From assembly GCF_014692875.1 (NCBI RefSeq), contig NZ_CP061171.1, forward strand, positions 4,278,001-4,342,000: a DNA stretch of 64,000 nt, given 5' to 3'. Each line of letters opens with the position of its first letter. Position 1 is the stretch's first letter. The position numbers were made by a program, and so were the translations under genes. Origin of the DNA: Pedobacter riviphilus (GTDB lineage Bacteria > Bacteroidota > Bacteroidia > Sphingobacteriales > Sphingobacteriaceae). This document shows positions 1 to 64,000 of the stretch, piece by piece. The notes beneath the pieces are model-generated. The model did no database searches. It was not told where the DNA came from and worked only from the letters and a program-made list of their open reading frames with translations.

Positions 1-120
1 GTAAATGTTTAGTGCTTAGCGCATGGCGCTTGGCATTTATTTGCCATCCGCTTATCGCAATATTTTTTTGTTTGGCGTTTGTCGCATGGCGTTTTCCGCT
101 ATACGCTTATGGCCTCGCGC
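1..120. repeat. Non-coding spacer with degenerate GGCGTTT/CGCTATACGC repeats
   Basis: This is the space downstream of atpH, between it and whatever lies beyond the window edge (atpA would be usual). I see no credible coding sequence. It is built of variants of a few words such as gcgcttggc, ttggcgttt and cgctatacgctta, on both strands. The same words recur in the atpF-atpH spacer at 661-721. The role is unknown; I read it as a degenerate intergenic repeat. Confidence 0.5.
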
Positions 121-660
121 TTACTGCGCAAATTCTTTTCTTAGTTTACTTAAACCGCTGGCAATACTTGCATCAAATTGCTTATCACCAACTTTTAATA
201 TAAAACCACCGATTAATTTTTCGTTAATTTTTTCGTTAACAATAACCTGGTTGGCGTTTAATTCTCTTTTTACAATTGCAACAATCTGCTCTTTAGCAGC
301 AGGGCTTAGCGCACTTGCAGTAGTTACATCAGCAGTAACAATACCCTTAATTAAGTTATATTGTTGAACGAACTGTTTAGCGGTGGCAAATAAAATCGCC
401 GAACGGCCTTTGTTTACTACAATCTTGAAAAACGAGATGGTTAGTTTACTTACTTTATCAGCAAAAATACCGTTCAAAATACCAGTCTTTTTATCTAAAG
501 GTACAATCGGGTTTTTTAATATTGCTTCTAGTTCAGGGGTTTCATCAACCACTTTCTCAAACAAAACCATATCATTATAAGAAGCTTCTAACGCATTGTT
601 TTCAACGGCTAGGTCTATTAATGATTTGGCGTATCTGCTTGCAACTTTAATTTCTGACAT
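121..660 (-). CDS. atpH: F1Fo ATP synthase delta subunit (AtpH)
   Basis: The delta subunit joins F1 to the peripheral stalk of the ATP synthase (OSCP equivalent). The 179-residue length is normal for the family. The N-terminus has the expected ASRYAKSLIDLA helix, and the C-terminal part contains the conserved LIGGFILKVGDKQFDASI stretch. It lies downstream of atpF, atpE and atpB on the same strand, in the usual Fo order, with a 61-base repeat-bearing gap after atpF. The product acts at the cytoplasmic face of the inner membrane. Identification rests on both sequence and context and is secure. Confidence 0.95.
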   Translation of the reverse strand: MSEIKVASRYAKSLIDLAVENNALEASYNDMVLFEKVVDETPELEAILKNPIVPLDKKTGILNGIFADKVSKLTISFFKIVVNKGRSAILFATAKQFVQQYNLIKGIVTADVTTASALSPAAKEQIVAIVKRELNANQVIVNEKINEKLIGGFILKVGDKQFDASIASGLSKLRKEFAQ

Positions 661-721
661 ATCTTTTGGGTTGGCGTTTAGCGGCTGGCGTTTAACACGC
701 TTATCGCTTTACGCAATACGC
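661..721. repeat. Intergenic repeat island between atpF and atpH
   Basis: A short spacer made of ttggcgttta, ggctggcgttta, cgcttatcgc and acgcaatacgctta words, matching those at 1-120. It interrupts the otherwise tight atp operon. It could form short hairpins in the mRNA. Confidence 0.45.
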
Positions 722-1216
722 TTAGTTTAATTCAACGTCTTTTAACAAGTTAGCTACTAAAGTTTCTTGTTTTGCTTTATCATCTAATTGCGTACGTAAA
801 ACACGTTCTGCAATTTCTAATGATAAAGAAGAAACCTGGTCTTTAACTTCAGCTAAAGCTGCTTTCTTTTGGTTCTCGATTTCGATTTTAGCTTTCTCGA
901 TCAATTTAGCACCTTCAACCTGAGCTTGTTTTTTAGCTTCGTTTAAGATACCATCTTTCAAGGTTTTCGCTTCCTTTAAAATCTCATCGCGTTCTGCACG
1001 GGCCTGTTGCATCAAATCCTGATTCTGGCTGGTTAAACGCGCCATTTCTTGTTTGGCCAATTCAGCTTTGTTAAGGGCCTCATCAATGCTTTGCTCACGG
1101 TCGTGAATAGCTCCCATAATTGGGGTCCAAGCAAACTTTTTTAGCAATATTAATAACAGTATAAAAGCAATAAAGGTCCAGAAAACTAATCCTATACTTG
1201 GGGTAACTAATTCCAT
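722..1216 (-). CDS. atpF: F1Fo ATP synthase b subunit (AtpF)
   Basis: The b subunit forms the peripheral stalk. The 164-residue protein has one N-terminal membrane segment (about residues 8-27, GLVFWTFIAFILLLILLKKF). A long charged, Ala/Glu/Lys-rich coiled coil follows to the C-terminus. This is the standard layout and length. It sits between atpE and atpH in the Fo operon. Confidence 0.95.
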   Translation of the reverse strand: MELVTPSIGLVFWTFIAFILLLILLKKFAWTPIMGAIHDREQSIDEALNKAELAKQEMARLTSQNQDLMQQARAERDEILKEAKTLKDGILNEAKKQAQVEGAKLIEKAKIEIENQKKAALAEVKDQVSSLSLEIAERVLRTQLDDKAKQETLVANLLKDVELN

Positions 1217-1303
1217 TTTATCTAATTTTTTTAATCTTAATCTTCTAATAAAGACTGGAAAATAACCAATCGTTAAATTCCAGCCTTATTTCTTTCAGTG
1301 TAA

Positions 1304-1531
<228 letters not shown>

Positions 1532-1561
1532 TTATATTAATTTGTAAAAAATAGTTTTCTG

Positions 1562-2731
1562 TTAATGATGTTCTTCTACTGCCATACCAATAAACAAGGC
1601 AGTTAATAATGTAAAAATAAAAGCCTGTAAAAATGCTACCAGTAACTCCAATACATCCATAAATAAAACGAATGCAACTGAAACCGGAGCGATTCCGAAA
1701 CTTTTGAAAATAAAGATCAGGGATACTAAACTTAATACGATAATGTGACCAGCGGTAATGTTCGCGAACAAACGTACCATTAAAGCAAAAGGCTTAGAAA
1801 TTACTCCAATCAACTCTACTGGAATCATGATGATGTACATCCATTTTGGCACATCAGGCAATAAAATATGCTTCCAGTAATATTTATTACCATTTAGGTT
1901 AACAATAATCATCGTACATAAAGCCAGAACAAAAGTTACAGCTATATTACCTGTTACGTTAGATCCGCCTGGGAAAATAGGAATCAAGCCCAATAAGTTG
2001 TTAATCAAAATAAAGAAAAACACACTCAAAAGAAACGGTAAAAATTTAGCGTATTTATGGCCAATGTTTGGCTTGGCAATATCATCTCTTACAAAAACCA
2101 TAATTGGCTCTAAGAAAGACTGCAAACCTTTTGGAGCTTTACCAACGCGTTTTTTATATGCACCTGCTACCGAAATAAATATCACTAACAAAAGAGCAAC
2201 ACCCAAAAATAAAGCAGCTACATTTTTTGTAATAGATAAATCAATCAGTTTCGCTGTTGCAGCTTCATCTACGTTGCCATCAGCCCCAACAATTTTAATG
2301 TTTTTATTGAAGAAGTTCTGCCCCATCGCTTGTTTAGCAGCATCTGCCACATAACGATATTTATTATGAGCGCCTTGGTAATCTTGTTCTCCATGATGGA
2401 AATGGCCCGATGAGAAAACCTCTAAACCATTCGGTGTATATAATATTATTGGCAAAGGCAATGAAGTATGCCCCCAAAGATGCCACACATGCGAATCAGC
2501 AATGTGCTCCATAATTACTTCGGTAGGTTCGAATTTTTTTTCTTCATGCCCAGCAGCGCCATGTTCACCCGAAACAGCTTCGGAAGATCCGGCAACAGCA
2601 CTATCAACAGGTACAACAGCGCTATCAACCTGAGCGAAAGTATCAATTTTGATAGATAAAAACGCGATTAAAAGCGTAAAAACAATAGTTAGCCTTTTAA
2701 CTTTAGACACAAAAACTCGGTTACAATCCAT
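1562..2731 (-). CDS. atpB: F1Fo ATP synthase a subunit (AtpB), N-terminally extended
   Basis: The a subunit is the stator channel of Fo. At 389 residues it is much longer than the E. coli protein (271). The extra N-terminal part begins with a signal-like segment (about 10-33, ending DTFAQ), followed by a His/Glu-rich region of roughly 130 residues before the first core helix near residue 165. Such extensions are usual in Bacteroidota. The essential Arg is Arg320 in LMVRLFANITAGH. The C-terminal helices (LELLVAFLQAFIFTLL) are intact. It lies 14 bases downstream of a small membrane-protein gene and starts the classical atpB-E-F-H order. Confidence 0.95.
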   Translation of the reverse strand: MDCNRVFVSKVKRLTIVFTLLIAFLSIKIDTFAQVDSAVVPVDSAVAGSSEAVSGEHGAAGHEEKKFEPTEVIMEHIADSHVWHLWGHTSLPLPIILYTPNGLEVFSSGHFHHGEQDYQGAHNKYRYVADAAKQAMGQNFFNKNIKIVGADGNVDEAATAKLIDLSITKNVAALFLGVALLLVIFISVAGAYKKRVGKAPKGLQSFLEPIMVFVRDDIAKPNIGHKYAKFLPFLLSVFFFILINNLLGLIPIFPGGSNVTGNIAVTFVLALCTMIIVNLNGNKYYWKHILLPDVPKWMYIIMIPVELIGVISKPFALMVRLFANITAGHIIVLSLVSLIFIFKSFGIAPVSVAFVLFMDVLELLVAFLQAFIFTLLTALFIGMAVEEHH

Positions 2732-2745
2732 TTATTGGCAGTTTT

Positions 2746-3135
2746 TTACTTTAAATTTTGGTGGCGCAAGTTACGTAACAAACAGTAAACTTCAAAGACC
2801 GAAAACAATAAATATAAAGAAAAAAAATTAAGCAGAAATACAAGCCCAATTCCCTTTGCTTTTATACTGTAAATCAGCACAAAACCCATACAAAATAACA
2901 TCTTCACTGCAATTGATCCCATAATAGCCATAATACCCACTTCAGGATCTCGTTTTATCCCTATATCGACAACCATGTAGGCTATATAAGTAATACCAGC
3001 CAAAAAGCCGAACATTACCCAAAAGTTATTTACAAAAAGCTGTGTATTGGGGAATAATAAAGGTAAAACGGCGATAACGCCTATTAATAAGCCTACGAAA
3101 ATGAAATAGATACTGGTAAATTTGGCTAGAGTCAA
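2746..3135 (-). CDS. Small membrane protein of the ATP synthase operon (AtpI-like)
   Basis: A 129-residue protein with about four predicted membrane helices (roughly residues 8-28, 36-57, 68-90 and 96-118). It sits 14 bases upstream of atpB on the same strand, where atpI-type genes usually lie. AtpI-like proteins are thought to help c-ring assembly or Mg2+ supply. The sequence itself is only weakly diagnostic, so the assignment is mainly positional. A TAnnTTTG box lies 32 bases upstream of the ATG. Confidence 0.6.
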   Translation of the reverse strand: MTLAKFTSIYFIFVGLLIGVIAVLPLLFPNTQLFVNNFWVMFGFLAGITYIAYMVVDIGIKRDPEVGIMAIMGSIAVKMLFCMGFVLIYSIKAKGIGLVFLLNFFSLYLLFSVFEVYCLLRNLRHQNLK

Positions 3136-3167
3136 TGGAATAATTTCTTAGCAAATAAAAACTTTTG

Positions 3168-3175
3168 CAAAGATA
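3168..3175 (-). promoter_or_regulatory. Bacteroidota -7 promoter box upstream of the atp operon
   Basis: TATCTTTG on the minus strand matches the TAnnTTTG -7 consensus. It lies 32 bases before the ATG of the AtpI-like gene, so it is a good candidate promoter for the atp genes. I see no clear -33 TTG. Confidence 0.5.
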
Positions 3176-3206
3176 AGGTTTTTAGTATCAAGTAACTAAT
3201 GAAGAT

Positions 3207-3296
3207 TGCTTAATTGTTATTATTGTTTTATTGCTAGATTGTTAGGCGCTTTCGACCAATAATAAAACCATTGAGCAATTTAACAATTGCTTGAAA
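3207..3296. repeat. AT-rich imperfect inverted repeat between two atp-linked genes
   Basis: The 216-base gap between the AtpZ-like and AtpI-like genes holds an imperfect inverted repeat. attgcttaattgttattatt on the left pairs loosely with caataataaaacca and attgagcaatttaacaatt on the right. It could be a terminator or a dispersed intergenic repeat. Confidence 0.35.
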
Positions 3297-3351
3297 GTTG
3301 CGCTATACAATTTAATCTTACTTGGGGTAACTGAAAATTGCCAACTAAAAA

Positions 3352-3576
3352 CTAATCCCTCGTAGCCTGCCTAATGGCCTGGTACAATGCAATTCCTACC
3401 CCTGCCAATGCAAAAGCAGCGGTAATTAAATTGGTTTTACTGTTTCTATGCTCATCGATCTTGTAACCTATAAAAGTAAGCAAACCAATGGTAGCAATCA
3501 TTTGGAAGCCAATAGCAGAATATTTAGCAGCGGCATTTACCTTTTTCTTTGTATCTTCTTCTTTCTGATTTTCCAT
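3352..3576 (-). CDS. AtpZ/AtpI-family small membrane protein
   Basis: A 74-residue protein with a charged N-terminus (MENQKEEDTKKK) and two membrane helices (about 19-38 and 49-68), with GYKIDEH between them. This is the pattern of AtpZ/AtpI putative ATP synthase assembly factors. Its position at the head of the atp genes supports this. It is transcribed divergently from the PorW-like gene. Its precise role is not established. Confidence 0.7.
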   Translation of the reverse strand: MENQKEEDTKKKVNAAAKYSAIGFQMIATIGLLTFIGYKIDEHRNSKTNLITAAFALAGVGIALYQAIRQATRD

Positions 3577-3597
3577 TTTTTAATGCAATAATTAAAT

Positions 3598-3605
3598 TAA
3601 CTTTG
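3598..3605 (+). promoter_or_regulatory. -7 promoter box for the PorW/SprE-like gene
   Basis: TAACTTTG matches TAnnTTTG on the plus strand. It would place the transcript start near 3611. That argues that the TTG at 3618 is too close to be the translation start and that the TTG at 3687 is used. Confidence 0.45.
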
Positions 3606-3686
3606 AATAATTAAAATTTGTTGCCAAATAAAATATTTTTCTACATATATTGTTTATTGTATATCCACCTAAGAGATTTATCATAC

Positions 3687-6452
3687 TTGAAAAATTACGC
3701 TAACAAAAACTTAAATCCCTTCTTCATCTTTTTTAGTGCCCTCCTTATATATGGCTGTGTCGCAAATAAAGATACAGCAATAGATCGTAGGTTTCAGAAC
3801 TTAACGGCAAGGTATAACTATATTTATAACGCTAATGTTTTATTAACCGAGTATAATGAGAGCCTATTGCAAAGTTATGCAGATAATTATGAAAAAACCC
3901 TGTCTGTTTACCTCGATCCTGAGCCCCAGATAAACTTAGTGCTTACACCAGGAATAGCGAATAAACAGCTTGATGATGTGATTGCCAAAGGGCAAACCGT
4001 TATAAACGATAAAAGTTTTAGTAATTATATTGATGATGCCTATATGCTTTTGGGCAAGGCTAATTACTTAAAAGGCAACTATTTTATCGCAACAGAATAC
4101 TTTGATTATACAGCTAAAACCTATAACAATGATCTAAAAACATTTATTATGGCCATGAACTGGAAAGTACGTAGCCAAATGCAATTAAACAATATGGTGC
4201 TGGCCGATAAAATTCTCGATACCATGTTGCGTGCTTCTGATGAATTAAAAAAAGACCTGGCAGAACCTTTGGCTACTGCTGCTCAGATGCGCATTTATCA
4301 GAAACGGAATAAAGAAGCTATTTTATTTTTAGAGTCGGCCATTGCACTCCCAGCCGAAAAACAGCTTCGTATTCGCTGGCGCTTTATTTTGGCTCAATTA
4401 CAGGAAAAAGAAAAGAATCTTCAGGATGCCTATGCTAACTTCACCAAGGTAGAAAAAAGCAATGCCCCTTTCGAAATGTATTTTCATGCCAATTTAAACC
4501 GTATTAAACTACGTGCACTTTTAAGCGGCGTAAAACTGAACAAGGAAGAACAGCTTCTGGCTTTATTAAAAGATGATAAAAATTTCGATTATACTGATCA
4601 GATCTATTATCAGGTTGGTGAGCTTTTCTCTGCGGAAGGAAATTTTGTAAAAGCCGAAGAAAACTACCATAAATCAGTTGCAAAGAGTACAAGAAACCAA
4701 ACCCAGAAAGCATTGTCTTATTTAAAGATTGCAGACTTAAACTTTAAAGAGTTTAACAACTACATTAAGGCAAAACTGTACTATGATAGCACAGTAATGA
4801 TTTTACCTAAAAATTTTCCTGATTACGATAACATTGTTAAAAAAGCCAACAATCTTCAATATTTAACCGATCGATATACTATTATCGCCAAAGAAGATAC
4901 TGCGCAAGCCATAGCAAAACTTCCGACAGGTGAGCGTGAGGCTAAGGTTAAAGCTTACTTAACGCCAAAAGTTGAGGTTAGCAGTACCGGAGGAGTAATT
5001 AGCAACCAGTATTTAAACGACCCTGATTTCCCTAATCAATCGTTAAATGCTTCGAACAAAATTGCCGGAAATACCTTCTATTTTAACAATAACACAGCAA
5101 TAAGTAACGGTTTTGGTGATTTTAAAAAGCGCTGGGGCAATAGGCAGCTGGAAGATAACTGGAGGCAAAGTACCCGATCTTCCGCTCAGGAAACCAATCA
5201 GATTTTGGCAGGAGGAAATGTAGCTACTGAAATAAAACCTGCAAATGGAGCACCCAATCAAGCGGCTACTGACCAGACATCATTAGAAAAACAGTTTTTA
5301 GATGCCTTGCCTACCACACCAGCACTATTGGCTATATCTGATCAAAAGATTATTGACGCTTATTTCGAGATCGCAAGCTTTTATCAACAGGAGCTGAACG
5401 ATAAATCAGAAGCAAACAAGATATATCTCGAACTGATTAAAAGATATCCTGAAAATAATCACCTGGTCGCCATTTATTACAGTTTATATCTCAATTATAA
5501 AGGTATTGATGAAGCAAAATCAGATCAGTACAAACAGTTGGTACTAACAAAATTCCCTGAATCTAATTTTGCAAAGAATATTTTAGATCCGTCCTACTCT
5601 GCCAAACAGACCCAGATGGAGAACATTGCTATTAACAATTACAATGTGGCCTTTGATGCCTATGCTAAAAAAGATTATGCTAATGTGATAAAACAAGCAG
5701 ATGATAACATTGCTGCTTTTCCTAATAATGATCTGGCACCGCAATACGCCTATTTAAAGGCAATTGCTATTGGCCGCACAGCAAAGGTTGATCCCCTGCT
5801 TAACGAATTTAACCAGATTACCACACTTTATCCAAATGATAAAATTATTACCCCATTGGTACGCGATCATTTAAAATATATAGAAGCAAACCTTGAGGAA
5901 TTTAAAAAAAGACCGCTTGCCCTTATCGATTTCGATGCCAACGCACCACGTTTTGTAGGTCAGGCCACACCGATTACCGTTACAACAAAACCTTTAGTAA
6001 CAGATAATGCCGCTAAAAAAACTGTTGAATCTGCCCCTGTTGCGAAACCCGTTGAAGTTAAGCCAGTTGATCCGACAAAGCCTGTCAGCATTTTTAGTGC
6101 AGCAAAATCGGAAGAATATTATTACGTAATCGACGTGGCCGATGCCACTTTAACCCTGAGTTCATCACGTTTCGGTATAGGCCAATTTAACCGCGGAAAT
6201 TATCCTGACAATGATTTGGTACATAAATTGGTAGAACTGGATAATGATCAACTGATTTACATCACAAGTTTTGTCGATCTTGAAGATGCAAAAATTTACG
6301 AAGCAAGTATTATCGGTCAATTAAAGAACATTATGAAAGTTCCGGCCAGCTTATATAAAGGTTTTATCATCAGCAAAGAAAACTTCGAAAAGCTAACAGA
6401 CCGTTCGCGTATTAACGAATATCTGGAGTTTTTAAAAGACAATTACAAATAA
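3687..6452 (+). CDS. PorW/SprE-like TPR lipoprotein (type IX secretion)
   Basis: A large, helix-rich protein of about 921 residues with many TPR-like units through the first 400 residues and again near 570-730. A lipobox (LLIYGC) lies 24 residues after my chosen start. I chose TTG at 3687 because it is preceded by AAGAGA and gives a normal lipoprotein signal; the frame opens earlier, at 3618, but that would bury the signal. Size, lipobox, TPRs and the LTARYNYIYNAN start of the mature protein fit PorW/SprE, a periplasmic lipoprotein that links the T9SS trans-envelope complex to the GldKLMN machinery. The gldKLMN genes lie 4-9 kb away. A short Pro/Lys/Val-rich linker near residues 780-815 precedes a C-terminal globular domain. 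Family assignment is by recognition, not by search. Confidence 0.7.
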   Translation: MKNYANKNLNPFFIFFSALLIYGCVANKDTAIDRRFQNLTARYNYIYNANVLLTEYNESLLQSYADNYEKTLSVYLDPEPQINLVLTPGIANKQLDDVIAKGQTVINDKSFSNYIDDAYMLLGKANYLKGNYFIATEYFDYTAKTYNNDLKTFIMAMNWKVRSQMQLNNMVLADKILDTMLRASDELKKDLAEPLATAAQMRIYQKRNKEAILFLESAIALPAEKQLRIRWRFILAQLQEKEKNLQDAYANFTKVEKSNAPFEMYFHANLNRIKLRALLSGVKLNKEEQLLALLKDDKNFDYTDQIYYQVGELFSAEGNFVKAEENYHKSVAKSTRNQTQKALSYLKIADLNFKEFNNYIKAKLYYDSTVMILPKNFPDYDNIVKKANNLQYLTDRYTIIAKEDTAQAIAKLPTGEREAKVKAYLTPKVEVSSTGGVISNQYLNDPDFPNQSLNASNKIAGNTFYFNNNTAISNGFGDFKKRWGNRQLEDNWRQSTRSSAQETNQILAGGNVATEIKPANGAPNQAATDQTSLEKQFLDALPTTPALLAISDQKIIDAYFEIASFYQQELNDKSEANKIYLELIKRYPENNHLVAIYYSLYLNYKGIDEAKSDQYKQLVLTKFPESNFAKNILDPSYSAKQTQMENIAINNYNVAFDAYAKKDYANVIKQADDNIAAFPNNDLAPQYAYLKAIAIGRTAKVDPLLNEFNQITTLYPNDKIITPLVRDHLKYIEANLEEFKKRPLALIDFDANAPRFVGQATPITVTTKPLVTDNAAKKTVESAPVAKPVEVKPVDPTKPVSIFSAAKSEEYYYVIDVADATLTLSSSRFGIGQFNRGNYPDNDLVHKLVELDNDQLIYITSFVDLEDAKIYEASIIGQLKNIMKVPASLYKGFIISKENFEKLTDRSRINEYLEFLKDNYK

Positions 6453-6501
6453 GGAACATGGTTTAAGCTTGCAGCGAAAAACCTATTCTATAAAAAATTA
6501 A

Positions 6502-6509
6502 TAAATTTG
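6502..6509 (+). promoter_or_regulatory. -7 promoter box for the penicillin-binding protein gene
   Basis: TAAATTTG matches TAnnTTTG and would give a leader of about 40 bases before the ATG at 6557. Confidence 0.4.
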
Positions 6510-6537
6510 CATCCAAAATCTTCTATTCTGGAGATTA

Positions 6538-6564
6538 ATGGAAAATACAACACAAAATGAATAA
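6538..6564 (+). other. Possible 8-codon upstream ORF overlapping the PBP start
   Basis: An ATG at 6538, preceded by ggag five bases upstream, opens a reading frame MENTTQNE. It stops at 6562-6564, overlapping the PBP start codon at 6557. Shine-Dalgarno-like sites are uncommon in this window, so coupled translation is possible. It may equally be chance. Confidence 0.25.
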
Positions 6565-8776
6565 GTCTCTTTCTGCACAAGAAACAAAAAGATATAGTTT
6601 AATCATCTGGAAAATACTGATTGGGGGAATAGCCTTATTTGCGATTTTCATTTCGATGATCGGTTTGGGCCTTTTTGGTGCATTACCTTCTTTCAGGGAT
6701 ATCGAACACCCGAAAAGTAATCAGGCTTCAGAAATTATTGCCGAAGATGGTCGTCCGCTAGGAACTTATTTTGTTCAGAACAGATCGAATGTTACTTATA
6801 AAGATATTTCCGAAAATGTAATTAACGGCTTAATTGCAACAGAAGATACCCGTTTTAAAGAGCACTCCGGTATAGATTTTAAACGTACTTTTTCTATTAT
6901 CGGCTACAATTTAATTGGCAAAAAACAAGGGGCAAGTACCATTACCCAACAATTGGCTAAAAATCTTTTCCCGAGGGAATCGAATCTTAATTTCTTCTCG
7001 TTGGTGCTAACCAAGTTTAAAGAGTGGATTGTTGCGGTTAAATTAGAACGCAATTACACCAAGGAGGAAATTATTACCATGTATTTAAATACGGTCGATT
7101 TTGGTAACCAGGCTTATGGTATTAAATCGGCAGCAAGGGTTTATTTCAATACCACTCCCGATAAATTAACTTTAACACAGGCAGCAACCTTAGTGGGTAT
7201 GCAAAAAGGGATTACCATGTATTCGCCAACACGCCACCCTGAGCGATCCAGAGACCGTAGAAATACGGTAATGGCCATGATGGTTAAATCTGATCTTTTA
7301 ACTCAGCAACAATTTGATGAAGAAAAAGACAAACCTTTAAACCTGCACTTTAATGCCGCAACCGTTAACGATGGTATTGCACCATATTTCCGTTCGGTGT
7401 TGAAAAATGATATCAAAAATATTTTTCAGGAGCAATCGATTACCAAACCTGATGGTACACCTTACGATTTAGACCGAGATGGTTTGAAAATTTATACCAC
7501 TTTGAATTATGACATGCAGGTATATGCAGAAGAGGCACAAAAGGAATACATGAAGATTCTACAGGCGCAGTTTATTGCCAGCTGGAAAGGCAGAAATCCT
7601 TTCAAGGACAAAGCTTTACAGATTGAACAGGGCATTAAACGATCAGACCGTTATAAATCGTTAAAACTGGAAGGTAAATCGGAGGATGAAATTAAGGACG
7701 ATTTTAACACCAAAACCGAAATGACCATTTTTACCTGGAAAGGTAATATTGATACAGTAATGAAGCCGATTGACTCTGTTCGTTACTACAAAATGTTGTT
7801 GCGCAATGCCATGATGACGATGGATCCAACAAACGGACATGTGAAAGCATGGGTTGGGGGGATTAATTATGAGCATTTTAAATACGACCAGGTTAAAATG
7901 GGAACCAGGCAGGTAGGATCTACAGCAAAACCATTTACCTATGCCGTAGCCATTGAAAATGGTTATTCGCCATGTTACACCGTACCAAATGTACCCGTAA
8001 CGATAGAAGGTTATGGCGAACCATGGACGCCTAGAAATTCTGGTAAACCATTACCAGGAAGCATTACCTTACAAAAAGCCCTTGCTTACTCTCAAAATTA
8101 TGTTACCGCCTATTTAATGAAACAGGTTGGTCCGGTTGCCGTATCTACTTTAGCTACCAAAATGGGCATACCTAATGTTCCGGCATTTCCATCTATTTGT
8201 TTGGGAACATTCGATTCATCGGTTTATAATATGGTGGGTGCTTATGGTGCTTTCGCGAATAAAGGAACTTACACCAAACCGATTTATTTATTGAGAATTG
8301 AAGATAAAAATGGCGTAGTATTGTTTTCTCAAAAGGAAATACCGAAACCAATTATGAGTGAAGAAGTTGCATATGTAATGACCAGAATGCTAAAGGGAGT
8401 AGTAATCAACGGAACCGGATCGAGATTGAATTATAAATACCATGTAAATGCACCGATAGGTGCCAAAACAGGAACCACTCAAAATAACTCAGATGGTTGG
8501 TTTATGGCCATTACGCCACAGTTAGTAACAGGTATCTGGACTGGTTGCGAAGATAGGGCATTCCACTTTATCAGTACTAACCAGGGTGAGGGTGCCAATA
8601 CCGCGCTACCAATTTTTGCAGGTTTTATCAAAAGGGTATATGCCAATCCAGCTTTAAAGATTAGTCATGCGGATTTTGAGCCGCCAAAATCTGGTGTTTC
8701 GATTACCTATGATTGTAACCAATACCAACAACAGGAAGAAGGCAGCAGCGAACTGGATGAGAAGCTAGGGTTTTAA
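6557..8776 (+). CDS. Class A penicillin-binding protein (transglycosylase/transpeptidase)
   Basis: A bifunctional peptidoglycan synthase of PBP1A type, 739 residues, anchored by one N-terminal helix (about 19-43). The GT51 domain has the catalytic Glu96 in ATEDTRF and the QGASTITQQLAKN motif. The transpeptidase domain has the SxxK motif S455-TAK458, SQN at 512-514 and KTGT at 637-640. All key motifs are present, so both activities are expected at the outer face of the inner membrane. It follows the PorW-like gene by about 100 bases but has its own putative promoter. The gene symbol varies between mrcA, ponA and pbpF, so I leave it empty. Confidence 0.93.
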   Translation: MNKSLSAQETKRYSLIIWKILIGGIALFAIFISMIGLGLFGALPSFRDIEHPKSNQASEIIAEDGRPLGTYFVQNRSNVTYKDISENVINGLIATEDTRFKEHSGIDFKRTFSIIGYNLIGKKQGASTITQQLAKNLFPRESNLNFFSLVLTKFKEWIVAVKLERNYTKEEIITMYLNTVDFGNQAYGIKSAARVYFNTTPDKLTLTQAATLVGMQKGITMYSPTRHPERSRDRRNTVMAMMVKSDLLTQQQFDEEKDKPLNLHFNAATVNDGIAPYFRSVLKNDIKNIFQEQSITKPDGTPYDLDRDGLKIYTTLNYDMQVYAEEAQKEYMKILQAQFIASWKGRNPFKDKALQIEQGIKRSDRYKSLKLEGKSEDEIKDDFNTKTEMTIFTWKGNIDTVMKPIDSVRYYKMLLRNAMMTMDPTNGHVKAWVGGINYEHFKYDQVKMGTRQVGSTAKPFTYAVAIENGYSPCYTVPNVPVTIEGYGEPWTPRNSGKPLPGSITLQKALAYSQNYVTAYLMKQVGPVAVSTLATKMGIPNVPAFPSICLGTFDSSVYNMVGAYGAFANKGTYTKPIYLLRIEDKNGVVLFSQKEIPKPIMSEEVAYVMTRMLKGVVINGTGSRLNYKYHVNAPIGAKTGTTQNNSDGWFMAITPQLVTGIWTGCEDRAFHFISTNQGEGANTALPIFAGFIKRVYANPALKISHADFEPPKSGVSITYDCNQYQQQEEGSSELDEKLGF

Positions 8777-8780
8777 TATA

Positions 8781-8910
8781 CGGGGGGTTGCGTGAAGGAT
8801 AGCAGCGAAAACCCTTTTGTTGCAAAGTTGAGCGCAGCCGAGATGTAACAAAAGATTGCAACGGAAAGCCTAGCCTTTCGAGCAGCTTAGGGGGTAAGCC
8901 CAAATTATAA
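8781..8910. repeat. Dispersed intergenic repeat with hairpin, type A
   Basis: The PBP-uvrC gap holds a structured repeat. A head (cggggggttgcgtgaaggat) is followed by gcagcgaaaaccc. Then comes a hairpin with arms CTTTTGTT (8814-8821) and AACAAAAG (8847-8854) enclosing gagcgcagccga, then gcaacggaaagcc and a tail gcagcttagggggtaagccc. The copy at 27474-27590 shares head and tail but has a different central hairpin. The copy at 20106-20200 shares the hairpin-plus-gagcg(c/t)ag(c/t)cga core. Confidence 0.6.
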
Positions 8911-8969
8911 ATACAGCAAATCGGAACATTTAATCAAAATTTCCATCTCGAATATTATTTTTGTTAATA

Positions 8970-10772
8970 ATGAGCAGTTTCGACCATAAAACAGCATTAA
9001 CCGCAATTCCACATAAACCCGGTGTTTACCAATATTGGGATGCTGATGGGAAGCTCATGTATATTGGAAAGGCAAAAGACCTCCGCAACCGCGTGGGTTC
9101 TTATTTTAATAGCGACAGAAACCAGTTTAATGGCAAAACAAGGGTACTGGTATCCAAGATCCGTAAAATTACTTTCACTATTGTTGATACGGAGATTGAT
9201 GCCTGGCTACTCGAAAATAGTTTAATTAAAAAACATCAGCCTAAATTTAACATCAACCTAAAGGACGACAAAACGTATCCCTGGATTATTGTTAAAAATG
9301 AGAATTATCCCCGGATTTACTGGACGAGGAAAGTGATTAAAGATGGCTCTACCTATTTTGGCCCTTATGGTTCTATAGGCATGATGCATACTATTTTGGA
9401 TCTGATTAAGGAAACCTATCCGCTGCGTACCTGCAGTTTGCCCTTAACAGAGAAAAATATAGCCGAAGGAAAATTTAAAGTTTGTTTAGAGTATCAGATC
9501 GGTAACTGCAAGGGGCCTTGTCAAAATTACCAGACCGAAACCGATTACGATAAAAACATAGGTGAGATCAAAGAGATCCTGAATGGTAAAATCGGAAATG
9601 TAATCCGCGAGGTCAAAGGGATTATTAAATCGGCATCAGAAAACCTGAATTTCGAGCTGGCGCATCAATACGCAAGGAGATTGGAAGTACTTGAAAAGTA
9701 CCAGAGCAAATCGACCGTGGTAAATAGCGCCATTACCAATGTGGATGTTGTAAGTATTGCATCAGATGAGCGTTATGCTTTTGTAAATTACCTGAAGGTG
9801 ATGAACGGAACGATTATCCAAACGCAGACTATTGAGGTTAAAAAACAACTGGATGAGAGCGACGATGAGATTTTAACCCTGGCGATGTTAGAGTTCAGAA
9901 CAAAATTCAGCAGTACATCAAAAGAAATTATTGTTCCTTTTGAACCTTCATTGGAAGATGAAAGTTTAAAATTTACAGTACCTAAGCTGGGCGAAAAGAA
10001 AAAACTCTTAGAACTTTCACAGAAAAATGTATTGTTCTTCAAAAAAGAGAAACTAAATCAATACGAAAAGTTAAATCCCGATTTACGCACCAACCGTATT
10101 TTAACGACCATGCAGAAGGACCTGCGTTTAACTCAGCTTCCAAAACATATAGAATGCTTTGATAACTCCAACTTTCAAGGAAAATATCCGGTTTCGGCAA
10201 TAGTTGTCTTTAAAGATGCTAAACCTTCTAAAAAGGACTACCGCCACTTTAATGTGAAAACAGTTGAGGGTCCTAACGATTTTGCTACTATGGAAGAGGC
10301 CGTTTTCCGTCGTTATAGGAGAATGTTAGATGAAAACCAAACCTTACCTCAACTCATTATCATTGATGGCGGTAAAGGGCAGCTTTCGTCGGCTGTGAAG
10401 AGTTTGAAATTATTGGGCATAGAAAACAAAGTTACCGTAATTGGCATTGCTAAACGTTTGGAAGAACTGTTTTATCCAGGTGATTCCTATCCTTTGTATC
10501 TGGATAAAAAATCGGAAACCTTAAAAGTAATACAACAGTTACGTGATGAGGCCCACCGTTTTGGAATTACCTTCCACCGTAAAAAACGCGATCAAGGGAC
10601 ACTTAAAACAGAACTCGAACAGATTGAAGGTATCGGTAAAACTACTGCGGATAAATTGCTAACCCATTTTAAATCGGTTAAAAAGATTAAAGAAGCAACA
10701 GAAAAAGAGCTGGCACAAGTACTGAATAAAAAACAGATAGTTACGCTTCAAGCTTATTTTAGCCAGGAATAA
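8970..10772 (+). CDS. uvrC: Excinuclease ABC subunit C (UvrC)
   Basis: UvrC makes the two incisions around DNA lesions in nucleotide excision repair. The roughly 600-residue protein has a GIY-YIG nuclease at the N-terminus (PGVYQYWDADGKLMYIGKAK). A UVR domain lies near residue 215 (SASENLNFELAHQYARRLE). The RNase H-like nuclease has ECFDNSNFQG and LIIIDGGKGQLSSA, and the C-terminus carries helix-hairpin-helix motifs (IEGIGKTTADKLL). I chose the ATG at 8970; a TTG three codons upstream at 8961 is also in frame. It faces gldN across a shared terminator. Confidence 0.96.
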   Translation: MSSFDHKTALTAIPHKPGVYQYWDADGKLMYIGKAKDLRNRVGSYFNSDRNQFNGKTRVLVSKIRKITFTIVDTEIDAWLLENSLIKKHQPKFNINLKDDKTYPWIIVKNENYPRIYWTRKVIKDGSTYFGPYGSIGMMHTILDLIKETYPLRTCSLPLTEKNIAEGKFKVCLEYQIGNCKGPCQNYQTETDYDKNIGEIKEILNGKIGNVIREVKGIIKSASENLNFELAHQYARRLEVLEKYQSKSTVVNSAITNVDVVSIASDERYAFVNYLKVMNGTIIQTQTIEVKKQLDESDDEILTLAMLEFRTKFSSTSKEIIVPFEPSLEDESLKFTVPKLGEKKKLLELSQKNVLFFKKEKLNQYEKLNPDLRTNRILTTMQKDLRLTQLPKHIECFDNSNFQGKYPVSAIVVFKDAKPSKKDYRHFNVKTVEGPNDFATMEEAVFRRYRRMLDENQTLPQLIIIDGGKGQLSSAVKSLKLLGIENKVTVIGIAKRLEELFYPGDSYPLYLDKKSETLKVIQQLRDEAHRFGITFHRKKRDQGTLKTELEQIEGIGKTTADKLLTHFKSVKKIKEATEKELAQVLNKKQIVTLQAYFSQE

Positions 10773-10838
10773 GAGGAATTAAGATTTCTACTCTGAAGGA
10801 GGTGTTTTGCAAGACCAGGGTAAAAATGACGATATAGC

Positions 10839-10870
10839 AAAAAGGCTCCGACAAAATCGAAGCCTTTTAA
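10839..10870. terminator. Bidirectional terminator between uvrC and gldN
   Basis: Inverted repeat AAAAAGGCT (10839-10847) / AGCCTTTT (10861-10868) with A-rich and T-rich flanks. It lies between two convergent genes and can serve both. Confidence 0.75.
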
Positions 10871-10875
10871 TAAGG

Positions 10876-11790
10876 TTAGTATTCCCAAAGACCTTGTTCG
10901 TAATCAAGAACAGATTTTTTAATCCTTTCTGATTCGTACAACCTTTCTCTAGGATCGGTAATAATATCTCTGATTTTATTGTCTCCAGGATTTGACTCTT
11001 TTACAATATAGCTGCTAAATAAGCGGCGGATAAAGAAATCATCAAAACTCAAAGAAGAAGCATCGTTATTGGTATTAATTAAACGTTTCTTCGTTAAAAT
11101 CTCTCTAGCCTCCGGATAATAAACCCAAAATACCGGTTGCCATTGTTTAGAAACTTCATTGTATTTTAATGGTGCAATACCTACAATACGTGGCTCGAAA
11201 ACAGAGCGTTTGGTATCGAAAATCCAGTCTTCCTTAATTCTGAATTTCAAGAATAACTCTGGGTTAAAATCATTTACTACAGTAGTAACCGTTCCGGTTT
11301 TATTGTTCGAAACCTCTGCTGTTCCCAAAGCCGATTTAGAAGCAGAATCTGCCGACATAGGATTAAGAAAAGCATCATCTTCGTTCAATGCACTATCAAT
11401 TGGCGAGTATGCGGTTAGTTCGTCTTTCTTAATTGCTGCAATTAGTACATCAATTAGTCGCGATTTAGGCGATTTTAAGACTGAGTTAACCGTATCACGT
11501 AAATCAATCTCTCTCCAGATCCGTTTGGCATAAAAAACATCTTCTTCTCTCACATCAGCCAAAGGAACCATCTCAGTACTGTCAATATCCTTACGGGCAT
11601 AGAAACCATCTTTAGGTGGTACCTTAAGCTTCTTTTTAGCTGTTTTAACAGGCGCTTTAACCGTATCTGCCACAGGAGGTGCGGCAACTACTGGTGCAGC
11701 TTTCTTTGGTGCTAACTTGGTTGGCTTTTTTTGTGCAAAAGCAAATGTGGTTAACAAAACTAAAATGGCAATACTTAAAATCCTTTTCAT
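10876..11790 (-). CDS. gldN: Gliding motility / T9SS protein GldN
   Basis: GldN (PorN) is a periplasmic partner of the GldK ring in the type IX secretion system. It has 304 residues with a signal peptide (MKRILSIAILVLLTTFAFAQ). A Lys/Pro/Ala-rich linker follows, then the family domain (DVREEDVFYAKRIWREIDLR; NDFNPELFLKFRIKEDWIFD; PVFWVYYPEAREIL). It is the last gene of the gldK-L-M-N order, seven bases after gldM. Confidence 0.92.
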   Translation of the reverse strand: MKRILSIAILVLLTTFAFAQKKPTKLAPKKAAPVVAAPPVADTVKAPVKTAKKKLKVPPKDGFYARKDIDSTEMVPLADVREEDVFYAKRIWREIDLRDTVNSVLKSPKSRLIDVLIAAIKKDELTAYSPIDSALNEDDAFLNPMSADSASKSALGTAEVSNNKTGTVTTVVNDFNPELFLKFRIKEDWIFDTKRSVFEPRIVGIAPLKYNEVSKQWQPVFWVYYPEAREILTKKRLINTNNDASSLSFDDFFIRRLFSSYIVKESNPGDNKIRDIITDPRERLYESERIKKSVLDYEQGLWEY

Positions 11791-11797
11791 CTTCTTT

Positions 11798-13329
11798 TTA
11801 TTTTACACTAAACGCTAATGAAGGCAAAATTTTCTGACGGCCGTCTGGTCCTACAGAAACAATATCTTCAAAAAACACTCTTGTACCAGGTGTAATCGAG
11901 TTTATTGCACCTTTAACCGCACCAGCGAAACTTCCACCACTACCCGGAATGGTAACAGCATCAGAACGCGGTTTGATAATTGTTAATTTATAACGCAGTA
12001 TTTTAAACTTAACATCGAAAGGGAAATCATCCAGATCGGCTTCAATTTCGGTTTCGCTTTTTAGCTGTACCGAAGCCACATCTCCTCCAGCGCGACCACC
12101 AACTTTAGCTACCGGAGCAGGGATACCTTTCACCCTGAATTTTTGCGAGCCTAAGCTAACGGTTTTGCCAGCATTACTTGCCGATACATTGATGGATACT
12201 TCCTGACCAACCATACTTCCTGGAACATTAACATTATAGTTTCCGTTACCACCAGACATTGAACCCCAGAAATGGAAGCACGAATACTTTCTAACGGGAA
12301 ACCTGCTGCTGATACTGTAAATGGATTAGGAATACCCGCATAAATTACATTCAGTTTTGTTGAAGAAACAGATGCTGACGGTTTTGCAACTTGATAAGTT
12401 TGTGGTTGAGTTTTATATTCCTTTACCTGACCATCAGTTTGGCGAACACGAACCGTACCAACCCATGTAAACTGACCAACACTACTTGTACCACCGGTAT
12501 AAGTTCCTTTACCATCTTTAACGGATAATTTACTTCCATTAACAGTAATATCAGGAGTTGATCTCGAATCGCTGGCTGTTAAAAATACTTCAGCAGTATA
12601 AGGTTGCCCTTGAATTACATAAGAAGTAGGTGCTACTGCAACTGCCGCAAACTGATCCAAATTAACCTGTGCTTTATCCATATTTCCGAATAATTTCTTA
12701 ACCACCTCTGCTTCAGCATTTTTAGTATCTGTTTGCAGTTTTGTTAAAATCGTCATTGCAGCAGTTAATGGCGTGCCCTCACCAAAGTAAGTTTCTTGCC
12801 AGTTTCCTTTTCTTTTTCTTGCAGGATCTTTAGCTTCAAGAGAGAATGAAACATTCGCTCTATCATTTTTGTCTAACAAAGAGATTAATTTTTCGCGTGT
12901 GGCATTAATTCTCTTTTTTAATTCATCTGCTTTTTTTTGATTAATCATGATATTCTGTGCAATATCCTGATTTGATCTATTTACCAAATCTTCAGTTTCT
13001 GGATCAATTCCATCACCTGCCTTGGTAAATTCTTTTTTAATGCTTTCAATATAATTATTTAAGTCATCAGCGGCCTTCTGTGCTTCTTTTGCCTTATCGT
13101 AAATTGGCTGTGCACGGGCTGGCTCTTCTTTCAACTTCGAATTTTCGAAGGCAGAAAATAACTGATTAATGCTTGTATTTACATTGTTTTTAGAAGTATC
13201 CAAACTATCATTGATATTTTTGAATGCATCTAAAATGGTATCTGATACGTTTAAGGCGAGCATGGCCAACAATACCAAATACATGATATTGATCATCCGC
13301 TGCCTTGTTGTTTCTTTTCCGCCTGCCAT
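11798..13329 (-). CDS. gldM: Gliding motility / T9SS motor protein GldM (frameshifted as sequenced)
   Basis: GldM is the periplasmic shaft of the T9SS motor; its N-terminal helix pairs with GldL. The N-terminal part (frame 13329 to 12151) has the single membrane helix MINIMYLVLLAMLALNVSD and the long helical D1 region, and reads in frame to IRASISG. The C-terminal domain is in another frame (stop at 11798; opening SGGNGNYNVNVPGS). The switch is at a run of four C on the plus strand (12265-12268). One extra base there gives IRASISGGSMSGGNGNYNV and a continuous protein of about 510 residues, the normal size. All four gld genes are otherwise intact. I therefore infer a base-call error; a real frameshift would disable T9SS. 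Confidence 0.9.
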
Positions 13330-13371
13330 GTTTGATGTAGCTTTTCCTTTAAAAATTAAAAACTAAACAAA

Positions 13372-14175
13372 TTATACACGTGGGCCGTTCATAGCCGATA
13401 ACATATTGCCATAAATTGCATTAAGCGATGATAGGTTTTTAGCCAACTTATTCACCTCTTCTTTAAACTGTTTCGAATCTTCCATCGATTCGTTAAAGTT
13501 TTGCATGGTTAATGATAAGTTTGAATAGAATTTATTCATCGATTTTAGATGCGCGCTAGAATCTTGCAATTCTAATTCATATACGGCATTTAATGCTGAT
13601 AAATTCTTAGCTAAATTACTAACCTGATCATGGTAGGCCTGAGAATCTACACTGCTCTCGCCCATTGCTTTCAAATTAGCTGTAGCTTTATCAAAAGATG
13701 CACTTAAATTATCGAAACCAGCAGAAGCAGTTTTAATTTTTCCTGTAAATTCGTTGGTTGCTGTAGATGCATCTGCAACATTAGAAATTGTTGCTACTTT
13801 ATCGCCAAAAGTACGCAAACCAGAGCCTAAGCTTTCGATCAATTCAGGACCGATTTTAGCATCTGATAACATTTTATCTAAAGCAGCTGTATTAGATGCT
13901 GTTGCTGCAACTGGTCTTGCTGATGCAGTTGGCAATTCTCCTTTAAAATCTGCTTTTAGTTCAGGATAAACTCTTTCCCAAGCTGGTTCTGGCTCTGGCG
14001 GAAAAAATCCTGTTAAAAAGAATAAAAATGCCTCTACACCAAGACCAAGACCGATCATATAGTTACCCATAATTCCACCAATGTGTAGAATTTTAAATAA
14101 CGCTCCAATAATTACAATACTTGCTCCCCATGAAATCGCTACGTGTAACCAGCCTGGTTGTTTCTTTGCTGCCAT
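13372..14175 (-). CDS. gldL: Gliding motility / T9SS motor protein GldL
   Basis: GldL forms the membrane motor ring that turns proton flow into rotation of GldM. The 267-residue protein starts with two membrane helices (about 10-32 and 36-56). They carry Lys28 (GALFKILHIGG) and Glu48 (GLGVEAFLFF), matching the charged membrane residues known to matter in GldL. The rest is a long cytoplasmic helical region with repeated VSNLAKNLSALNAVYE-type segments. It lies 42 bases before gldM and 40 after gldK. Confidence 0.92.
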   Translation of the reverse strand: MAAKKQPGWLHVAISWGASIVIIGALFKILHIGGIMGNYMIGLGLGVEAFLFFLTGFFPPEPEPAWERVYPELKADFKGELPTASARPVAATASNTAALDKMLSDAKIGPELIESLGSGLRTFGDKVATISNVADASTATNEFTGKIKTASAGFDNLSASFDKATANLKAMGESSVDSQAYHDQVSNLAKNLSALNAVYELELQDSSAHLKSMNKFYSNLSLTMQNFNESMEDSKQFKEEVNKLAKNLSSLNAIYGNMLSAMNGPRV

Positions 14176-14215
14176 AAAATTTTGATGTTTTTCTTTAGTT
14201 TTTAGTTTGTTTGGT

Positions 14216-15541
14216 TTAATGTCTTAAGTCGGTGCCAGGATAAGATGAAACGCATCTGAAACCAATATATGATCTTTGTGTATCCTGATATTCGTATGTT
14301 GATACTGCATTTTGTAGAAAATAGCCAGTATCTTTCCATGAACCGCCTTTTACTACTTTACGCTTTTTGTATTTGCTATCAGTTGCACCGGCATCATAAG
14401 TAAAATTCGGGTTTAAATCATGCAATAATGGGCTTGCACCTTTATTATAAGCCGTTAATGTCCATTCGGAAACATTACCTGCCATGTTGTACAAACCATA
14501 ATCATTAGGGAAATACGACCTTACACCTACTGTATAAATACCACCATCGCTCGAATAATCGCCACGGCCTGGCTTAAAGTTAGCCTGTAAACATCCTTTG
14601 GTATTTCTGATATAAGGACCTCCCCAAGGATATTTGGTTTTGGTATTGCCACCTCTTGCAGCATATTCAAATTCAGTTTCAGCTGGTAGTCTATAATCTG
14701 ATCTAGATCCTGCAGGCAATTTTCTTGCTGTAGCAACACCATCATATAACCTTGTTCTCCAATGCGAGAATGCTTTTGCCTGCTCCCAGCTTACACCAAC
14801 TACAGGATAATCGTCATACGAAGGGTGGTTATAATAACCACGCACCATTGGATCGTTTTGTGAATAAGAATAATCTGTTTTCCATACCATTGTATCAGGA
14901 TAAATAGCAATGGTATAACGATCGATATAATCCTGGCGTTTGCTGTTCGGATCTTTATGTCCGGCAGCAGCTTTCTCCATGTTTAATTCGGCATAAGAGT
15001 ATACGAATTTACGCACGTCAAGTTCTTTTTTCCCCGGAAGTGCATCAAGGCCCGAATAATACATGCCGTCTAACTGGCTTACCTGAGCGGCAGCGGCACC
15101 TTTACCCTTATTTCTCCAGATATTTGCACCATTAGGTCCAACTTTTTTCCAGTCGATGTATTTATCCCCACCAACGGCATTTGCAGCATTTCCCTTTGGT
15201 GTAATCATAAATTGTTGCGGGTTGCCCATCATTCCGATGGCAATCGAATCGCGTACCCAGTTGGTAAACTGGCGGTATTCTGCATTGGAAATCTCGGTCT
15301 GGTCCATAAAGAACGCACTTATCGTAACCATTTTACTTGGCCCATTCTGCGAGAAAGTAATATCTTCATCCGATCCTCCCAGCGGCGTATGCCCTGGTGG
15401 CACATAAACCATTCCTAGTGGGATTCTATCGTTTTTAAATTTTCGGTTATAAGCACCAACCAGCTCACCTTGGCCGCCATGGCCACAGCTTGCTAGCATT
15501 ACAGTTATACCTACAATAGCTAGAAAGTAGATTTTCTTCAT
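14216..15541 (-). CDS. gldK: Gliding motility / T9SS lipoprotein GldK
   Basis: GldK (PorK) is an outer-membrane lipoprotein that forms the periplasmic T9SS ring with GldN. The 441-residue protein has a lipobox (VMLASC, Cys19). Its main domain has the formylglycine-generating-enzyme (SUMF1-like) fold: MVYVPPGHTPLGGSD near the start, YPVVGVSWEQAKAFSHWR in the middle, and NVSEWT and VVKGGSW later. It is the first gene of the gldKLMN operon. Confidence 0.92.
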   Translation of the reverse strand: MKKIYFLAIVGITVMLASCGHGGQGELVGAYNRKFKNDRIPLGMVYVPPGHTPLGGSDEDITFSQNGPSKMVTISAFFMDQTEISNAEYRQFTNWVRDSIAIGMMGNPQQFMITPKGNAANAVGGDKYIDWKKVGPNGANIWRNKGKGAAAAQVSQLDGMYYSGLDALPGKKELDVRKFVYSYAELNMEKAAAGHKDPNSKRQDYIDRYTIAIYPDTMVWKTDYSYSQNDPMVRGYYNHPSYDDYPVVGVSWEQAKAFSHWRTRLYDGVATARKLPAGSRSDYRLPAETEFEYAARGGNTKTKYPWGGPYIRNTKGCLQANFKPGRGDYSSDGGIYTVGVRSYFPNDYGLYNMAGNVSEWTLTAYNKGASPLLHDLNPNFTYDAGATDSKYKKRKVVKGGSWKDTGYFLQNAVSTYEYQDTQRSYIGFRCVSSYPGTDLRH

Positions 15542-15694
15542 ATTTTTATAGTGTGCACAGCACGATTAGGAGCAATTTTATCAAAAATCACTGAAATTAT
15601 CTACAAAAGCAAATATTTTACGTTAAATCATTACTTAAAGGCAATTAAAGTTAGATTAACAATCTTCTAACAACCTTATATTTTGTTCAACAAT

Positions 15695-15730
15695 ATGCGT
15701 AACTCTCTTACTAACAGTAAAGTTACGCAT
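15695..15730. terminator. Perfect 10-bp hairpin between hemD and gldK
   Basis: ATGCGTAACT (15695-15704) and AGTTACGCAT (15721-15730) form a perfect 10-bp stem. It sits just downstream of the hemD stop and upstream of gldK, so it may end the hemD transcript. There is no clear T-tract, so the call is tentative. Confidence 0.35.
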
Positions 15731-15765
15731 TTATTGTATTGACTTAGAATAAATTATTTATCGTA

Positions 15766-16536
15766 TTATTTATTAGATATTTTGATATAATTTTCGATGG
15801 CCATCGTCATCGATGGAACGCCTGGGGTTGGCGCCGCAATATCCACTATCAGATCCATATCGGTACAAGCCTTACTCGTGTTGGTTCCAAAAGCAGCAAT
15901 TCGGGTATTATTTTGTTTAAAGTCGGGGAAGTTTTTAAACAACGACTGGATACTTGACGGGCTAAAAAATGCGATAACATCATAGAATACCTCTGCTAGA
16001 TCAGAAAGATCGCTCACTACTGTTCTAAACAAAACGGCAGGAGTAAAATTATATCCACTTTTTTCCAAAAACTTCATCGTATCTTCGGTAGCCACATCAG
16101 AGCAAGGGTATAAAAACTTCTCGTTTGCATGTTTCTTTAGCACCTCTGCTAAATCTGCTGCAGTTTGCTTACCAAAAAAGATTTTACGCTTCCTATACTG
16201 AATATACTTCTGTAGGTACAAAGCAATGGTCTCAGACAGACAGAAATATTTCAGCTCTGCTGGCACTTCATAACGCATTTCCTCACAGATTCTAAAAAAA
16301 TGATCTGCTGCATTGCGGCTGGTAAAAATTACTGCTGTAAAATCGGCCAGGTTAATCTTATCCTTTCTAAAGTCTCTTGCTGGTACACCTTCAACGTGAA
16401 TAAAAGACCTAAAATCAACTTTTAAATTGTGTTTTTTGGCCAAATCGTAATAAGGAGATTTTTCTGTTTCAGGTTTTGGTAGAGTAACCAAAATACTTTT
16501 TACTTTGCGGATTCTAGAGTCGTTCGTTTCTTGCAT
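15766..16536 (-). CDS. hemD: Uroporphyrinogen-III synthase (HemD-like)
   Basis: This enzyme closes hydroxymethylbilane into uroporphyrinogen III in haem synthesis. The 256-residue protein has the two-domain HemD pattern: ILVTLPKPETEKSPYYDLA at the start, FTAVIFTSRNAADHFF, then FLYPCSDVATED and VIAFFSPSSIQSLF in the second half, and IAAFGTNTSKAC near the end. HemD proteins are poorly conserved, and these motifs fit. It follows the DUF4271 gene by 14 bases; the pair looks co-transcribed. Confidence 0.85.
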   Translation of the reverse strand: MQETNDSRIRKVKSILVTLPKPETEKSPYYDLAKKHNLKVDFRSFIHVEGVPARDFRKDKINLADFTAVIFTSRNAADHFFRICEEMRYEVPAELKYFCLSETIALYLQKYIQYRKRKIFFGKQTAADLAEVLKKHANEKFLYPCSDVATEDTMKFLEKSGYNFTPAVLFRTVVSDLSDLAEVFYDVIAFFSPSSIQSLFKNFPDFKQNNTRIAAFGTNTSKACTDMDLIVDIAAPTPGVPSMTMAIENYIKISNK

Positions 16537-16550
16537 TTTCCTTTTTCCTG

Positions 16551-17528
16551 CTACAGCCCTATCGTTTTAATTAGTATTAGAATAGGGCATATTTCGAGGG
16601 CGCAAAAGTACAAAATTAAATGCATTCTAGAAAACTTATTATTAGAAAGTATTGTAATTCCTGCCCTTAATAATTGAAATGCAAAAATTATGCCTAACAG
16701 TAAGAATGCCAACACGATATATATTGCACCATATTTAAGTGGCGATAGCGCAAAAGCAACAACCAGGGGGATAAATAGCAGTGAAGCATTGAAGTAACTG
16801 AGGTACAATATAGAGATGTATTCGCCCACTGGTTTCTGTACATTAAACAAGTATCCCAAAAAGCGCAAAAGAACCAGTTTTAGAGCATAAAAAACAATTA
16901 TAGTAATGGATATACTGAAAAAAAACTTAAACCCATCTTTAGCCTGATACATATCATTCCACTGCGCAACCAGAAAAAAGAACATTCCAAAAACGAAACC
17001 AAACTGCACAAAAAGCAATAAAAATGGCCACGAACTAAACAGGTTATCTTCTTTGTTAATATTATTCAAAATCCTGTTGCTAAAAAACGATTGAACGATT
17101 GCCGATAATTGCTTAAAAAAAGCATTTTTTAGAATCGCAAAGATGATGAGCATACCAAAAATAAATCCCAGCAAACCAACATTGCCTTTTGGGATTTTTA
17201 TGCCAAGCTGATACGGATTCGCCTTTTTCTTTAGGTGCTGGTATTTCTTTTGCCAAGCCAGTAAATCGAGTTTAGGAAAAAGATATTCCTTTTCAATGGT
17301 ATCGAGCAAAGCCCCCTTATTAATTAAGCTATCAGGAAGCACCCAGGTGTGATGAACAAGCGAATCGGTCGAAAATTTCTGTCTGGCAAGTGTTGCCGAA
17401 TCGGGCCGGGACCTTCGATACTGATATTGATTTACAGCTACGCTATCTGCTTGAACAGGAATTTCTTGTGCCGCTACAAAATGAGCAGACCATACAAACG
17501 CGAACAAGAAGAAAATAAATTTCGGCAT
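16551..17528 (-). CDS. DUF4271 family membrane protein
   Basis: A 325-residue protein with a signal peptide (MPKFIFFLFAFVWSAHFVAAQ), a soluble segment of about 90 residues, then about six to seven membrane helices from residue 115 onward. The hydrophobic region matches my recollection of DUF4271, often found beside hemD in Bacteroidota. Function is unknown. I chose the ATG at 17528; a TTG at 17540 is possible but nearly abuts the promoter box at 17553-17560. Confidence 0.65.
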   Translation of the reverse strand: MPKFIFFLFAFVWSAHFVAAQEIPVQADSVAVNQYQYRRSRPDSATLARQKFSTDSLVHHTWVLPDSLINKGALLDTIEKEYLFPKLDLLAWQKKYQHLKKKANPYQLGIKIPKGNVGLLGFIFGMLIIFAILKNAFFKQLSAIVQSFFSNRILNNINKEDNLFSSWPFLLLFVQFGFVFGMFFFLVAQWNDMYQAKDGFKFFFSISITIIVFYALKLVLLRFLGYLFNVQKPVGEYISILYLSYFNASLLFIPLVVAFALSPLKYGAIYIVLAFLLLGIIFAFQLLRAGITILSNNKFSRMHLILYFCALEICPILILIKTIGL

Positions 17529-17552
17529 GCTGTAAATCAAAACTTAAGGATG

Positions 17553-17560
17553 CAAAAGTA
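17553..17560 (-). promoter_or_regulatory. -7 promoter box for the DUF4271-hemD pair
   Basis: TACTTTTG on the minus strand fits TAnnTTTG and lies 24 bases before the ATG at 17528. Confidence 0.5.
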
Positions 17561-17645
17561 GTTGAATAATCATTGTTTACCTAAAGAAAATAAATGGATT
17601 GATGAATAACTTTAGCAACTATGGAAAAATAGCACGCATTCAATA

Positions 17646-17873
17646 ATGTCCAATTCAAAAAAGAAAACGTCAATATTTGGAATAACAACTGCAACTTCAG
17701 AAAAGTTAGATGAAAGGCGATGGAATAAAACCTTTAGAAGGAACGCAAAAATCCAGATTGCTAAACAGAAAGAGTTTCCGCATAAAATTTCGGCTGTTAC
17801 AAAAGTTTGGGATGGAGATAAAGATGAAAAAAGATATTTAAAAAACTACAGCAGCAAAGAAATGCGAAAGTAA
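17646..17873 (+). CDS. Small basic hypothetical protein
   Basis: A 75-residue, Lys/Arg-rich protein (MSNSKKKTSIFGITTAT; RRWNKTFRRNAKIQIAKQKE) with no signal peptide or membrane segment. It is probably soluble and could bind nucleic acid, but I recognise no family. The ATG and composition look like a real gene, and the space is otherwise free. A palindromic repeat follows. Confidence 0.55.
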   Translation: MSNSKKKTSIFGITTATSEKLDERRWNKTFRRNAKIQIAKQKEFPHKISAVTKVWDGDKDEKRYLKNYSSKEMRK

Positions 17874-17898
17874 TTTCATTCATTTAAGCATTACCGCA

Positions 17899-17950
17899 AG
17901 TAAAGCAATAGCTTTACTTATCAACTAAAAAGTAAAGCTATTACTTTACT
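17899..17950. repeat. Double palindrome AGTAAAGC...GCTTTACT
   Basis: Two hairpins, 17899-17918 (AGTAAAGCAATAGCTTTACT) and 17931-17950 (one mismatch), each have 8-bp arms. They are near-inverted copies of each other, so the pair can also fold as one long stem. They follow the small basic protein gene and may act as its terminator. Confidence 0.5.
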
Positions 17951-18017
17951 ATATTTAAAATAACCTACGCACGCTGGCTAACTCATATTTATAACAATAA
18001 AGAAAATTTAACTTCAC

Positions 18018-18025
18018 TATCTTTG
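18018..18025 (+). promoter_or_regulatory. -7 promoter box abutting the hemW start
   Basis: TATCTTTG fits TAnnTTTG and ends only five bases before the hemW ATG at 18031. The transcript would be leaderless or nearly so. Confidence 0.5.
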
Positions 18026-18030
18026 CTCCA

Positions 18031-19163
18031 ATGTCTGGTATCTATATCCATATCCTTTTTGCAAAAAGGCCTGTCACTATTGCGATTTTCATTTTAGCAC
18101 TTCTTTAAAATATGCTGATGAAATGGTTGATGCGATCTGCAAGGAAATCAAAATGAAAAAAGATCGGATCAGCGGACAGGTTGGAAGCATTTATTTTGGC
18201 GGTGGAACACCTTCTATTTTATCGCAGACGGCTTTGCAAAAGATCTTCGACGCCATTAACCACACTTTTTCGGTTGATGCAAATGCCGAAATTACCATAG
18301 AAACCAATCCCGATGATTTAACGGCTCAGAAATTAAAAGAACTGAAACAATTGCCTGTTAACCGCTTTAGCGTGGGTGTACAGTCTTTTTATGATGAAGA
18401 TCTGATTTGGATGAATAGGGCACACCAGGCCCAAGAAGCGGAAGATTGCATCAGAAGAAGTCAGGATGCCGGTTTTGAAAACTTAACCCTCGATTTAATT
18501 TATGGCTATCCTTTGCTTACCGATCAAAAATGGCTAAGTAATATTCAAAAAGCAATTGAGCTTGAGGTTCCACACATTTCGGCCTACGCCCTAACAGTAG
18601 AACCCCGGACAGCTTTAGCTCATGCCATTAAAAACAAAAAACAAACTCCGGTAAACGATAACCAAAGTGCTGCTCAGTTTGTAATTTTGATGGAGAAACT
18701 GATGGATGCCGGATTTGAACACTATGAAATTTCAAATTTCGCCAAGCCAGATCATTATGCAGTGCATAATACCAACTACTGGAAAGGAATAGATTATATT
18801 GGTATTGGCCCATCAGCCCATGGCTTTAATGGCCAGAACCGCTATATGAACCCCGCTAATAACGCCATGTATATGGAAACATTAGGCCATAACAAACTTC
18901 CGGAAATTGTTGAAGAACTCAGCCTGAACGATCGGTTTAACGAATATATTATGACTTCGTTAAGAACGATGTGGGGAACCGATTTACAAAAAATAAATAC
19001 CGATTTCGGGAAAGACTTTTTAACAGAAACAAAACACAACCTTAAAAATTTCGAAGATAAAGACTGGCTAGTGGCTGACGGAGATAACATTTATTTAAGT
19101 CAAACCGGAAAATTATTTGCCGATCATATTGCTTCGGAATTGTTTATTATTGAGAATGATTAA
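18031..19163 (+). CDS. hemW: Radical SAM haem chaperone / coproporphyrinogen oxidase-like HemW (frameshifted as sequenced)
   Basis: HemW is a radical SAM protein related to oxygen-independent coproporphyrinogen III oxidase and acts in haem delivery. The ATG at 18031 reads MSGIYIHI, then goes out of frame at the CC of 18054-18055. One extra C restores IPFCKKACHYCDFHF, which contains the radical SAM CxxxCxxC cluster, and joins the downstream frame that runs to 19163. That frame carries SIYFGGGTPSIL, ITIETNPDDLT, FSVGVQSF, HISAYALTVEPRT and YEISNFAKP. Without the base the protein would lack its Fe-S cluster. I infer a base-call error. Full length is about 378 residues. Confidence 0.9.
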
Positions 19164-19169
19164 AGGAAC

Positions 19170-19227
19170 GAATTAGAGAATGAGTGGATGCTTTTTAAGA
19201 GTTTATCATTCAATCATTCTCTAATTC
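19170..19227. repeat. Inverted repeat, ATTCTCTAATTC family, copy 1
   Basis: Arms GAATTAGAGAATGA (19170-19183) and TCATTCTCTAATTC (19214-19227) are perfect 14-bp inverted repeats. The right side (attcaatcattctct, then attcaa and aattatat) is nearly identical to 32605-32634. Confidence 0.6.
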
Positions 19228-19241
19228 AATAATTATATATT

Positions 19242-20024
19242 ATGTCGAAAATTGTATGGATTACAGGCGCATCATCAGGTATTGGCGAGGCCTTGGTATA
19301 TGAATATTTTAAAGCTGGTAACAAACTGATCATCTCGGGAAGGAATCGCGATGAACTGTTCAGGGTAAAAGGAAATTGCCAAAACTCTTTTAATATACAT
19401 GTTTTACCATTCGATTTGAGCGAAACAACTACACTGGACAACAAAGCTGCTGACGCGATCCGTATTTTTGGAAAAATAGATTTACTGATCAATAGCGGTG
19501 GTGTAAGTCAGCGGAGTTTAGCATTAGAAACCAATCTGCAAACGGAGCAACAGATTATGGATACCAATTTCTGGGGAACGGTTGTACTGAGCAAAGCAGT
19601 TTTACCTTTGATGATTGCCAATGGCGGTGGGCAGATCGTTGTAATTAGTAGTCTTGTTGGGAAATTTGGCACAAAATTCCGTTCCACCTATGCAGCATCA
19701 AAACATGCGCTGCATGGTTATTTCGATTCGCTCCGATCGGAAGTTTACGATAAAAACATCGACATCACCATCATCTGCCCAGGTTTTATCAAAACAAATG
19801 TAACCTACAATGCACTTACTGCAGATGGTAAGCCCTTAAATAAAATGGGTGATGCACATGAAAATGCCATGACACCTGCTGAATGTGCAAAACAAATTGT
19901 ACTGGCTGTTAGCAACAAAAAAGAAGAGGTTTATATTGGCGGAAAAGAAACCAGGGCAGTATTATTGAAACGCTTTTTCCCTAAAATTTTTTCTAAAAAG
20001 GTAAGAACGGCGAAGGTGAACTAG
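19242..20024 (+). CDS. Short-chain dehydrogenase/reductase
   Basis: A 260-residue classical SDR. The NAD(P) motif is TGASSGIGEA near the N-terminus. The usual NNAG is NSGG here. The catalytic Ser-Tyr-Lys are in VVISSLVGKFG and STYAASKHAL. The motif after the active site (ITIICPGFIKTNV) is present. The C-terminus is basic and slightly hydrophobic (AVLLKRFFPKIFSKKVR), as in DHRS7-like members. The substrate cannot be told from sequence. Confidence 0.88.
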   Translation: MSKIVWITGASSGIGEALVYEYFKAGNKLIISGRNRDELFRVKGNCQNSFNIHVLPFDLSETTTLDNKAADAIRIFGKIDLLINSGGVSQRSLALETNLQTEQQIMDTNFWGTVVLSKAVLPLMIANGGGQIVVISSLVGKFGTKFRSTYAASKHALHGYFDSLRSEVYDKNIDITIICPGFIKTNVTYNALTADGKPLNKMGDAHENAMTPAECAKQIVLAVSNKKEEVYIGGKETRAVLLKRFFPKIFSKKVRTAKVN

Positions 20025-20340
20025 CACTGCGTTTTGAGGTTGGCGTTAAGCTTAAAACACAAAGTTTATGAAGGATGCAACTAAGGGACGAGCCCAATTT
20101 ATCTAAACCCGGTTGCAGCGATATCCTTTTGGCATAATTCTGAGCGTAGTCGAAGAACAGCCAAAAGATTAAGCGAAAAACGGGACTAGCCGCCCCGAAG
20201 TAACACTACCGTACCTTTACAAATAAAAAAATAAAATACTAACAATCAGCATATTGCAATTTTTTTTTAATTTCTAAAAACCAAGTATCTGTAAGCCATC
20301 GTAAATGGAAGCAAATAACAGAAACTTAAAATTAGAAATA
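20025..20340. repeat. 316-base non-coding gap with structured intergenic repeat, type B
   Basis: No gene is visible. The gap has gaaggatgcaactaagggac, then ggttgcagcgatat. A hairpin follows with arms CTTTTGGC (20126-20133) and GCCAAAAG (20160-20167) around ctgagcgtagtcgaag, then attaagcgaaaaacgggac. The architecture matches the element at 8781-8910. The last 120 bases are AT-rich leader of the fasciclin gene. Confidence 0.55.
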
Positions 20341-20892
20341 ATGAAAAATTTAATCTTATCCGCATTTGCCGTAATTACAATGGCATTCACTACTCAAGTT
20401 TACGCTCAAAAAAACCCGATGGTTGGAGGAGCAGCAATGTATGCAACTAAAGATATTGTAGACAATGCCGTAAATTCAAAAGACCATACTACACTGGTTG
20501 CGGCAGTTAAAGCAGCTGGCTTGGTAGAAACTTTAAAAAGCAAAGGTCCTTTTACCGTTTTTGCACCAACCAATGCTGCATTTGATAAACTTCCTGCCGG
20601 AACGGTAGACAATCTTGTTAAACCAGAAAATAAAGCAACTTTAACAACTATTTTAACTTACCATGTTGTTGCCGGTAAAATGGACAGCAAAGCAATTGCA
20701 AAAGCAATTAAAGCTGGCGGTGGCAAAGCTGAACTTAAAACTGTGCAAGGTGGTAAACTTTGGGCTTGGATGGAAGGCAAAAAATTAGTGTTAAAAGATG
20801 AAAAGGGCGGAACAAGCACCGTAACCATTGCAGATGTTTACCAAAAAAATGGGGTAATCCATGTTGTTGACACCGTTTTAATGCCAAAATAA
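20341..20892 (+). CDS. Secreted fasciclin-domain protein
   Basis: An exported 183-residue protein with a signal peptide (MKNLILSAFAVITMAFTTQVYAQ) and one fasciclin (FAS1) domain. The domain shows the H1 motif GPFTVFAPTNAAFDKLP, the Tyr-His pair in ILTYHVVAGK, and the H2 motif VIHVVDTVLMPK at the C-terminus. FAS1 domains usually mediate adhesion. I start at 20341, where the signal peptide begins; the frame also has an ATG at 20305. A strong terminator follows. Confidence 0.9.
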   Translation: MKNLILSAFAVITMAFTTQVYAQKNPMVGGAAMYATKDIVDNAVNSKDHTTLVAAVKAAGLVETLKSKGPFTVFAPTNAAFDKLPAGTVDNLVKPENKATLTTILTYHVVAGKMDSKAIAKAIKAGGGKAELKTVQGGKLWAWMEGKKLVLKDEKGGTSTVTIADVYQKNGVIHVVDTVLMPK

Positions 20893-20921
20893 AATTTATT
20901 AGATATCCTTTTAATCAGTAT

Positions 20922-20955
20922 AAAACGTTCTGGCAAAAGTCAGAACGTTTTTTCT
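20922..20955 (+). terminator. Terminator after the fasciclin gene
   Basis: Stem AAAACGTTCTG / CAGAACGTTTT followed by a run of T (tttttctttt). A strong intrinsic terminator. Confidence 0.85.
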
Positions 20956-21148
20956 TTTATAAAAAATCATCTTTTAAAAATCAGGGATTATAATACAAAT
21001 CTCCATTCACAAACTTGGTAGCATTTTTTTAATTAAACATACTTTCTGACTTTTTCTGATGAATTGTCAGTTTTTTCTCAAGTTTTCGCATTTGTAATGT
21101 ATAGTGTTTTTTAACTATTTAATTTTACTGCATTAATAGTTTTTTAAC

Positions 21149-22030
21149 ATGAAATTCAATTTATCTCCGATAGATGTAGTTGAAGACATATCTAAATCAG
21201 ATTTCGAACTGAACTACCTTAAACCACGTAAACCTTTGGTAATAAAAAATATGGCCAAAAAATGGCCTGCTTACCAAAAATGGACAATGGAATACTTGAA
21301 AGAAGTTGTTGGCGATAAAACTGTTCCGCTTTACGACAGTTCTAAAGCCGATCCTTCTAAACCGATAAATGCATCTGCAGCCGAAATGAAATTTGGCGAT
21401 TATATAGACCTGATTAAAGAAACACCAACCGATCTGCGTATCTTTTTGTTCGATCCGATAAAATTTGCCCCGAAGATACTCGAAGATTACATCGCACCAA
21501 AAGATTTAATGGGTGGTTTTTTGGATAGCTACCCCAATATGTTCTTCGGCGGTAAAGGTTCGGTAACCTTTTTACACTACGACATTGATTTGGCGCACAT
21601 TTTCCATACGCACTTTAATGGACGAAAACATGTGATCTTATTTGATTACAAATGGAAAGAACGTTTGTATCAAATTCCATATGCCACTTATGCCTTAGAA
21701 GATTATGATGTGGAAAACCCCGATTTTGATAAATTCCCTGCATTAAAAGGCGTTCAGGGTGTTGAAGCTTTTTTAGAACATGGCGATACCTTATTTATGC
21801 CAACCGGATACTGGCATTGGATGAAATACCTGGATGGTTCTTTTTCTATTAGCTTAAGGGCATGGGACAAAAGCTGGGCGGTAAAAGCAAAAAGCTTGTA
21901 TAACTTAACTTTACAGCGTAAATTTGACGACTTTATGAAAGCAAACTACCGTGAAAAGTATATGCACTGGAAAGAAGAACTTGCAGTTAAAAGAGCGAGC
22001 AGAGCACTAGAGAAGAATTTACCAAAATAA
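21149..22030 (+). CDS. JmjC/cupin-like Fe(II)/2-oxoglutarate hydroxylase family protein (paralogue 1)
   Basis: A 293-residue soluble protein of the Cupin_8/JmjC-like group (relatives of the asparaginyl hydroxylase FIH). It has the entry motif RKPLVIKNMAKKWPA. A likely metal pair His-x-Asp lies in TFLHYDIDLAH, a Lys suited to 2-oxoglutarate in GRKHVILF, and the distal His in GYWHWMKYL. All expected ligands are therefore present. Family members hydroxylate proteins or small molecules; the substrate here is unknown. A close paralogue lies at 23003-23881 with a DUF3050 gene between them. The C-terminus is a basic helical tail. Confidence 0.8.
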   Translation: MKFNLSPIDVVEDISKSDFELNYLKPRKPLVIKNMAKKWPAYQKWTMEYLKEVVGDKTVPLYDSSKADPSKPINASAAEMKFGDYIDLIKETPTDLRIFLFDPIKFAPKILEDYIAPKDLMGGFLDSYPNMFFGGKGSVTFLHYDIDLAHIFHTHFNGRKHVILFDYKWKERLYQIPYATYALEDYDVENPDFDKFPALKGVQGVEAFLEHGDTLFMPTGYWHWMKYLDGSFSISLRAWDKSWAVKAKSLYNLTLQRKFDDFMKANYREKYMHWKEELAVKRASRALEKNLPK

Positions 22031-22088
22031 GAATAAAAGCTAACGATAGGATGAGGCTTGAAAGCCAATGCCCTAACGCAAAATCAAT

Positions 22089-22874
22089 ATGCACCATAAC
22101 ATTATAAAAATTCAGCAAGAGATAGAACCACTAAGGCAAGAAATTATTAGCCATAAAGTTTATTCGGCCATTAGTGAAATAGAAGATCTTCGGATTTTTA
22201 TGGAACATCATATTTTTGCTGTTTGGGATTTCATGTCGCTGCTTAAAGCCTTACAAATTAATTTAACCTGCACTACCTTACCTTGGTTTCCGGTAGGCGA
22301 TCCTGTTACCCGACAATTGATCAATGAAATTGTGGCAGGTGAAGAATCGGATGTGGATGCTAATGGAGCCATAAAGAGCCACTTTGAACTCTATCTGGAT
22401 GCAATGGAGCAATGTGGCGCAAACACAAAACCTATCAATATCTTTTTACAGGAACTAAAAAACGGGAAAAGCTTTAATGAGGCTTTCGAAATTGCAAAGG
22501 TACCTGCAACTGCAAAAGATTTTGTTAATGCTACTTTCGAAACCATTAACAGTGGAAAAACACATTTACAGGCAGCAAGTTTTACTTTTGGTCGCGAGGA
22601 TTTAATTCCAAACATGTTTTTTAGCATGGTAAACGACCTGAATAGCACCCAGGCTGATAAAGTTTCGATCTTTAAATACTACCTAGAGCGCCATATCGAA
22701 GTAGATGGTGATCACCATAGCCATTTAGCACTCTCCATGACGGAGAAACTTTGCGAAAAAGATGAAACCTTTTGGGCCGAAGCAGAAAAAACCGCAAAGC
22801 AGGCGCTACAAAAAAGGATAGACCTGTGGGACGCTGCCTATGCCGAAATTGTTAAAAATAAAGTTGAGGCGTAA
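22089..22874 (+). CDS. DUF3050 protein, possible haem-oxygenase-like iron enzyme
   Basis: A 261-residue, all-helical-looking protein that I recognise as DUF3050. It has FMEHHIFAVWDFMSLLKAL near residue 38 and ERHIEVDGDHHSHLALSM near residue 205. The Glu-His in the first helix and the E...D...HxxH pattern in the later one resemble the metal ligands of haem-oxygenase-like di-iron enzymes. That function is inference. It sits between two near-identical cupin-like hydroxylase genes, all on the plus strand with short gaps, so a shared pathway is likely. Confidence 0.7.
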   Translation: MHHNIIKIQQEIEPLRQEIISHKVYSAISEIEDLRIFMEHHIFAVWDFMSLLKALQINLTCTTLPWFPVGDPVTRQLINEIVAGEESDVDANGAIKSHFELYLDAMEQCGANTKPINIFLQELKNGKSFNEAFEIAKVPATAKDFVNATFETINSGKTHLQAASFTFGREDLIPNMFFSMVNDLNSTQADKVSIFKYYLERHIEVDGDHHSHLALSMTEKLCEKDETFWAEAEKTAKQALQKRIDLWDAAYAEIVKNKVEA

Positions 22875-23002
22875 TTATTAAATTGTTAAGTATTTACTAA
22901 TTTTAGATTACGTGATTTTAGTCACATTTACCTGTTAGCATCAATTTTATAAAATAAAATTTACACATTTGTTGTTCGGCACAAATAACCGATTTTAAGC
23001 GC

Positions 23003-23881
23003 ATGAGTTTCATTTTAAAACCTGTTGATATCGTTGAGAGCATTACTCCCGAAGATTTTAAGAAAAATTATCTGAAAACTAAACGTCCTTTAGTAATCAG
23101 GGGCCTAACCAAAGACTGGCCTGCCAGAGAAAAATGGACGACTGAATATTTAAAGGAAATTGGAGGCGAGCTTGAAGTCCCACTTTACGACAACTCTAAA
23201 GCTGATCCATCAAAACCGATTAATGCAGCTACGGCGCATATGAAATTTGGCGATTACCTTGACCTAATTAAACGCGAGCCAACGGAACTGCGCATATTCT
23301 TTTTTAATCTGTTTAAAAAAGTACCGAGTTTAATCAATGATGTAAAAATCCCGAAAGATTTAATGGGCGGCTTCATCGAAAGCATGCCTGCAATGTTCTT
23401 TGGCGGCTCTAACTCCGTAACCTTTTTACATTACGATATTGATTTACCGCATATTTTCCATACACACTTTGGCGGCAGAAAACATATTGTTTTATTCGAC
23501 AATAAATGGAAAGACAGATTGTATTGCCTGCCAAATGCAACTTATGCTTTAGAAGATTATGATGTGGCCAACCCTGATTTTGAAAAATTCCCGGCGCTGA
23601 ATGGTGTAGAAGGTTATGAAGTTTTCTTAGAGCATGGCGATACTTTATTTATGCCAACCGGAATGTGGCACTGGATGAAATATTTAGATGGTTCATTCTC
23701 TTTAAGCTTAAGGGCATGGGACCAATCGATTTCGCGTAAAGTGGCCAGTGTTTGGAGCTTATTTACCCATGGCGCAATAGATAGCCTGATAAAAATGACC
23801 TTCAAAGAAAAATATGCCAACTGGAGAGAGAAAAAAGCAGTTAAAATTGCCGAAAGGGCTTTAGCCAAAGGCAGGCCGTAA
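23003..23881 (+). CDS. JmjC/cupin-like Fe(II)/2-oxoglutarate hydroxylase family protein (paralogue 2)
   Basis: A 292-residue paralogue of the protein at 21149-22030, about 60 percent identical by eye. The conserved motifs are again present: RPLVIRGLTKDWPA, His-x-Asp in TFLHYDIDLPH, GRKHIVLF, and the distal His in GMWHWMKYL. The central 100 residues are almost unchanged while the tails diverge. That suggests the same chemistry on related targets after tandem duplication around the DUF3050 gene. Confidence 0.8.
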   Translation: MSFILKPVDIVESITPEDFKKNYLKTKRPLVIRGLTKDWPAREKWTTEYLKEIGGELEVPLYDNSKADPSKPINAATAHMKFGDYLDLIKREPTELRIFFFNLFKKVPSLINDVKIPKDLMGGFIESMPAMFFGGSNSVTFLHYDIDLPHIFHTHFGGRKHIVLFDNKWKDRLYCLPNATYALEDYDVANPDFEKFPALNGVEGYEVFLEHGDTLFMPTGMWHWMKYLDGSFSLSLRAWDQSISRKVASVWSLFTHGAIDSLIKMTFKEKYANWREKKAVKIAERALAKGRP

Positions 23882-23902
23882 AATTTAAAAAGATAAAAAT
23901 AC

Positions 23903-23937
23903 AACGGGGCATCGGTAACGGTAGTCCCGTTTTTTAT
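23903..23937 (+). terminator. Terminator after cupin-like paralogue 2
   Basis: Stem ACGGG (23904-23908) / CCCGT (23926-23930) followed by tttttt. It fits the end of the cupin/DUF3050 transcript. Confidence 0.65.
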
Positions 23938-23983
23938 TATTATTGCGTTTAAACACCGAGAATTAAAAAATCAGATACTAAAG

Positions 23984-24598
23984 ATGGAAAACAATATCCT
24001 TAGCGAAAAACAAAAAATGCTGGCAGGAAAAGCATACCAGGCAGGTGATGCTGAGCTGGCAAAAGAAAGATTGAAAGCCCGCGAAATTGTTTTCGAGTTT
24101 AATAACCTGGCTCCAAAATTTATTAAACAGCGCAAGGAATTACTGAAAAGACTTTTCGGCAAAACAGAAAGGATGTTTTACGTAGAACCTCCATTTAGAT
24201 GCGACTATGGTTACAATATCGAAATCGGCGATAATTTTTACGCAAATTTTAACCTCGTTATTTTAGATTGTGCCAAAGTGAGTATTGGTAACAACGTTTT
24301 TATTGCACCAAACGTAGCCATTTATACGGCAGGACATCCTATCCATGCACATTTACGTGATCAGGAGTATGAGTGGGCGCAGGAAATTACTATTGGCAAC
24401 AGCGTTTGGATTGGGGGCAACGTGGTAGTTAATCCGGGAGTAAAAATAGGCTCAAATGTGGTCATCGGGTCGGGAAGCGTGGTTACAAGGGATATTCCGG
24501 ATAATGTTTTCGCAGCTGGAAACCCATGCAGGGTAATCCGCCAGTTAACCGATGCAGATAAAGATTATTATTATAAGGATTTTAAACTGGGCGAATAG
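23984..24598 (+). CDS. Maltose/galactoside-type O-acetyltransferase (left-handed beta-helix)
   Basis: A 204-residue hexapeptide-repeat acetyltransferase of the Maa/LacA/NodL group. It transfers acetyl from acetyl-CoA to a sugar hydroxyl. An N-terminal helical cap (MLAGKAYQAGDAEL) precedes the beta-helix. The catalytic His is in YTAGHPIHA. Hexapeptide repeats follow (IGNSVWIGGNVVVNPGVKIG), ending with VFAAGNPCRVIRQL. All family hallmarks are there; the acceptor sugar is unknown. Confidence 0.9.
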   Translation: MENNILSEKQKMLAGKAYQAGDAELAKERLKAREIVFEFNNLAPKFIKQRKELLKRLFGKTERMFYVEPPFRCDYGYNIEIGDNFYANFNLVILDCAKVSIGNNVFIAPNVAIYTAGHPIHAHLRDQEYEWAQEITIGNSVWIGGNVVVNPGVKIGSNVVIGSGSVVTRDIPDNVFAAGNPCRVIRQLTDADKDYYYKDFKLGE

Positions 24599-24652
24599 TT
24601 TTTCAATGCAACCTTAACTATTTTTATTCCGTCTTTGTTATAAATTAATGTA

Positions 24653-26020
24653 ATGAAAACCGCCTTACCTTTTTTATTTCTGTTTTTTCTTTTCTCTTCA
24701 GGCTTTGCACAGCGAATTTCTAAAGTAGAAGCAATTGAAGATATAGAACTTCTTGATAAAACGATAAGGGCGGTTCATTATAATCCGTTTTTATTTACTT
24801 CATCATTCAAATACCTGCAAAAAGTAAATGAGCTAAAACGTTCACTTCCTGATTCGATTGAGACAAGATTTCTCACTTTAAAACTTGGAGAAATTACAGG
24901 CATTATTAATGATGCCCATACGGCACCAAGCGTTATACAATCTATTTTTCAGGCAGATTTCAGGAAACCAGTCTTTTTACCGCTGACCTTTGTTGCCGAT
25001 AAAAATGGTAAAGCTTATTCAGATGGAAAATCTTCTCGGGATATTATTCCTGCAGGTGCTGAAATCATTTCGGTAAATGGAATATCGGTTTCAGAATTTT
25101 ATAAGGCAAGTGCATTGCGCGTAGGCGGGCTTCAAACTTACCGAAATGAGATTGCAGTTAAAATGATGGGCTACAACCTTTATCTTTCAGGAATAAGGCC
25201 ACCTTTCAAAGTTGTTTATCGGCATCAGCAGAAAAAAGTGATCAAAGAAATAGAAAAAGGTGCGATTTTACATGATATAATAGGTGATGCATTCCCAAAT
25301 CTGGTTAATAAACCTTATGCTTTTAACGTATTGAATAATAAAGTTGCACATATCGAATTAAATACCCTGGCTGGCGATTATCACCCCTACCTCAAATTTT
25401 TCGATTCATGCTTTACTATAATAAAACAAAAAAACATTAAGGCTGTTGCCATCGATATTAGAAAAAACACGGGAGGCAATTCCATCAACGCAGATTTACT
25501 TTTAGGCTTTTTTAACTCAAAGAGATATATGCTCTCTACCGGAAAAAACTGGAAAATAAGCCAGTTGTATAAAGATAAACTGATGAAACAGGGTGATAGC
25601 AGCAATCAATATCTGAAAGAGCAAAACAACAGCATTTGGCAGATCAAAACCTGCGAACCTTATGCACCGAAATACACCAGTGAAGATGCATTTTTTAAAG
25701 GCCAGGTTTACCTAATTACTGGCCCGATGACATTCTCCAGCGCGAACATGTTTGCTGATGGCGTAAAACAATTTAAGCTGGCTACTTTGGTGGGAGAATC
25801 TACCGGCGAAAATACAAACGACTTTGGTGAAGGCTATCGCTTCCAATTACCAAACAGCAAAATCAGTGTCAGCGTTTCTACCAGTTTAGATTTTGGGGCA
25901 AATTGTAACGACAAAACCAAACACCCGGTAATACCCGACCGATATATTGAAACAAGCTATCTTGATCAGATCAAGGGTATTGATCCTGTTCTTCAATATA
26001 TTAAGGCATTAAACAATTAA
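24653..26020 (+). CDS. S41-family (tail-specific protease-like) exported peptidase
   Basis: A 455-residue exported protein with a signal peptide (to about FAQ, residue 19). A helical N-terminal part and a short PDZ-like segment (IIPAGAEIISVNGISVSEF) precede an S41 domain: VAHIELNTLAG, AVAIDIRKNTGGNS, VYLITGPMTFSSANMFADGVK. The Ser in TFSSAN is at the nucleophile position, and the later LATLVGESTGEN fits the family. Its stop overlaps by four bases the convergent gene that follows. Confidence 0.82.
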   Translation: MKTALPFLFLFFLFSSGFAQRISKVEAIEDIELLDKTIRAVHYNPFLFTSSFKYLQKVNELKRSLPDSIETRFLTLKLGEITGIINDAHTAPSVIQSIFQADFRKPVFLPLTFVADKNGKAYSDGKSSRDIIPAGAEIISVNGISVSEFYKASALRVGGLQTYRNEIAVKMMGYNLYLSGIRPPFKVVYRHQQKKVIKEIEKGAILHDIIGDAFPNLVNKPYAFNVLNNKVAHIELNTLAGDYHPYLKFFDSCFTIIKQKNIKAVAIDIRKNTGGNSINADLLLGFFNSKRYMLSTGKNWKISQLYKDKLMKQGDSSNQYLKEQNNSIWQIKTCEPYAPKYTSEDAFFKGQVYLITGPMTFSSANMFADGVKQFKLATLVGESTGENTNDFGEGYRFQLPNSKISVSVSTSLDFGANCNDKTKHPVIPDRYIETSYLDQIKGIDPVLQYIKALNN

Positions 26021-26442
26021 CTGCTATGATCGGCGATCACCTTCCATTCGCCCTTAATTTTTTTGATCAAAAGCGTAAAATATCCTTTTAATTCGTCCTT
26101 TTCACGCTTAACATTCCAGCTGCCCAGCACAAAAGCCAGATCGGGTTTCAAAAATTCGACCTTTTTTATACCAAACACCAAAAATCCCATGGCAGATTTA
26201 TCGGGGTAACCTTTTTTATAATTATCCAATGTTTTTTGCCAGCCATAAGTTGGTCCGTTTTTACCTACAAAAAGTAAACTGTCTGATTTTTCATAACCCT
26301 GCATAAAGGCTTCAACATCACCTTTGTTCCAATCTGTTCGTTGTTTTTCGAGTAAATTAAGTATGGCTTGCTTCTCTTTCGCATTTTGAGCAAAAGCGCT
26401 AAAGGAAGTTAAAAATAATGCAATTACGAGTATTCTTTTCAT
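26017..26442 (-). CDS. Secreted SnoaL/DUF4440-like (NTF2-fold) protein
   Basis: A 141-residue protein with a signal peptide (MKRILVIALFLTSFSAFAQ) and one NTF2-like domain. The domain begins ILNLLEKQRTDWNKGDVEAFMQGYEKSDSLLF and ends FTLLIKKIKGEWKVIADHSS, the usual DUF4440/SnoaL-like outline. Such domains bind or convert small molecules; no specific role can be given. It is divergent from the PfkB kinase gene. Confidence 0.78.
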   Translation of the reverse strand: MKRILVIALFLTSFSAFAQNAKEKQAILNLLEKQRTDWNKGDVEAFMQGYEKSDSLLFVGKNGPTYGWQKTLDNYKKGYPDKSAMGFLVFGIKKVEFLKPDLAFVLGSWNVKREKDELKGYFTLLIKKIKGEWKVIADHSS

Positions 26443-26535
26443 GGTTATTTAAGTTGAGGTAAAAATTAAAGATATGAAACAAATTATTTTGTTCCATGCG
26501 TAAAAATTCTTTATTTACATATCTATAAATCTGCT

Positions 26536-27417
26536 ATGCAAAATAAAGTAATCACTATTGGCGAAATACTCTGGGATGTTTTCCCGGAAGGTAAAAAAGC
26601 TGGCGGCTCGAGCATGAACGTTGCCCTTAATTTACACAAACAAAGTATAGAGAGCAGCTTTATTAGCGCCATAGGCAATGATGAAAACGGAAAAGAGTTA
26701 TTCAATTTTCTAGCCAGCAATCATTTTGCCACTAATTTGATTCAAGTAAATACCGAATTACCAACCAGTACTGTTGTTGTGCAGCTAGACGAAAATCATC
26801 AGGCCACTTATACCATTAAACAACCTGTGGCATGGGATAGTATCAAAATCACCGACGAAAATATAGCAGCCGTAAAACAGGCAGATGCATTGGTATATTG
26901 TAGTTTAACCTGCAGGGAAGAAAAATCTAAAAAAACCATTCTTGCGCTTTTAGAAAATGCGAAGATTAAAATATTCGACATTAACCTCCGCGCCCCATTT
27001 TATAGCAAAGAATTAATTGATGAGCTTTTGGCCAAAGCGGATATCTTAAAAATAAATGAAGACGAAATTTTATGGGTGAAAGAATCTTTTGGCTTAAGCG
27101 GCAATACAGATGAACAACTTTTAAAGCAACTTTCTAATCGGTTTAACATTGAAATGATCTGCCTTACACTTGGCGATAAGGGTGCCTGTGTTTTAAAAGA
27201 CGGAAAGTTATTTAAACACGCTGGCTATAAGGTACAGGTAGCCGATACCGTTGGTGCAGGAGATGCCTTTTTAGCCACATTTATTGCGTGTTACCTACAA
27301 GGTTACCCCATGGAAACCACTTTGGATAATGCCTGTAAGGTTGGTGCTTTTGTAGCTTCGCAAGCTGGTGCAAACCCTGATTATAATAAGAAAATTTACC
27401 ATATGGCACTGGGGTAA
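26536..27417 (+). CDS. PfkB-family sugar kinase (fructokinase-like)
   Basis: A 293-residue PfkB-type carbohydrate kinase. The substrate-binding start is GEILWDVFPEGKKAGGSSMNV, and the ATP-binding/catalytic signature is ADTVGAGDAFLATFIAC with the catalytic Asp. The length and the EILWD opening resemble fructokinases of Bacteroidota, but the sugar cannot be fixed from sequence. Confidence 0.88.
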   Translation: MQNKVITIGEILWDVFPEGKKAGGSSMNVALNLHKQSIESSFISAIGNDENGKELFNFLASNHFATNLIQVNTELPTSTVVVQLDENHQATYTIKQPVAWDSIKITDENIAAVKQADALVYCSLTCREEKSKKTILALLENAKIKIFDINLRAPFYSKELIDELLAKADILKINEDEILWVKESFGLSGNTDEQLLKQLSNRFNIEMICLTLGDKGACVLKDGKLFKHAGYKVQVADTVGAGDAFLATFIACYLQGYPMETTLDNACKVGAFVASQAGANPDYNKKIYHMALG

Positions 27418-27726
27418 TTATCTCTGACCTTATAGGTTTTAAAAACCTATAAGGTCTTATAAATTTATTTTTAAACGGAGGGTTTTGCGTTAGGGATTGT
27501 AAGGGTTCAGTGCCGATCCTTCATCGGCACCGGAGCGCAGCGCAGCCCTGAAAAGCCCGCCCCTTGCGCAGCTTGGGGAACGCCCAGATCAATTTGACAG
27601 TTTGCAATTGGCAATTTTCACTTCAATCCGTTTCCTGTTTTGGTCGCTCGGTCCTTAAATATGACACCGCGCTTAAATTTATACAAAGCGAAACTTTTAT
27701 CTTCGATAAATCGTTAATACAAACAC
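27418..27726. repeat. 309-base gap: long palindrome plus structured repeat, type C
   Basis: No gene is seen. At 27426-27456 is a near-perfect palindrome (GACCTTATAGGTTTT / AAAACCTATAAGGTC) that can end the PfkB transcript. At 27474-27590 is a repeat with the same head (cggagggttttgcgttagggat) and tail (gaaaagcc ... gcagcttggggaacgccc) as 8781-8910. Its central hairpin differs: GTGCCGAT (27510-27517) / ATCGGCAC (27523-27530). Confidence 0.6.
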
Positions 27727-28823
27727 ATGAGAGGTTTTCGTTTTTCTGATTATAAGCCGGGCGATACGCCAAAGGGTGGGTTCGATGAGTTGCTGAAATT
27801 ATTTAGCGAACTGCTGAATTATACAGCTGGAGATGCGACAGAGGCTTTAAGCTGGCTGAACGAGCTCGACAAACAATATAAATTAACCAATAACGATTAT
27901 GGTATCGGTAATTTTATCGATGACCTAAAAGACAAAGGTTACCTAACTGAAGATAATCAATCGGGAGAATTTAAAATTACAGCCAAAACTGAACAGACGA
28001 TCCGTAAATCGGCCCTTGATGAAATTTTCGGAAAACTAAAAAAATCAGGGCGCGGAAATCACAATAGTAATCAATCAGGCGTTGGTGAAGAAAAAAATGC
28101 CGACAGACGTGAATACAGTTTTGGAGATAGTTTGGATCAGATTGATATGACGGCCTCTATCCACAATGCGCAGATTAACCATGGTATTGGCGACTTCACT
28201 TTAACAGACCACGATCTGGAAGTAGAGGAAAAGGATTTTAAAACCTTAACCTCTACTGTATTGATGATTGATATTTCGCACTCGATGATTCTGTATGGCG
28301 AAGACCGGATTACCCCTGCCAAAAAAGTTGCCATGGCTTTGCCGAACTGATTAAAACGAAATATCCTAAAGACACTTTAGACATTGTGGTTTTCGGAAAT
28401 GATGCCTGGCCAATTAGCGTAAAAGACCTGCCTTATTTACAGGTTGGTCCTTACCATACCAATACTTATGCAGGATTAGAATTGGCTGCAGATTTACTCC
28501 GTCGACGGAAAACGCATAATAAGCAGATTTTCATGATTACCGACGGAAAACCGACCTGCTTAAAGGAAAATGGCAAATACTATAAAAACAGCATGGGTTT
28601 GGATAGGAAGGTAATTAACAAAACCTTAAACATGGCTGCCCAGTGTAAGCGACTGAAAATTCCGATTACGACATTTATGATTGCCAAAGACCCTTACCTG
28701 CAACAATTTGTTCGCCAGTTTACCGAAATTAATGGCGGCAGGGCTTTTTATAGCTCCTTAAATGGTTTGGGCGAATACATTTTCGAAGATTATATTAAAA
28801 ACAGAAGAAAAACAGTAAAATAA
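27727..28823 (+). CDS. VWA-domain protein paired with a MoxR-type ATPase (frameshifted as sequenced)
   Basis: A protein of about 365 residues when restored. The N-terminal half is helical and ends in a Gly/Asn/Ser-rich linker (KSGRGNHNSNQSGVGE). The C-terminal half is a von Willebrand factor A domain with the MIDAS start MIDISHSM and a later FMITDGKPT. As sequenced the frame stops at 28350 after KVAMALPN. Adding one T to the TTT at 28338-28340 gives KVAMAFAELIKTKYPKDTL and joins the frame to 28823. I infer a base-call error. VWA proteins next to MoxR AAA+ ATPases form chaperone-like pairs that activate or remodel protein complexes. Confidence 0.82.
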
Positions 28824-28976
28824 GGTGGAAGGTAAAAGGCTTAGGGTAAAACCCATCGCCAATCCCTACCCAAATCAACCATAAAAACATTAAAAGAGGG
28901 ATAGATGTATAGAAGAAGCTTGTTCACTTTGCAAACCTTACATCTTAAACCCTATGCCTTAAACCCAATTTAAAAG

Positions 28977-30464
28977 ATGCAAAACACCACATTAGGCGAA
29001 TTAAAAACCACAGGATATAAATCGAGATCTGTAAAAGAAGAGCTTAGGGAAAATCTGATTAAAGTGCTCCGTGATAAAAAAACCGAATTTGAAGGCATTA
29101 TTGGCTATGATGAAACGGTGATTCCGGAGCTGCAAACAGCCATTTTATCGCGTCATAATATTTTATTACTGGGATTACGCGGACAGGCTAAAACACGTAT
29201 TGCCCGTTTAATGGTAAACCTACTGGATGAGTATGTGCCATATGTTGCCGGAAGTGAGATTTTTGATGATCCCTTGAATCCAATTTCATGGTATGCTAAA
29301 AACGAAATTGCTATAAAAGGCGATGATACCGAAATTGCCTGGTTACACCGCAGCGAAAGGTATACCGAAAAACTGGCTACACCCGATGTTACCGTTGCTG
29401 ATTTAATTGGCGATGTTGACCCCATTAAGGCCGCTACATTAAAATTAACCTATAATGATGAGCGTGTAATCCACTTTGGCTTAATTCCCCGTGCACACCG
29501 AAGCATTTTTGTGATTAATGAGCTTCCGGATTTACAAGCACGTATACAGGTTGCGTTGTTTAACATGTTACAGGAGAAAGATATTCAAATTCGTGGTTTT
29601 AAACTGCGCTTACCTTTAGATATCCAGTTCGTATTTACCGCAAACCCTGAAGATTATACCAACCGCGGAAGCATCGTTACACCTTTGAAAGATAGGATTG
29701 AAAGTCAGATTTTAACCCACTATCCTAAAACCATCGAAATTTCGCGCAAAATTACTTTTCAGGAGGCCAAATTAACGGCTGATCAAAAAGCAAATATAGA
29801 AGCCGATGGACTGGTGAAAGACCTGATAGAGCAAATTGCTTTTGAAGCCCGTAAAAGTGAGTACATCGATCAAAAATCTGGCGTATCGGCCAGGCTGACC
29901 ATCTCCGCATACGAAAATTTAATCAGCACCGCCGAAAGAAGAATGTTGATCTCTGGCGAGAAAAATACGTTTGTACGTTTATCTGATCTAGCTGGAATTA
30001 TCCCAGCCATTACGGGTAAAATAGAATTGGTTTACGAAGGCGAATTAGAAGGGCCCGCACATGTAGCCACTACCTTGATCGGCAAAGCGGTTAAAACTTT
30101 GTTTGCACGGTATTTCCCCGATCCAGAAAAAGCTAAAAAAAGCAAAACGGCTAATCCTTATACTGAAGTAACCGAATGGTTTACAGAAGGTAATAATGTT
30201 GATGTTACCGATACCTTAACCAATGCACAGTATAAAAAAGCGCTGATGCTGGTGCCAAGTTTATACGATCTGGTAAAGAAATTTCATCCTAAATTAAGTG
30301 AGAACCAAACTTTACTTTTAATGGAATTTGTATTACATGGTTTAGCTGAATATTCACAATTGAGCAAAAACTATTTAAATGGCGGCTTCGGTTTCGCTGA
30401 TATGTTTGGCAGTTTATTTAACGCCGAATTTGACGAGGAAGAGGATGAAGACGATTTCAGATAA
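28977..30464 (+). CDS. MoxR / Mg-chelatase-type AAA+ ATPase
   Basis: A 495-residue AAA+ ATPase. The P-loop is GLRGQAKTRIA (GxxGxxKT). The Walker B-like segment is SIFVINELPDL with the Asp replaced by Asn, and sensor-1 is FVFTANPEDY with a following arginine (LKDRIESQILTHYP). The region is close to magnesium-chelatase subunit I and MoxR ATPases. A C-terminal helical region ends in an acidic tail (EFDEEEDEDDFR). It lies just after the VWA gene and six bases before an SMC-like ATPase gene. The Asn in Walker B is worth checking. Confidence 0.83.
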   Translation: MQNTTLGELKTTGYKSRSVKEELRENLIKVLRDKKTEFEGIIGYDETVIPELQTAILSRHNILLLGLRGQAKTRIARLMVNLLDEYVPYVAGSEIFDDPLNPISWYAKNEIAIKGDDTEIAWLHRSERYTEKLATPDVTVADLIGDVDPIKAATLKLTYNDERVIHFGLIPRAHRSIFVINELPDLQARIQVALFNMLQEKDIQIRGFKLRLPLDIQFVFTANPEDYTNRGSIVTPLKDRIESQILTHYPKTIEISRKITFQEAKLTADQKANIEADGLVKDLIEQIAFEARKSEYIDQKSGVSARLTISAYENLISTAERRMLISGEKNTFVRLSDLAGIIPAITGKIELVYEGELEGPAHVATTLIGKAVKTLFARYFPDPEKAKKSKTANPYTEVTEWFTEGNNVDVTDTLTNAQYKKALMLVPSLYDLVKKFHPKLSENQTLLLMEFVLHGLAEYSQLSKNYLNGGFGFADMFGSLFNAEFDEEEDEDDFR

Positions 30465-30470
30465 AAATTA

Positions 30471-31217
30471 ATGGATTTTAACGGATATCTTTTATCATTA
30501 AGGTTAAAACAAGAGCACCTTCCTAACGGATATCCGTTTAATATTCCATGCTTAAAATCTTTTGAAAAGTTAGACTTTCACCCTAATGTTACCTTTTTTA
30601 CCGGCGAAAACGGCATTGGAAAGTCGACCCTGACTGAAGCTATAGCAGTTTATCTTGGTTTTAATGCAGAAGGTGGGGGTAAGAATTTCAACTTTAAAAG
30701 TACAGCAACACATTCTGCTTTGCATGATTACCTAATTATGACGAAGGGGTATAAAAAAATTAAAGATGGCTACTTTTTAAGGGGAGAAAGTTTCTATAAC
30801 GTTGCCAGCGAGATTGATAAGCTAGACGAGGAACCTGGCGCACCAAAAATTATAGATTCTTATGGCGGTATTTCCTTACACGAACAATCGCACGGGGAAT
30901 CCTTTTGGTCGGTATTTATGAACCGATTTTGGGGCAATGGTGTTTATATTCTCGATGAGCCCGAATCGGCACTTTCTGCGACGAAACAAATTGCCATGTT
31001 ATCCAAAATCAATAATCTGGTCGGCAAAAATGCGCAATTTATTATCGCAACACACTCTCCCATCTTATTATCCTACCCCAATGCCTGGATATATGAAATG
31101 ACTGAAAATAAAATAGCCAGGGTTAAATATGAAGAATCTGAGGTTTATAGAGTTTATAAATCTTTTTTAGATCATCCTCAACGAATATTAGATAATATAT
31201 TTACTTCAAATACTTAA
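30471..31217 (+). CDS. AAA/ABC-ATPase-like protein (AAA_21/SMC-type)
   Basis: A 248-residue soluble ATPase with the Walker A motif GENGIGKST near residue 45. A signature-like LHEQSHGESF lies near residue 140, Walker B VYILDEPESAL, and a switch His in IIATHSPILL. This is the compact AAA_21-type ATPase found both alone and in many systems. It has no membrane partner here. Its position six bases after the MoxR-like gene suggests one transcript, so it may supply a third ATPase or regulatory part to the VWA/MoxR module. Confidence 0.82.
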   Translation: MDFNGYLLSLRLKQEHLPNGYPFNIPCLKSFEKLDFHPNVTFFTGENGIGKSTLTEAIAVYLGFNAEGGGKNFNFKSTATHSALHDYLIMTKGYKKIKDGYFLRGESFYNVASEIDKLDEEPGAPKIIDSYGGISLHEQSHGESFWSVFMNRFWGNGVYILDEPESALSATKQIAMLSKINNLVGKNAQFIIATHSPILLSYPNAWIYEMTENKIARVKYEESEVYRVYKSFLDHPQRILDNIFTSNT

Positions 31218-31220
31218 TTT

Positions 31221-31247
31221 AGGCAGATTAAATCTGCCTTGTTTTTA
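31221..31247 (+). terminator. Terminator after the AAA_21 ATPase gene
   Basis: Palindrome AGGCAGATTAAATCTGCCT followed by tgttttt. Confidence 0.8.
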
Positions 31248-31272
31248 TACTTAAATCGAATAACCCGATCAT

Positions 31273-32535
31273 ATGGGAAGATTACCTTTCATCATTGCCG
31301 CCTGCATTTTCATTATTGCATTTGATATTTACTGCTTTAAAGCCATTATTGCTGTTTTTAAAAAATGGAAACCAAATACGAAAAAGGTATTTACTATTAC
31401 CTATTGGAGCTATAGCACCTTACTGATCATCGGTGTTTTTTGTGGCATTTACCTCAATCTTTTCCTTACACTGAGGGCTATTATCTTAGTGGCCTTCTTT
31501 TTAACCGTAGCTTGTAAACTGGCCATGTTGCCCTTTTTGTTACTTGATGATTTACGCAGGTTGTTCATTAAAATTTTCAGGAAAAATAAAAAAACTAAAA
31601 TTTCAACCGTACCACAAACAGCACAATCTACGGCTGCAGAGCCCATTTCACGATCGGAATTTTTGGTTAAAGCCGGATTGGTGGCAGCAGCAGTACCCTT
31701 AACTTCATTAAGTTGGGGTATTATTTCTGGCGCATACGATTACCAGGTGCGACGGGTAAATTTAATCCTCCCTAACCTACCCAAGGCTTTTGATGGTATT
31801 ACCATGGGTCAGATTTCTGACATCCACTCTGGTAGCTTTTATAACAAAACGGCTGTAAAAGGCGGTGTAGAAATGTTATTGGGTGAAAAGCCCGATTTTA
31901 TTTTTTTCACAGGCGATTTGGTAAACAACCTCACCAACGAAGTAAGAGATTACCAGGATATATTTTCGAAAGTAAAAGCACCACTCGGTGTATATTCATC
32001 ATTAGGCAACCACGACTATGGTGATTATTATTTTGGAAAGGAATCATCTCCTGCCAAGGTAAAAAACCTGAAAGATATGGTTGATGTGCATAAAGTAATG
32101 GGTTACGACTTACTCATGAACGAAAACCGGAGATTAAAAGTAGACGGAGAAGAAATCGGGATTTTAGGGATTGAAAACTGGGGTATGGGCCGCTTTCCAA
32201 AATATGGAAAAATGGAACTGGCCGTTCAAAATACGGATGATTTACCGGTTAAACTTTTGCTCAGTCACGATCCTTCACACTGGCGCGGAGAGGTTTTGAA
32301 AAAATACCCGCAAATAGATGCCATGTTTAGTGGGCATACGCACGGAATGCAGTTTGGTGTTCGTTTTAAAGAGGCGCAATGGAGCCCCGTGCAATACATT
32401 TACAAAGAATGGGCAGGTTTGTACCAGGAGCAAAAACAACAGCTTTATGTTAATGTGGGCTATGGCTTTTTAGGTTATCCGGGTAGGGTTGGTATTTTAC
32501 CTGAGATTACAATATTTACTTTGAAGAGGGCTTAG
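31273..32535 (+). CDS. Membrane-anchored metallophosphoesterase (YkuE-like)
   Basis: A 420-residue calcineurin-like phosphoesterase. Three membrane helices at the N-terminus (about 5-27, 40-60 and 66-88) are followed by a charged linker and another short hydrophobic segment near 140. The catalytic domain has ISDIHSG, FTGDLVNN, SLGNHDYGDY, LLSHDPSHW and FSGHTHGMQFG, giving the full set of metal ligands. The related YkuE proteins act on phospholipids or UDP-sugar lipids; the substrate here is unknown. Confidence 0.87.
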   Translation: MGRLPFIIAACIFIIAFDIYCFKAIIAVFKKWKPNTKKVFTITYWSYSTLLIIGVFCGIYLNLFLTLRAIILVAFFLTVACKLAMLPFLLLDDLRRLFIKIFRKNKKTKISTVPQTAQSTAAEPISRSEFLVKAGLVAAAVPLTSLSWGIISGAYDYQVRRVNLILPNLPKAFDGITMGQISDIHSGSFYNKTAVKGGVEMLLGEKPDFIFFTGDLVNNLTNEVRDYQDIFSKVKAPLGVYSSLGNHDYGDYYFGKESSPAKVKNLKDMVDVHKVMGYDLLMNENRRLKVDGEEIGILGIENWGMGRFPKYGKMELAVQNTDDLPVKLLLSHDPSHWRGEVLKKYPQIDAMFSGHTHGMQFGVRFKEAQWSPVQYIYKEWAGLYQEQKQQLYVNVGYGFLGYPGRVGILPEITIFTLKRA

Positions 32536-32561
32536 ACTAAACATGAGTGAGTTTCGAATGA

Positions 32562-32625
32562 TTGAATGAGAGAATACCGGCATCAGGCCTAAAACATTCG
32601 CTAATTCAATCATTCTCTCATTCAA
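32562..32625. repeat. Inverted repeat, ATTCTCTCATTC family, copy 2
   Basis: Arms TTGAATGAGAGAAT (32562-32575) and ATTCTCTCATTCAA (32612-32625) are perfect 14-bp inverted repeats between two convergent genes. The right side matches the copy at 19204-19236. It may serve as a two-way terminator. Confidence 0.6.
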
Positions 32626-32634
32626 GAATTATAT

Positions 32635-33324
32635 TTATCCCGCGTTAAAGCGATAACCTACCCCCCTCACGGTTTGTAATAACTGCGGATTATCAGGGTT
32701 CAATTCTATCTTCTTACGTAAGCGCACAATATGCATATCAAGCGTTCTGGTATTCACATCAGAGTTGTAGCCCCACACCACCAACATCAATTCATCACGG
32801 TTGATAACTTTACCCGGGTTGCGCAAGAAATAAAGGAGGATACGGTTTTCCAATATCGTCAATTCGATTTTCTTTCCATCTCTGAATAATGTGTGGATGT
32901 TTGGATGATGTTCCATATTACCAAAACGATGAATTTCGGCAGTATCTTTATTCACAATAAATTTCACCTTACTCTCCAACATCGCAACCAAAACATCCAT
33001 ATTAAATGGTTTGGTGATATAATCAGATGCACCAAAGTTGTAGGCATCAATTTTATCCACATCCTGTGCTTTAGCCGTCATCATAATGATCAGGTTTTCG
33101 AAACCTTGCTTGCGCACATTCTCACAAACTTCGGCGCCCTGTTTACCAGGCATCATCCAATCCAATAAAACAATATCAGGCTGATCGGCTAAAATCATTC
33201 TTTCACCTGCTTCCCCATCATTTGCTTCGAGCGCAGTATAACCTTCAGCCTTTAAACGGTGGGCTACAAGAAAGCGAAGATTTTCATCATCTTCTACGAT
33301 TAATATTTTTACTTCTTTAGACAT
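32635..33324 (-). CDS. OmpR/PhoB-family response regulator
   Basis: A 229-residue regulator. The receiver domain has the acidic pair near residues 11-13, the phospho-acceptor Asp55 in VLLDWMMPG and Lys in DYITKPF. A winged-helix DNA-binding domain follows (ELTILENRILLYFLRNPG; TRTLDMHIVRLRKKIE; LLQTVRGVGYRF). It is the last gene of the minus-strand S9-like / histidine kinase / regulator set, so it is the likely partner of that kinase. An 89-base spacer separates it from the kinase gene. Confidence 0.93.
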   Translation of the reverse strand: MSKEVKILIVEDDENLRFLVAHRLKAEGYTALEANDGEAGERMILADQPDIVLLDWMMPGKQGAEVCENVRKQGFENLIIMMTAKAQDVDKIDAYNFGASDYITKPFNMDVLVAMLESKVKFIVNKDTAEIHRFGNMEHHPNIHTLFRDGKKIELTILENRILLYFLRNPGKVINRDELMLVVWGYNSDVNTRTLDMHIVRLRKKIELNPDNPQLLQTVRGVGYRFNAG

Positions 33325-33339
33325 TTATGTGTGTGTTAC

Positions 33340-33412
33340 ATTGTAATGTTGAAACGCTGCAATGTTTGAAGGTTAATTAACTTTCCAACCTTTAACTTTT
33401 CAACCGCTAAAA
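33340..33412. repeat. Low-complexity aatgttgaaa/aaccttt spacer
   Basis: The kinase-regulator gap holds repeated words (aatgttgaaacgctgcaatgtt; aggttaattaactttccaacc), another degenerate intergenic repeat. AAGGTT and AACCTT could pair as a short stem in the operon mRNA. Confidence 0.3.
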
Positions 33413-33413
33413 A

Positions 33414-35087
33414 TTAACTATTATATGGCAGTACAATTTTAAATTCAGTACCACTCCCTACTTTGCTTTTTACAGAGATTTCTCCCTCCATAAAGTTAAC
33501 CAGTTCTTTGCAGAATGCCAAACCCAGGCCTACACTGCCCATTTGGTTATATTCATTCTGTATCCTGAAAAACTTCTTAAATATATTGTTTAATTCTGAC
33601 GATGCGATACCTATCCCTTTATCGGCAAACCGGAAAACCAATACCCCTTTAATCAGCTTTGCACTAATGTGCAACTTCTTCTGTTCCGGTTTCGAGTATT
33701 TGTAGGCATTCTCTGCCAGATTATCGAATAAACTACCCAATAATACCGGATCTGTAATAAAGGTTTTAAAGCCTACCACCTCATAGGTAATCTTAAAATC
33801 GGGATGTTTTAAGGTATGCGATTCAATTGTACTTTCAATAAAATCTACAATATTAACTTCTTCCTGGTTCAGTTTAATGGCTTTATTTTCGATCTGCGTA
33901 AAGGCCAGGAGTTTGTTCATTAAACCATTCAGTTTATCAGCTTCTTCATCCAGTATCTTACCATAAAGCTGCTGTTCCCTTTGGCTTAATGTGGTAGCAC
34001 TTTTAATATTGTTTCCTGCAATCTTAATTACACTTACGGGTGTTTTAAACTCATGCGTAAGGTTATTCACAAAATCGTACTGCAGCTTAAACATTTTGCG
34101 GTTGATGTTCAGGTTACGGTAAATCAAAAAAGCAACCAATAAAAGCACCCCATATACCAGCAATAGCACCAAGGCTATTGGCATGAAGTAAATAAAAATT
34201 TCTTTCTTGATGTAAGATTTTGATGAAATGAGGTACAACTTAAAATCAGAAAATGCGCCTGGCAGGGCAATTTCGGTATTAATGCTCTCATCAGAAGTAT
34301 CAATCGGATCATAAGTTAGCGGTTCAATCCTGATTGTTTGGTACAATAATGGCCGCGTATTGATGATCTTGATTTTATGTGCATCGAGATTAAAAACCAG
34401 TACATCCTGTTGATAAACAGGTGCCGGATTTAACTTCCGCCTGATCATATCTTTATAGGCTCTTAAATCTTCCCGACGGGGAATATTTAAGTAAGTGATT
34501 TTGTTTTCGTTCGAATTAACGATAGAAAAGTTGGTAAACAGTTCTTCTTGCGTAGGTACTGATGCAGTATCCAGATCTTCAACAAAAGTGGCAAGTTTAA
34601 TGGCGATTGCATTAAAATCACTCCCTACATTAAAAGATCTCGTATCATCTTCTGAATACAGCTTTACCGAATCGGGTTTTACGCCTTTACCAAACTGGAA
34701 AATAGATTTTGGGCCAATACCCAGGTGATTTGCATTAATCCCATCTTTAACAGGCACATTCTTTACCTCTGTATCGTAAAAAGTAACCTTCGAGATAAAA
34801 GGATATTTTAACATCACGGTATCAACAAACTTCGCTGCTGTAGAAGAGTCTAAAAAGCCACTATAATACGAAATCTCGGGCATTTTATTCTGAAAGAAAT
34901 CGTTATAAGGTTTAATACTTTGCTCGAGTACATTTACTTTCTCGGAGACAAAATCGTTCTCAATCGATTTTTTGCTATAGTTAAACGCTAAAAAAAGCGA
35001 CAGGATAAAAAGAATGGAAATGAGTACAATGAAGGTTACGCCGAGCGAGAAATTTTTACGATAACCACTTTTTTTATCTAAGGCCAT
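33414..35087 (-). CDS. Membrane sensor histidine kinase
   Basis: A 557-residue kinase with a membrane helix at about 16-38, a periplasmic sensor domain of about 260 residues, and a second helix at about 297-323. The phospho-acceptor His345 is in NLTHEFKTPVSVIK. The ATP-binding domain has N, G1 and G2 boxes (LFDNLAENAYKYS; FADKGIGIASSEL; GSVGLGLAFCKELV). The sensor region resembles no family I recognise. It starts only three bases after the S9-like lipoprotein gene, so the two are very likely translated together; see the findings. Confidence 0.93.
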   Translation of the reverse strand: MALDKKSGYRKNFSLGVTFIVLISILFILSLFLAFNYSKKSIENDFVSEKVNVLEQSIKPYNDFFQNKMPEISYYSGFLDSSTAAKFVDTVMLKYPFISKVTFYDTEVKNVPVKDGINANHLGIGPKSIFQFGKGVKPDSVKLYSEDDTRSFNVGSDFNAIAIKLATFVEDLDTASVPTQEELFTNFSIVNSNENKITYLNIPRREDLRAYKDMIRRKLNPAPVYQQDVLVFNLDAHKIKIINTRPLLYQTIRIEPLTYDPIDTSDESINTEIALPGAFSDFKLYLISSKSYIKKEIFIYFMPIALVLLLVYGVLLLVAFLIYRNLNINRKMFKLQYDFVNNLTHEFKTPVSVIKIAGNNIKSATTLSQREQQLYGKILDEEADKLNGLMNKLLAFTQIENKAIKLNQEEVNIVDFIESTIESHTLKHPDFKITYEVVGFKTFITDPVLLGSLFDNLAENAYKYSKPEQKKLHISAKLIKGVLVFRFADKGIGIASSELNNIFKKFFRIQNEYNQMGSVGLGLAFCKELVNFMEGEISVKSKVGSGTEFKIVLPYNS

Positions 35088-35090
35088 ACC

Positions 35091-36974
35091 CTATTTCTTA
35101 CCTAGATTTTCCTGTAAAAATTCTTCTAAAGCTTTGTATAATGCCGTTCTGCTCTGTTGGCGTACTATTGGGTTTGGTCCCTCTTCTTTTTCGATATAGG
35201 TAACCTGAACATTCCGTTTTTTCAGTTCCTTAATAAACTGAACGCCCTCTGCTACATTAACACGTGGATCTTTAGGGTTCTGTGCGATAAAAACAGGCGA
35301 TTTAAAGCGATCGGCATGGAAAACAGGCGATGCAAACCGCATATAATCGGTATCGGTTACCGGATTGCCAACAATTTCATAATACATCTGCAGATTCGCT
35401 TTTAAAAACGGTGGAATAGTTTTCAGGTAACTGAATAAATTGATTACACCTGAATTTGATCCACCACATTTATAAAGATCGGGATTTTTATACAAACAAT
35501 TTAATGCAATATAACCTCCAAAACCGTTGCCATAAATAGCGATTTTTTTAGGGTTGGCAATTTTTTTGGCAATTAACCATTTTACTCCATCATTAACGTC
35601 TTCCTGAATTTTATCGCTCCACTGCTTAAAACCAGCGGCATAAAAAGATTTTCCATAGCCCGTAGATCCACGATAGTTTACCTGCAAAACAGCATAACCA
35701 CGGTTAGCCAGAAACTGTACTTCGGCATTATAGCCCCAACTATTTCTCCCCGCTGGGCCGTTATGCGGCAAAACTACTACAGGCAAATTAACAGCCTTTT
35801 TATTTTTTGGCAAGGTTAAATAACCGTTAATGGTTAAATTATCGGCACTCTTAAAACAAATTGGTTTCATAGCACTCATATCGCCCTGTTTAATAGATGG
35901 GCTAATATCAGTTAGTTTTTTAAGTTTATTCTCACTAACGGTATAGAGGTAATAAGAACCCGGATTTTTATCGGTAAAGGTTCTTACCACAAAAACTTTA
36001 TCCATTTTGTCTTTATCCATAATTTTCCATTCGGTACCTGGCAAAAGCCGGTCTATTTTCGAATAGGTAATCCTAGTGCTATCATCAAGGTAATATTTTT
36101 CCTTTTTCCAGGTTTCACATGTTACAAAAAGCATTTTCTTTTGTAGGCGTGAGTATTTTGCATCTACTACATTTAAGGTATCATTTGCAAAAAGCACCTG
36201 TTTTTCTTTACCATTTTTTAAATCGAGTGCCACTAATGCATTCTTATCCCTGTTTACATTAGAAATGGCATAAAGTATATTCGGCTGGTTTTCTGAGAAA
36301 GCAATGGGCTGTAAAGTGGTTTCGAAATTATTGGTAATTACCGGGGCAAAGGCCTGGTTTTCGTTTTCGCGATACATTAAAGTTTCGTTCACTCCATCAC
36401 TTGCTACAGCAATTTTCAATACTCCTCTATTATCTGTCATCCATTCGGTAATATTACCCGGGTTTTTGGCCGCAATATCCATCTTACCGTTCCGAACATT
36501 TAAACGATAAACATCGAAAACTGTCGAGTCGCGTTTGTTGGATGCCACAATAATGTATTTATCATCAATTAACTGATCTTCTATTACCCTTAGCCTGCTT
36601 TTCTCGTTGGCACTCAGCTGAACCTGCCTGCTTCCATCTTTATTGATGACGAAAATATCCGATTTACGCTCTTTAGATTCGTCTTCAGTATAATAAATCA
36701 GCTCATTATTGCTGGTCCAGAAATGGAAACTGATATTCTTCCCATTCAAATGGGTTAACTGAATGCTATTTCCAGTGGTAAGATCTTCAGCAAAAAGATC
36801 AAGTTTTTTATCATGAAGCTTTAAATAAGAAAGACTTTTCCCATCTGGAGAAATGCGATAGTAGGCTTTATCCTGCGTTTTAAAAAAATCGTCTACAGGA
36901 ATAGTATCATTGTTAGTGCCTTTACAAGCCCAAATCAATGCAACCAATAACAATAGAAAAATCCTTTTTAGCAT
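35091..36974 (-). CDS. S9-family peptidase-like lipoprotein, probably inactive
   Basis: A 627-residue lipoprotein (lipobox VALIWAC) with a beta-propeller-like first half (repeated LxxGxxxQ/N segments) and an alpha/beta-hydrolase domain from about residue 365. The hydrolase part matches S9 prolyl-oligopeptidase-like enzymes: VVVLPHNGPAGRNSWGYNAE, GYAVLQVNYRGSTGYGKSF, QEDVNDGVKWL. The nucleophile motif reads YGNGFGGYIAL, so the Ser of GxSxGG is Gly484. The His of the usual EGHGF motif is Pro600 (EGPNP). The Asp (569) is kept. Two of three catalytic residues are lost, so I expect no peptidase activity and infer a binding or sensing role. It precedes the kinase gene. Confidence 0.85.
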   Translation of the reverse strand: MLKRIFLLLLVALIWACKGTNNDTIPVDDFFKTQDKAYYRISPDGKSLSYLKLHDKKLDLFAEDLTTGNSIQLTHLNGKNISFHFWTSNNELIYYTEDESKERKSDIFVINKDGSRQVQLSANEKSRLRVIEDQLIDDKYIIVASNKRDSTVFDVYRLNVRNGKMDIAAKNPGNITEWMTDNRGVLKIAVASDGVNETLMYRENENQAFAPVITNNFETTLQPIAFSENQPNILYAISNVNRDKNALVALDLKNGKEKQVLFANDTLNVVDAKYSRLQKKMLFVTCETWKKEKYYLDDSTRITYSKIDRLLPGTEWKIMDKDKMDKVFVVRTFTDKNPGSYYLYTVSENKLKKLTDISPSIKQGDMSAMKPICFKSADNLTINGYLTLPKNKKAVNLPVVVLPHNGPAGRNSWGYNAEVQFLANRGYAVLQVNYRGSTGYGKSFYAAGFKQWSDKIQEDVNDGVKWLIAKKIANPKKIAIYGNGFGGYIALNCLYKNPDLYKCGGSNSGVINLFSYLKTIPPFLKANLQMYYEIVGNPVTDTDYMRFASPVFHADRFKSPVFIAQNPKDPRVNVAEGVQFIKELKKRNVQVTYIEKEEGPNPIVRQQSRTALYKALEEFLQENLGKK

Positions 36975-36996
36975 AAATAAATCCTTTACAGGATGA

Positions 36997-37004
36997 CAAA
37001 AATA
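36997..37004 (-). promoter_or_regulatory. -7 promoter box for the S9-like/kinase/regulator operon
   Basis: TATTTTTG on the minus strand fits TAnnTTTG and lies 22 bases before the ATG at 36974. Confidence 0.5.
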
Positions 37005-37202
37005 AGTATCACAACAACTTAACCGTGATTTACACCAACAATGTTACTTATGCAATCAATAATAAGTCGTGGGTCAATTTAGTATTTATAAAATATCTAC
37101 AAAATAAAATACAGGTAACATTTAAAATACGTTTAATATCACTTAACGGTTTAGCTAAAGATTTATTAAAATGTTACATTTAAAACTTATAATTTAGGGT
37201 TT

Positions 37203-39026
37203 ATGAACCGCTTTTTTTTCATCATATTTTTATTTCTATCGCTTGGAGCAAAGGCACAAATCTTTCGCCCCAATCAGCAGATTGCACCTGATGAAAGTAG
37301 TCTGGCTATTCAATATTACCAGGATGGAGAATATGAAAAGGCAGTTGTGTTACTGGAAAAACTTTATGCCATCCCCAATAACGAAGCCTATTTCGATATT
37401 TACTTTAATACATTGTTAAAATTGAAACGCTATGACGTTGCGGAGAAAGTGGTTAAAAGAGAAGTTAAAAAAAATCCGCAGAACGATGTTTATCCAATAG
37501 CGCTGGGTAAGCTTTATCAGGAGAAAGGCGATACACAAAGTTCTAATAAAATTTTCAGCGATGTGATTAGCAATCTTCCTAAGGATGAGTTTAAGATCCG
37601 AAATTTAGCCAATAGCTTTTATCGGTTCGAAAATTATGATTTTGCGGTACAAACCTTTAAACAGGGCAGAAAACTATTGGGCAACGATCAAATGTTTACT
37701 TTCGAGTTGTTAAACATCTATCGTTTTAAAAAGGATAAACCCATGCTCATGCAAGAGTATCTTGATGCACTTGGTACAATGCCACAGCTTTTGCCACAGG
37801 CCGAAGCAGTGTTATCATCTATTTTTGAAGACAAAAATGATTATCAAACCTTTCAGACGGCCATTTTAAGAAAAGTACAGAAAGAGCCCGATGCCGAAAT
37901 TTATATTCAGTTACTTACCTGGAACTATATTCAACAACAGGAATTTGATATGGCCCTGCGCCAGCTTATCGCATACGATAAACGCACCAAAGCTGATGGG
38001 GGTACCTTGTTTAATGCCATTTATACCTTTGTTGATAATGGTGCTTACGAAACAGCGATTAAAGCCTACGATTATCTATTAACCAAAGGGAAAGATAACC
38101 AGTATTATCTTCCTTCAAAAATAGAAATGCTGAATACCAAGTATAACCTACGTACCAACGGGAAATATACTGTTGCCGACCTTGATCTGTTGGCGAAAGA
38201 TTATCAGGCATTATTGGACGAAAACGGCAAGAACAGGAACACGCTTTTTGCCATAAAAAAACTGGCAAACCTACAGGCGTATTATTTAAATCAACCCGGC
38301 AGCGCAGAAAAAGAGCTTGAAGAAGCAATAAAAATGCCCGGCATTAATGATCAGGACCTAGGCCAGCTAAAACTCGATTTAGGCGACATTTATATTTTAA
38401 CCAACCAGCCCTGGGAAGCTTTTTTAGTATATGAGCAGGTGAGCAAACAGTTTGAAGGACAACCCGTAGGAAATGAGGCCCGCTTTAGAAGTGCTAAACT
38501 TTCCTTTTACCAGGGTAATTTCGAATACAGCAACGCCCAATGCCTCGTTTTAAAGGCTGCAACTTCGCAGCTCATTGCAAATGATGCCCTGAACCTGAGT
38601 TTACTGATCAACGATAATATTCAAACCCCTGCAGATAGTAACGCGCTAAAAATGTATGCTGATGCAGAAATGCTTTTATTCAGAAATCTCCCCGAACGTG
38701 CAGTTAAAAAAATGGATAGTATTGCGATAGCCTTCCCGCAAAATAGTTTAACCGATGCGATAATGATGAGCAAAGCAAGGATTCTTATCAAAGCCAACGA
38801 TTTCCAAAAAGCTGCAGACATCTTAAAAAAAGTAACTGAAGATTTTAAAGATGGAATTTGGACAGATGATGCACTATTTACATTAGGTGATCTGTACGAA
38901 AAGAAACTGAACGACATTGCGCAGGCCAAAATCTACTTCCAGAAACTGATTACTGATTATCCAGGGAGCATGTTCAGTGCCGAAGCCAGAAAAAGATTTA
39001 GGAATTTACGTGGAGATGGGGTTTAG
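37203..39026 (+). CDS. Secreted TPR-repeat protein
   Basis: A 607-residue exported protein with a signal peptide (MNRFFFIIFLFLSLGAKAQ). TPR-like units run through most of it, for example LAIQYYQDGEYEKAVVLLEKLY near residue 30 and ADILKKVTEDFKDGIWTDDALFTLGDLYEKK near the end, where the motif resembles the BamD/YfgC type. It is probably periplasmic and a protein-binding scaffold. I cannot name the partner. It is transcribed divergently from the S9-like lipoprotein gene. Confidence 0.85.
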   Translation: MNRFFFIIFLFLSLGAKAQIFRPNQQIAPDESSLAIQYYQDGEYEKAVVLLEKLYAIPNNEAYFDIYFNTLLKLKRYDVAEKVVKREVKKNPQNDVYPIALGKLYQEKGDTQSSNKIFSDVISNLPKDEFKIRNLANSFYRFENYDFAVQTFKQGRKLLGNDQMFTFELLNIYRFKKDKPMLMQEYLDALGTMPQLLPQAEAVLSSIFEDKNDYQTFQTAILRKVQKEPDAEIYIQLLTWNYIQQQEFDMALRQLIAYDKRTKADGGTLFNAIYTFVDNGAYETAIKAYDYLLTKGKDNQYYLPSKIEMLNTKYNLRTNGKYTVADLDLLAKDYQALLDENGKNRNTLFAIKKLANLQAYYLNQPGSAEKELEEAIKMPGINDQDLGQLKLDLGDIYILTNQPWEAFLVYEQVSKQFEGQPVGNEARFRSAKLSFYQGNFEYSNAQCLVLKAATSQLIANDALNLSLLINDNIQTPADSNALKMYADAEMLLFRNLPERAVKKMDSIAIAFPQNSLTDAIMMSKARILIKANDFQKAADILKKVTEDFKDGIWTDDALFTLGDLYEKKLNDIAQAKIYFQKLITDYPGSMFSAEARKRFRNLRGDGV

Positions 39027-39044
39027 TTGGTTCGTTAGTTATTG

Positions 39045-39160
39045 GTGTGTTTAATCGGTTAACTGCATAAATTGATTAATTAAGCGCAAAAAGGACTAAT
39101 CAATTAATGTAGAAATCGGCTTAACTGACTCCAAACGTTTATCGTTAAACGCCAACTAAT
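39045..39160. repeat. Degenerate AT-rich intergenic repeats
   Basis: A spacer between convergent genes. It contains word repeats such as taatcggttaac / taatcaattaat and a small palindrome CGTTTATCGTTAAACG near 39136-39151, akin to the GCGTTTA words at 1-120. Confidence 0.3.
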
Positions 39161-39163
39161 CTA

Positions 39164-39718
39164 TCATTCCCAATCCCAAATCACAACATTCCATTCTACA
39201 TCGCTACTATCGGTATAGGTATGAATAATTTTAAAACCAATACGTTTATGTGCACTCATCGATCGAAGATTGATGCTCGCAATTTCAGTGATTGCGAAAT
39301 CGTATTTAGAGTTAAAATAATCTTTATAAGCACAATAGCATTGATCGAACAAACCGTTACCACGATAAGCCTGACTAACGCAAACCTGGCCTACAACGAT
39401 ATAAGAATAAGAAGAAACGGATTTACCTTGATATTGGATATGATCGAAACTTTCGTACATTTCAACCAGTCTCGGGATATCGTTTTTAGACTGCTTGGTC
39501 ATTGCCAACACATAGGCTACAACTAATTCTCCATCTTTTGCAATAATGTTGGACTCATATTGATGCATTTTCTCTAAATCTTCAAGCGAATGCGAAACGG
39601 TAACAAAACCCTGTTCTTTTATTTGTTCAGGAGTTAGATCTTTTTTTAGGTTTTGTTTTTGGAGTTCAAGAATTCCTTCAAGCTCCTCCATGTTAGAAGA
39701 ATTGGTAATGGTAATCAT
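39164..39718 (-). CDS. GNAT-family N-acetyltransferase
   Basis: A 184-residue GNAT acyltransferase. The acetyl-CoA-binding motif A is GQVCVSQAYRGNGLFDQCY (R/Q-x-x-G-x-G/A form). Motif B is near the C-terminus (SMSAHKRIGFKIIHTY). The acceptor is unknown. The stop of the 91-codon membrane-protein gene lies 19 bases upstream on the same strand. Confidence 0.87.
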   Translation of the reverse strand: MITITNSSNMEELEGILELQKQNLKKDLTPEQIKEQGFVTVSHSLEDLEKMHQYESNIIAKDGELVVAYVLAMTKQSKNDIPRLVEMYESFDHIQYQGKSVSSYSYIVVGQVCVSQAYRGNGLFDQCYCAYKDYFNSKYDFAITEIASINLRSMSAHKRIGFKIIHTYTDSSDVEWNVVIWDWE

Positions 39719-39736
39719 TTCTGAATTGCAGATGAC

Positions 39737-40012
39737 TTAGACATCCATTGCAATAATAGTTAACGTTAGCAACAAAATGAAGCAAATTCCCGCTAAAATT
39801 AAAATCCTAGCACCATGTTGTCTATCTGTTAGGGAATAAGAAAACACTTTTTGACCTGTGCTCAGTATTCTCCTTTTCTTCATTATATCCCAACCAATAA
39901 CCAGCCCCAAAATGCCGCCGAAAATTGCAGTTAGGTAACCAGTATAAATATAATTACGCGTGGAATTGTCTATTTTTTGAGAGTCGTTAGTTCGTATCAT
40001 GCTTAAAAACAA
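39737..40012 (-). CDS. Small two-helix membrane protein
   Basis: A 91-residue protein with two hydrophobic helices (about 22-42 and 68-88) separated by a basic loop (DIMKKRRILSTGQKVFS). I recognise no family. It precedes the GNAT gene on the same strand, so the two may be co-transcribed. Confidence 0.6.
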   Translation of the reverse strand: MFLSMIRTNDSQKIDNSTRNYIYTGYLTAIFGGILGLVIGWDIMKKRRILSTGQKVFSYSLTDRQHGARILILAGICFILLLTLTIIAMDV

Positions 40013-40096
40013 TGGGAATCATCAAATTTAACAGATTAACACAACTTTAAAGAATAAAATCTGCACTCATCAATTTTTTAACATTTATATATTATT

Positions 40097-40104
40097 TACC
40101 TTTG
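40097..40104 (+). promoter_or_regulatory. -7 promoter box abutting the DUF4286 start
   Basis: TACCTTTG ends four bases before the ATG at 40109, which implies a leaderless or near-leaderless transcript. Confidence 0.5.
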
Positions 40105-40108
40105 TGCC

Positions 40109-40420
40109 ATGTTTTTATATAATGTTACGCTCATCTTGGATGATGCAATAGCCGAAGAATGGTTACAATGGATGCAGGATATTCATATCCCTGAGGTTAT
40201 GGCTACTGGGATGTTTGTTTCTAACCGTTTATTGAAGGTGATAGATTCGCCTAACGAAGGGGTAACTTATTGTACGCAGTATGTAGCAGAAACACTCGAA
40301 CAATACAATAAATACCAGGAAGAATTTGCTCCAGCCCTACAGGCAGATTTAAATGAAAGATATAAAAACCGTTTTGTAGCTTACCGTAGTTTGATGGAGT
40401 TTGTACCTCCAACCTCCTAA
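40109..40420 (+). CDS. DUF4286 family protein
   Basis: A 103-residue soluble protein with an alternating ferredoxin-like look. FLYNVTLILDDAIAEEWLQWMQDIHIPEVM at the start and YKNRFVAYRSLMEFV at the end are typical of DUF4286. The family is common in Bacteroidota, and its function is not known to me. Confidence 0.75.
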   Translation: MFLYNVTLILDDAIAEEWLQWMQDIHIPEVMATGMFVSNRLLKVIDSPNEGVTYCTQYVAETLEQYNKYQEEFAPALQADLNERYKNRFVAYRSLMEFVPPTS

Positions 40421-40424
40421 AAGG

Positions 40425-40475
40425 AGTCTTAAACCATTAAAAATCTAAAGTCTCCCTTAAGGGATTTAGGGGTTT
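40425..40475. repeat. CCCCTAAATCCCTTAAGGG-type intergenic repeat
   Basis: Between two convergent genes. The strand reads aaagtctcccttaagggatttaggggttta, an inverted-repeat type known to be widespread in Bacteroidota genomes. CTCCCTTAAGGGA is self-complementary, so it may act as a terminator. Confidence 0.45.
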
Positions 40476-40795
40476 AGCTTCTCATTATTCTTATGCCTGT
40501 CCGCATCGCGGATGCTTTTTTTCTCAAGGTTCTTTTCTAAAGCATCGGTTAGGTTTATACCGGTCTGATTGGCTAAACAGATTAAAACAAACATCACATC
40601 GGCCATTTCATCGGCAAGGTTTACCGCTTCATCACTCTTTTTAAACGACTGTTCACCGTATTTACGGGCCATAATACGGGCCACTTCCCCTACTTCTTCC
40701 ATTAAAATGGCGGTATTGGTTAATTCATTAAAATAACGGATACCTGTGGTATTAATCCAGCGGTCTACCGTTTCCTGTGCTTCGTTAATGGTCAT
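40466..40795 (-). CDS. MazG-like nucleotide pyrophosphohydrolase
   Basis: A 109-residue single-domain MazG-like hydrolase that would cut (d)NTPs to monophosphate and pyrophosphate. The metal-binding signature is EEVGEVARIMARKYG followed by LADEMADVMFVLICLAN (EExxE...ExxD). The C-terminus is charged (KKSIRDADRHKNNEKLNP). Its start overlaps the end of the glycosyltransferase gene by 11 bases, so translation is probably coupled. Confidence 0.88.
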   Translation of the reverse strand: MTINEAQETVDRWINTTGIRYFNELTNTAILMEEVGEVARIMARKYGEQSFKKSDEAVNLADEMADVMFVLICLANQTGINLTDALEKNLEKKSIRDADRHKNNEKLNP

Positions 40796-42326
40796 TTTTT
40801 TCTTCCTCTATTTCTGATTTTATAATGCTACTCACTTCTGGCTTGGCATCTTCGAGCAAAAACACACCTGCTCCTTCTTCCCGTACATAAGGCGTTTTTA
40901 TTTCCCCAATTTTAGTAATCTTGCCAAAATATGGTTGCTCTCTCTTTCTTTGCGGATCTTCATCCCTCCATCCGGTAATTATAATTAAACTTTTGATCGG
41001 TTTATCCATTTTAAACCAATACAAATAATCAGCATTATACGATACAGCGTTTATATTTTTATATTTCGAATAATAGTTGATTGCGCCAGCCTGTCCATAA
41101 TTATCGGCACGTACCAACAGGGTAGATTTATCCTTAACCTTTCGGTAAGCAAAATCAACAATTGCAGCCAACTCTTTCCAGCCCCGCATATCGGCATAAT
41201 CCTGTGGCAACTGGTGATTCTTACCATCTTCCCAGCGCAATGCCCCCACCCGCTCAAACCTTTTATGGTGGGCAATAATTTCATCAGGACTATAAACCGG
41301 CATCAAAAGTGGCAACAGATAAATAAATGAACCAATATTAAAGGCAAACAGCAATCCTGTTAATACATATTTCTTTGCTAAAATCCGGCTTAAATAAACA
41401 GCCCCGAAAGCCAGTACTATGGGATATAAACCCAGGGCATAATAATCTTTTGCTTTAAAATAGCTAAATATAATTAGGGTAATGAAGTAAGTAATAATAA
41501 TCCAGCTGTATTTCCTGAAATCTTTATAAAAAATCAAACTACCGATCCCAGCCAGGAGAACAAATATAGAACTGATAAAAAAGAGAAACTGTCCGATAAA
41601 AAAATCGATCCGGTTTACATGTACCAATTGGGTAGCCTGCAAGGTTTTCATATGGGTAAGTACCGGAAAGTGATGGTTAATCTGCCAGACTATATTGGGC
41701 GAAATAATTACAATTACCAACAAAATAGCCAGATAAAGATGTTTGTCAGCAAATATTTTCCGGTTTGGCGTAATAATTATGGCGGGTAACAGGCCGAGAA
41801 TCAAAAAAAGGATATTATACTTATTTAAAAAGCCAAAAGCCACAAAAATGGCAAAAGCATAAAGGTATTTGGCTTCGTTTTCATCGAAATATTTTAACAG
41901 ATAATAAAAAATGGCTGTCCAGGCTAAAACATCAAAAGAATTGGGCTGGTAAAGTATGTTTAACCTAAGCAAAGAAGAACAAATACAAGCCACGGCAACC
42001 AGGCATTTGGCCAGTAGATTCCCTTTTAAAAAACCGACAATTTTCCAACAATACAATATCGTAAGTGCCCCTATTAATGCAGGAACAAGTTTTACCATAA
42101 AAATACCGTTACCGAAAGCCTTAATCAGCCATGAAAATAGAGAGGTTAAAGGTGGAACAGAGGTAAAGCCCGCAGCCAGGTGATTAGCCTGATCTAAATG
42201 CAGAAATTCGTCGCGGTGTAATTCATAAACCGAATTTACCAATACAAAAGATAAAACTACTTTTAAGATCAGAAAAAATACCAGATAACCATATTCAGTT
42301 AACCTGTTCAGATTTTTATCATTCAT
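40785..42326 (-). CDS. Family-39-type (ArnT-like) membrane glycosyltransferase
   Basis: A 513-residue membrane protein with about ten to eleven helices. The first periplasmic loop has YELHRDEFLHLDQANHLAAGF, including the Asp/Glu-rich catalytic region of GT39/PMT/ArnT enzymes, followed by PPLTSLFSWL. The C-terminal soluble domain covers the last 130 residues. Members move a sugar from a lipid carrier to protein or lipid; the acceptor is unknown. The downstream MazG-like gene overlaps it. Confidence 0.85.
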   Translation of the reverse strand: MNDKNLNRLTEYGYLVFFLILKVVLSFVLVNSVYELHRDEFLHLDQANHLAAGFTSVPPLTSLFSWLIKAFGNGIFMVKLVPALIGALTILYCWKIVGFLKGNLLAKCLVAVACICSSLLRLNILYQPNSFDVLAWTAIFYYLLKYFDENEAKYLYAFAIFVAFGFLNKYNILFLILGLLPAIIITPNRKIFADKHLYLAILLVIVIISPNIVWQINHHFPVLTHMKTLQATQLVHVNRIDFFIGQFLFFISSIFVLLAGIGSLIFYKDFRKYSWIIITYFITLIIFSYFKAKDYYALGLYPIVLAFGAVYLSRILAKKYVLTGLLFAFNIGSFIYLLPLLMPVYSPDEIIAHHKRFERVGALRWEDGKNHQLPQDYADMRGWKELAAIVDFAYRKVKDKSTLLVRADNYGQAGAINYYSKYKNINAVSYNADYLYWFKMDKPIKSLIIITGWRDEDPQRKREQPYFGKITKIGEIKTPYVREEGAGVFLLEDAKPEVSSIIKSEIEEEKNDH

Positions 42327-42415
42327 ATTAGTTATTGCAAATTTTATTGAAATAGATTAATTATGAATTTTGACAGCCTTTAGCCCAATAAGTTACGCCG
42401 TACGTTTAATTTTAA

Positions 42416-42868
42416 CTATTCCTTATCTTTTGTGTCGATCAATATCGTAACTGGCCCATCATTTAGTAGCGCAATTTTCATATCAGCTCCAAAAATTCCG
42501 GTTTTTACTTTTTTACCCAATAAAGCTGATAGCTTTTCGATCATTTTTTCGTAAAGCGGAATGGCCACCTCTGGTCGTGCGGCCCTCGTAAAACCCGGGC
42601 GGTTTCCCTTTTTTGTAGATGCAAATAAGGTAAACTGGCTAATCAGTAAGATATCGCCACCAACATCGGCAAGCGCTTTATTCATCATCCCGTTTTCATC
42701 ACCAAAAACACGCATACCGATAATTTTCTGTGCCAGCCAATCCAAATCCTCTAAAGCATCGGCCTCCTCTATGCCTAACAATACTAGAAATCCGGTATCA
42801 ATCGCTCCCGTTACCTCGCCGTCAACCGTGCAACTTGCCTGTGTAACTCTTTGTAAAACTGCTCGCAT
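42416..42868 (-). CDS. dtd: D-aminoacyl-tRNA deacylase (Dtd)
   Basis: Dtd removes D-amino acids from wrongly charged tRNAs. The 150-residue protein starts MRAVLQRVTQASCTVDGEV. It has the SQFTLFAST segment and the Gly-cis-Pro motif NDGPVTILIDT near the C-terminus. Length and motifs are fully typical. It is divergent from the lipoprotein gene that starts at 42899. Confidence 0.96.
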   Translation of the reverse strand: MRAVLQRVTQASCTVDGEVTGAIDTGFLVLLGIEEADALEDLDWLAQKIIGMRVFGDENGMMNKALADVGGDILLISQFTLFASTKKGNRPGFTRAARPEVAIPLYEKMIEKLSALLGKKVKTGIFGADMKIALLNDGPVTILIDTKDKE

Positions 42869-42875
42869 TTTATAC

Positions 42876-42883
42876 TACTTTTG
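42876..42883 (+). promoter_or_regulatory. -7 promoter box for the lipoprotein gene
   Basis: TACTTTTG fits TAnnTTTG and lies 15 bases before the ATG at 42899. It overlaps a possible TTG start at 42881, which is one reason to reject that start. Confidence 0.5.
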
Positions 42884-42898
42884 CTCAATAAAATTGAT

Positions 42899-43924
42899 AT
42901 GCGCAAGATAAGTATTTTAGTGATTTCTGTGTTTCTCTTCCTTGGTTGTAAGCAAAAATCAATTGTTCACCCTACTTTTTATTATTGGAAAACGGATTAT
43001 CAGAACAAAAAGGAAGAAACCAGTTATCTTGATCAATTTAAATCTAAATCTTTGTATGTGCGGATTATGGATGTAGATTTTAACCCCGATCTTCAGCTGC
43101 CTGTACCCATTTCGCCGGTTAAATTTTCGGATCCTATACCTAAACAAACCAACATTATACCTGTCGTATTTATTGTTAACCAGGTTTTTAATAAGATTGA
43201 CACCACGCAAACTATGGTGATGGCCGATCGCATTGCCAAATTTGTTTCCGCTAAGGTAAAACAAGCCGGAAAACAAAATTATCATGAACTTCAGATTGAT
43301 TGCGATTGGACAAAAGGCACACGAAACAGGTATTTCAAATTTCTTGAACAATTAAAGGCCAATCCGCTTTTAAAGGGTAAAACGATATCAGTAACTCTCC
43401 GCCTGCATCAGGTTAAAAATATTGTATCAAGCGGCGTACCGCCTGTAGAAAAGGCCATTTTAATGTGTTATAATATGGGCAACCTACGTAAATATGGCAG
43501 ACAAAATTCCATATTGGATCAGCATGAAATGGATCTTTACCTAAAAGATTACCTTGAGCAATATCCTTTACCACTTGATGTTGCCTTACCCATTTTCGAA
43601 TGGGCGGTGGTATTTAGGAACGGGCAATATGCAGGTATCTCCAAGCGGATCGGCAATACACAGATTGCAGATAAAAAGCTTTTCAAACAGCGGGAAAATT
43701 CCATCCTTTACGATCTGCTTAAAGATGATCCTGCCGCAGGGTTAAAACAGGGCGATGTAGTAAGATGGGAACAGATTTCTTCAAAAGATTTAATTGCTAC
43801 CTCTAAATTTTTATCCCGATATTTAGCCCCCAGAGACCGGAATCTTGTTTTCTACCATTTAGACACCGACCTATTAAAACATTTTACCTATGACGACGTT
43901 CAAAAAATTATCGCTAATTTTTAG
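42899..43924 (+). CDS. Lipoprotein of unknown family, glycoside-hydrolase-like features
   Basis: A 341-residue lipoprotein (MRKISILVISVFLFLGC, Cys17). I recognise no named family. Some segments look like a TIM barrel: HELQIDCDWTKGTRNRYFKF and AILMCYNMGNLRKYG recall the strand-4 DxDW-type and strand-6 Tyr motifs of GH18-like proteins. This is speculative. The last 35 bases overlap the start of the next gene (818 codons), so the two are probably translationally coupled and work together at the cell surface. Confidence 0.6.
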   Translation: MRKISILVISVFLFLGCKQKSIVHPTFYYWKTDYQNKKEETSYLDQFKSKSLYVRIMDVDFNPDLQLPVPISPVKFSDPIPKQTNIIPVVFIVNQVFNKIDTTQTMVMADRIAKFVSAKVKQAGKQNYHELQIDCDWTKGTRNRYFKFLEQLKANPLLKGKTISVTLRLHQVKNIVSSGVPPVEKAILMCYNMGNLRKYGRQNSILDQHEMDLYLKDYLEQYPLPLDVALPIFEWAVVFRNGQYAGISKRIGNTQIADKKLFKQRENSILYDLLKDDPAAGLKQGDVVRWEQISSKDLIATSKFLSRYLAPRDRNLVFYHLDTDLLKHFTYDDVQKIIANF

Positions 43925-46346
43925 TGTATCCCTGATTACTTTTTTCAGCGAGATTGCCATAAATCTTGCCTGTGGAGGTGAGATAGACCCCTACGATTAT
44001 TACGTTTCTTATTTCCACAACAATATTGAAGGTGATGAATATTCTCCATTTGCCTACAACCAGCTGGTTTACCTTAACAGTGAAACGGATATAGAAAGTG
44101 AGCCCGATATCAACAGTAATGAATGGGCAAAATACCTCAATGTTAAAAAAGAGGATGTGCTAAAAGTAATGTACAAAACAGACAGTGCCACTGATGTAAA
44201 ATTGGTAAATTTTGATGGCAACATTTCGCAACTACCCGATAGCTTACAACAAAACAGTTTTATCCAAGCCTTGGGTAAACGTAAAGCATCTTTAAAATAC
44301 TATCAATTCGCCAAAAGCTGCGAACCTTTAGCCAATGTGGATTTTAGTCTTTGGGACCCAAAACCGCGCGACACCACAGCGATGGAATCAAAGGCAAAAG
44401 AAGCCCTAAGATTAACGGAAGCTGAAAAAGATGATTTCCTTAAACTCCGTTATGCATATCAATCAGAACGGATGTTCCATTTTGCAGGTAATCATACTGA
44501 AAGTAAATCAACTTACGAGAAGTACTTTAAAAACAGCAAGTTAAACAGTGCCGTTAAGGGTTGGGCCTTGGCACTTTATGCCGGATCGACCCGCCGGTTG
44601 GGCAACCCTGAAGAATCGGCCTTTTTATTCTCCAAGGTTTTTGCAAGTAATCCTGAGCGGAGAGTACAGGCCTATAAAAATTATTACTATACCAGCTCAC
44701 CTGTTAATGGTGCATTAAAATATGCCAAAACCAATAACGAGAAAGCCAATATATGGGCGATAAACGGATTTGGCAATGCAGATTCGGGCATAGAAAGCTT
44801 AAATAAAGTTTACCAGTACGAACCAAAAAGCCAGCTCAACGGTACGCTATTGGTACGCGAAGTAAATAAATTAGAGCAAGATCTTATTGAGGCAAACGAC
44901 ATTGCCAAAATTGGTTATAATTATTATTTTTCGGATAGCGGCAATGCTAAATATAAAGACAGTTTAAAAAACGTAAACCTAAAACACCTGAATGAAATCA
45001 GGAATTTTGCGGTAAAACTGGCTACTGAGAAGAAATACCCACAACCTGAACTCGGTACGTTAACTGCAGCTTATTTATCGTGGATGGAGAATAAAGATTT
45101 CTTGGCCACCAATTACCTGGCTATATTAAAACCCGATAAATTACCAGAAAGATTACGCGACCAATACCGTATTATCGATCTATTGATCAAGGCAAAAAAC
45201 ATCAAAAAAGGCAATCCGTTTAATGAAAACGATTTATTGCCGACCTTAAAATGGCTTGACGAAAAACGTTTCGCTGAAAACAGTAGCCAACCAAAAGGCC
45301 CCTATTATTATGATGCCGATCGCGCCAGTAAACGTTTTAGCAGAACAACCAGAAACTTTTACCAGCAGATATTGGCTCCAGCTTATTTGAATATGGGTGA
45401 TACGGCAAAAGCAGCTTTAGCAATGGTTAAAGGCGACCTGGAATACAAAACGTTAAAAGAGAATTCGCTTTTCCAGAATATGAGCTACCAAAGCATCGCT
45501 TTTTGGCAGAATAACTTGAGTCCGAAAAGTATGCAGGGCTTAGCGGTTTATAAAACAAAAGCAACAGGCAATGATGTCTCCGCTTTGTTGGCTTCGGCTT
45601 TAAACCAACTCAAAAATGATGATTTTTACGAACTTTTTGGTACAACTTATTTGCGTACACATCAATACGATAAGGCTGTTCAAATGTTCGCAAAAGTTTC
45701 GGCAGGCTACAAATATTTCAATCCAGAGAACTGGTACGGAGATGAATCTAATGCAAAACTTTATGCTAATCCCTTCATCGAAACGATAAATGACTATCCC
45801 AAAAAATATGTAACCGCTAAAGCATCAATTACCAAAAAGGCTTTTGCAGCAGAAATGCTCCGTTTGCAAAAGTTATCCATTAGTGATAAAAAGAATGCAG
45901 CACTTTATTATTATAAAATGGCCAATGCGGTTTATCAAACAGGTTATTTTGGCAACAGCTGGTTCCTGATCAGCTACGATTGGTCATCGTACGACAATAG
46001 CAGCCCAGCAAAATATGTATATGATGGTGACTATAAAAAAGCACAAACAGCAAAAGCCTGGTATTTAAAAGCCAGAGCATTAAGTACCAATGCCGACTTT
46101 AAGGCAAAATGTACTTTTATGCTGGCTAAATGTTTGCAGAAACAGATCATCATGAATGCTAACCCACTATCATTTTATTATTACGATAAAAAAGATGTGA
46201 AATGGAGAAACTTCATCAAGGCCAATTACAACAATCCTTATCTTAAAGAATTAAGGTTTAGCTATGCCAAAACACCTTTTTATGCCGTTGCAGCGGGTGA
46301 ATGTAGTTATCTAGGAGATTTTATTAAGCCAAAAGTACAAAACTAG
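43890..46346 (+). CDS. Large secreted helical-repeat protein, unknown function
   Basis: An 818-residue protein with an N-terminal signal-like segment (LSLIFSVSLITFFSEIAINLA) ending before CGGEIDPYDYYVSYFH, where the Cys could be a lipid site. Helical, TPR-like units span the middle (for example YAYQSERMFHFAGNHTESKSTYEKYF) and continue near the end (DDFYELFGTTYLRTHQYDKAVQMFAKV). Tyr and Asn are abundant. It overlaps the preceding lipoprotein gene by 35 bases. I infer a surface or periplasmic complex but can name no function. Confidence 0.65.
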   Translation: MTTFKKLSLIFSVSLITFFSEIAINLACGGEIDPYDYYVSYFHNNIEGDEYSPFAYNQLVYLNSETDIESEPDINSNEWAKYLNVKKEDVLKVMYKTDSATDVKLVNFDGNISQLPDSLQQNSFIQALGKRKASLKYYQFAKSCEPLANVDFSLWDPKPRDTTAMESKAKEALRLTEAEKDDFLKLRYAYQSERMFHFAGNHTESKSTYEKYFKNSKLNSAVKGWALALYAGSTRRLGNPEESAFLFSKVFASNPERRVQAYKNYYYTSSPVNGALKYAKTNNEKANIWAINGFGNADSGIESLNKVYQYEPKSQLNGTLLVREVNKLEQDLIEANDIAKIGYNYYFSDSGNAKYKDSLKNVNLKHLNEIRNFAVKLATEKKYPQPELGTLTAAYLSWMENKDFLATNYLAILKPDKLPERLRDQYRIIDLLIKAKNIKKGNPFNENDLLPTLKWLDEKRFAENSSQPKGPYYYDADRASKRFSRTTRNFYQQILAPAYLNMGDTAKAALAMVKGDLEYKTLKENSLFQNMSYQSIAFWQNNLSPKSMQGLAVYKTKATGNDVSALLASALNQLKNDDFYELFGTTYLRTHQYDKAVQMFAKVSAGYKYFNPENWYGDESNAKLYANPFIETINDYPKKYVTAKASITKKAFAAEMLRLQKLSISDKKNAALYYYKMANAVYQTGYFGNSWFLISYDWSSYDNSSPAKYVYDGDYKKAQTAKAWYLKARALSTNADFKAKCTFMLAKCLQKQIIMNANPLSFYYYDKKDVKWRNFIKANYNNPYLKELRFSYAKTPFYAVAAGECSYLGDFIKPKVQN

Positions 46347-46354
46347 TTATTCGT

Positions 46355-46425
46355 GACCATTAAGGAATTAAGGTAGTTAAGAAAAGCCTAATGAAGCCCT
46401 TAATGTCTTTAATTCCTTAATGGTC
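46355..46425. repeat. Perfect 17-bp inverted repeat
   Basis: GACCATTAAGGAATTAA (46355-46371) and TTAATTCCTTAATGGTC (46409-46425) are exact inverted copies, in a convergent intergenic gap that also has the ttcgacttcgctacgctcgacg motif (46490-46512). Confidence 0.6.
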
Positions 46426-46577
46426 TAATCATATAAAATCGTCATCTCCCTTTGGAATATATCGCTTAACTATTTATTTAGATAGATTTTTTCGACTTCG
46501 CTACGCTCGACGAACTTATCGTATTGAGTTAACCTTTTTATCCCAACTTACTTGGCTATTTTCCCTAAACCCTAAAC

Positions 46578-47624
46578 CTACCACCTAATCAGCGCACTGG
46601 CCCAGGTAAAGCCAGATCCGAATGCGGCGAGGCAAACCAGATCGCCGTCTTTAATTTTGCCCGCCTCCCAAGCTTCACATAAAGCAATAGGAACAGAAGC
46701 GGCCGTAGTATTGCCATATTTTTGGATATTATTAAAAACCTGGTCATCATTTAGTCCCAACAATTGTTGCACATACTGGCTGATACGCAAATTGGCCTGA
46801 TGTGGCACCAGCATATCAATATCTTTCTCGGTTAAATTATTTGCAGCTAAAGCTTCTTTAATTACTTCAGGAAATTTTACAACTGCCTTTTTAAAAACTG
46901 CGGGTCCATCCATATATGGCAAAGCTGCGCCACTTTCTAAAATTTCGGGTGTCATAAACAAGCCACCCAATTCCTGCTCAGGATAGGCTGGTTTATCTTT
47001 CAACCACTTATTGGCATGAGAACCCGGATAGTACATGGCCAGAATTTCGGCATCGGCGCCATCGCTATGTAAATGTGTACTTAAAATCCCTTTCCCGGGT
47101 TCATCCGTAGGCTGCAATACAACAGCACCGGCGCCATCGCCAAAAATGACCGATACATTACGGCTGCGGGTTTCAAAATCCATCGCGAAAGAATGTTTCT
47201 CGCTCCCCACTACCAGTACATTTTTATACATGCCTGTTTTTACAAACTGATCGGCCACAGAAAGTGCGTATACAAAACCAGAACATTGGTTGCGAATATC
47301 TAAAGCACCAATTTCACCCATGCCCATTTCTCGCTGTAGCAATACACCACATCCAGGGAAATAATAATCAGGGCTGAGCGTGGCAAAAACAATAAAATCG
47401 ACATCCTTAGCGGTAATCCCTGCCCTCTCTATCGCAATTTTAGCGGCCTCGATACCCATTGTAGTGGTAGTTTCTTCGTTCCGGTCGGCAAAACGGCGTT
47501 CCTTAATACCAGTGCGCTCCTGAATCCATGCATCGTTGGTATCCATAAAACGGCTTAAATCATCATTGGTATATATATTTTTCGGAACGTAGTAACCTAT
47601 TCCGGCTATTTTAGACTGGTGCAT
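46578..47624 (-). CDS. 3-oxoacyl-ACP synthase III family protein (FabH-like)
   Basis: A 348-residue KASIII homologue. The catalytic Cys is in IRNQCSGFVYAL, the His in LVPHQANLRIS, and the Asn in YGNTTAASVPIAL. The [10 protein letters not shown] start is typical. It is a second KASIII beside the fabH at 55512 and lies apart from the lipid operon. Such extra copies often serve special acyl synthesis; the substrate is not evident. Confidence 0.88.
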   Translation of the reverse strand: MHQSKIAGIGYYVPKNIYTNDDLSRFMDTNDAWIQERTGIKERRFADRNEETTTTMGIEAAKIAIERAGITAKDVDFIVFATLSPDYYFPGCGVLLQREMGMGEIGALDIRNQCSGFVYALSVADQFVKTGMYKNVLVVGSEKHSFAMDFETRSRNVSVIFGDGAGAVVLQPTDEPGKGILSTHLHSDGADAEILAMYYPGSHANKWLKDKPAYPEQELGGLFMTPEILESGAALPYMDGPAVFKKAVVKFPEVIKEALAANNLTEKDIDMLVPHQANLRISQYVQQLLGLNDDQVFNNIQKYGNTTAASVPIALCEAWEAGKIKDGDLVCLAAFGSGFTWASALIRW

Positions 47625-47652
47625 ACTCGCTGTTTATTATAATTTGGTTAAA

Positions 47653-47660
47653 CAAAGTTA
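47653..47660 (-). promoter_or_regulatory. -7 promoter box for the KASIII-like gene
   Basis: TAACTTTG on the minus strand fits TAnnTTTG, 28 bases before the ATG at 47624. Confidence 0.45.
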
Positions 47661-47771
47661 GTTAATTAAAAAAAGATATGGGCGGTGCAATTTGAGACAT
47701 AGAGATTTCATCGCAATATCCTAAAATCTAATATCTCTGGTTTAATAGGTCAAATCTTCTAAATTATTGTT

Positions 47772-47779
47772 TATTTTTG
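47772..47779 (+). promoter_or_regulatory. -7 promoter box abutting the clpS start
   Basis: TATTTTTG ends four bases before the clpS ATG (47784), giving a leaderless-type arrangement. Confidence 0.5.
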
Positions 47780-47783
47780 CACC

Positions 47784-48065
47784 ATGTCTACAGAAACCAA
47801 AGAAGAGACCTTTACGCTCGAAGAAATTTTAACTTCCTTAAAAACCGTACATCGCCTTATTTTGTGGAATGATGATATCAATACTTTCGATCATGTAATA
47901 TACTGCATGATGAAATATCTGGATTATAACGAATCGCAGGCTGAAAAAATTGCCTGGAAAGTACATAATGATGGAAAATGCCCTGTTTTAGAAGGATCAT
48001 TTACCGAGATGGAAGTTTACCGCAAAATTTTACAGCAGGAAGGATTAACTGTTTCTGTTGATTAA
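47784..48065 (+). CDS. clpS: ClpS, adaptor for ClpAP-type protease
   Basis: A 93-residue adaptor that delivers N-degron substrates to the Clp protease. It has the LILWNDDINTFDHVI segment with the substrate-binding Asn-Asp and VHNDGKCPVLEGSF. The C-terminal half is typical (KILQQEGLTVSVD). The promoter box abuts the start codon. Confidence 0.93.
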   Translation: MSTETKEETFTLEEILTSLKTVHRLILWNDDINTFDHVIYCMMKYLDYNESQAEKIAWKVHNDGKCPVLEGSFTEMEVYRKILQQEGLTVSVD

Positions 48066-48092
48066 ACCAGAGCAGTTTTTATTTTGTCGTAA

Positions 48093-48216
48093 CGTCATGC
48101 TGAATTCATTTCAGCATCTATTTAAGAAGACCCTGAAATAAATTACCTTTAGTGAGCTCGCTTAAGGCTCGGTTTACTGCGTAGTTTTCCGCTGTACTAC
48201 AGGTCAGGGTGACGAC
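48093..48216. repeat. MITE-like intergenic repeat, copy 1
   Basis: An element of about 124 bases with inverted ends: CGTCATGCTGA at the left and TCAGGGTGACG at the right (9 of 11 bases pair). Inside are a hairpin (atgctgaattcatttcagcat) and gaccctgaaataaatt. A copy in opposite orientation lies at 57165-57262. This copy carries about 30 extra bases (cctttagtgagctcgcttaag to ggtttactg) before gtagttttccgctg. Confidence 0.7.
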
Positions 48217-48237
48217 TGCCTAAAATGAACTATAAGA

Positions 48238-48837
48238 TTATAACTCCAAGCCTTTTAAAAGTTCATTTAACCCGGCTTGCGTGGTCTGCGTTTTATCTTT
48301 AGCGTACCAGCCATGAAGTTTTTCTGCCAAAATTGGCATATCAGTAATTTCTTTTCTCCACTCTTTTAAAAGCTCCTGCAAAATTTGTGGTCTTGGCCCC
48401 CAGGTTCCTAAAACTTGGTCTGCTGATTCATTTAACACAATTAAAACCGGAATAGCCCTTCCGCCATTGGTTAAATGCGCATCAATTAATGGTAGATTTT
48501 TATCTCTAAGTACAAATTTCAGATCAATTTTACCTAGTGAAGCCGTTGCGATTTTATTGAATATTGGAACAATCTGTGCAGCATCGCCACACCAGCCTTC
48601 GGTAATCACTAAAAACTTATAATTTTCCTTAAGATGACCAATGGTTGAAGTCAACTCATCATTTAAGCTGATCGTCTTATCCACGCGATTCATCCTTTGC
48701 ACATTCATTTTAGTATAGTGCAAATCGTAAGTTACGTCACCAGTAGCCTTTCCCTCTAACAGAAGTTGATCAATCAATGCACGATAGGTTTGATAATCCA
48801 TTCCTTGTTCGCTGAAAATTTCGCTGTAATTAACCAT
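48238..48837 (-). CDS. Thioredoxin-like protein with a single active-site Cys
   Basis: A 199-residue protein (start at 48837). The thioredoxin-like region has FLVITEGWCGDAAQIVPIF, cis-Pro in GGRAIPVLIVL, and the N-terminal helix SEIFSEQGMDYQTYRALIDQLL. The CxxC motif is WCGDA, so the second Cys is missing. Proteins of this kind in Bacteroidota are usually annotated thioredoxin family, and the single Cys suggests a non-classical redox role. The frame is open up to 48900, but ATG at 48837 fits best. Confidence 0.75.
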   Translation of the reverse strand: MVNYSEIFSEQGMDYQTYRALIDQLLLEGKATGDVTYDLHYTKMNVQRMNRVDKTISLNDELTSTIGHLKENYKFLVITEGWCGDAAQIVPIFNKIATASLGKIDLKFVLRDKNLPLIDAHLTNGGRAIPVLIVLNESADQVLGTWGPRPQILQELLKEWRKEITDMPILAEKLHGWYAKDKTQTTQAGLNELLKGLEL

Positions 48838-48959
48838 GATGTTTAAAATTATGTCGCAAAGGAAAGGAGAAATTAGCTTAAAATAATCATGATTTTGCAA
48901 GAAAAAGCATGCGTACGATTGCGCAGATTTTGATATTGCGTGGCTTTACGGCCAATAAC

Positions 48960-49150
48960 AAATTGGCAAATTCACCAATCTATCACCCTAAAACTTGCAT
49001 TGTTTCCCGTTAATTAAACCCGATTGGAATGTAAAGCCCGTAAACGAGGTACGAGTGCGGACTTGGAATGAAAAGCGGGGCTAAAGGAACCGAAGACAAC
49101 AGAAACCTGCTTTCCATATCTAGAAATTAAGTACAAGCCCAAATGGAATA
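48960..49150. repeat. Structured intergenic repeat, type D
   Basis: The 317-base gap between the thioredoxin-like gene (start 48837) and ksgA holds no gene that I can see. It has ttggaatgtaaagcccgtaa, then ggacttggaatgaaaagcgg and gctaaaggaaccgaagac, with tail tacaagcccaaatgg. The ggaaccga and aaagc(g/a)gggct words match the element at 51250-51350 read in reverse. Confidence 0.5.
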
Positions 49151-49154
49151 TTAG

Positions 49155-49940
49155 CTAAGCTCCCATTAACTTACTCACATGCTGTGTTAAAGCCACAAAA
49201 TCTGCAACAGTTAGCTGCTCGGCACGCTTCTCAAAATAAATATGATCGTCCATTTTATCTTTAGGCATCACCGCAGAAACAGCATTACGCAAAGTTTTTC
49301 TCCGCTGGTTAAAACCTGCCTTAACCACCCGCCAAAATAATTTTTCATCGCAATCTAAAGTTTCCACTTCATTTCTGGTTAAACGGATCACTGCTGAGTG
49401 CACTTTTGGTGGTGGGTTAAATGTACCCGGTTTAACCGTAAACAGGTATTCAATTTTATAATAGGCCTGAAGAAACACACTCAAAATACCATACTCTTTG
49501 TTACCTGCTGGGGCTGCGCAACGTTGGGCAACTTCTTTCTGAAACATACCCACCATTTCTACAACCTTGTGGCGGTTATCTAAAATCTTAAATAAAATCT
49601 GTGATGAGATATTGTATGGAAAATTACCAATAATGGCAAATTGTCCTGGAAAAATGGCGTCGAAATCGAGTTTTAAAAAATCGCCATTAATTAACCGATC
49701 GCCAAGCTGCGGGTATTTTTCATTTAAAAAATGGAAAGACTCAGTATCAATATCGACAAGATAAGTTTCTAAGTCTTTGCGCTGCAGCAAAAAATCAGAT
49801 AAGATTCCCATCCCTGGCCCTACCTCTAAAACCTGATTATATTTATCGGTATTCACCAAAGCCTCAACAATGCGGTTAGCTATGCCTTTATCGGTTAAAA
49901 AATGTTGCCCTAAATGTTTTTTCGCTTTTACTAAACTCAT
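49155..49940 (-). CDS. rsmA: 16S rRNA dimethyladenosine transferase (KsgA/RsmA)
   Basis: A 261-residue SAM-dependent methyltransferase that dimethylates two adenines near the 3' end of 16S rRNA. It starts with KKHLGQHFLTDKGIANRIVEA. The SAM motif is LEVGPGMGILSDFLL, and the catalytic motif is IIGNFPYNISSQI. The C-terminal domain has PKVHSAVIRL and KAGFNQRRKTLRNAV. All hallmarks are present. A -7 box sits 45 bases upstream. Confidence 0.96.
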   Translation of the reverse strand: MSLVKAKKHLGQHFLTDKGIANRIVEALVNTDKYNQVLEVGPGMGILSDFLLQRKDLETYLVDIDTESFHFLNEKYPQLGDRLINGDFLKLDFDAIFPGQFAIIGNFPYNISSQILFKILDNRHKVVEMVGMFQKEVAQRCAAPAGNKEYGILSVFLQAYYKIEYLFTVKPGTFNPPPKVHSAVIRLTRNEVETLDCDEKLFWRVVKAGFNQRRKTLRNAVSAVMPKDKMDDHIYFEKRAEQLTVADFVALTQHVSKLMGA

Positions 49941-49985
49941 AACCCCAAACCCCTAACTGGGGCTTTTAAAAATTAAAATTGTTAG

Positions 49986-49993
49986 CAAAGATA
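49986..49993 (-). promoter_or_regulatory. -7 promoter box for rsmA
   Basis: TATCTTTG on the minus strand fits TAnnTTTG. The leader between it and the ATG contains gccccagttaggggtttggg, another known intergenic repeat. Confidence 0.45.
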
Positions 49994-50097
49994 GGCTTAT
50001 TATTTCTTTGCAAATCACTTTCAATACTTTGCGGTTTCATTTTTTTTAAAGGGTTTAAACGAAAATCAGTAATTTGCGCTAAAATTTTCAGGTAATT

Positions 50098-51177
50098 ATG
50101 AGCAATAAACTTAAAATTGGCATCAGTATAGGCGACGTAAACGGCATAGGTTTAGAGGTAATTATTAAAACATTATCTAATCCTGCCATTTTAAATTATT
50201 GCACTCCAATTGTTTATGGCCATACCAAGGTTTCATCTTTTCATAGAAAAGCGAATAACCTGGGCGATTTCAGTTTTAATGTAGTTAGCCATGCTAACCA
50301 GGCACAGCCCAAAAAGGCAAACATGATCAATTGCTGGGAAGAAGATGTAAAAATCGAATTGGGTCAGGTTACGGCAACGGGAGGAAAGTATGCTCTTTTA
50401 TCACTAGAGCGTGCAACAGCCGATCTGGTAAACGGCGATATCGACGCCCTGGTTACTGCTCCGATTAACAAACATAACATTCAATCAGAAACCTTTGCTT
50501 TTCCTGGTCATACCGAGTATCTACAGGAAAAAAGTGGAAGTAAAGATGTACTGATGTTTTTGATCAGCGAAAATTTACGCGTAGGTGTTGTAACAGGTCA
50601 CATTCCTGTGAAAGACGTTCCAACGGCGATTACCAAAGAAAAAATTACCAGCAAATTAAAACTGATTAACGAAAGTTTAAAAAAAGACTTTTGGATCGAA
50701 AAACCAAAAATTGCTGTTCTAGGCTTAAACCCACACGCTAGCGATAATGGTTTATTAGGCACCGAAGAGGCTGAAATTATTACGCCTGCTATCCAAGAGG
50801 CCTACGATAAAGGTATCATTTGCTTTGGCCCATACCCTGCTGATGGCTTTTTCGGCAACGGCAGTTACAAACAATTCGATGCAGTTTTGGCGATGTACCA
50901 CGACCAGGGTTTGATTCCTTTTAAAACTTTAGCTTTCCATAATGGCGTAAACTATACAGCTGGCTTAAACTTCGTTCGCACTTCTCCCGATCATGGCACA
51001 GGTTACGATATTGCGGGTAAAGATTTAGCTGATCCGACTTCATTTACCGAAGCTTTGTTTTCGGCCATCCACATTGTAAAAAACCGCCGTGAGCAAGAAG
51101 AAATGCTGGGCAACCAATTGCGTTCAGGCGGAAAAGTGGTTGAAACGCAGTTTGATATCAAGGATGATGCTTCTTAG
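50098..51177 (+). CDS. pdxA: 4-hydroxythreonine-4-phosphate dehydrogenase (PdxA)
   Basis: An NAD-dependent dehydrogenase of vitamin B6 (pyridoxal phosphate) synthesis. The 359-residue protein starts KIGISIGDVNGIGLEVIIK. It has FPGHTEYLQEKSG, LGLNPHASDNGLLGTEE, AMYHDQGLIPFKTLAF and the C-terminal RTSPDHGTGYDIAGK. These include the metal-binding His and Asp positions. Length is usual. Confidence 0.95.
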   Translation: MSNKLKIGISIGDVNGIGLEVIIKTLSNPAILNYCTPIVYGHTKVSSFHRKANNLGDFSFNVVSHANQAQPKKANMINCWEEDVKIELGQVTATGGKYALLSLERATADLVNGDIDALVTAPINKHNIQSETFAFPGHTEYLQEKSGSKDVLMFLISENLRVGVVTGHIPVKDVPTAITKEKITSKLKLINESLKKDFWIEKPKIAVLGLNPHASDNGLLGTEEAEIITPAIQEAYDKGIICFGPYPADGFFGNGSYKQFDAVLAMYHDQGLIPFKTLAFHNGVNYTAGLNFVRTSPDHGTGYDIAGKDLADPTSFTEALFSAIHIVKNRREQEEMLGNQLRSGGKVVETQFDIKDDAS

Positions 51178-51179
51178 GA

Positions 51180-51350
51180 GAGCAGAAAGACTAAAGCTGA
51201 AAGACCAAAGGTGTATTAAACTTAGATGTATTTAGGTGTCTTAGGTAGTCGATTTTTTTTTTGCAAAGCAAGGCCTGTTTTTCATCGGTTCCGAAAGCCC
51301 TGCTTTCCCTACAAGCCCAATGAAGAATTGGGGCTTTTCGTCCAATCAGG
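51180..51350. repeat. Structured intergenic repeat, type E
   Basis: A gap between pdxA and the MFS gene. First come degenerate words (agaaagactaaagctgaaag). Then caaagcaaggcctgtttttc, atcggttccgaaagccctgc and tttccctacaagcccaatga, read in reverse as the aaagcagggctttcggaaccgatg family seen at 49010-49120. Confidence 0.5.
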
Positions 51351-51384
51351 TTTATTTTAGTTAAAATTGTGCACCAAACTAAAA

Positions 51385-52566
51385 ATGAACAGCACTAAAA
51401 AAACCAGTTACATATTACCTATAATTGTCATTGCGCAGTTTCTTTGTACATCACTGTGGTTTGCAGGCAATGCCGTATTACCCGATATTGTTAAAAACTT
51501 CCCGGCCGAAACCAACTTATTGGCCAACCTTACCAGCATGGTGCAGTTTGGCTTTATCAGCGGCACTTTAGTTTTCGCCTTTTTTGCCATTTCTGATATT
51601 TTTTCACCCTCGAAAGTGTTCTTTATCTGTGGCATTGCAGCTGCGTTGTTTAATCTGGGCATCTGTTTACAGTTACCCGATGTCCGTTTATTGTTGCTTT
51701 TTCGTTTTTTAACTGGTTTTATGCTGGCTGGAATCTATCCTGTTGGCATGAAAATAGCCTCCGACTACTTTAAAGATGGATTAGGGAAATCCTTAGGTTT
51801 TTTAGTTGGCGCTTTGGTTTTTGGCACCGCATTTCCTCATTTATTAAAAAACTTTACTACAGATTTCGCCTGGCAATATGTAATTTTTGGCACATCTGCT
51901 TTATCGCTGACCGGTGCGTTTGCTATTTTGTTGCTGGTTCCAAACGGTCCATTTAGAACTGCAGGGCAAAAATTCAATTTCCGTTCTTGTTTTAATGGCT
52001 TCAAAAATCCGCATTTTCGATCTGCCGCTTTCGGTTATTTCGGGCACATGTGGGAACTTTATACTTTTTGGGCCTTTCTGCCCGGAATGTTATTGCTTTT
52101 TAACAACAAACACCCAAACTCAACTTTAAATATCCCATTATTTTCGTTTTTGGTTATTGCATCAGGCGGAATATCGTGTATGATCGGCGGGCTGTTATCG
52201 CAAAGATTGGGTGCAAAAAGAATAGCAACTATCGCATTAGCCATTTCAGGTTCATGCTGCCTGTTCTCTCCTATTTTTCTCTTCAGCGGTTCAACTTACC
52301 TCTTTCTTATTTTTTTATTTTGCTGGGGTTTATCCGGCACAGCCGATTCGCCTTTGTTTTCTTCTTTGATTGCCAAAAATGCACCCGAAAGTTTAAGGGG
52401 AACATCATTAACACTGGTAAATTGCATCGGTTTTGCCATCACCATTATCAGTATTCAGGTGATTAATCTGTTAGCTAAAGAAATGAATTCGCATTATCTT
52501 TATATGGTATTAGCTATTGGTCCGGTTTTGGGATTATGGGCCTTGGTTGACAAAAAAACAGATTAG
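51385..52566 (+). CDS. MFS transporter
   Basis: A 393-residue membrane transporter with about 12 helices. It begins SYILPIIVIAQFLCTSLWFAGNAV, has a conserved GFMLAGIYPVGMKIASDYF near TM4 (motif A-like) and a central basic loop, and ends VVLAIGPVLGLWAL-like. The ATG at 51385 is preferred over the TTG at 51367. The substrate cannot be deduced. The small sulfurtransferase gene follows by about 60 bases. Confidence 0.85.
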   Translation: MNSTKKTSYILPIIVIAQFLCTSLWFAGNAVLPDIVKNFPAETNLLANLTSMVQFGFISGTLVFAFFAISDIFSPSKVFFICGIAAALFNLGICLQLPDVRLLLLFRFLTGFMLAGIYPVGMKIASDYFKDGLGKSLGFLVGALVFGTAFPHLLKNFTTDFAWQYVIFGTSALSLTGAFAILLLVPNGPFRTAGQKFNFRSCFNGFKNPHFRSAAFGYFGHMWELYTFWAFLPGMLLLFNNKHPNSTLNIPLFSFLVIASGGISCMIGGLLSQRLGAKRIATIALAISGSCCLFSPIFLFSGSTYLFLIFLFCWGLSGTADSPLFSSLIAKNAPESLRGTSLTLVNCIGFAITIISIQVINLLAKEMNSHYLYMVLAIGPVLGLWALVDKKTD

Positions 52567-52625
52567 GCCAGATTTTTCAAAATCTCTTATATTGCAAAAG
52601 CTTTGAGCAAAAACAGTATTAGATT

Positions 52626-53471
52626 ATGGAAAATAAATTATCACCGATCATAAAACCCGAGGAATTAACCTGGCTAAACCAGGACGAAGAAATTGTAATT
52701 ATCGATGCGAGCGCTGGCTCAAAAGCCAGGTATGATGAGCGGCATTTAGCGGGTGCGCTTTTCGCAGATGTAAATAACGATTTAGCCAACATAGGCGATT
52801 TTGCCATTGGCGGGAGGCATCCTTTACCTACTTTCGAGCAATTTTCAATTGTTTTACAGAAATTCGGTATCACAAAAGACAGCCATGCACTTATTTACGA
52901 CGATAAAAATGGTGGTAACGCAGCTGCAAGGTTTTGGTGGATGTTGAAAGCCATTGGTCATGAAAAAGTACAGGTAATTGATGGAGGTTTTCAGGCGGCT
53001 GTTAAAGCAGGCTTCCCAACTACAGATAAAGTGGGAATTCCAAAATCTGTTGAAAAATACGAAATTACTGCATGGAACTTGCCATTATCTGACATCAATG
53101 AAGTAGAAAAAGTTGCCAAAACCGACGATTACATTGTGATTGATGTACGCGATGCCAACCGTTTTGCTGGCCTCACCGAGCCTATCGATTTAATTGCAGG
53201 GCATATTCCAGGAGCGGCAAACATCCCCTATACCGAAAATTTAGATGCTACGGGCGCTTTCTTGGCCCCAGAAATATTAAAAGAAAAATATGCTGAGGCC
53301 TTGGCACATGTTAAACCCGAAAATGTAATTGTACATTGTGGCTCGGGCATTACCGCCTGCCATACCTTATTGGCTATGGATTATGCTGGCCTACCTATTC
53401 CAAAACTTTATGTAGGCTCATGGAGCGAATGGAGTAGGAATAACAAAGAAATGGTATTGGCCGATTCATAA
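52626..53471 (+). CDS. sseA: Thiosulfate/3-mercaptopyruvate sulfurtransferase (tandem rhodanese)
   Basis: A 281-residue protein with two rhodanese domains. The first (from IIDASAGSKARYDERHLAGA) is inactive-looking. The second has the catalytic Cys in VIVHCGSGITACHTLLAM, and IDVRDANRFAGLTEPID precedes it. It moves sulfur from thiosulfate or 3-mercaptopyruvate to an acceptor. The choice between the two substrates is not certain from sequence, so the symbol is tentative. Confidence 0.85.
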   Translation: MENKLSPIIKPEELTWLNQDEEIVIIDASAGSKARYDERHLAGALFADVNNDLANIGDFAIGGRHPLPTFEQFSIVLQKFGITKDSHALIYDDKNGGNAAARFWWMLKAIGHEKVQVIDGGFQAAVKAGFPTTDKVGIPKSVEKYEITAWNLPLSDINEVEKVAKTDDYIVIDVRDANRFAGLTEPIDLIAGHIPGAANIPYTENLDATGAFLAPEILKEKYAEALAHVKPENVIVHCGSGITACHTLLAMDYAGLPIPKLYVGSWSEWSRNNKEMVLADS

Positions 53472-53476
53472 TTTTC

Positions 53477-53580
53477 GTTAGTCGAGATTTGAAATCTCGA
53501 CTCGATGGACAGTGGATTTACAATCCACATAATGAGTAAAAATCCTTTATTCTAAGTCGGGATTACAAATCCCGACTAAC
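53477..53580. repeat. Triple-hairpin palindromic intergenic element
   Basis: A 104-base element with inverted outer arms (gttagtcgagattt at 53477 and aaatcccgactaac ending at 53580). It folds as three successive hairpins: GTCGAGATTT/AAATCTCGAC, GTGGATT/AATCCAC and GTCGGGATT/AATCCCGAC. The form resembles a cloverleaf and recalls dispersed repeats common in Bacteroidota. Confidence 0.65.
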
Positions 53581-53685
53581 AAGAAAACTAAAAGGTCTTG
53601 CAGTATTTCAATTAACATTCTGAAAACCTGTCCGATTAACATCAACAATTTTTAAAAAACATTTTTAATCTAATTATTTTATCCC

Positions 53686-53693
53686 TACATTTG
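53686..53693 (+). promoter_or_regulatory. -7 promoter box for the DUF177-rpmF-plsX-fabH genes
   Basis: TACATTTG fits TAnnTTTG and lies 22 bases before the TTG start at 53716. Confidence 0.5.
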
Positions 53694-53715
53694 CAGGCTA
53701 AAATTTTACAGTACT

Positions 53716-54246
53716 TTGAACCCACTAAAACAATTTTCATTACCGTTTACCGGATTAAAATTGGGAACTCATCAGTTTGATTATGAGCTTGATGATCGCT
53801 TTTTTAACGCATTTGAGTATTCGTTAATTAAAAGCGGGAATTTAAAAGTAGACCTGGAACTTGAGAAACAAGAGACCATGTTGCTTTTAAAATTCAAAGT
53901 TATAGGTACAGTTAATTTAGATTGCGATAAATGTTTATCTGAGTTTCCGCTACCTATAAATCTTTATGAAAGGCAGATTGTAAAATTTGCTGAAGATGAA
54001 CTGGAGAGCGATGATGAAGAAATTATTTCGCTAAGCCGTAAAGACACCGAGATTGATATATCTGGTCCTTTATACGAAATGATTAACGTAGCGGTACCTT
54101 ATATCAAAAACTGCGAGCAGGCAGATAAAGATTGCGATCAGGAGATGATTGACCGTTTAAATCAGTTATCGATCGAAAAGCAGGCTGAAGAAAATGAACA
54201 AACAAGCGACCCACGTTGGGAAGCCCTTAATAAGTTAAAAAAATAA
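53716..54246 (+). CDS. DUF177 (YceD-like) protein
   Basis: A 176-residue DUF177 protein, usually encoded just before rpmF as here (15 bases). It has the CxxC of VNLDCDKCLSEFPLPI and a C-terminal acidic stretch, with an acidic loop (DELESDDEEI). Members are linked to 23S rRNA biogenesis in some species. The start is TTG; no in-frame ATG is near. Confidence 0.88.
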   Translation: MNPLKQFSLPFTGLKLGTHQFDYELDDRFFNAFEYSLIKSGNLKVDLELEKQETMLLLKFKVIGTVNLDCDKCLSEFPLPINLYERQIVKFAEDELESDDEEIISLSRKDTEIDISGPLYEMINVAVPYIKNCEQADKDCDQEMIDRLNQLSIEKQAEENEQTSDPRWEALNKLKK

Positions 54247-54261
54247 TTAGATTATACACCA

Positions 54262-54453
54262 ATGGCACATCCAAAACGGAAAATCTCGAAACAGAGAAAA
54301 AATAAAAGAAGAACACACTATAAAGCTGTTACTCCTTCTTTAGCAACATGCTCGGCAACAGGTGCTATTCACGTACCTCACCGTGCTTACAACGTTGATG
54401 GTAACTTATACTACAACGGCAAACTGGTTATCGAAAATACTCAGATAGGGTAA
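54262..54453 (+). CDS. rpmF: 50S ribosomal protein L32
   Basis: A 63-residue ribosomal protein. It starts MAHPKRKISKQRKNKRRTHY and contains TPSLATCSATGAIHVPHRAY. The zinc-ribbon Cys set of other L32 forms is absent here; only one Cys remains. It sits between DUF177 and plsX, the usual arrangement. Confidence 0.96.
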   Translation: MAHPKRKISKQRKNKRRTHYKAVTPSLATCSATGAIHVPHRAYNVDGNLYYNGKLVIENTQIG

Positions 54454-54554
54454 TTTTCTTAAAAAATTGTTTGTGTTTTCAGCGGCTTTAGTCATACCTT
54501 AGTCAACTGAAAAATTCAGGATTACACCTGACTTAACACAAACAGATTTTTTCT

Positions 54555-55493
54555 ATGAAAATAGGCCTCGACATAATGGGCGGAGACTATGCTCCCAAAG
54601 CAATTGTTTTGGGAGCAATAGCTGCTCATCAATCGCTTAACGCTGGAGAGCATTTAGTTCTTATTGGCGATACCGAACAGATTAAACCCATTCTTGCAGA
54701 AGAAGGTTTTAATCCAGATCATTTTGAATACGTTCATACTGATGAAGTAATTGGTATGGGCGAACATCCCACTAAAGCAATCGTTCAGAAACCAAATTCG
54801 AGCATAGCAGTTGGTTTCAACCTTTTAAAAGAAGGTAAAATCGATTCTTTCGCAAGTGCTGGTAACTCTGGGGCCATGTTGGTTGGCGCAGTCTTTAGCG
54901 TTAAAACCATCCCGGGCATTATCCGCCCTTGTTTATGTACAATTCTTCCAAAAATTAAAGGCGGTACTGGCTTACTGTTAGATGTAGGTGCAAATGCCGA
55001 CTGTAAACCTGATATTTTATTACAATTTGGCGTTTTAGGCAGTTTATCTGCAAAAAATCTTTTGCAGATAAACGATCCGAAAGTTGCCCTGATGAATATT
55101 GGCGAGGAAGATGAGAAAGGAAATATGCTAAGCATGGCTACTTTCCCGTTAATGAAAGAAACCAGCCTCTTCAACTTTGTTGGAAATGTGGAAGGAAGAG
55201 ATTTGTTTAACGATAAAGCTGATGTAATTGTGTGTGATGGTTTTACCGGAAATGTAATGCTAAAATTAGCAGAATCGTTTTACGTGCTTACCATCAAAAA
55301 GGGACTTAAAGATGAGTTCTTCGATCGTTTTAATTACGAACAATACGGCGGAAGTCCGGTTCTAGGTGTTAACGCCCCTGTTGTTATCGGGCATGGAATT
55401 TCTAGTCCGCTGGCTGTTAAAAATATGGTTCTACAATCCAGAGAAATGATCACTACGGGATTGGTAGAAAAAATTAGAATGGCATTTAAATAA
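54555..55493 (+). CDS. plsX: Phosphate acyltransferase PlsX
   Basis: PlsX makes acyl-phosphate from acyl-ACP, the first step of membrane phospholipid synthesis in this route. The 312-residue protein starts MKIGLDIMGGDYAPKAIVLG. It has SFASAGNSGAMLVGAVF, LLLDVGANADCKPDILLQF and VVIGHGISSPLAVKNM. It stands directly upstream of fabH (18-base gap), a standard pairing. Confidence 0.95.
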   Translation: MKIGLDIMGGDYAPKAIVLGAIAAHQSLNAGEHLVLIGDTEQIKPILAEEGFNPDHFEYVHTDEVIGMGEHPTKAIVQKPNSSIAVGFNLLKEGKIDSFASAGNSGAMLVGAVFSVKTIPGIIRPCLCTILPKIKGGTGLLLDVGANADCKPDILLQFGVLGSLSAKNLLQINDPKVALMNIGEEDEKGNMLSMATFPLMKETSLFNFVGNVEGRDLFNDKADVIVCDGFTGNVMLKLAESFYVLTIKKGLKDEFFDRFNYEQYGGSPVLGVNAPVVIGHGISSPLAVKNMVLQSREMITTGLVEKIRMAFK

Positions 55494-55511
55494 TTTATTA
55501 AAATTCTTAAA

Positions 55512-56510
55512 ATGAGTAAAATTCACGCTGCTATTACAGCAGTAAATGGTTACGTTCCCGACTATGTGCTTACAAACGCAGAGTTAGAAACCATGGTTGA
55601 TACTTCGGATGAATGGATTACCAGCAGAACGGGAATTAAAGAACGTAGAATTTTAAAGGGTGAAGGTTTAGGTACTTCTGATATGGCTGTTCATGCTGTA
55701 AACGGTTTACTTAAAAAGAGAGGAATTGATGCAAAAGAAATTGAACTGATTATCTTTTGCACCACTACACCAGATTTCACTTTCCCTGCAACTGCAAACG
55801 TTTTAGCCGATAAAATTGGCGCTACAAATGCCTGGGGTTACGATTTACAGGCCGCTTGTTCGGGCTTTATTTTCGGACTTTCTACTGGAGCATCATTCAT
55901 TGAATCAGGAAGGCATAAAAAAGTTTTAGTGGTTGGTGGCGATAAAATGTCGTCGATTATCAACTACGAAGACCGTACAACCTGTATCATTTTTGGTGAT
56001 GGTTGTGGCTGTGCCTTATTAGAGCCAAATGAAGAAGGTTTTGGTATTCAGGATTCTATCTTAAGAACAGATGGTTCAGGTAGAGATTTCTTAGGAATGA
56101 AAGCCGGAGGTTCAGTTAAACCTGCAACCCACGAAACCATTGATGCCAGAGAGCATTTTGCGCACCAAGAGGGGCCAACGGTATTTAAATTTGCCGTAAC
56201 CAATATGGCAGATGTTGCTGCCGAAATTATGGAACGCAACAGCTTAACAGCTGATGATGTTGCATGGTTGGTTCCACACCAGGCTAACAAACGCATCATC
56301 GATGCCACAGCAAACCGCATGGGGGTTACAACCGATAAGGTAATGATCAACATTGAACGTTACGGAAATACAACCAACGGAACCATTCCTTTATGTTTAT
56401 GGGAGTGGGAAAGCAGGTTGAAAAAAGGCGATAACATCGTTTTAGCTGCATTCGGTGGCGGTTTTACCTGGGGTTCGGTATACCTTAAATGGGCTTACGA
56501 CTCTGAATAA
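55512..56510 (+). CDS. fabH: 3-oxoacyl-ACP synthase III (FabH)
   Basis: FabH starts fatty-acid chains by condensing acetyl-CoA with malonyl-ACP. The 332-residue protein has the catalytic Cys in [12 protein letters not shown], His in [10 protein letters not shown] and Asn in [15 protein letters not shown]. The order DUF177-rpmF-plsX-fabH-accB-accC is that of a lipid synthesis cluster. This copy, not that at 46578, is the housekeeping one by context. Confidence 0.95.
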
Positions 56511-56514
56511 TTGA

Positions 56515-56600
56515 GTTGAGCGCCTGGAGTTGGGAGTTAATCAGTTGTGCAATAAAACATCATAGCCATTAACTATCAACCATTAAACCATCAACCTTAA
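56515..56600. repeat. Degenerate word repeats between fabH and accB
   Basis: Low-complexity words (gttgagcgcctggagttggg; aaccattaaaccatcaacc) similar to other spacers in this window. No gene. Confidence 0.3.
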
Positions 56601-56682
56601 GCGGTTGCAAAGAAAAATAAAACAAAAAAAGTATAACTTAGTTAATTCAATAAACACTATTTTTTACATAAAAGCCTAAAAA

Positions 56683-57159
56683 ATGGATATCAAACAAATA
56701 CAGGAACTGATTAAATTTGTTTCTCGTTCTGGAGTAAATGAAGTTGCTATTGAGCAAGAAAATTTCAAAATCACGATCAAAACAAACCAAGCACCAACAG
56801 TTGTGCATGCTACAGTACCTCAAGCTCCGCTTGTACAGGCTGCTGCCCCTGTTGCCACAGCTCCTACTGCTCCAAATGCAGCAACACCTGCTGTACCAGT
56901 TGCAGAAGACACTTCAAAATACATTACTATTAAATCGCCAATGATCGGTACTTTCTATCGTTCAGCTAGTCCAGAAAAACCAATGTTTGTTAATGTTGGC
57001 GATGAGATCAGTACAGGTAAAGTAGTTTGTATTATTGAGGCAATGAAACTTTTCAACGAGATTGAAAGTGAAGTTTCAGGCCGTATCGTTAAAATATTGG
57101 TTGATAATGCATCACCTGTAGAATACGATCAACCGTTATTTTTAGTAGAACCTATTTAA
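56683..57159 (+). CDS. accB: Acetyl-CoA carboxylase biotin carrier protein (AccB)
   Basis: The biotin-carrying part of acetyl-CoA carboxylase. The 158-residue protein has an N-terminal segment, an Ala/Pro/Thr/Val-rich linker (about residues 45-80) and a biotinyl domain. The modified Lys is in CIIEAMKLFNEIE near residue 123. accC follows after a MITE-like repeat. Confidence 0.95.
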   Translation: MDIKQIQELIKFVSRSGVNEVAIEQENFKITIKTNQAPTVVHATVPQAPLVQAAAPVATAPTAPNAATPAVPVAEDTSKYITIKSPMIGTFYRSASPEKPMFVNVGDEISTGKVVCIIEAMKLFNEIESEVSGRIVKILVDNASPVEYDQPLFLVEPI

Positions 57160-57164
57160 AGATT

Positions 57165-57262
57165 GACGTCACCCTGACCTGTAGCGCAGCGAAAAGCTAC
57201 GAAGTAAATTTATTTCAGGGTCTTCTTTTTAAATGGATGCTGAAATGAATTCAGCATGACGA
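57165..57262. repeat. MITE-like intergenic repeat, copy 2 (inverted relative to 48093-48216)
   Basis: A 98-base element with ends CGTCACCCTGA (57167) and TCAGCATGACG (57262) and the same internal words as copy 1 (atttatttcagggtcttc; atgctgaaatgaattcagcat) in reverse. It lies between accB and accC inside a probable operon, so it may alter mRNA stability or termination there. Confidence 0.7.
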
Positions 57263-57295
57263 TTATTTTAGAACAGAGACGAAACGTAAAAAATT

Positions 57296-58635
57296 ATGTT
57301 TAAAAAAATACTAATTGCCAACAGGGGTGAAATCGCTTTGCGTATTATCCGTACCTGTAAGGAAATGGGCATCAAAACGGTTGCTGTTTACTCTACTGCA
57401 GATCGCGAGAGTTTACACGTACGTTTTGCTGATGAGGCTGTTTGTATTGGCCCCCGCCTAGTAAAGATTCTTATTTAAATATCCCAAATATTATCTCGGC
57501 TGCAGAATTAACTAACGCCGATGCCATACACCCAGGTTATGGTTTCTTATCAGAAAATGCTAAGTTTTCTAACATTTGCCGTGAGTATAACATCAAATTT
57601 ATTGGTGCTACCCCAGAGCAGATTAATGGCATGGGCGATAAAGCTTCTGCAAAAGAGACCATGAAAATTGCCGGTGTTCCAACCATCCCAGGATCTGAAG
57701 GCTTGCTTACCAGCGTTAAAGAAGGTATTGCAATTGCCAATGAAATGGGCTACCCGGTTATCTTAAAAGCTACTGCCGGCGGCGGTGGCCGTGGTATGCG
57801 TGTGGTTTGGAAAGATGAAGATTTCGAAAATGCCTGGGACAGTGCACGTCAGGAATCTGGTGCAGCATTTGGTAACGATGGTTTATATTTAGAAAAATAC
57901 ATTGAAGATCCACGTCACATTGAAATCCAGATTATCGGAGATCAGTTTGGCAAAGCCTGCCACTTATCAGAACGCGATTGTTCAATCCAGCGCCGTCACC
58001 AGAAATTGGTAGAAGAATCTCCTTCTCCTTTCATGACTGACGAACTCCGCCAGAGAATGGGTGAAGCAGCAATTAAAGGAGCAATGGCTGTAAATTATGA
58101 AGGAGCAGGTACAATCGAATTTTTGGTTGATAAACACCGTAACTTCTACTTTATGGAAATGAACACCCGTATCCAGGTAGAGCACCCAGTTACCGAAGAG
58201 GTGATTAATTTCGATTTAATTAAAGAACAGATTAAAGTGGCTGCCGGAATTCCGATTTCAGGTAAAAACTATACCCCTGAAATGCACGCTATTGAGTGCC
58301 GTATCAACGCAGAAGATCCGGCAAATAACTTCCGTCCTTCTCCAGGTAAAATCACGAATTTCCATTCGCCAGGTGGCCATGGTGTTCGTGTTGATACGCA
58401 CGTTTATGCTGGTTATTCAATTCCTTCGAATTATGATTCGATGATTGCAAAATTAATCTGCGTGGCCCAAACCCGCGAAGAGGCCATTTGTACCATGGAG
58501 CGTGCGCTTAGCGAATTTGTAATTGAAGGGATTAAAACGACCATTCCTTTTCATTTACAGTTGATGAAAGATCCTAACTTCAGGGCAGGTAATTTCACTA
58601 CGAAATTTATGGAAACATTTGAATTTTCGGAATAA
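57296..58635 (+). CDS. accC: Acetyl-CoA carboxylase biotin carboxylase (AccC; frameshifted as sequenced)
   Basis: AccC carboxylates biotin on AccB. The N-terminal part from 57296 ([20 protein letters not shown]) stops at 57478. The rest reads from another frame (opening [19 protein letters not shown]). The switch is at a run of five C (57451-57455); six C would give [14 protein letters not shown] and one continuous protein of about 446 residues. Downstream are the ATP-grasp region ([16 protein letters not shown]), [15 protein letters not shown] and the C-terminal domain. AccC is normally essential, so a base-call error is the best explanation. Confidence 0.93.
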
Positions 58636-58662
58636 TATAAACTATTTCTATATTTAACACGT

Positions 58663-58700
58663 AAATACCATTCTATTCAAATAGAATGGTATTTTTGTTT
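58663..58700 (+). terminator. Terminator hairpin after accC, overlapping the tatC promoter
   Basis: Stem AAATACCATTCTAT (58663-58676) / ATAGAATGGTATTT (58681-58694) followed by tttgtttt. Its 3' arm and T-tract also contain the TATTTTTG box of the tatC promoter. Confidence 0.75.
58690..58697 (+). promoter_or_regulatory. -7 promoter box for tatC
   Basis: TATTTTTG lies within the terminator's 3' side and ends eight bases before the ATG at 58706. Confidence 0.4.
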
Positions 58701-58705
58701 TCAAC

Positions 58706-59587
58706 ATGAGCGACACTAAAAAAACTTCACTTACAAAAGCTATCGGGCAAAGGAGCACCACTTTAGAGGCAGAAATGTCTTTTTTCGATCACCTGGATGT
58801 TCTCCGTAAACATTTAATCAGAGCCGTAATTGCCATTGCCGTTTTTACGGGTATCGCTTTTTACTTCAATGAAGAGATTCTTGATAAAATAATTTTTGGC
58901 CCGAAAAAACCAGATTTCTGGACATATCGCATGATGTGTAAGCTGGTAGAACACTTCCCGTCATTAGGCAAGGATATGTGTATCACCAAAATTAATGGCG
59001 AAATTATCAATACTGAGATGGCTGGTCAATTTAACCTTCAGTTAAATGTTTGTGTAATGTGCGGTATTGTGGTTGGCTTTCCTTATTTATTGTGGGAAAT
59101 CTGGCGTTTTATTAAACCGGCATTACATGAAAACGAACGTAAATCGGCCAGTGGTTTTGTATTCTTCGCATCGGTACTTTTCATTATTGGTATCTTTTTC
59201 GGATACTTTGTGGTATGCCCGCTATCAGTTAACTTTTTAACAGGTTATACGGTAAGTGCCGAAATTAAAAATACATTCACAGTTGATTCGTATCTGTCAT
59301 CTGTTGCAACTTTAACTTTAGGCACAGGGATTATCTTCGAACTTCCAGTTATTATTTTCATTTTGTCTAAACTTGGGTTGATGACACCAAAACTGATGAG
59401 ATCGAGCAGAAGGTATGCCGCAGTTATTATCTTAATCATTGCCGCTATCGTTACGCCAACACCTGATATTATGACAATGCTAATTGTAGCTACGCCATTG
59501 TTCTTGCTTTATGAGCTGAGTATTTTTGTATCAGCCTACATAGAAAAAAAGAAGAAAAAGGCTGATGCTGCTTTCTACGCTAACTAA
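58706..59587 (+). CDS. tatC: Twin-arginine translocase subunit TatC
   Basis: TatC binds twin-arginine signal peptides and is the receptor of the Tat export system. The 293-residue protein has about six membrane helices. It starts FFDHLDVLRKHLIRAV, has WEIWRFIKPALHENERK and the conserved FELPVIIFILSKLGL. A cytoplasmic insert of about 50 residues after the first helix (YRMMCKLVEHFPSLGKDMC) is usual in Bacteroidota. tatA was not seen in the window. Confidence 0.95.
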   Translation: MSDTKKTSLTKAIGQRSTTLEAEMSFFDHLDVLRKHLIRAVIAIAVFTGIAFYFNEEILDKIIFGPKKPDFWTYRMMCKLVEHFPSLGKDMCITKINGEIINTEMAGQFNLQLNVCVMCGIVVGFPYLLWEIWRFIKPALHENERKSASGFVFFASVLFIIGIFFGYFVVCPLSVNFLTGYTVSAEIKNTFTVDSYLSSVATLTLGTGIIFELPVIIFILSKLGLMTPKLMRSSRRYAAVIILIIAAIVTPTPDIMTMLIVATPLFLLYELSIFVSAYIEKKKKKADAAFYAN

Positions 59588-59621
59588 CAAAAACATTACG
59601 AATAGATTTTATAATTCTCTA

Positions 59622-59629
59622 TAAATTTG
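59622..59629 (+). promoter_or_regulatory. -7 promoter box abutting the rpiB start
   Basis: TAAATTTG ends three bases before the ATG at 59633, giving a leaderless-type arrangement. Confidence 0.5.
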
Positions 59630-59632
59630 ACA

Positions 59633-60070
59633 ATGTCTGATACAAAAATTAAAATTGCTATTGGAGCGGATCACGCTGGGTTTGAATACAAAGAAATATT
59701 AAAAGATTTTTTACAGAATTACGAAGTAAAAGATTTTGGTACTTACTCAGAAAATTCTGTTGATTACCCAGATTTCGCCCATCCGGTTGCTACTGCTGTA
59801 GAAAATGGAGAATTTACCTATGGGATTTTACTTTGCGGATCGGCAAACGGTGTAGCCATCACCGCGAACAAACATCAGCACATCAGAGCAGGTTTATGTT
59901 GGGAGAATGAAGTTGCTTCTTTAGTCCGCAAGCACAACAACGCAAACGTTTTGTGTATACCTGCCAGATTTGTTTCGGAAGAACTGGCTAAAGAGATTAC
60001 CACAACTTTTTTAACTACTGAATTTGAGGGTGGTCGTCACCAAAACAGAGTTGAAAAGATTTCGTGTTAA
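59633..60070 (+). CDS. rpiB: Ribose-5-phosphate isomerase B (RpiB)
   Basis: RpiB interconverts ribulose-5-phosphate and ribose-5-phosphate in the pentose phosphate pathway. The 145-residue protein starts IKIAIGADHAGFEYKEIL, and the active-site Cys is in ILLCGSANGVAITANKH. Arg and His residues lie in the C-terminal part (EFEGGRHQNRVEKI). The ATG at 59633 is chosen over the TTG at 59627. Confidence 0.93.
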   Translation: MSDTKIKIAIGADHAGFEYKEILKDFLQNYEVKDFGTYSENSVDYPDFAHPVATAVENGEFTYGILLCGSANGVAITANKHQHIRAGLCWENEVASLVRKHNNANVLCIPARFVSEELAKEITTTFLTTEFEGGRHQNRVEKISC

Positions 60071-60097
60071 CAAGAAACTTAACTAACTATTATCATA

Positions 60098-61732
60098 ATG
60101 AACAAAAAGTTTTTAACCCTTGGCTTGGTATCGCTTGTTACCGCAAGTTGCTTCAGCCAAATTAAGCCGCTTAAACCTAATCCTGATGCGATAAGGTTTA
60201 GCAAGGCCATTAACTCAGAGAACGCTTACAAACATCTTTCTGTTTTAGCTTCTGATGAATATGAAGGCCGCGAAACAGGTACAAAAGGTGCCTGGATGGC
60301 TGCTGATTATATCCGTGATTATTTTCAATCGCTGGGATTAAAAGCACCGGTAAATGGTAGCTATTTCCAAAAAATAGATTTAATCAATTATACTGTTAAC
60401 GAAAGTGTACTTACGATTAATGGACAGCCAAAACAAGTTAATAAGGATTTTCTAATTCCAATCACCTCGGTTGGTCCTAATGGCTTTATATTTAATACAG
60501 ATGAAATCGTTTTTGCAGGTTATGGAATTAACAGGGAGGATTATAATGATTTTGAAGGTCTGAATCTTGAAGGAAAGGTTGTAATGATCTTTTCGGCCTC
60601 ACCGCTTACCGCTGGCACCGAAAAACCAACTCCCCGTAGCCTAGCCATGGCAAGGCAGAAAAAAATATCATATCTGGCACAGAATAAAGCAAAAGCAGTG
60701 ATCTTAATCGACACGGATTTCGATAAATTGGCTGATTATTCTAAAACTACTGCAATAACCGGTAGGTTAATGCTAAAAAACAAAGAAACCGAAATTGCTT
60801 TGCAGAAACAGAATCCATTTAATGTTATCACCATTTCTGAGGCAACAGCTAATGATATTTTTAAGGCTGCAGGTACGTCTGTACAGGATATAGCAAAAAA
60901 AATATTAGAAAGTAAAAAACCGGCTTCTCAAACAATAAATATTTCACTATCGGCAAGTTCACGTAAAAAAGAAAATGAAGTGCGTGGGGAGAATGTCCTG
61001 GGTTTCTTAGAAGGATCTGATCCAAAATTAAAGAAAGAGATTCTAATCATTACAGGTCACTATGACCACATTGGTATCACTCCGGATGCTGTAGGTACAG
61101 ATAAAATAAACAACGGTGCAGATGATGATGGATCGGGCACCACTGGTGTTTTACTAATGGCAAAAGCATTTGTAAATGCAAAAAAAGCTGGAAAAGGCCC
61201 CAAAAGGAGCATTTTATTTATGACCGTAGTTGGTGAAGAAAAAGGACTTTTTGGATCTGAGTGGTACTCAGAGCACCCGGTTTTCCCTGTTGAAAATACC
61301 ATTGCAGATTTAAATACCGATATGATCGGCCGTACAGGTGAAGAGTATCTGGGCAAACCCGATTCGGCCAATTACATCTATTCGGTTGGTTCGAATATGT
61401 TAAGTAGCGAATTGGGCAAATTAAGCGAACAGGTAAATGCAACCTATACCAAAATGAAGCTTGATTATAAATACGATGATCCAAAAGATCCGGAACGGAT
61501 ATATTACCGGTCTGACCACTATAATTTCGCTAAACTAGGTATTCCGATCATCTTCTACTATGATGGCATGTTACAGCAGGACTACCACAGACCTGGTGAT
61601 GAAGTAAGCAAAATTAACTTTCCACTTTTATCCAAAAGGGCAAAATTAACCTACTTTACCGCATGGGAACTGGCTAACAGACCTAAACGTCCAGCAGTGG
61701 ATATGGATGGAAAAGGTAATCTGAAAAAATAA
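60098..61732 (+). CDS. M28-family aminopeptidase, exported
   Basis: A 544-residue zinc peptidase. A signal segment ends near VTASC, with Cys at residue 18 as a possible lipobox. A PA-like inserted domain lies between about residues 130 and 280. The zinc-peptidase core has ITGHYDHIG, NNGADDDGSGTTG, VGEEKGLFGSEWYSEH, and later NTDMIGR and SDHYNFAKLGIP. These are the M28 metal ligands and the catalytic Glu-Glu. It probably trims peptides in the periplasm or at the surface. Confidence 0.9.
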   Translation: MNKKFLTLGLVSLVTASCFSQIKPLKPNPDAIRFSKAINSENAYKHLSVLASDEYEGRETGTKGAWMAADYIRDYFQSLGLKAPVNGSYFQKIDLINYTVNESVLTINGQPKQVNKDFLIPITSVGPNGFIFNTDEIVFAGYGINREDYNDFEGLNLEGKVVMIFSASPLTAGTEKPTPRSLAMARQKKISYLAQNKAKAVILIDTDFDKLADYSKTTAITGRLMLKNKETEIALQKQNPFNVITISEATANDIFKAAGTSVQDIAKKILESKKPASQTINISLSASSRKKENEVRGENVLGFLEGSDPKLKKEILIITGHYDHIGITPDAVGTDKINNGADDDGSGTTGVLLMAKAFVNAKKAGKGPKRSILFMTVVGEEKGLFGSEWYSEHPVFPVENTIADLNTDMIGRTGEEYLGKPDSANYIYSVGSNMLSSELGKLSEQVNATYTKMKLDYKYDDPKDPERIYYRSDHYNFAKLGIPIIFYYDGMLQQDYHRPGDEVSKINFPLLSKRAKLTYFTAWELANRPKRPAVDMDGKGNLKK

Positions 61733-61799
61733 TTTCCATAGTTTATTTTTTTTACTACATTGTTCTTATCATTTTAACCTTTTAAAATCTTTAAAATTT

Positions 61800-62023
61800 A
61801 TGAAAAAACTTAGTAGAAATGAAATGAAAGTTGTTAATGGGGGGTTGCTGCTGTTGCTTATGAATGCTGTGTGTACACAGATACAGAAACAGGAGGTTTT
61901 TACAGACGTTGTGGTCTTACTGAACAAGCAGCGCAAGATCTTGTGGATGATGGTGGTGCCGATCCTAATATGAATTCATATTATGAATGTGGTGGGACAT
62001 ATCATTTTCCAGGGGAGTGGTAA
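61800..62023 (+). CDS. Double-glycine-leader Cys-rich peptide precursor (frameshifted as sequenced)
   Basis: The ATG at 61800 opens MKKLSRNEMKVVNGG, a leader of the Bacteroidota type that ends in Gly-Gly. As sequenced the frame then gives LLLLLMNAVCTQ and stops at 61973 (57 residues). If the run of six G (61839-61844) has seven, the frame continues as VAAVAYECCVYTDTETGG, then four-Cys polar sequence, to SYYECGGTYHFPGEW and the stop at 62021-62023 (74 residues). The restored core (59 residues, Cys at 8, 9, 23 and 49) is far more natural, and a strong terminator follows. Such peptides are usually cut after GG and exported by a peptidase-containing ABC transporter, which I do not see in this window. 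Confidence 0.7.
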
Positions 62024-62039
62024 TAAATTTAAAAATTAT

Positions 62040-62066
62040 GTCCCGGGTCAATCTCGGGACTTTTTT
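62040..62066 (+). terminator. Terminator after the GG-leader peptide gene
   Basis: Stem GTCCCG (62040-62045) / CGGGAC (62055-62060) followed by tttttt. It sits 17 bases after the restored stop codon, which supports the longer reading of the peptide. Confidence 0.8.
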
Positions 62067-62176
62067 ATGCACATTACTTTTGGTGCCTACATAAATTCCT
62101 ATCTTTGGTTTTTAACGAAGTAGCGCCAAACTAAAAGTAGCTATTCTTCGTTACCCCTATAATAATATTGCCATTG

Positions 62177-63562
62177 ATGAAAACTGCCGAGGAATTTTTA
62201 GAGAAATCTGATGAGAAAGCTTTCGATTTACCGCACCGCAAAACCATAAATTATAATATTGGTAAATACAATGCAGCTGTTGAACGGGGTTTATCAAAAT
62301 TCGAAAATTTAGAGGCATCCAAAAAAAAGGCACACGTAATTAAATGGCGTGTAATGGAAAACCTTGATAAATTCTTACCGGAGTTTGAATCAAATTTCCA
62401 ACGTCGGGGCGGTAAGGTAATCTGGGCCAATAATGCTGAAGAAGCCCAACAGGAAATTCTCAACATCATCAAAAGAAACAACGGCAAAACAGTTATCAAA
62501 TCAAAATCGATGACCACCGAGGAAATCCACTTAAACGATTTTCTGGAAAAAAACGATATCGAATCTTTAGAAAGTGATTTGGGCGAATATATCGTTCAAT
62601 TGCTTGGTCAGGCTCCATACCATATTGTTACTCCCGCCATGCACTTAAGTGCAACAGATATTGCACAGTTATTTCACGATAAATTTGGCACACCTATCGA
62701 TGCCACTCCCCCTCAGCTGGTGCAAAAAGCAAGGGAATTACTCCGCGATAAATACTTAAATGCTGATATCGGTATTAGCGGTGGCAATTTTTTAATAGCC
62801 GATACCGGAAGTATTGCCTTGACGGAGAATGAAGGTAATGCGCGTTTAAGTACCACTTTCCCAAAAATCCATATTGCCATAGTAGGCATCGAAAAGGTAA
62901 TTCCTTCTATAGCAGACCTTGATCTTTTCTGGCCTTTACTGGCATCACATGGAACCGGTCAGAACTTAACGGTTTACAATACCATTTTAAGTGGTCCACG
63001 CCAACCTAATGAAACAGACGGGCCAGAAGAAATGTATGTGATTTTGCTGGATAATGGCCGAACCAATTTATTGGCACAAAAAGATCAAAGACAAGGCTTG
63101 TATTGCATCCGTTGCGGTGCGTGTTTAAATGCTTGTCCGGTTTATAAAAATATCGGTGGTCACACTTATAACACAACCTATAGCGGGCCTATCGGTTCGG
63201 TAATCACCCCTCATTTAAAGGGCATGGAAGAATTTAAACATTTAAGTTATGCTTCTAGTCTTTGCGGTAAATGTTCTGAGGTATGCCCGGTAAAAATCGA
63301 CATCCACAAAATGCTCCTGCTAAACCGAAGGGATGCCGCCTCAGGGCATGAAAACGGCAAAAAAGAGGAAATTGGTTGGAGCATGTTTAGCAGAATGATG
63401 CAAAAACGCAAGTGGATGGATTTCTTTGGTGGGAAATTTAAAAATTTTATGCTTAGCACTTTCTTTAAAAAGAGTTGGGGCAAATACCGCGAAATGCCAA
63501 AAGTTGCCGATAAATCTTTTGCTAAACAATGGGAAGAATTGAAAAAAAATAAGGAGTCTTAA
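62177..63562 (+). CDS. LutB-like iron-sulfur lactate utilization protein
   Basis: A 461-residue protein of the LutB/LldF group. An N-terminal LUD domain (SKSMTTEEIHLNDFLEKNDI; GNFLIADTGSIALTENEGN) precedes two 4Fe-4S motifs, CIRCGACLNACPVYKNIG and SSLCGKCSEVCPVKIDIHK. The C-terminal region is basic. It belongs to the non-flavin lactate dehydrogenase complex in other bacteria; lutA and lutC are not beside it here. The ATG at 62177 is used (a TTG lies at 62168). Confidence 0.87.
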   Translation: MKTAEEFLEKSDEKAFDLPHRKTINYNIGKYNAAVERGLSKFENLEASKKKAHVIKWRVMENLDKFLPEFESNFQRRGGKVIWANNAEEAQQEILNIIKRNNGKTVIKSKSMTTEEIHLNDFLEKNDIESLESDLGEYIVQLLGQAPYHIVTPAMHLSATDIAQLFHDKFGTPIDATPPQLVQKARELLRDKYLNADIGISGGNFLIADTGSIALTENEGNARLSTTFPKIHIAIVGIEKVIPSIADLDLFWPLLASHGTGQNLTVYNTILSGPRQPNETDGPEEMYVILLDNGRTNLLAQKDQRQGLYCIRCGACLNACPVYKNIGGHTYNTTYSGPIGSVITPHLKGMEEFKHLSYASSLCGKCSEVCPVKIDIHKMLLLNRRDAASGHENGKKEEIGWSMFSRMMQKRKWMDFFGGKFKNFMLSTFFKKSWGKYREMPKVADKSFAKQWEELKKNKES

Positions 63563-63592
63563 ATCAGGACTCATTAGTCAAAATAACCAGAT

Positions 63593-64000
63593 ATGCAATT
63601 TAACAGAGGAGATAAAGACAACGAGTTCCTACTGAACTTATATAGAAGATTGCTTTACCCTCGGATGGTTGAAGAAAAAATGCTCAAGCTTTTGCGCCAG
63701 GGCAGAATTGGCAAGTGGTTTTCGGGTATTGGCCAAGAAGCAATAGCGGTTGGCAGCACCCTAGCCATGCAAAGCGATGAGTACATTTTACCCATGCACC
63801 GTAATTTGGGCGTTTTTACTTCACGCGATATTCCTTTAAAAAAACTAATGGCCCAATGGCAAGGCAAAATTACCGGCTTCACCAAAGGCCGCGACCGCTC
63901 TTTTCATTTCGGCACACAAGAATATAAAATTATTGGGATGATATCCCACCTTGGCCCCCAAATGGCCTTAGCCGATGGTATCGCACTGGCAGATGTTTTA
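63593..64000 (+). CDS. 2-oxoacid dehydrogenase E1 component, partial (runs off the window)
   Basis: From the ATG at 63593 an open frame runs to the window end (136 codons). It begins MQFNRGDKDNEFLLNLYRRL and contains YPRMVEEKMLKLLRQGRIGK, SGIGQEAIAVGSTLAM, LPMHRNLGVF and RDRSFHFGTQE. This is the alpha part of a thiamine-diphosphate dehydrogenase of the branched-chain or pyruvate type. In Bacteroidota an alpha-beta fused form is common; that cannot be checked here because the gene is cut. Confidence 0.85.
   Translation, partial: MQFNRGDKDNEFLLNLYRRLLYPRMVEEKMLKLLRQGRIGKWFSGIGQEAIAVGSTLAMQSDEYILPMHRNLGVFTSRDIPLKKLMAQWQGKITGFTKGRDRSFHFGTQEYKIIGMISHLGPQMALADGIALADVL

Follow-up and report, generated by a model that had tools for sequence, protein, structure and literature searches.

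The window, which is the whole 64,000-nucleotide stretch of Pedobacter riviphilus DNA analysed here, covers bases 4278001–4342000 of one 5.83-Mb contig; positions below are window positions unless stated otherwise. Two neighbouring genes that form conserved flanks were identified on the forward strand from the open reading frame (ORF) list and a domain scan: an M28 peptidase gene upstream (60098..61732) and, downstream (62168..63562), a gene for a LUD-domain/4Fe-4S protein, which we take to be LutB-like. Between them, on the same strand, a 15-residue double-glycine (GG) leader, MKKLSRNEMKVVNGG, begins at an ATG and occupies 61800..61844, as recognised by its NF047798.1 profile score and a pattern scan. 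The GG motif coincides with a run of six G (61839..61844), read directly from the sequence, and this is where the frame breaks. As written, the ORF continues to 61973 and encodes 57 aa, hydrophobic past the leader (61800..61973, forward strand). Translated from base 61844 in the −1 frame, the sequence gave instead a polar core of 59 residues with four Cys, followed by a stop ending at 62023 (P0001; 61844..62023, forward strand). Re-reading of the sequence thus returned the coordinates and description that the first-pass annotation had given for 61800..62023, including both the hydrophobic 57-mer and the four-Cys core. A hairpin scan also located the terminator that had been placed after the core, as a terminator-like hairpin followed by a T run (62040..62060, forward strand). 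It has 8 pairs, 6 of them G-C, and starts 16 bases past the core stop; one such site was found vs. a shuffle mean of 0.2. In relatives, a hairpin-like sequence and T run were seen by eye at the corresponding position 3′ of the peptidase gene. No promoter-like site was found on the strand of the peptide gene, in a scan confined to particular promoter types.

The leader scored 25.9 bits (E 7.8e-06) against the NCBIfam model NF047798 (leader_Chryseo, "bacteriocin-like protein"), which has a curated cut-off of 23.5, and 26.4 bits when the whole genome was searched. Matches to this model at E 0.001 or better occurred in 12 of the 145 genus genomes, this one included, and 11 exceed the cut-off. The putative peptide resembles the listed genus members in its leader above the curated cut-off, its short precursor and, in the shifted frame, its Cys-rich core; it differs in that blastp with the core hit none of the other peptides listed, and the model itself comprises 18 positions and describes the leader alone. 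Against NF047792 (CCPGW family putative bacteriocin, cut-off 80 bits), only the leader part matched, in the as-written frame and at 15.4 bits, and the core alone gave no match. Within the window, the leader pattern occurred once and in 0 of 100 shuffles, a lenient comparison in that the pattern was devised after the leader was seen. Judged by this leader, the predicted peptide is a member of the wider GG-leader group: the leader ends in Gly-Gly before the core, and a C39-peptidase ABC exporter is encoded in the same genome.

Applied to the genome collection, the leader pattern yielded three loci (L123–L125), in a Chitinophagaceae UBA2793 genome and two Mucilaginibacter genomes. These share 13 of 15 leader residues and a Cys-rich core with the P. 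riviphilus peptide, but have other core sequences and other gene neighbours, and their frames are intact. No C39 exporter was recognised by eye among the ORFs surrounding them, with short upstream DNA for L123 and L125; an ABC-transporter-like ORF lies 5.7 kb away from the peptide of L125. Short DNA matches to the start of the leader in seven relatives were taken as chance or A-rich starts, as none reads as a GG peptide. The P. riviphilus genome itself carries further GG peptides. One of 60 aa with four Cys, intact and above the NF047798 cut-off (L140:5971-6153; G000:C1:4263971), lies ~76 kb from the peptide at 61800 with no C39 match nearby, and two adjacent four-Cys GG peptides lie on the minus strand at contig positions 5741482-5742210 (L139; G000:C1), without a C39 match alongside.

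The two frames past the leader were compared by codon use, using a score trained on 174 ORFs of at least 150 aa from 264 kb of this genome. Among in-frame pieces the shifted core ranked at the 12th percentile, and it exceeded practically all off-frame pieces. The as-written frame fell at the 0.3 percentile, a rough figure as its 42 scored codons were compared with pieces 59 codons long. Off-frame ORF pieces stayed open across 59 codons in 76 of 10,000 draws (53/5000 and 23/5000). G+C content by codon position in the as-written frame was 0.50/0.17/0.67, vs. 0.46/0.35/0.35 in the ORFs of the genome.

A second comparison set the cores against those of 30 further GG peptides, taken from this genome and from the genus, all of which hold 3–6 Cys with a hydropathy of −0.84 to 0.22; these are not a random sample, because they were found via the leader and read in the frame of the leader. 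The shifted core (four Cys, hydropathy −0.47) resembles them, whereas the as-written core (one Cys, hydropathy 1.10) lies outside their range in both respects. Five of the peptides came from this genome, four of them under the family cut-off, and 25 from the genus. From the nine rows of the leader search in this genome we excluded the peptide itself and three loci that by eye are not GG peptides (L015, L016 and L018), and kept L014 although it has no ATG in frame. All 25 rows from other genomes were included, and extra small ORFs from a looser leader scan, near C39 genes and elsewhere, were left out. That the 57-residue frame is the product, as a leader followed by a hydrophobic peptide, is hardly credible given its codon score, its G+C pattern and its position beyond the comparison peptides, even though it is the ORF of the sequence as given; the as-written ORF is probably not the actual product.

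Frame breaks in this assembly were surveyed using the genes of a relative, G087, as queries over two stretches (276 genes). Genes broken here numbered 11 of 164 in the first stretch (~171 kb) and 4 of 112 in the second (~142 kb). Each of the 15 breaks has a single-base deletion in this genome as its nearest indel, with further indels at least ~70 bases off in some alignments, and some of the 15 may be real mutations. With both stretches added, the compared coding sequence holds 11 G/C runs that reach at least six bases, and a break lies at 3 of them, a small sample in which the other 8 runs are not at a break; the corresponding figures are 4 of 503 for G/C runs of four and 1 of 769 for A/T runs of at least six. 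G/C runs of five gave 1/33 and 1/25 in the two stretches; the latter case adjoins an alignment gap located ~100 bases away from its break. As a control, the genes of G104, an assembly of ~30 contigs, were broken in 0 of 54 cases relative to this window and 1 of 59 relative to G087, and 3 of 51 window genes were broken relative to G104. G087, a single contig, was itself broken in 12 of 161 genes relative to this genome and 5 of 55 relative to G104; breaks of this sort are consequently not peculiar to this genome.

Within the window, a one-base deletion also breaks accC (biotin carboxylase, 57296-58635) relative to two relatives. This gene is normally essential, and its break is probably an assembly error. 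In two more window genes (11801-13329 and 27727-28820), comparison with both relatives likewise revealed a frame broken by the loss of a single base. The estimated completeness of the genome is 97.73, below that of most genomes listed in the site search. Given the break statistics, the controls, the broken accC and the lower completeness, the base lost at the G run was most likely dropped during assembly, a case that is statistical in nature. Together with a leader above the family cut-off and the codon use of the core, these statistics indicate that a GG-leader peptide gene very probably exists at the locus and has been masked by the loss of one base, as the first-pass annotation had proposed.

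The six G could also be genuine and the gene a recent pseudogene in this strain. Such a break would be recent, because the codon use of the core remains gene-like. Real breakage seems to occur in the GG-peptide group too: one of the 30 other peptides, L026 (genome G135), carries an in-frame stop that seems to shorten it, whereas the frame of the paralogous L025 continues there. That the others are mostly whole says little, since the search that found them relied on intact leaders, and the leader also set the frame in which they were read. However, single-base deletions are frequent in this assembly, with long G/C runs as their likeliest sites, and accC is broken as well, which a living cell could hardly bear. 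On this balance, we regard a true frameshift as unlikely.

Alternatively, the six G may be both real and used, through slippage of the ribosome or RNA polymerase or through cell-to-cell variation in G-run length. Slippage or a length change at the GG motif would then act as a switch between a secreted Cys-rich peptide and a dead hydrophobic product. Judging from the sequence, a −1 slip on the run could still allow full re-pairing of the P-site tRNA, but the RNA fold after the run is not unusual (z −0.06) and the standard slippery heptamer, by the usual rule, is absent. Six G is also short for polymerase slippage, and the deletion pattern of the assembly accounts for the run without slippage. 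A real and used run of this kind is therefore very improbable, and so is the switch that it would provide.

Nucleotide search showed that the peptide gene sits in an islet of ~290 bp. With 61700-62300 as the query, the best-matching relative, G104, aligned to query positions 1-34 and 351-601, which it separates by 26 bases; the islet-bearing stretch (61734..62049) measures 316 bases here vs. those 26. Some match to the query was found in 99 of the 145 genus genomes, merely a short one in a few, and the best 29 besides this genome (L045–L073) were read at the site. The peptide gene was absent from this site in 29 of 29, and both neighbour genes were present in all. The intergenic gap measured 95-157 bases in 17 of them and 452-863 bases in 12. 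The longer gaps mostly hold a small ORF, with or without a second ORF that we take to be PIN-like, the pair presumably being of toxin-antitoxin type. The small ORF and PIN-like ORF occur together at the site in L053, L054, L056, L063, L066–L070 and L072, shortened in some; L052 has the small ORF alone and L055 only a remnant. In L052, L053 and L055, which were read as DNA, the small ORF or remnant sits 3′ of a hairpin. The peptide gene was either gained here or lost elsewhere, and gain is the simpler. Its absence from the 29 relatives fits a decaying piece of DNA as well, and in this the islet favours the pseudogene.

Searches with the core returned no homologues among relatives. None was found in 145 genus genomes or 400 order genomes except the peptide itself, and 399 family genomes, in sets that overlap with these, gave the peptide itself and one weak match. 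That match, in G231 (E 0.025), has three internal stops and was taken as chance. Phage and plasmid records gave no core homologue, short exact peptide patterns of the core were absent from genome contigs and viral contigs, and the core matched no Pfam or NCBIfam model and, by blastp, none of the 31 listed GG peptides. Since core homologues are absent from all of the searches made, no ortholog displays the intact frame. The first-pass annotation had named two findings that would together speak against it, reads confirming six G and a lack of homologues of the 74-residue form; in searches with the core as query, no homologue was found, which corresponds to the second of these. The locus is very probably a genuine gene, ordinary and known in kind, whose core is an orphan in the collections searched.

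The presence of a C39-peptidase ABC exporter elsewhere in the genome, suggested earlier as a check, was investigated by profile search. Seven C39 matches above the cut-off were identified, one within a VKOR-thioredoxin protein and six in frames of 713-759 aa. Of these six frames, the one tested combines a C39 domain with the membrane and ATPase domains of an ABC transporter, which makes it a C39-ABC exporter. There is no C39 match within the window, the nearest being ~389 kb away, and no exporter or thiol oxidoreductase gene occurs among the six scanned neighbours, which encode the M28 peptidase, the LUD/4Fe-4S protein, an E1 dehydrogenase, RpiB, TatC and the biotin carboxylase. An exporter locus was identified at ~5.559-5.565 Mb of the contig (L133:8018-13673), where a C39-like/VKOR/thioredoxin protein, a GG peptide, a C39 ABC exporter and an HlyD-family protein are encoded in that order. 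The GG peptide of this locus has 92 aa and six Cys, and its leader end, LSKAEMKNVLGG, is similar to that of the peptide at 61800, LSRNEMKVVNGG. A second GG-type frame, L014, follows at this locus. Judging by its gene content, the locus might serve to oxidise, cleave and export peptides rich in Cys.

The predicted peptide was compared with the bacteroidetocins. In the account of Coyne et al. 2019 (PMC6671954), these peptides have a GG leader of 15-16 residues, a mature peptide of about 35-50 residues, and at least two Cys, with four in A and B; genes for an exporter, a membrane protein and usually a thiol oxidoreductase lie close by. By that account, the P. riviphilus peptide is alike in its 15-residue leader with a terminal GG and, in the shifted frame only, its four Cys, but differs in a core of 59 residues and in having no exporter or thiol oxidoreductase gene among its scanned neighbours. 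Because core length and the lack of adjoining exporter genes depart from this description, we did not file it as a bacteroidetocin, although it may well work like one.

We propose that a real gene would yield a precursor of 15 leader and 59 core residues, which would be carried to a C39-peptidase ABC exporter encoded elsewhere, in trans, either at the 5.56 Mb locus or at another. The exporter would cut after Gly-Gly and the core would be secreted, its four Cys probably forming two disulfides. Based on the leader, the coding character of the core, the break statistics and the exporter genes, we consider it likely that the locus holds the gene of such a precursor, which would be cleaved at the GG motif and exported in trans, and that the break at the G run is an assembly error. 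Once secreted, the core would most likely be a small bacteriocin-like peptide directed at other bacteria, an antibacterial role that we judge separately and for which the chances appear about evenly balanced.

Where a long G run encodes the GG motif and an assembly drops bases, a gene of this kind can be broken precisely at the junction of leader and core and so be missed by gene finders. For the whole group this would matter little, since the six-G run is present in only 1 of the 31 listed peptides. The locus would add an orphan peptide with an unmatched core to the secreted peptides of Bacteroidota type, the members of which were recognised here solely from their leaders.
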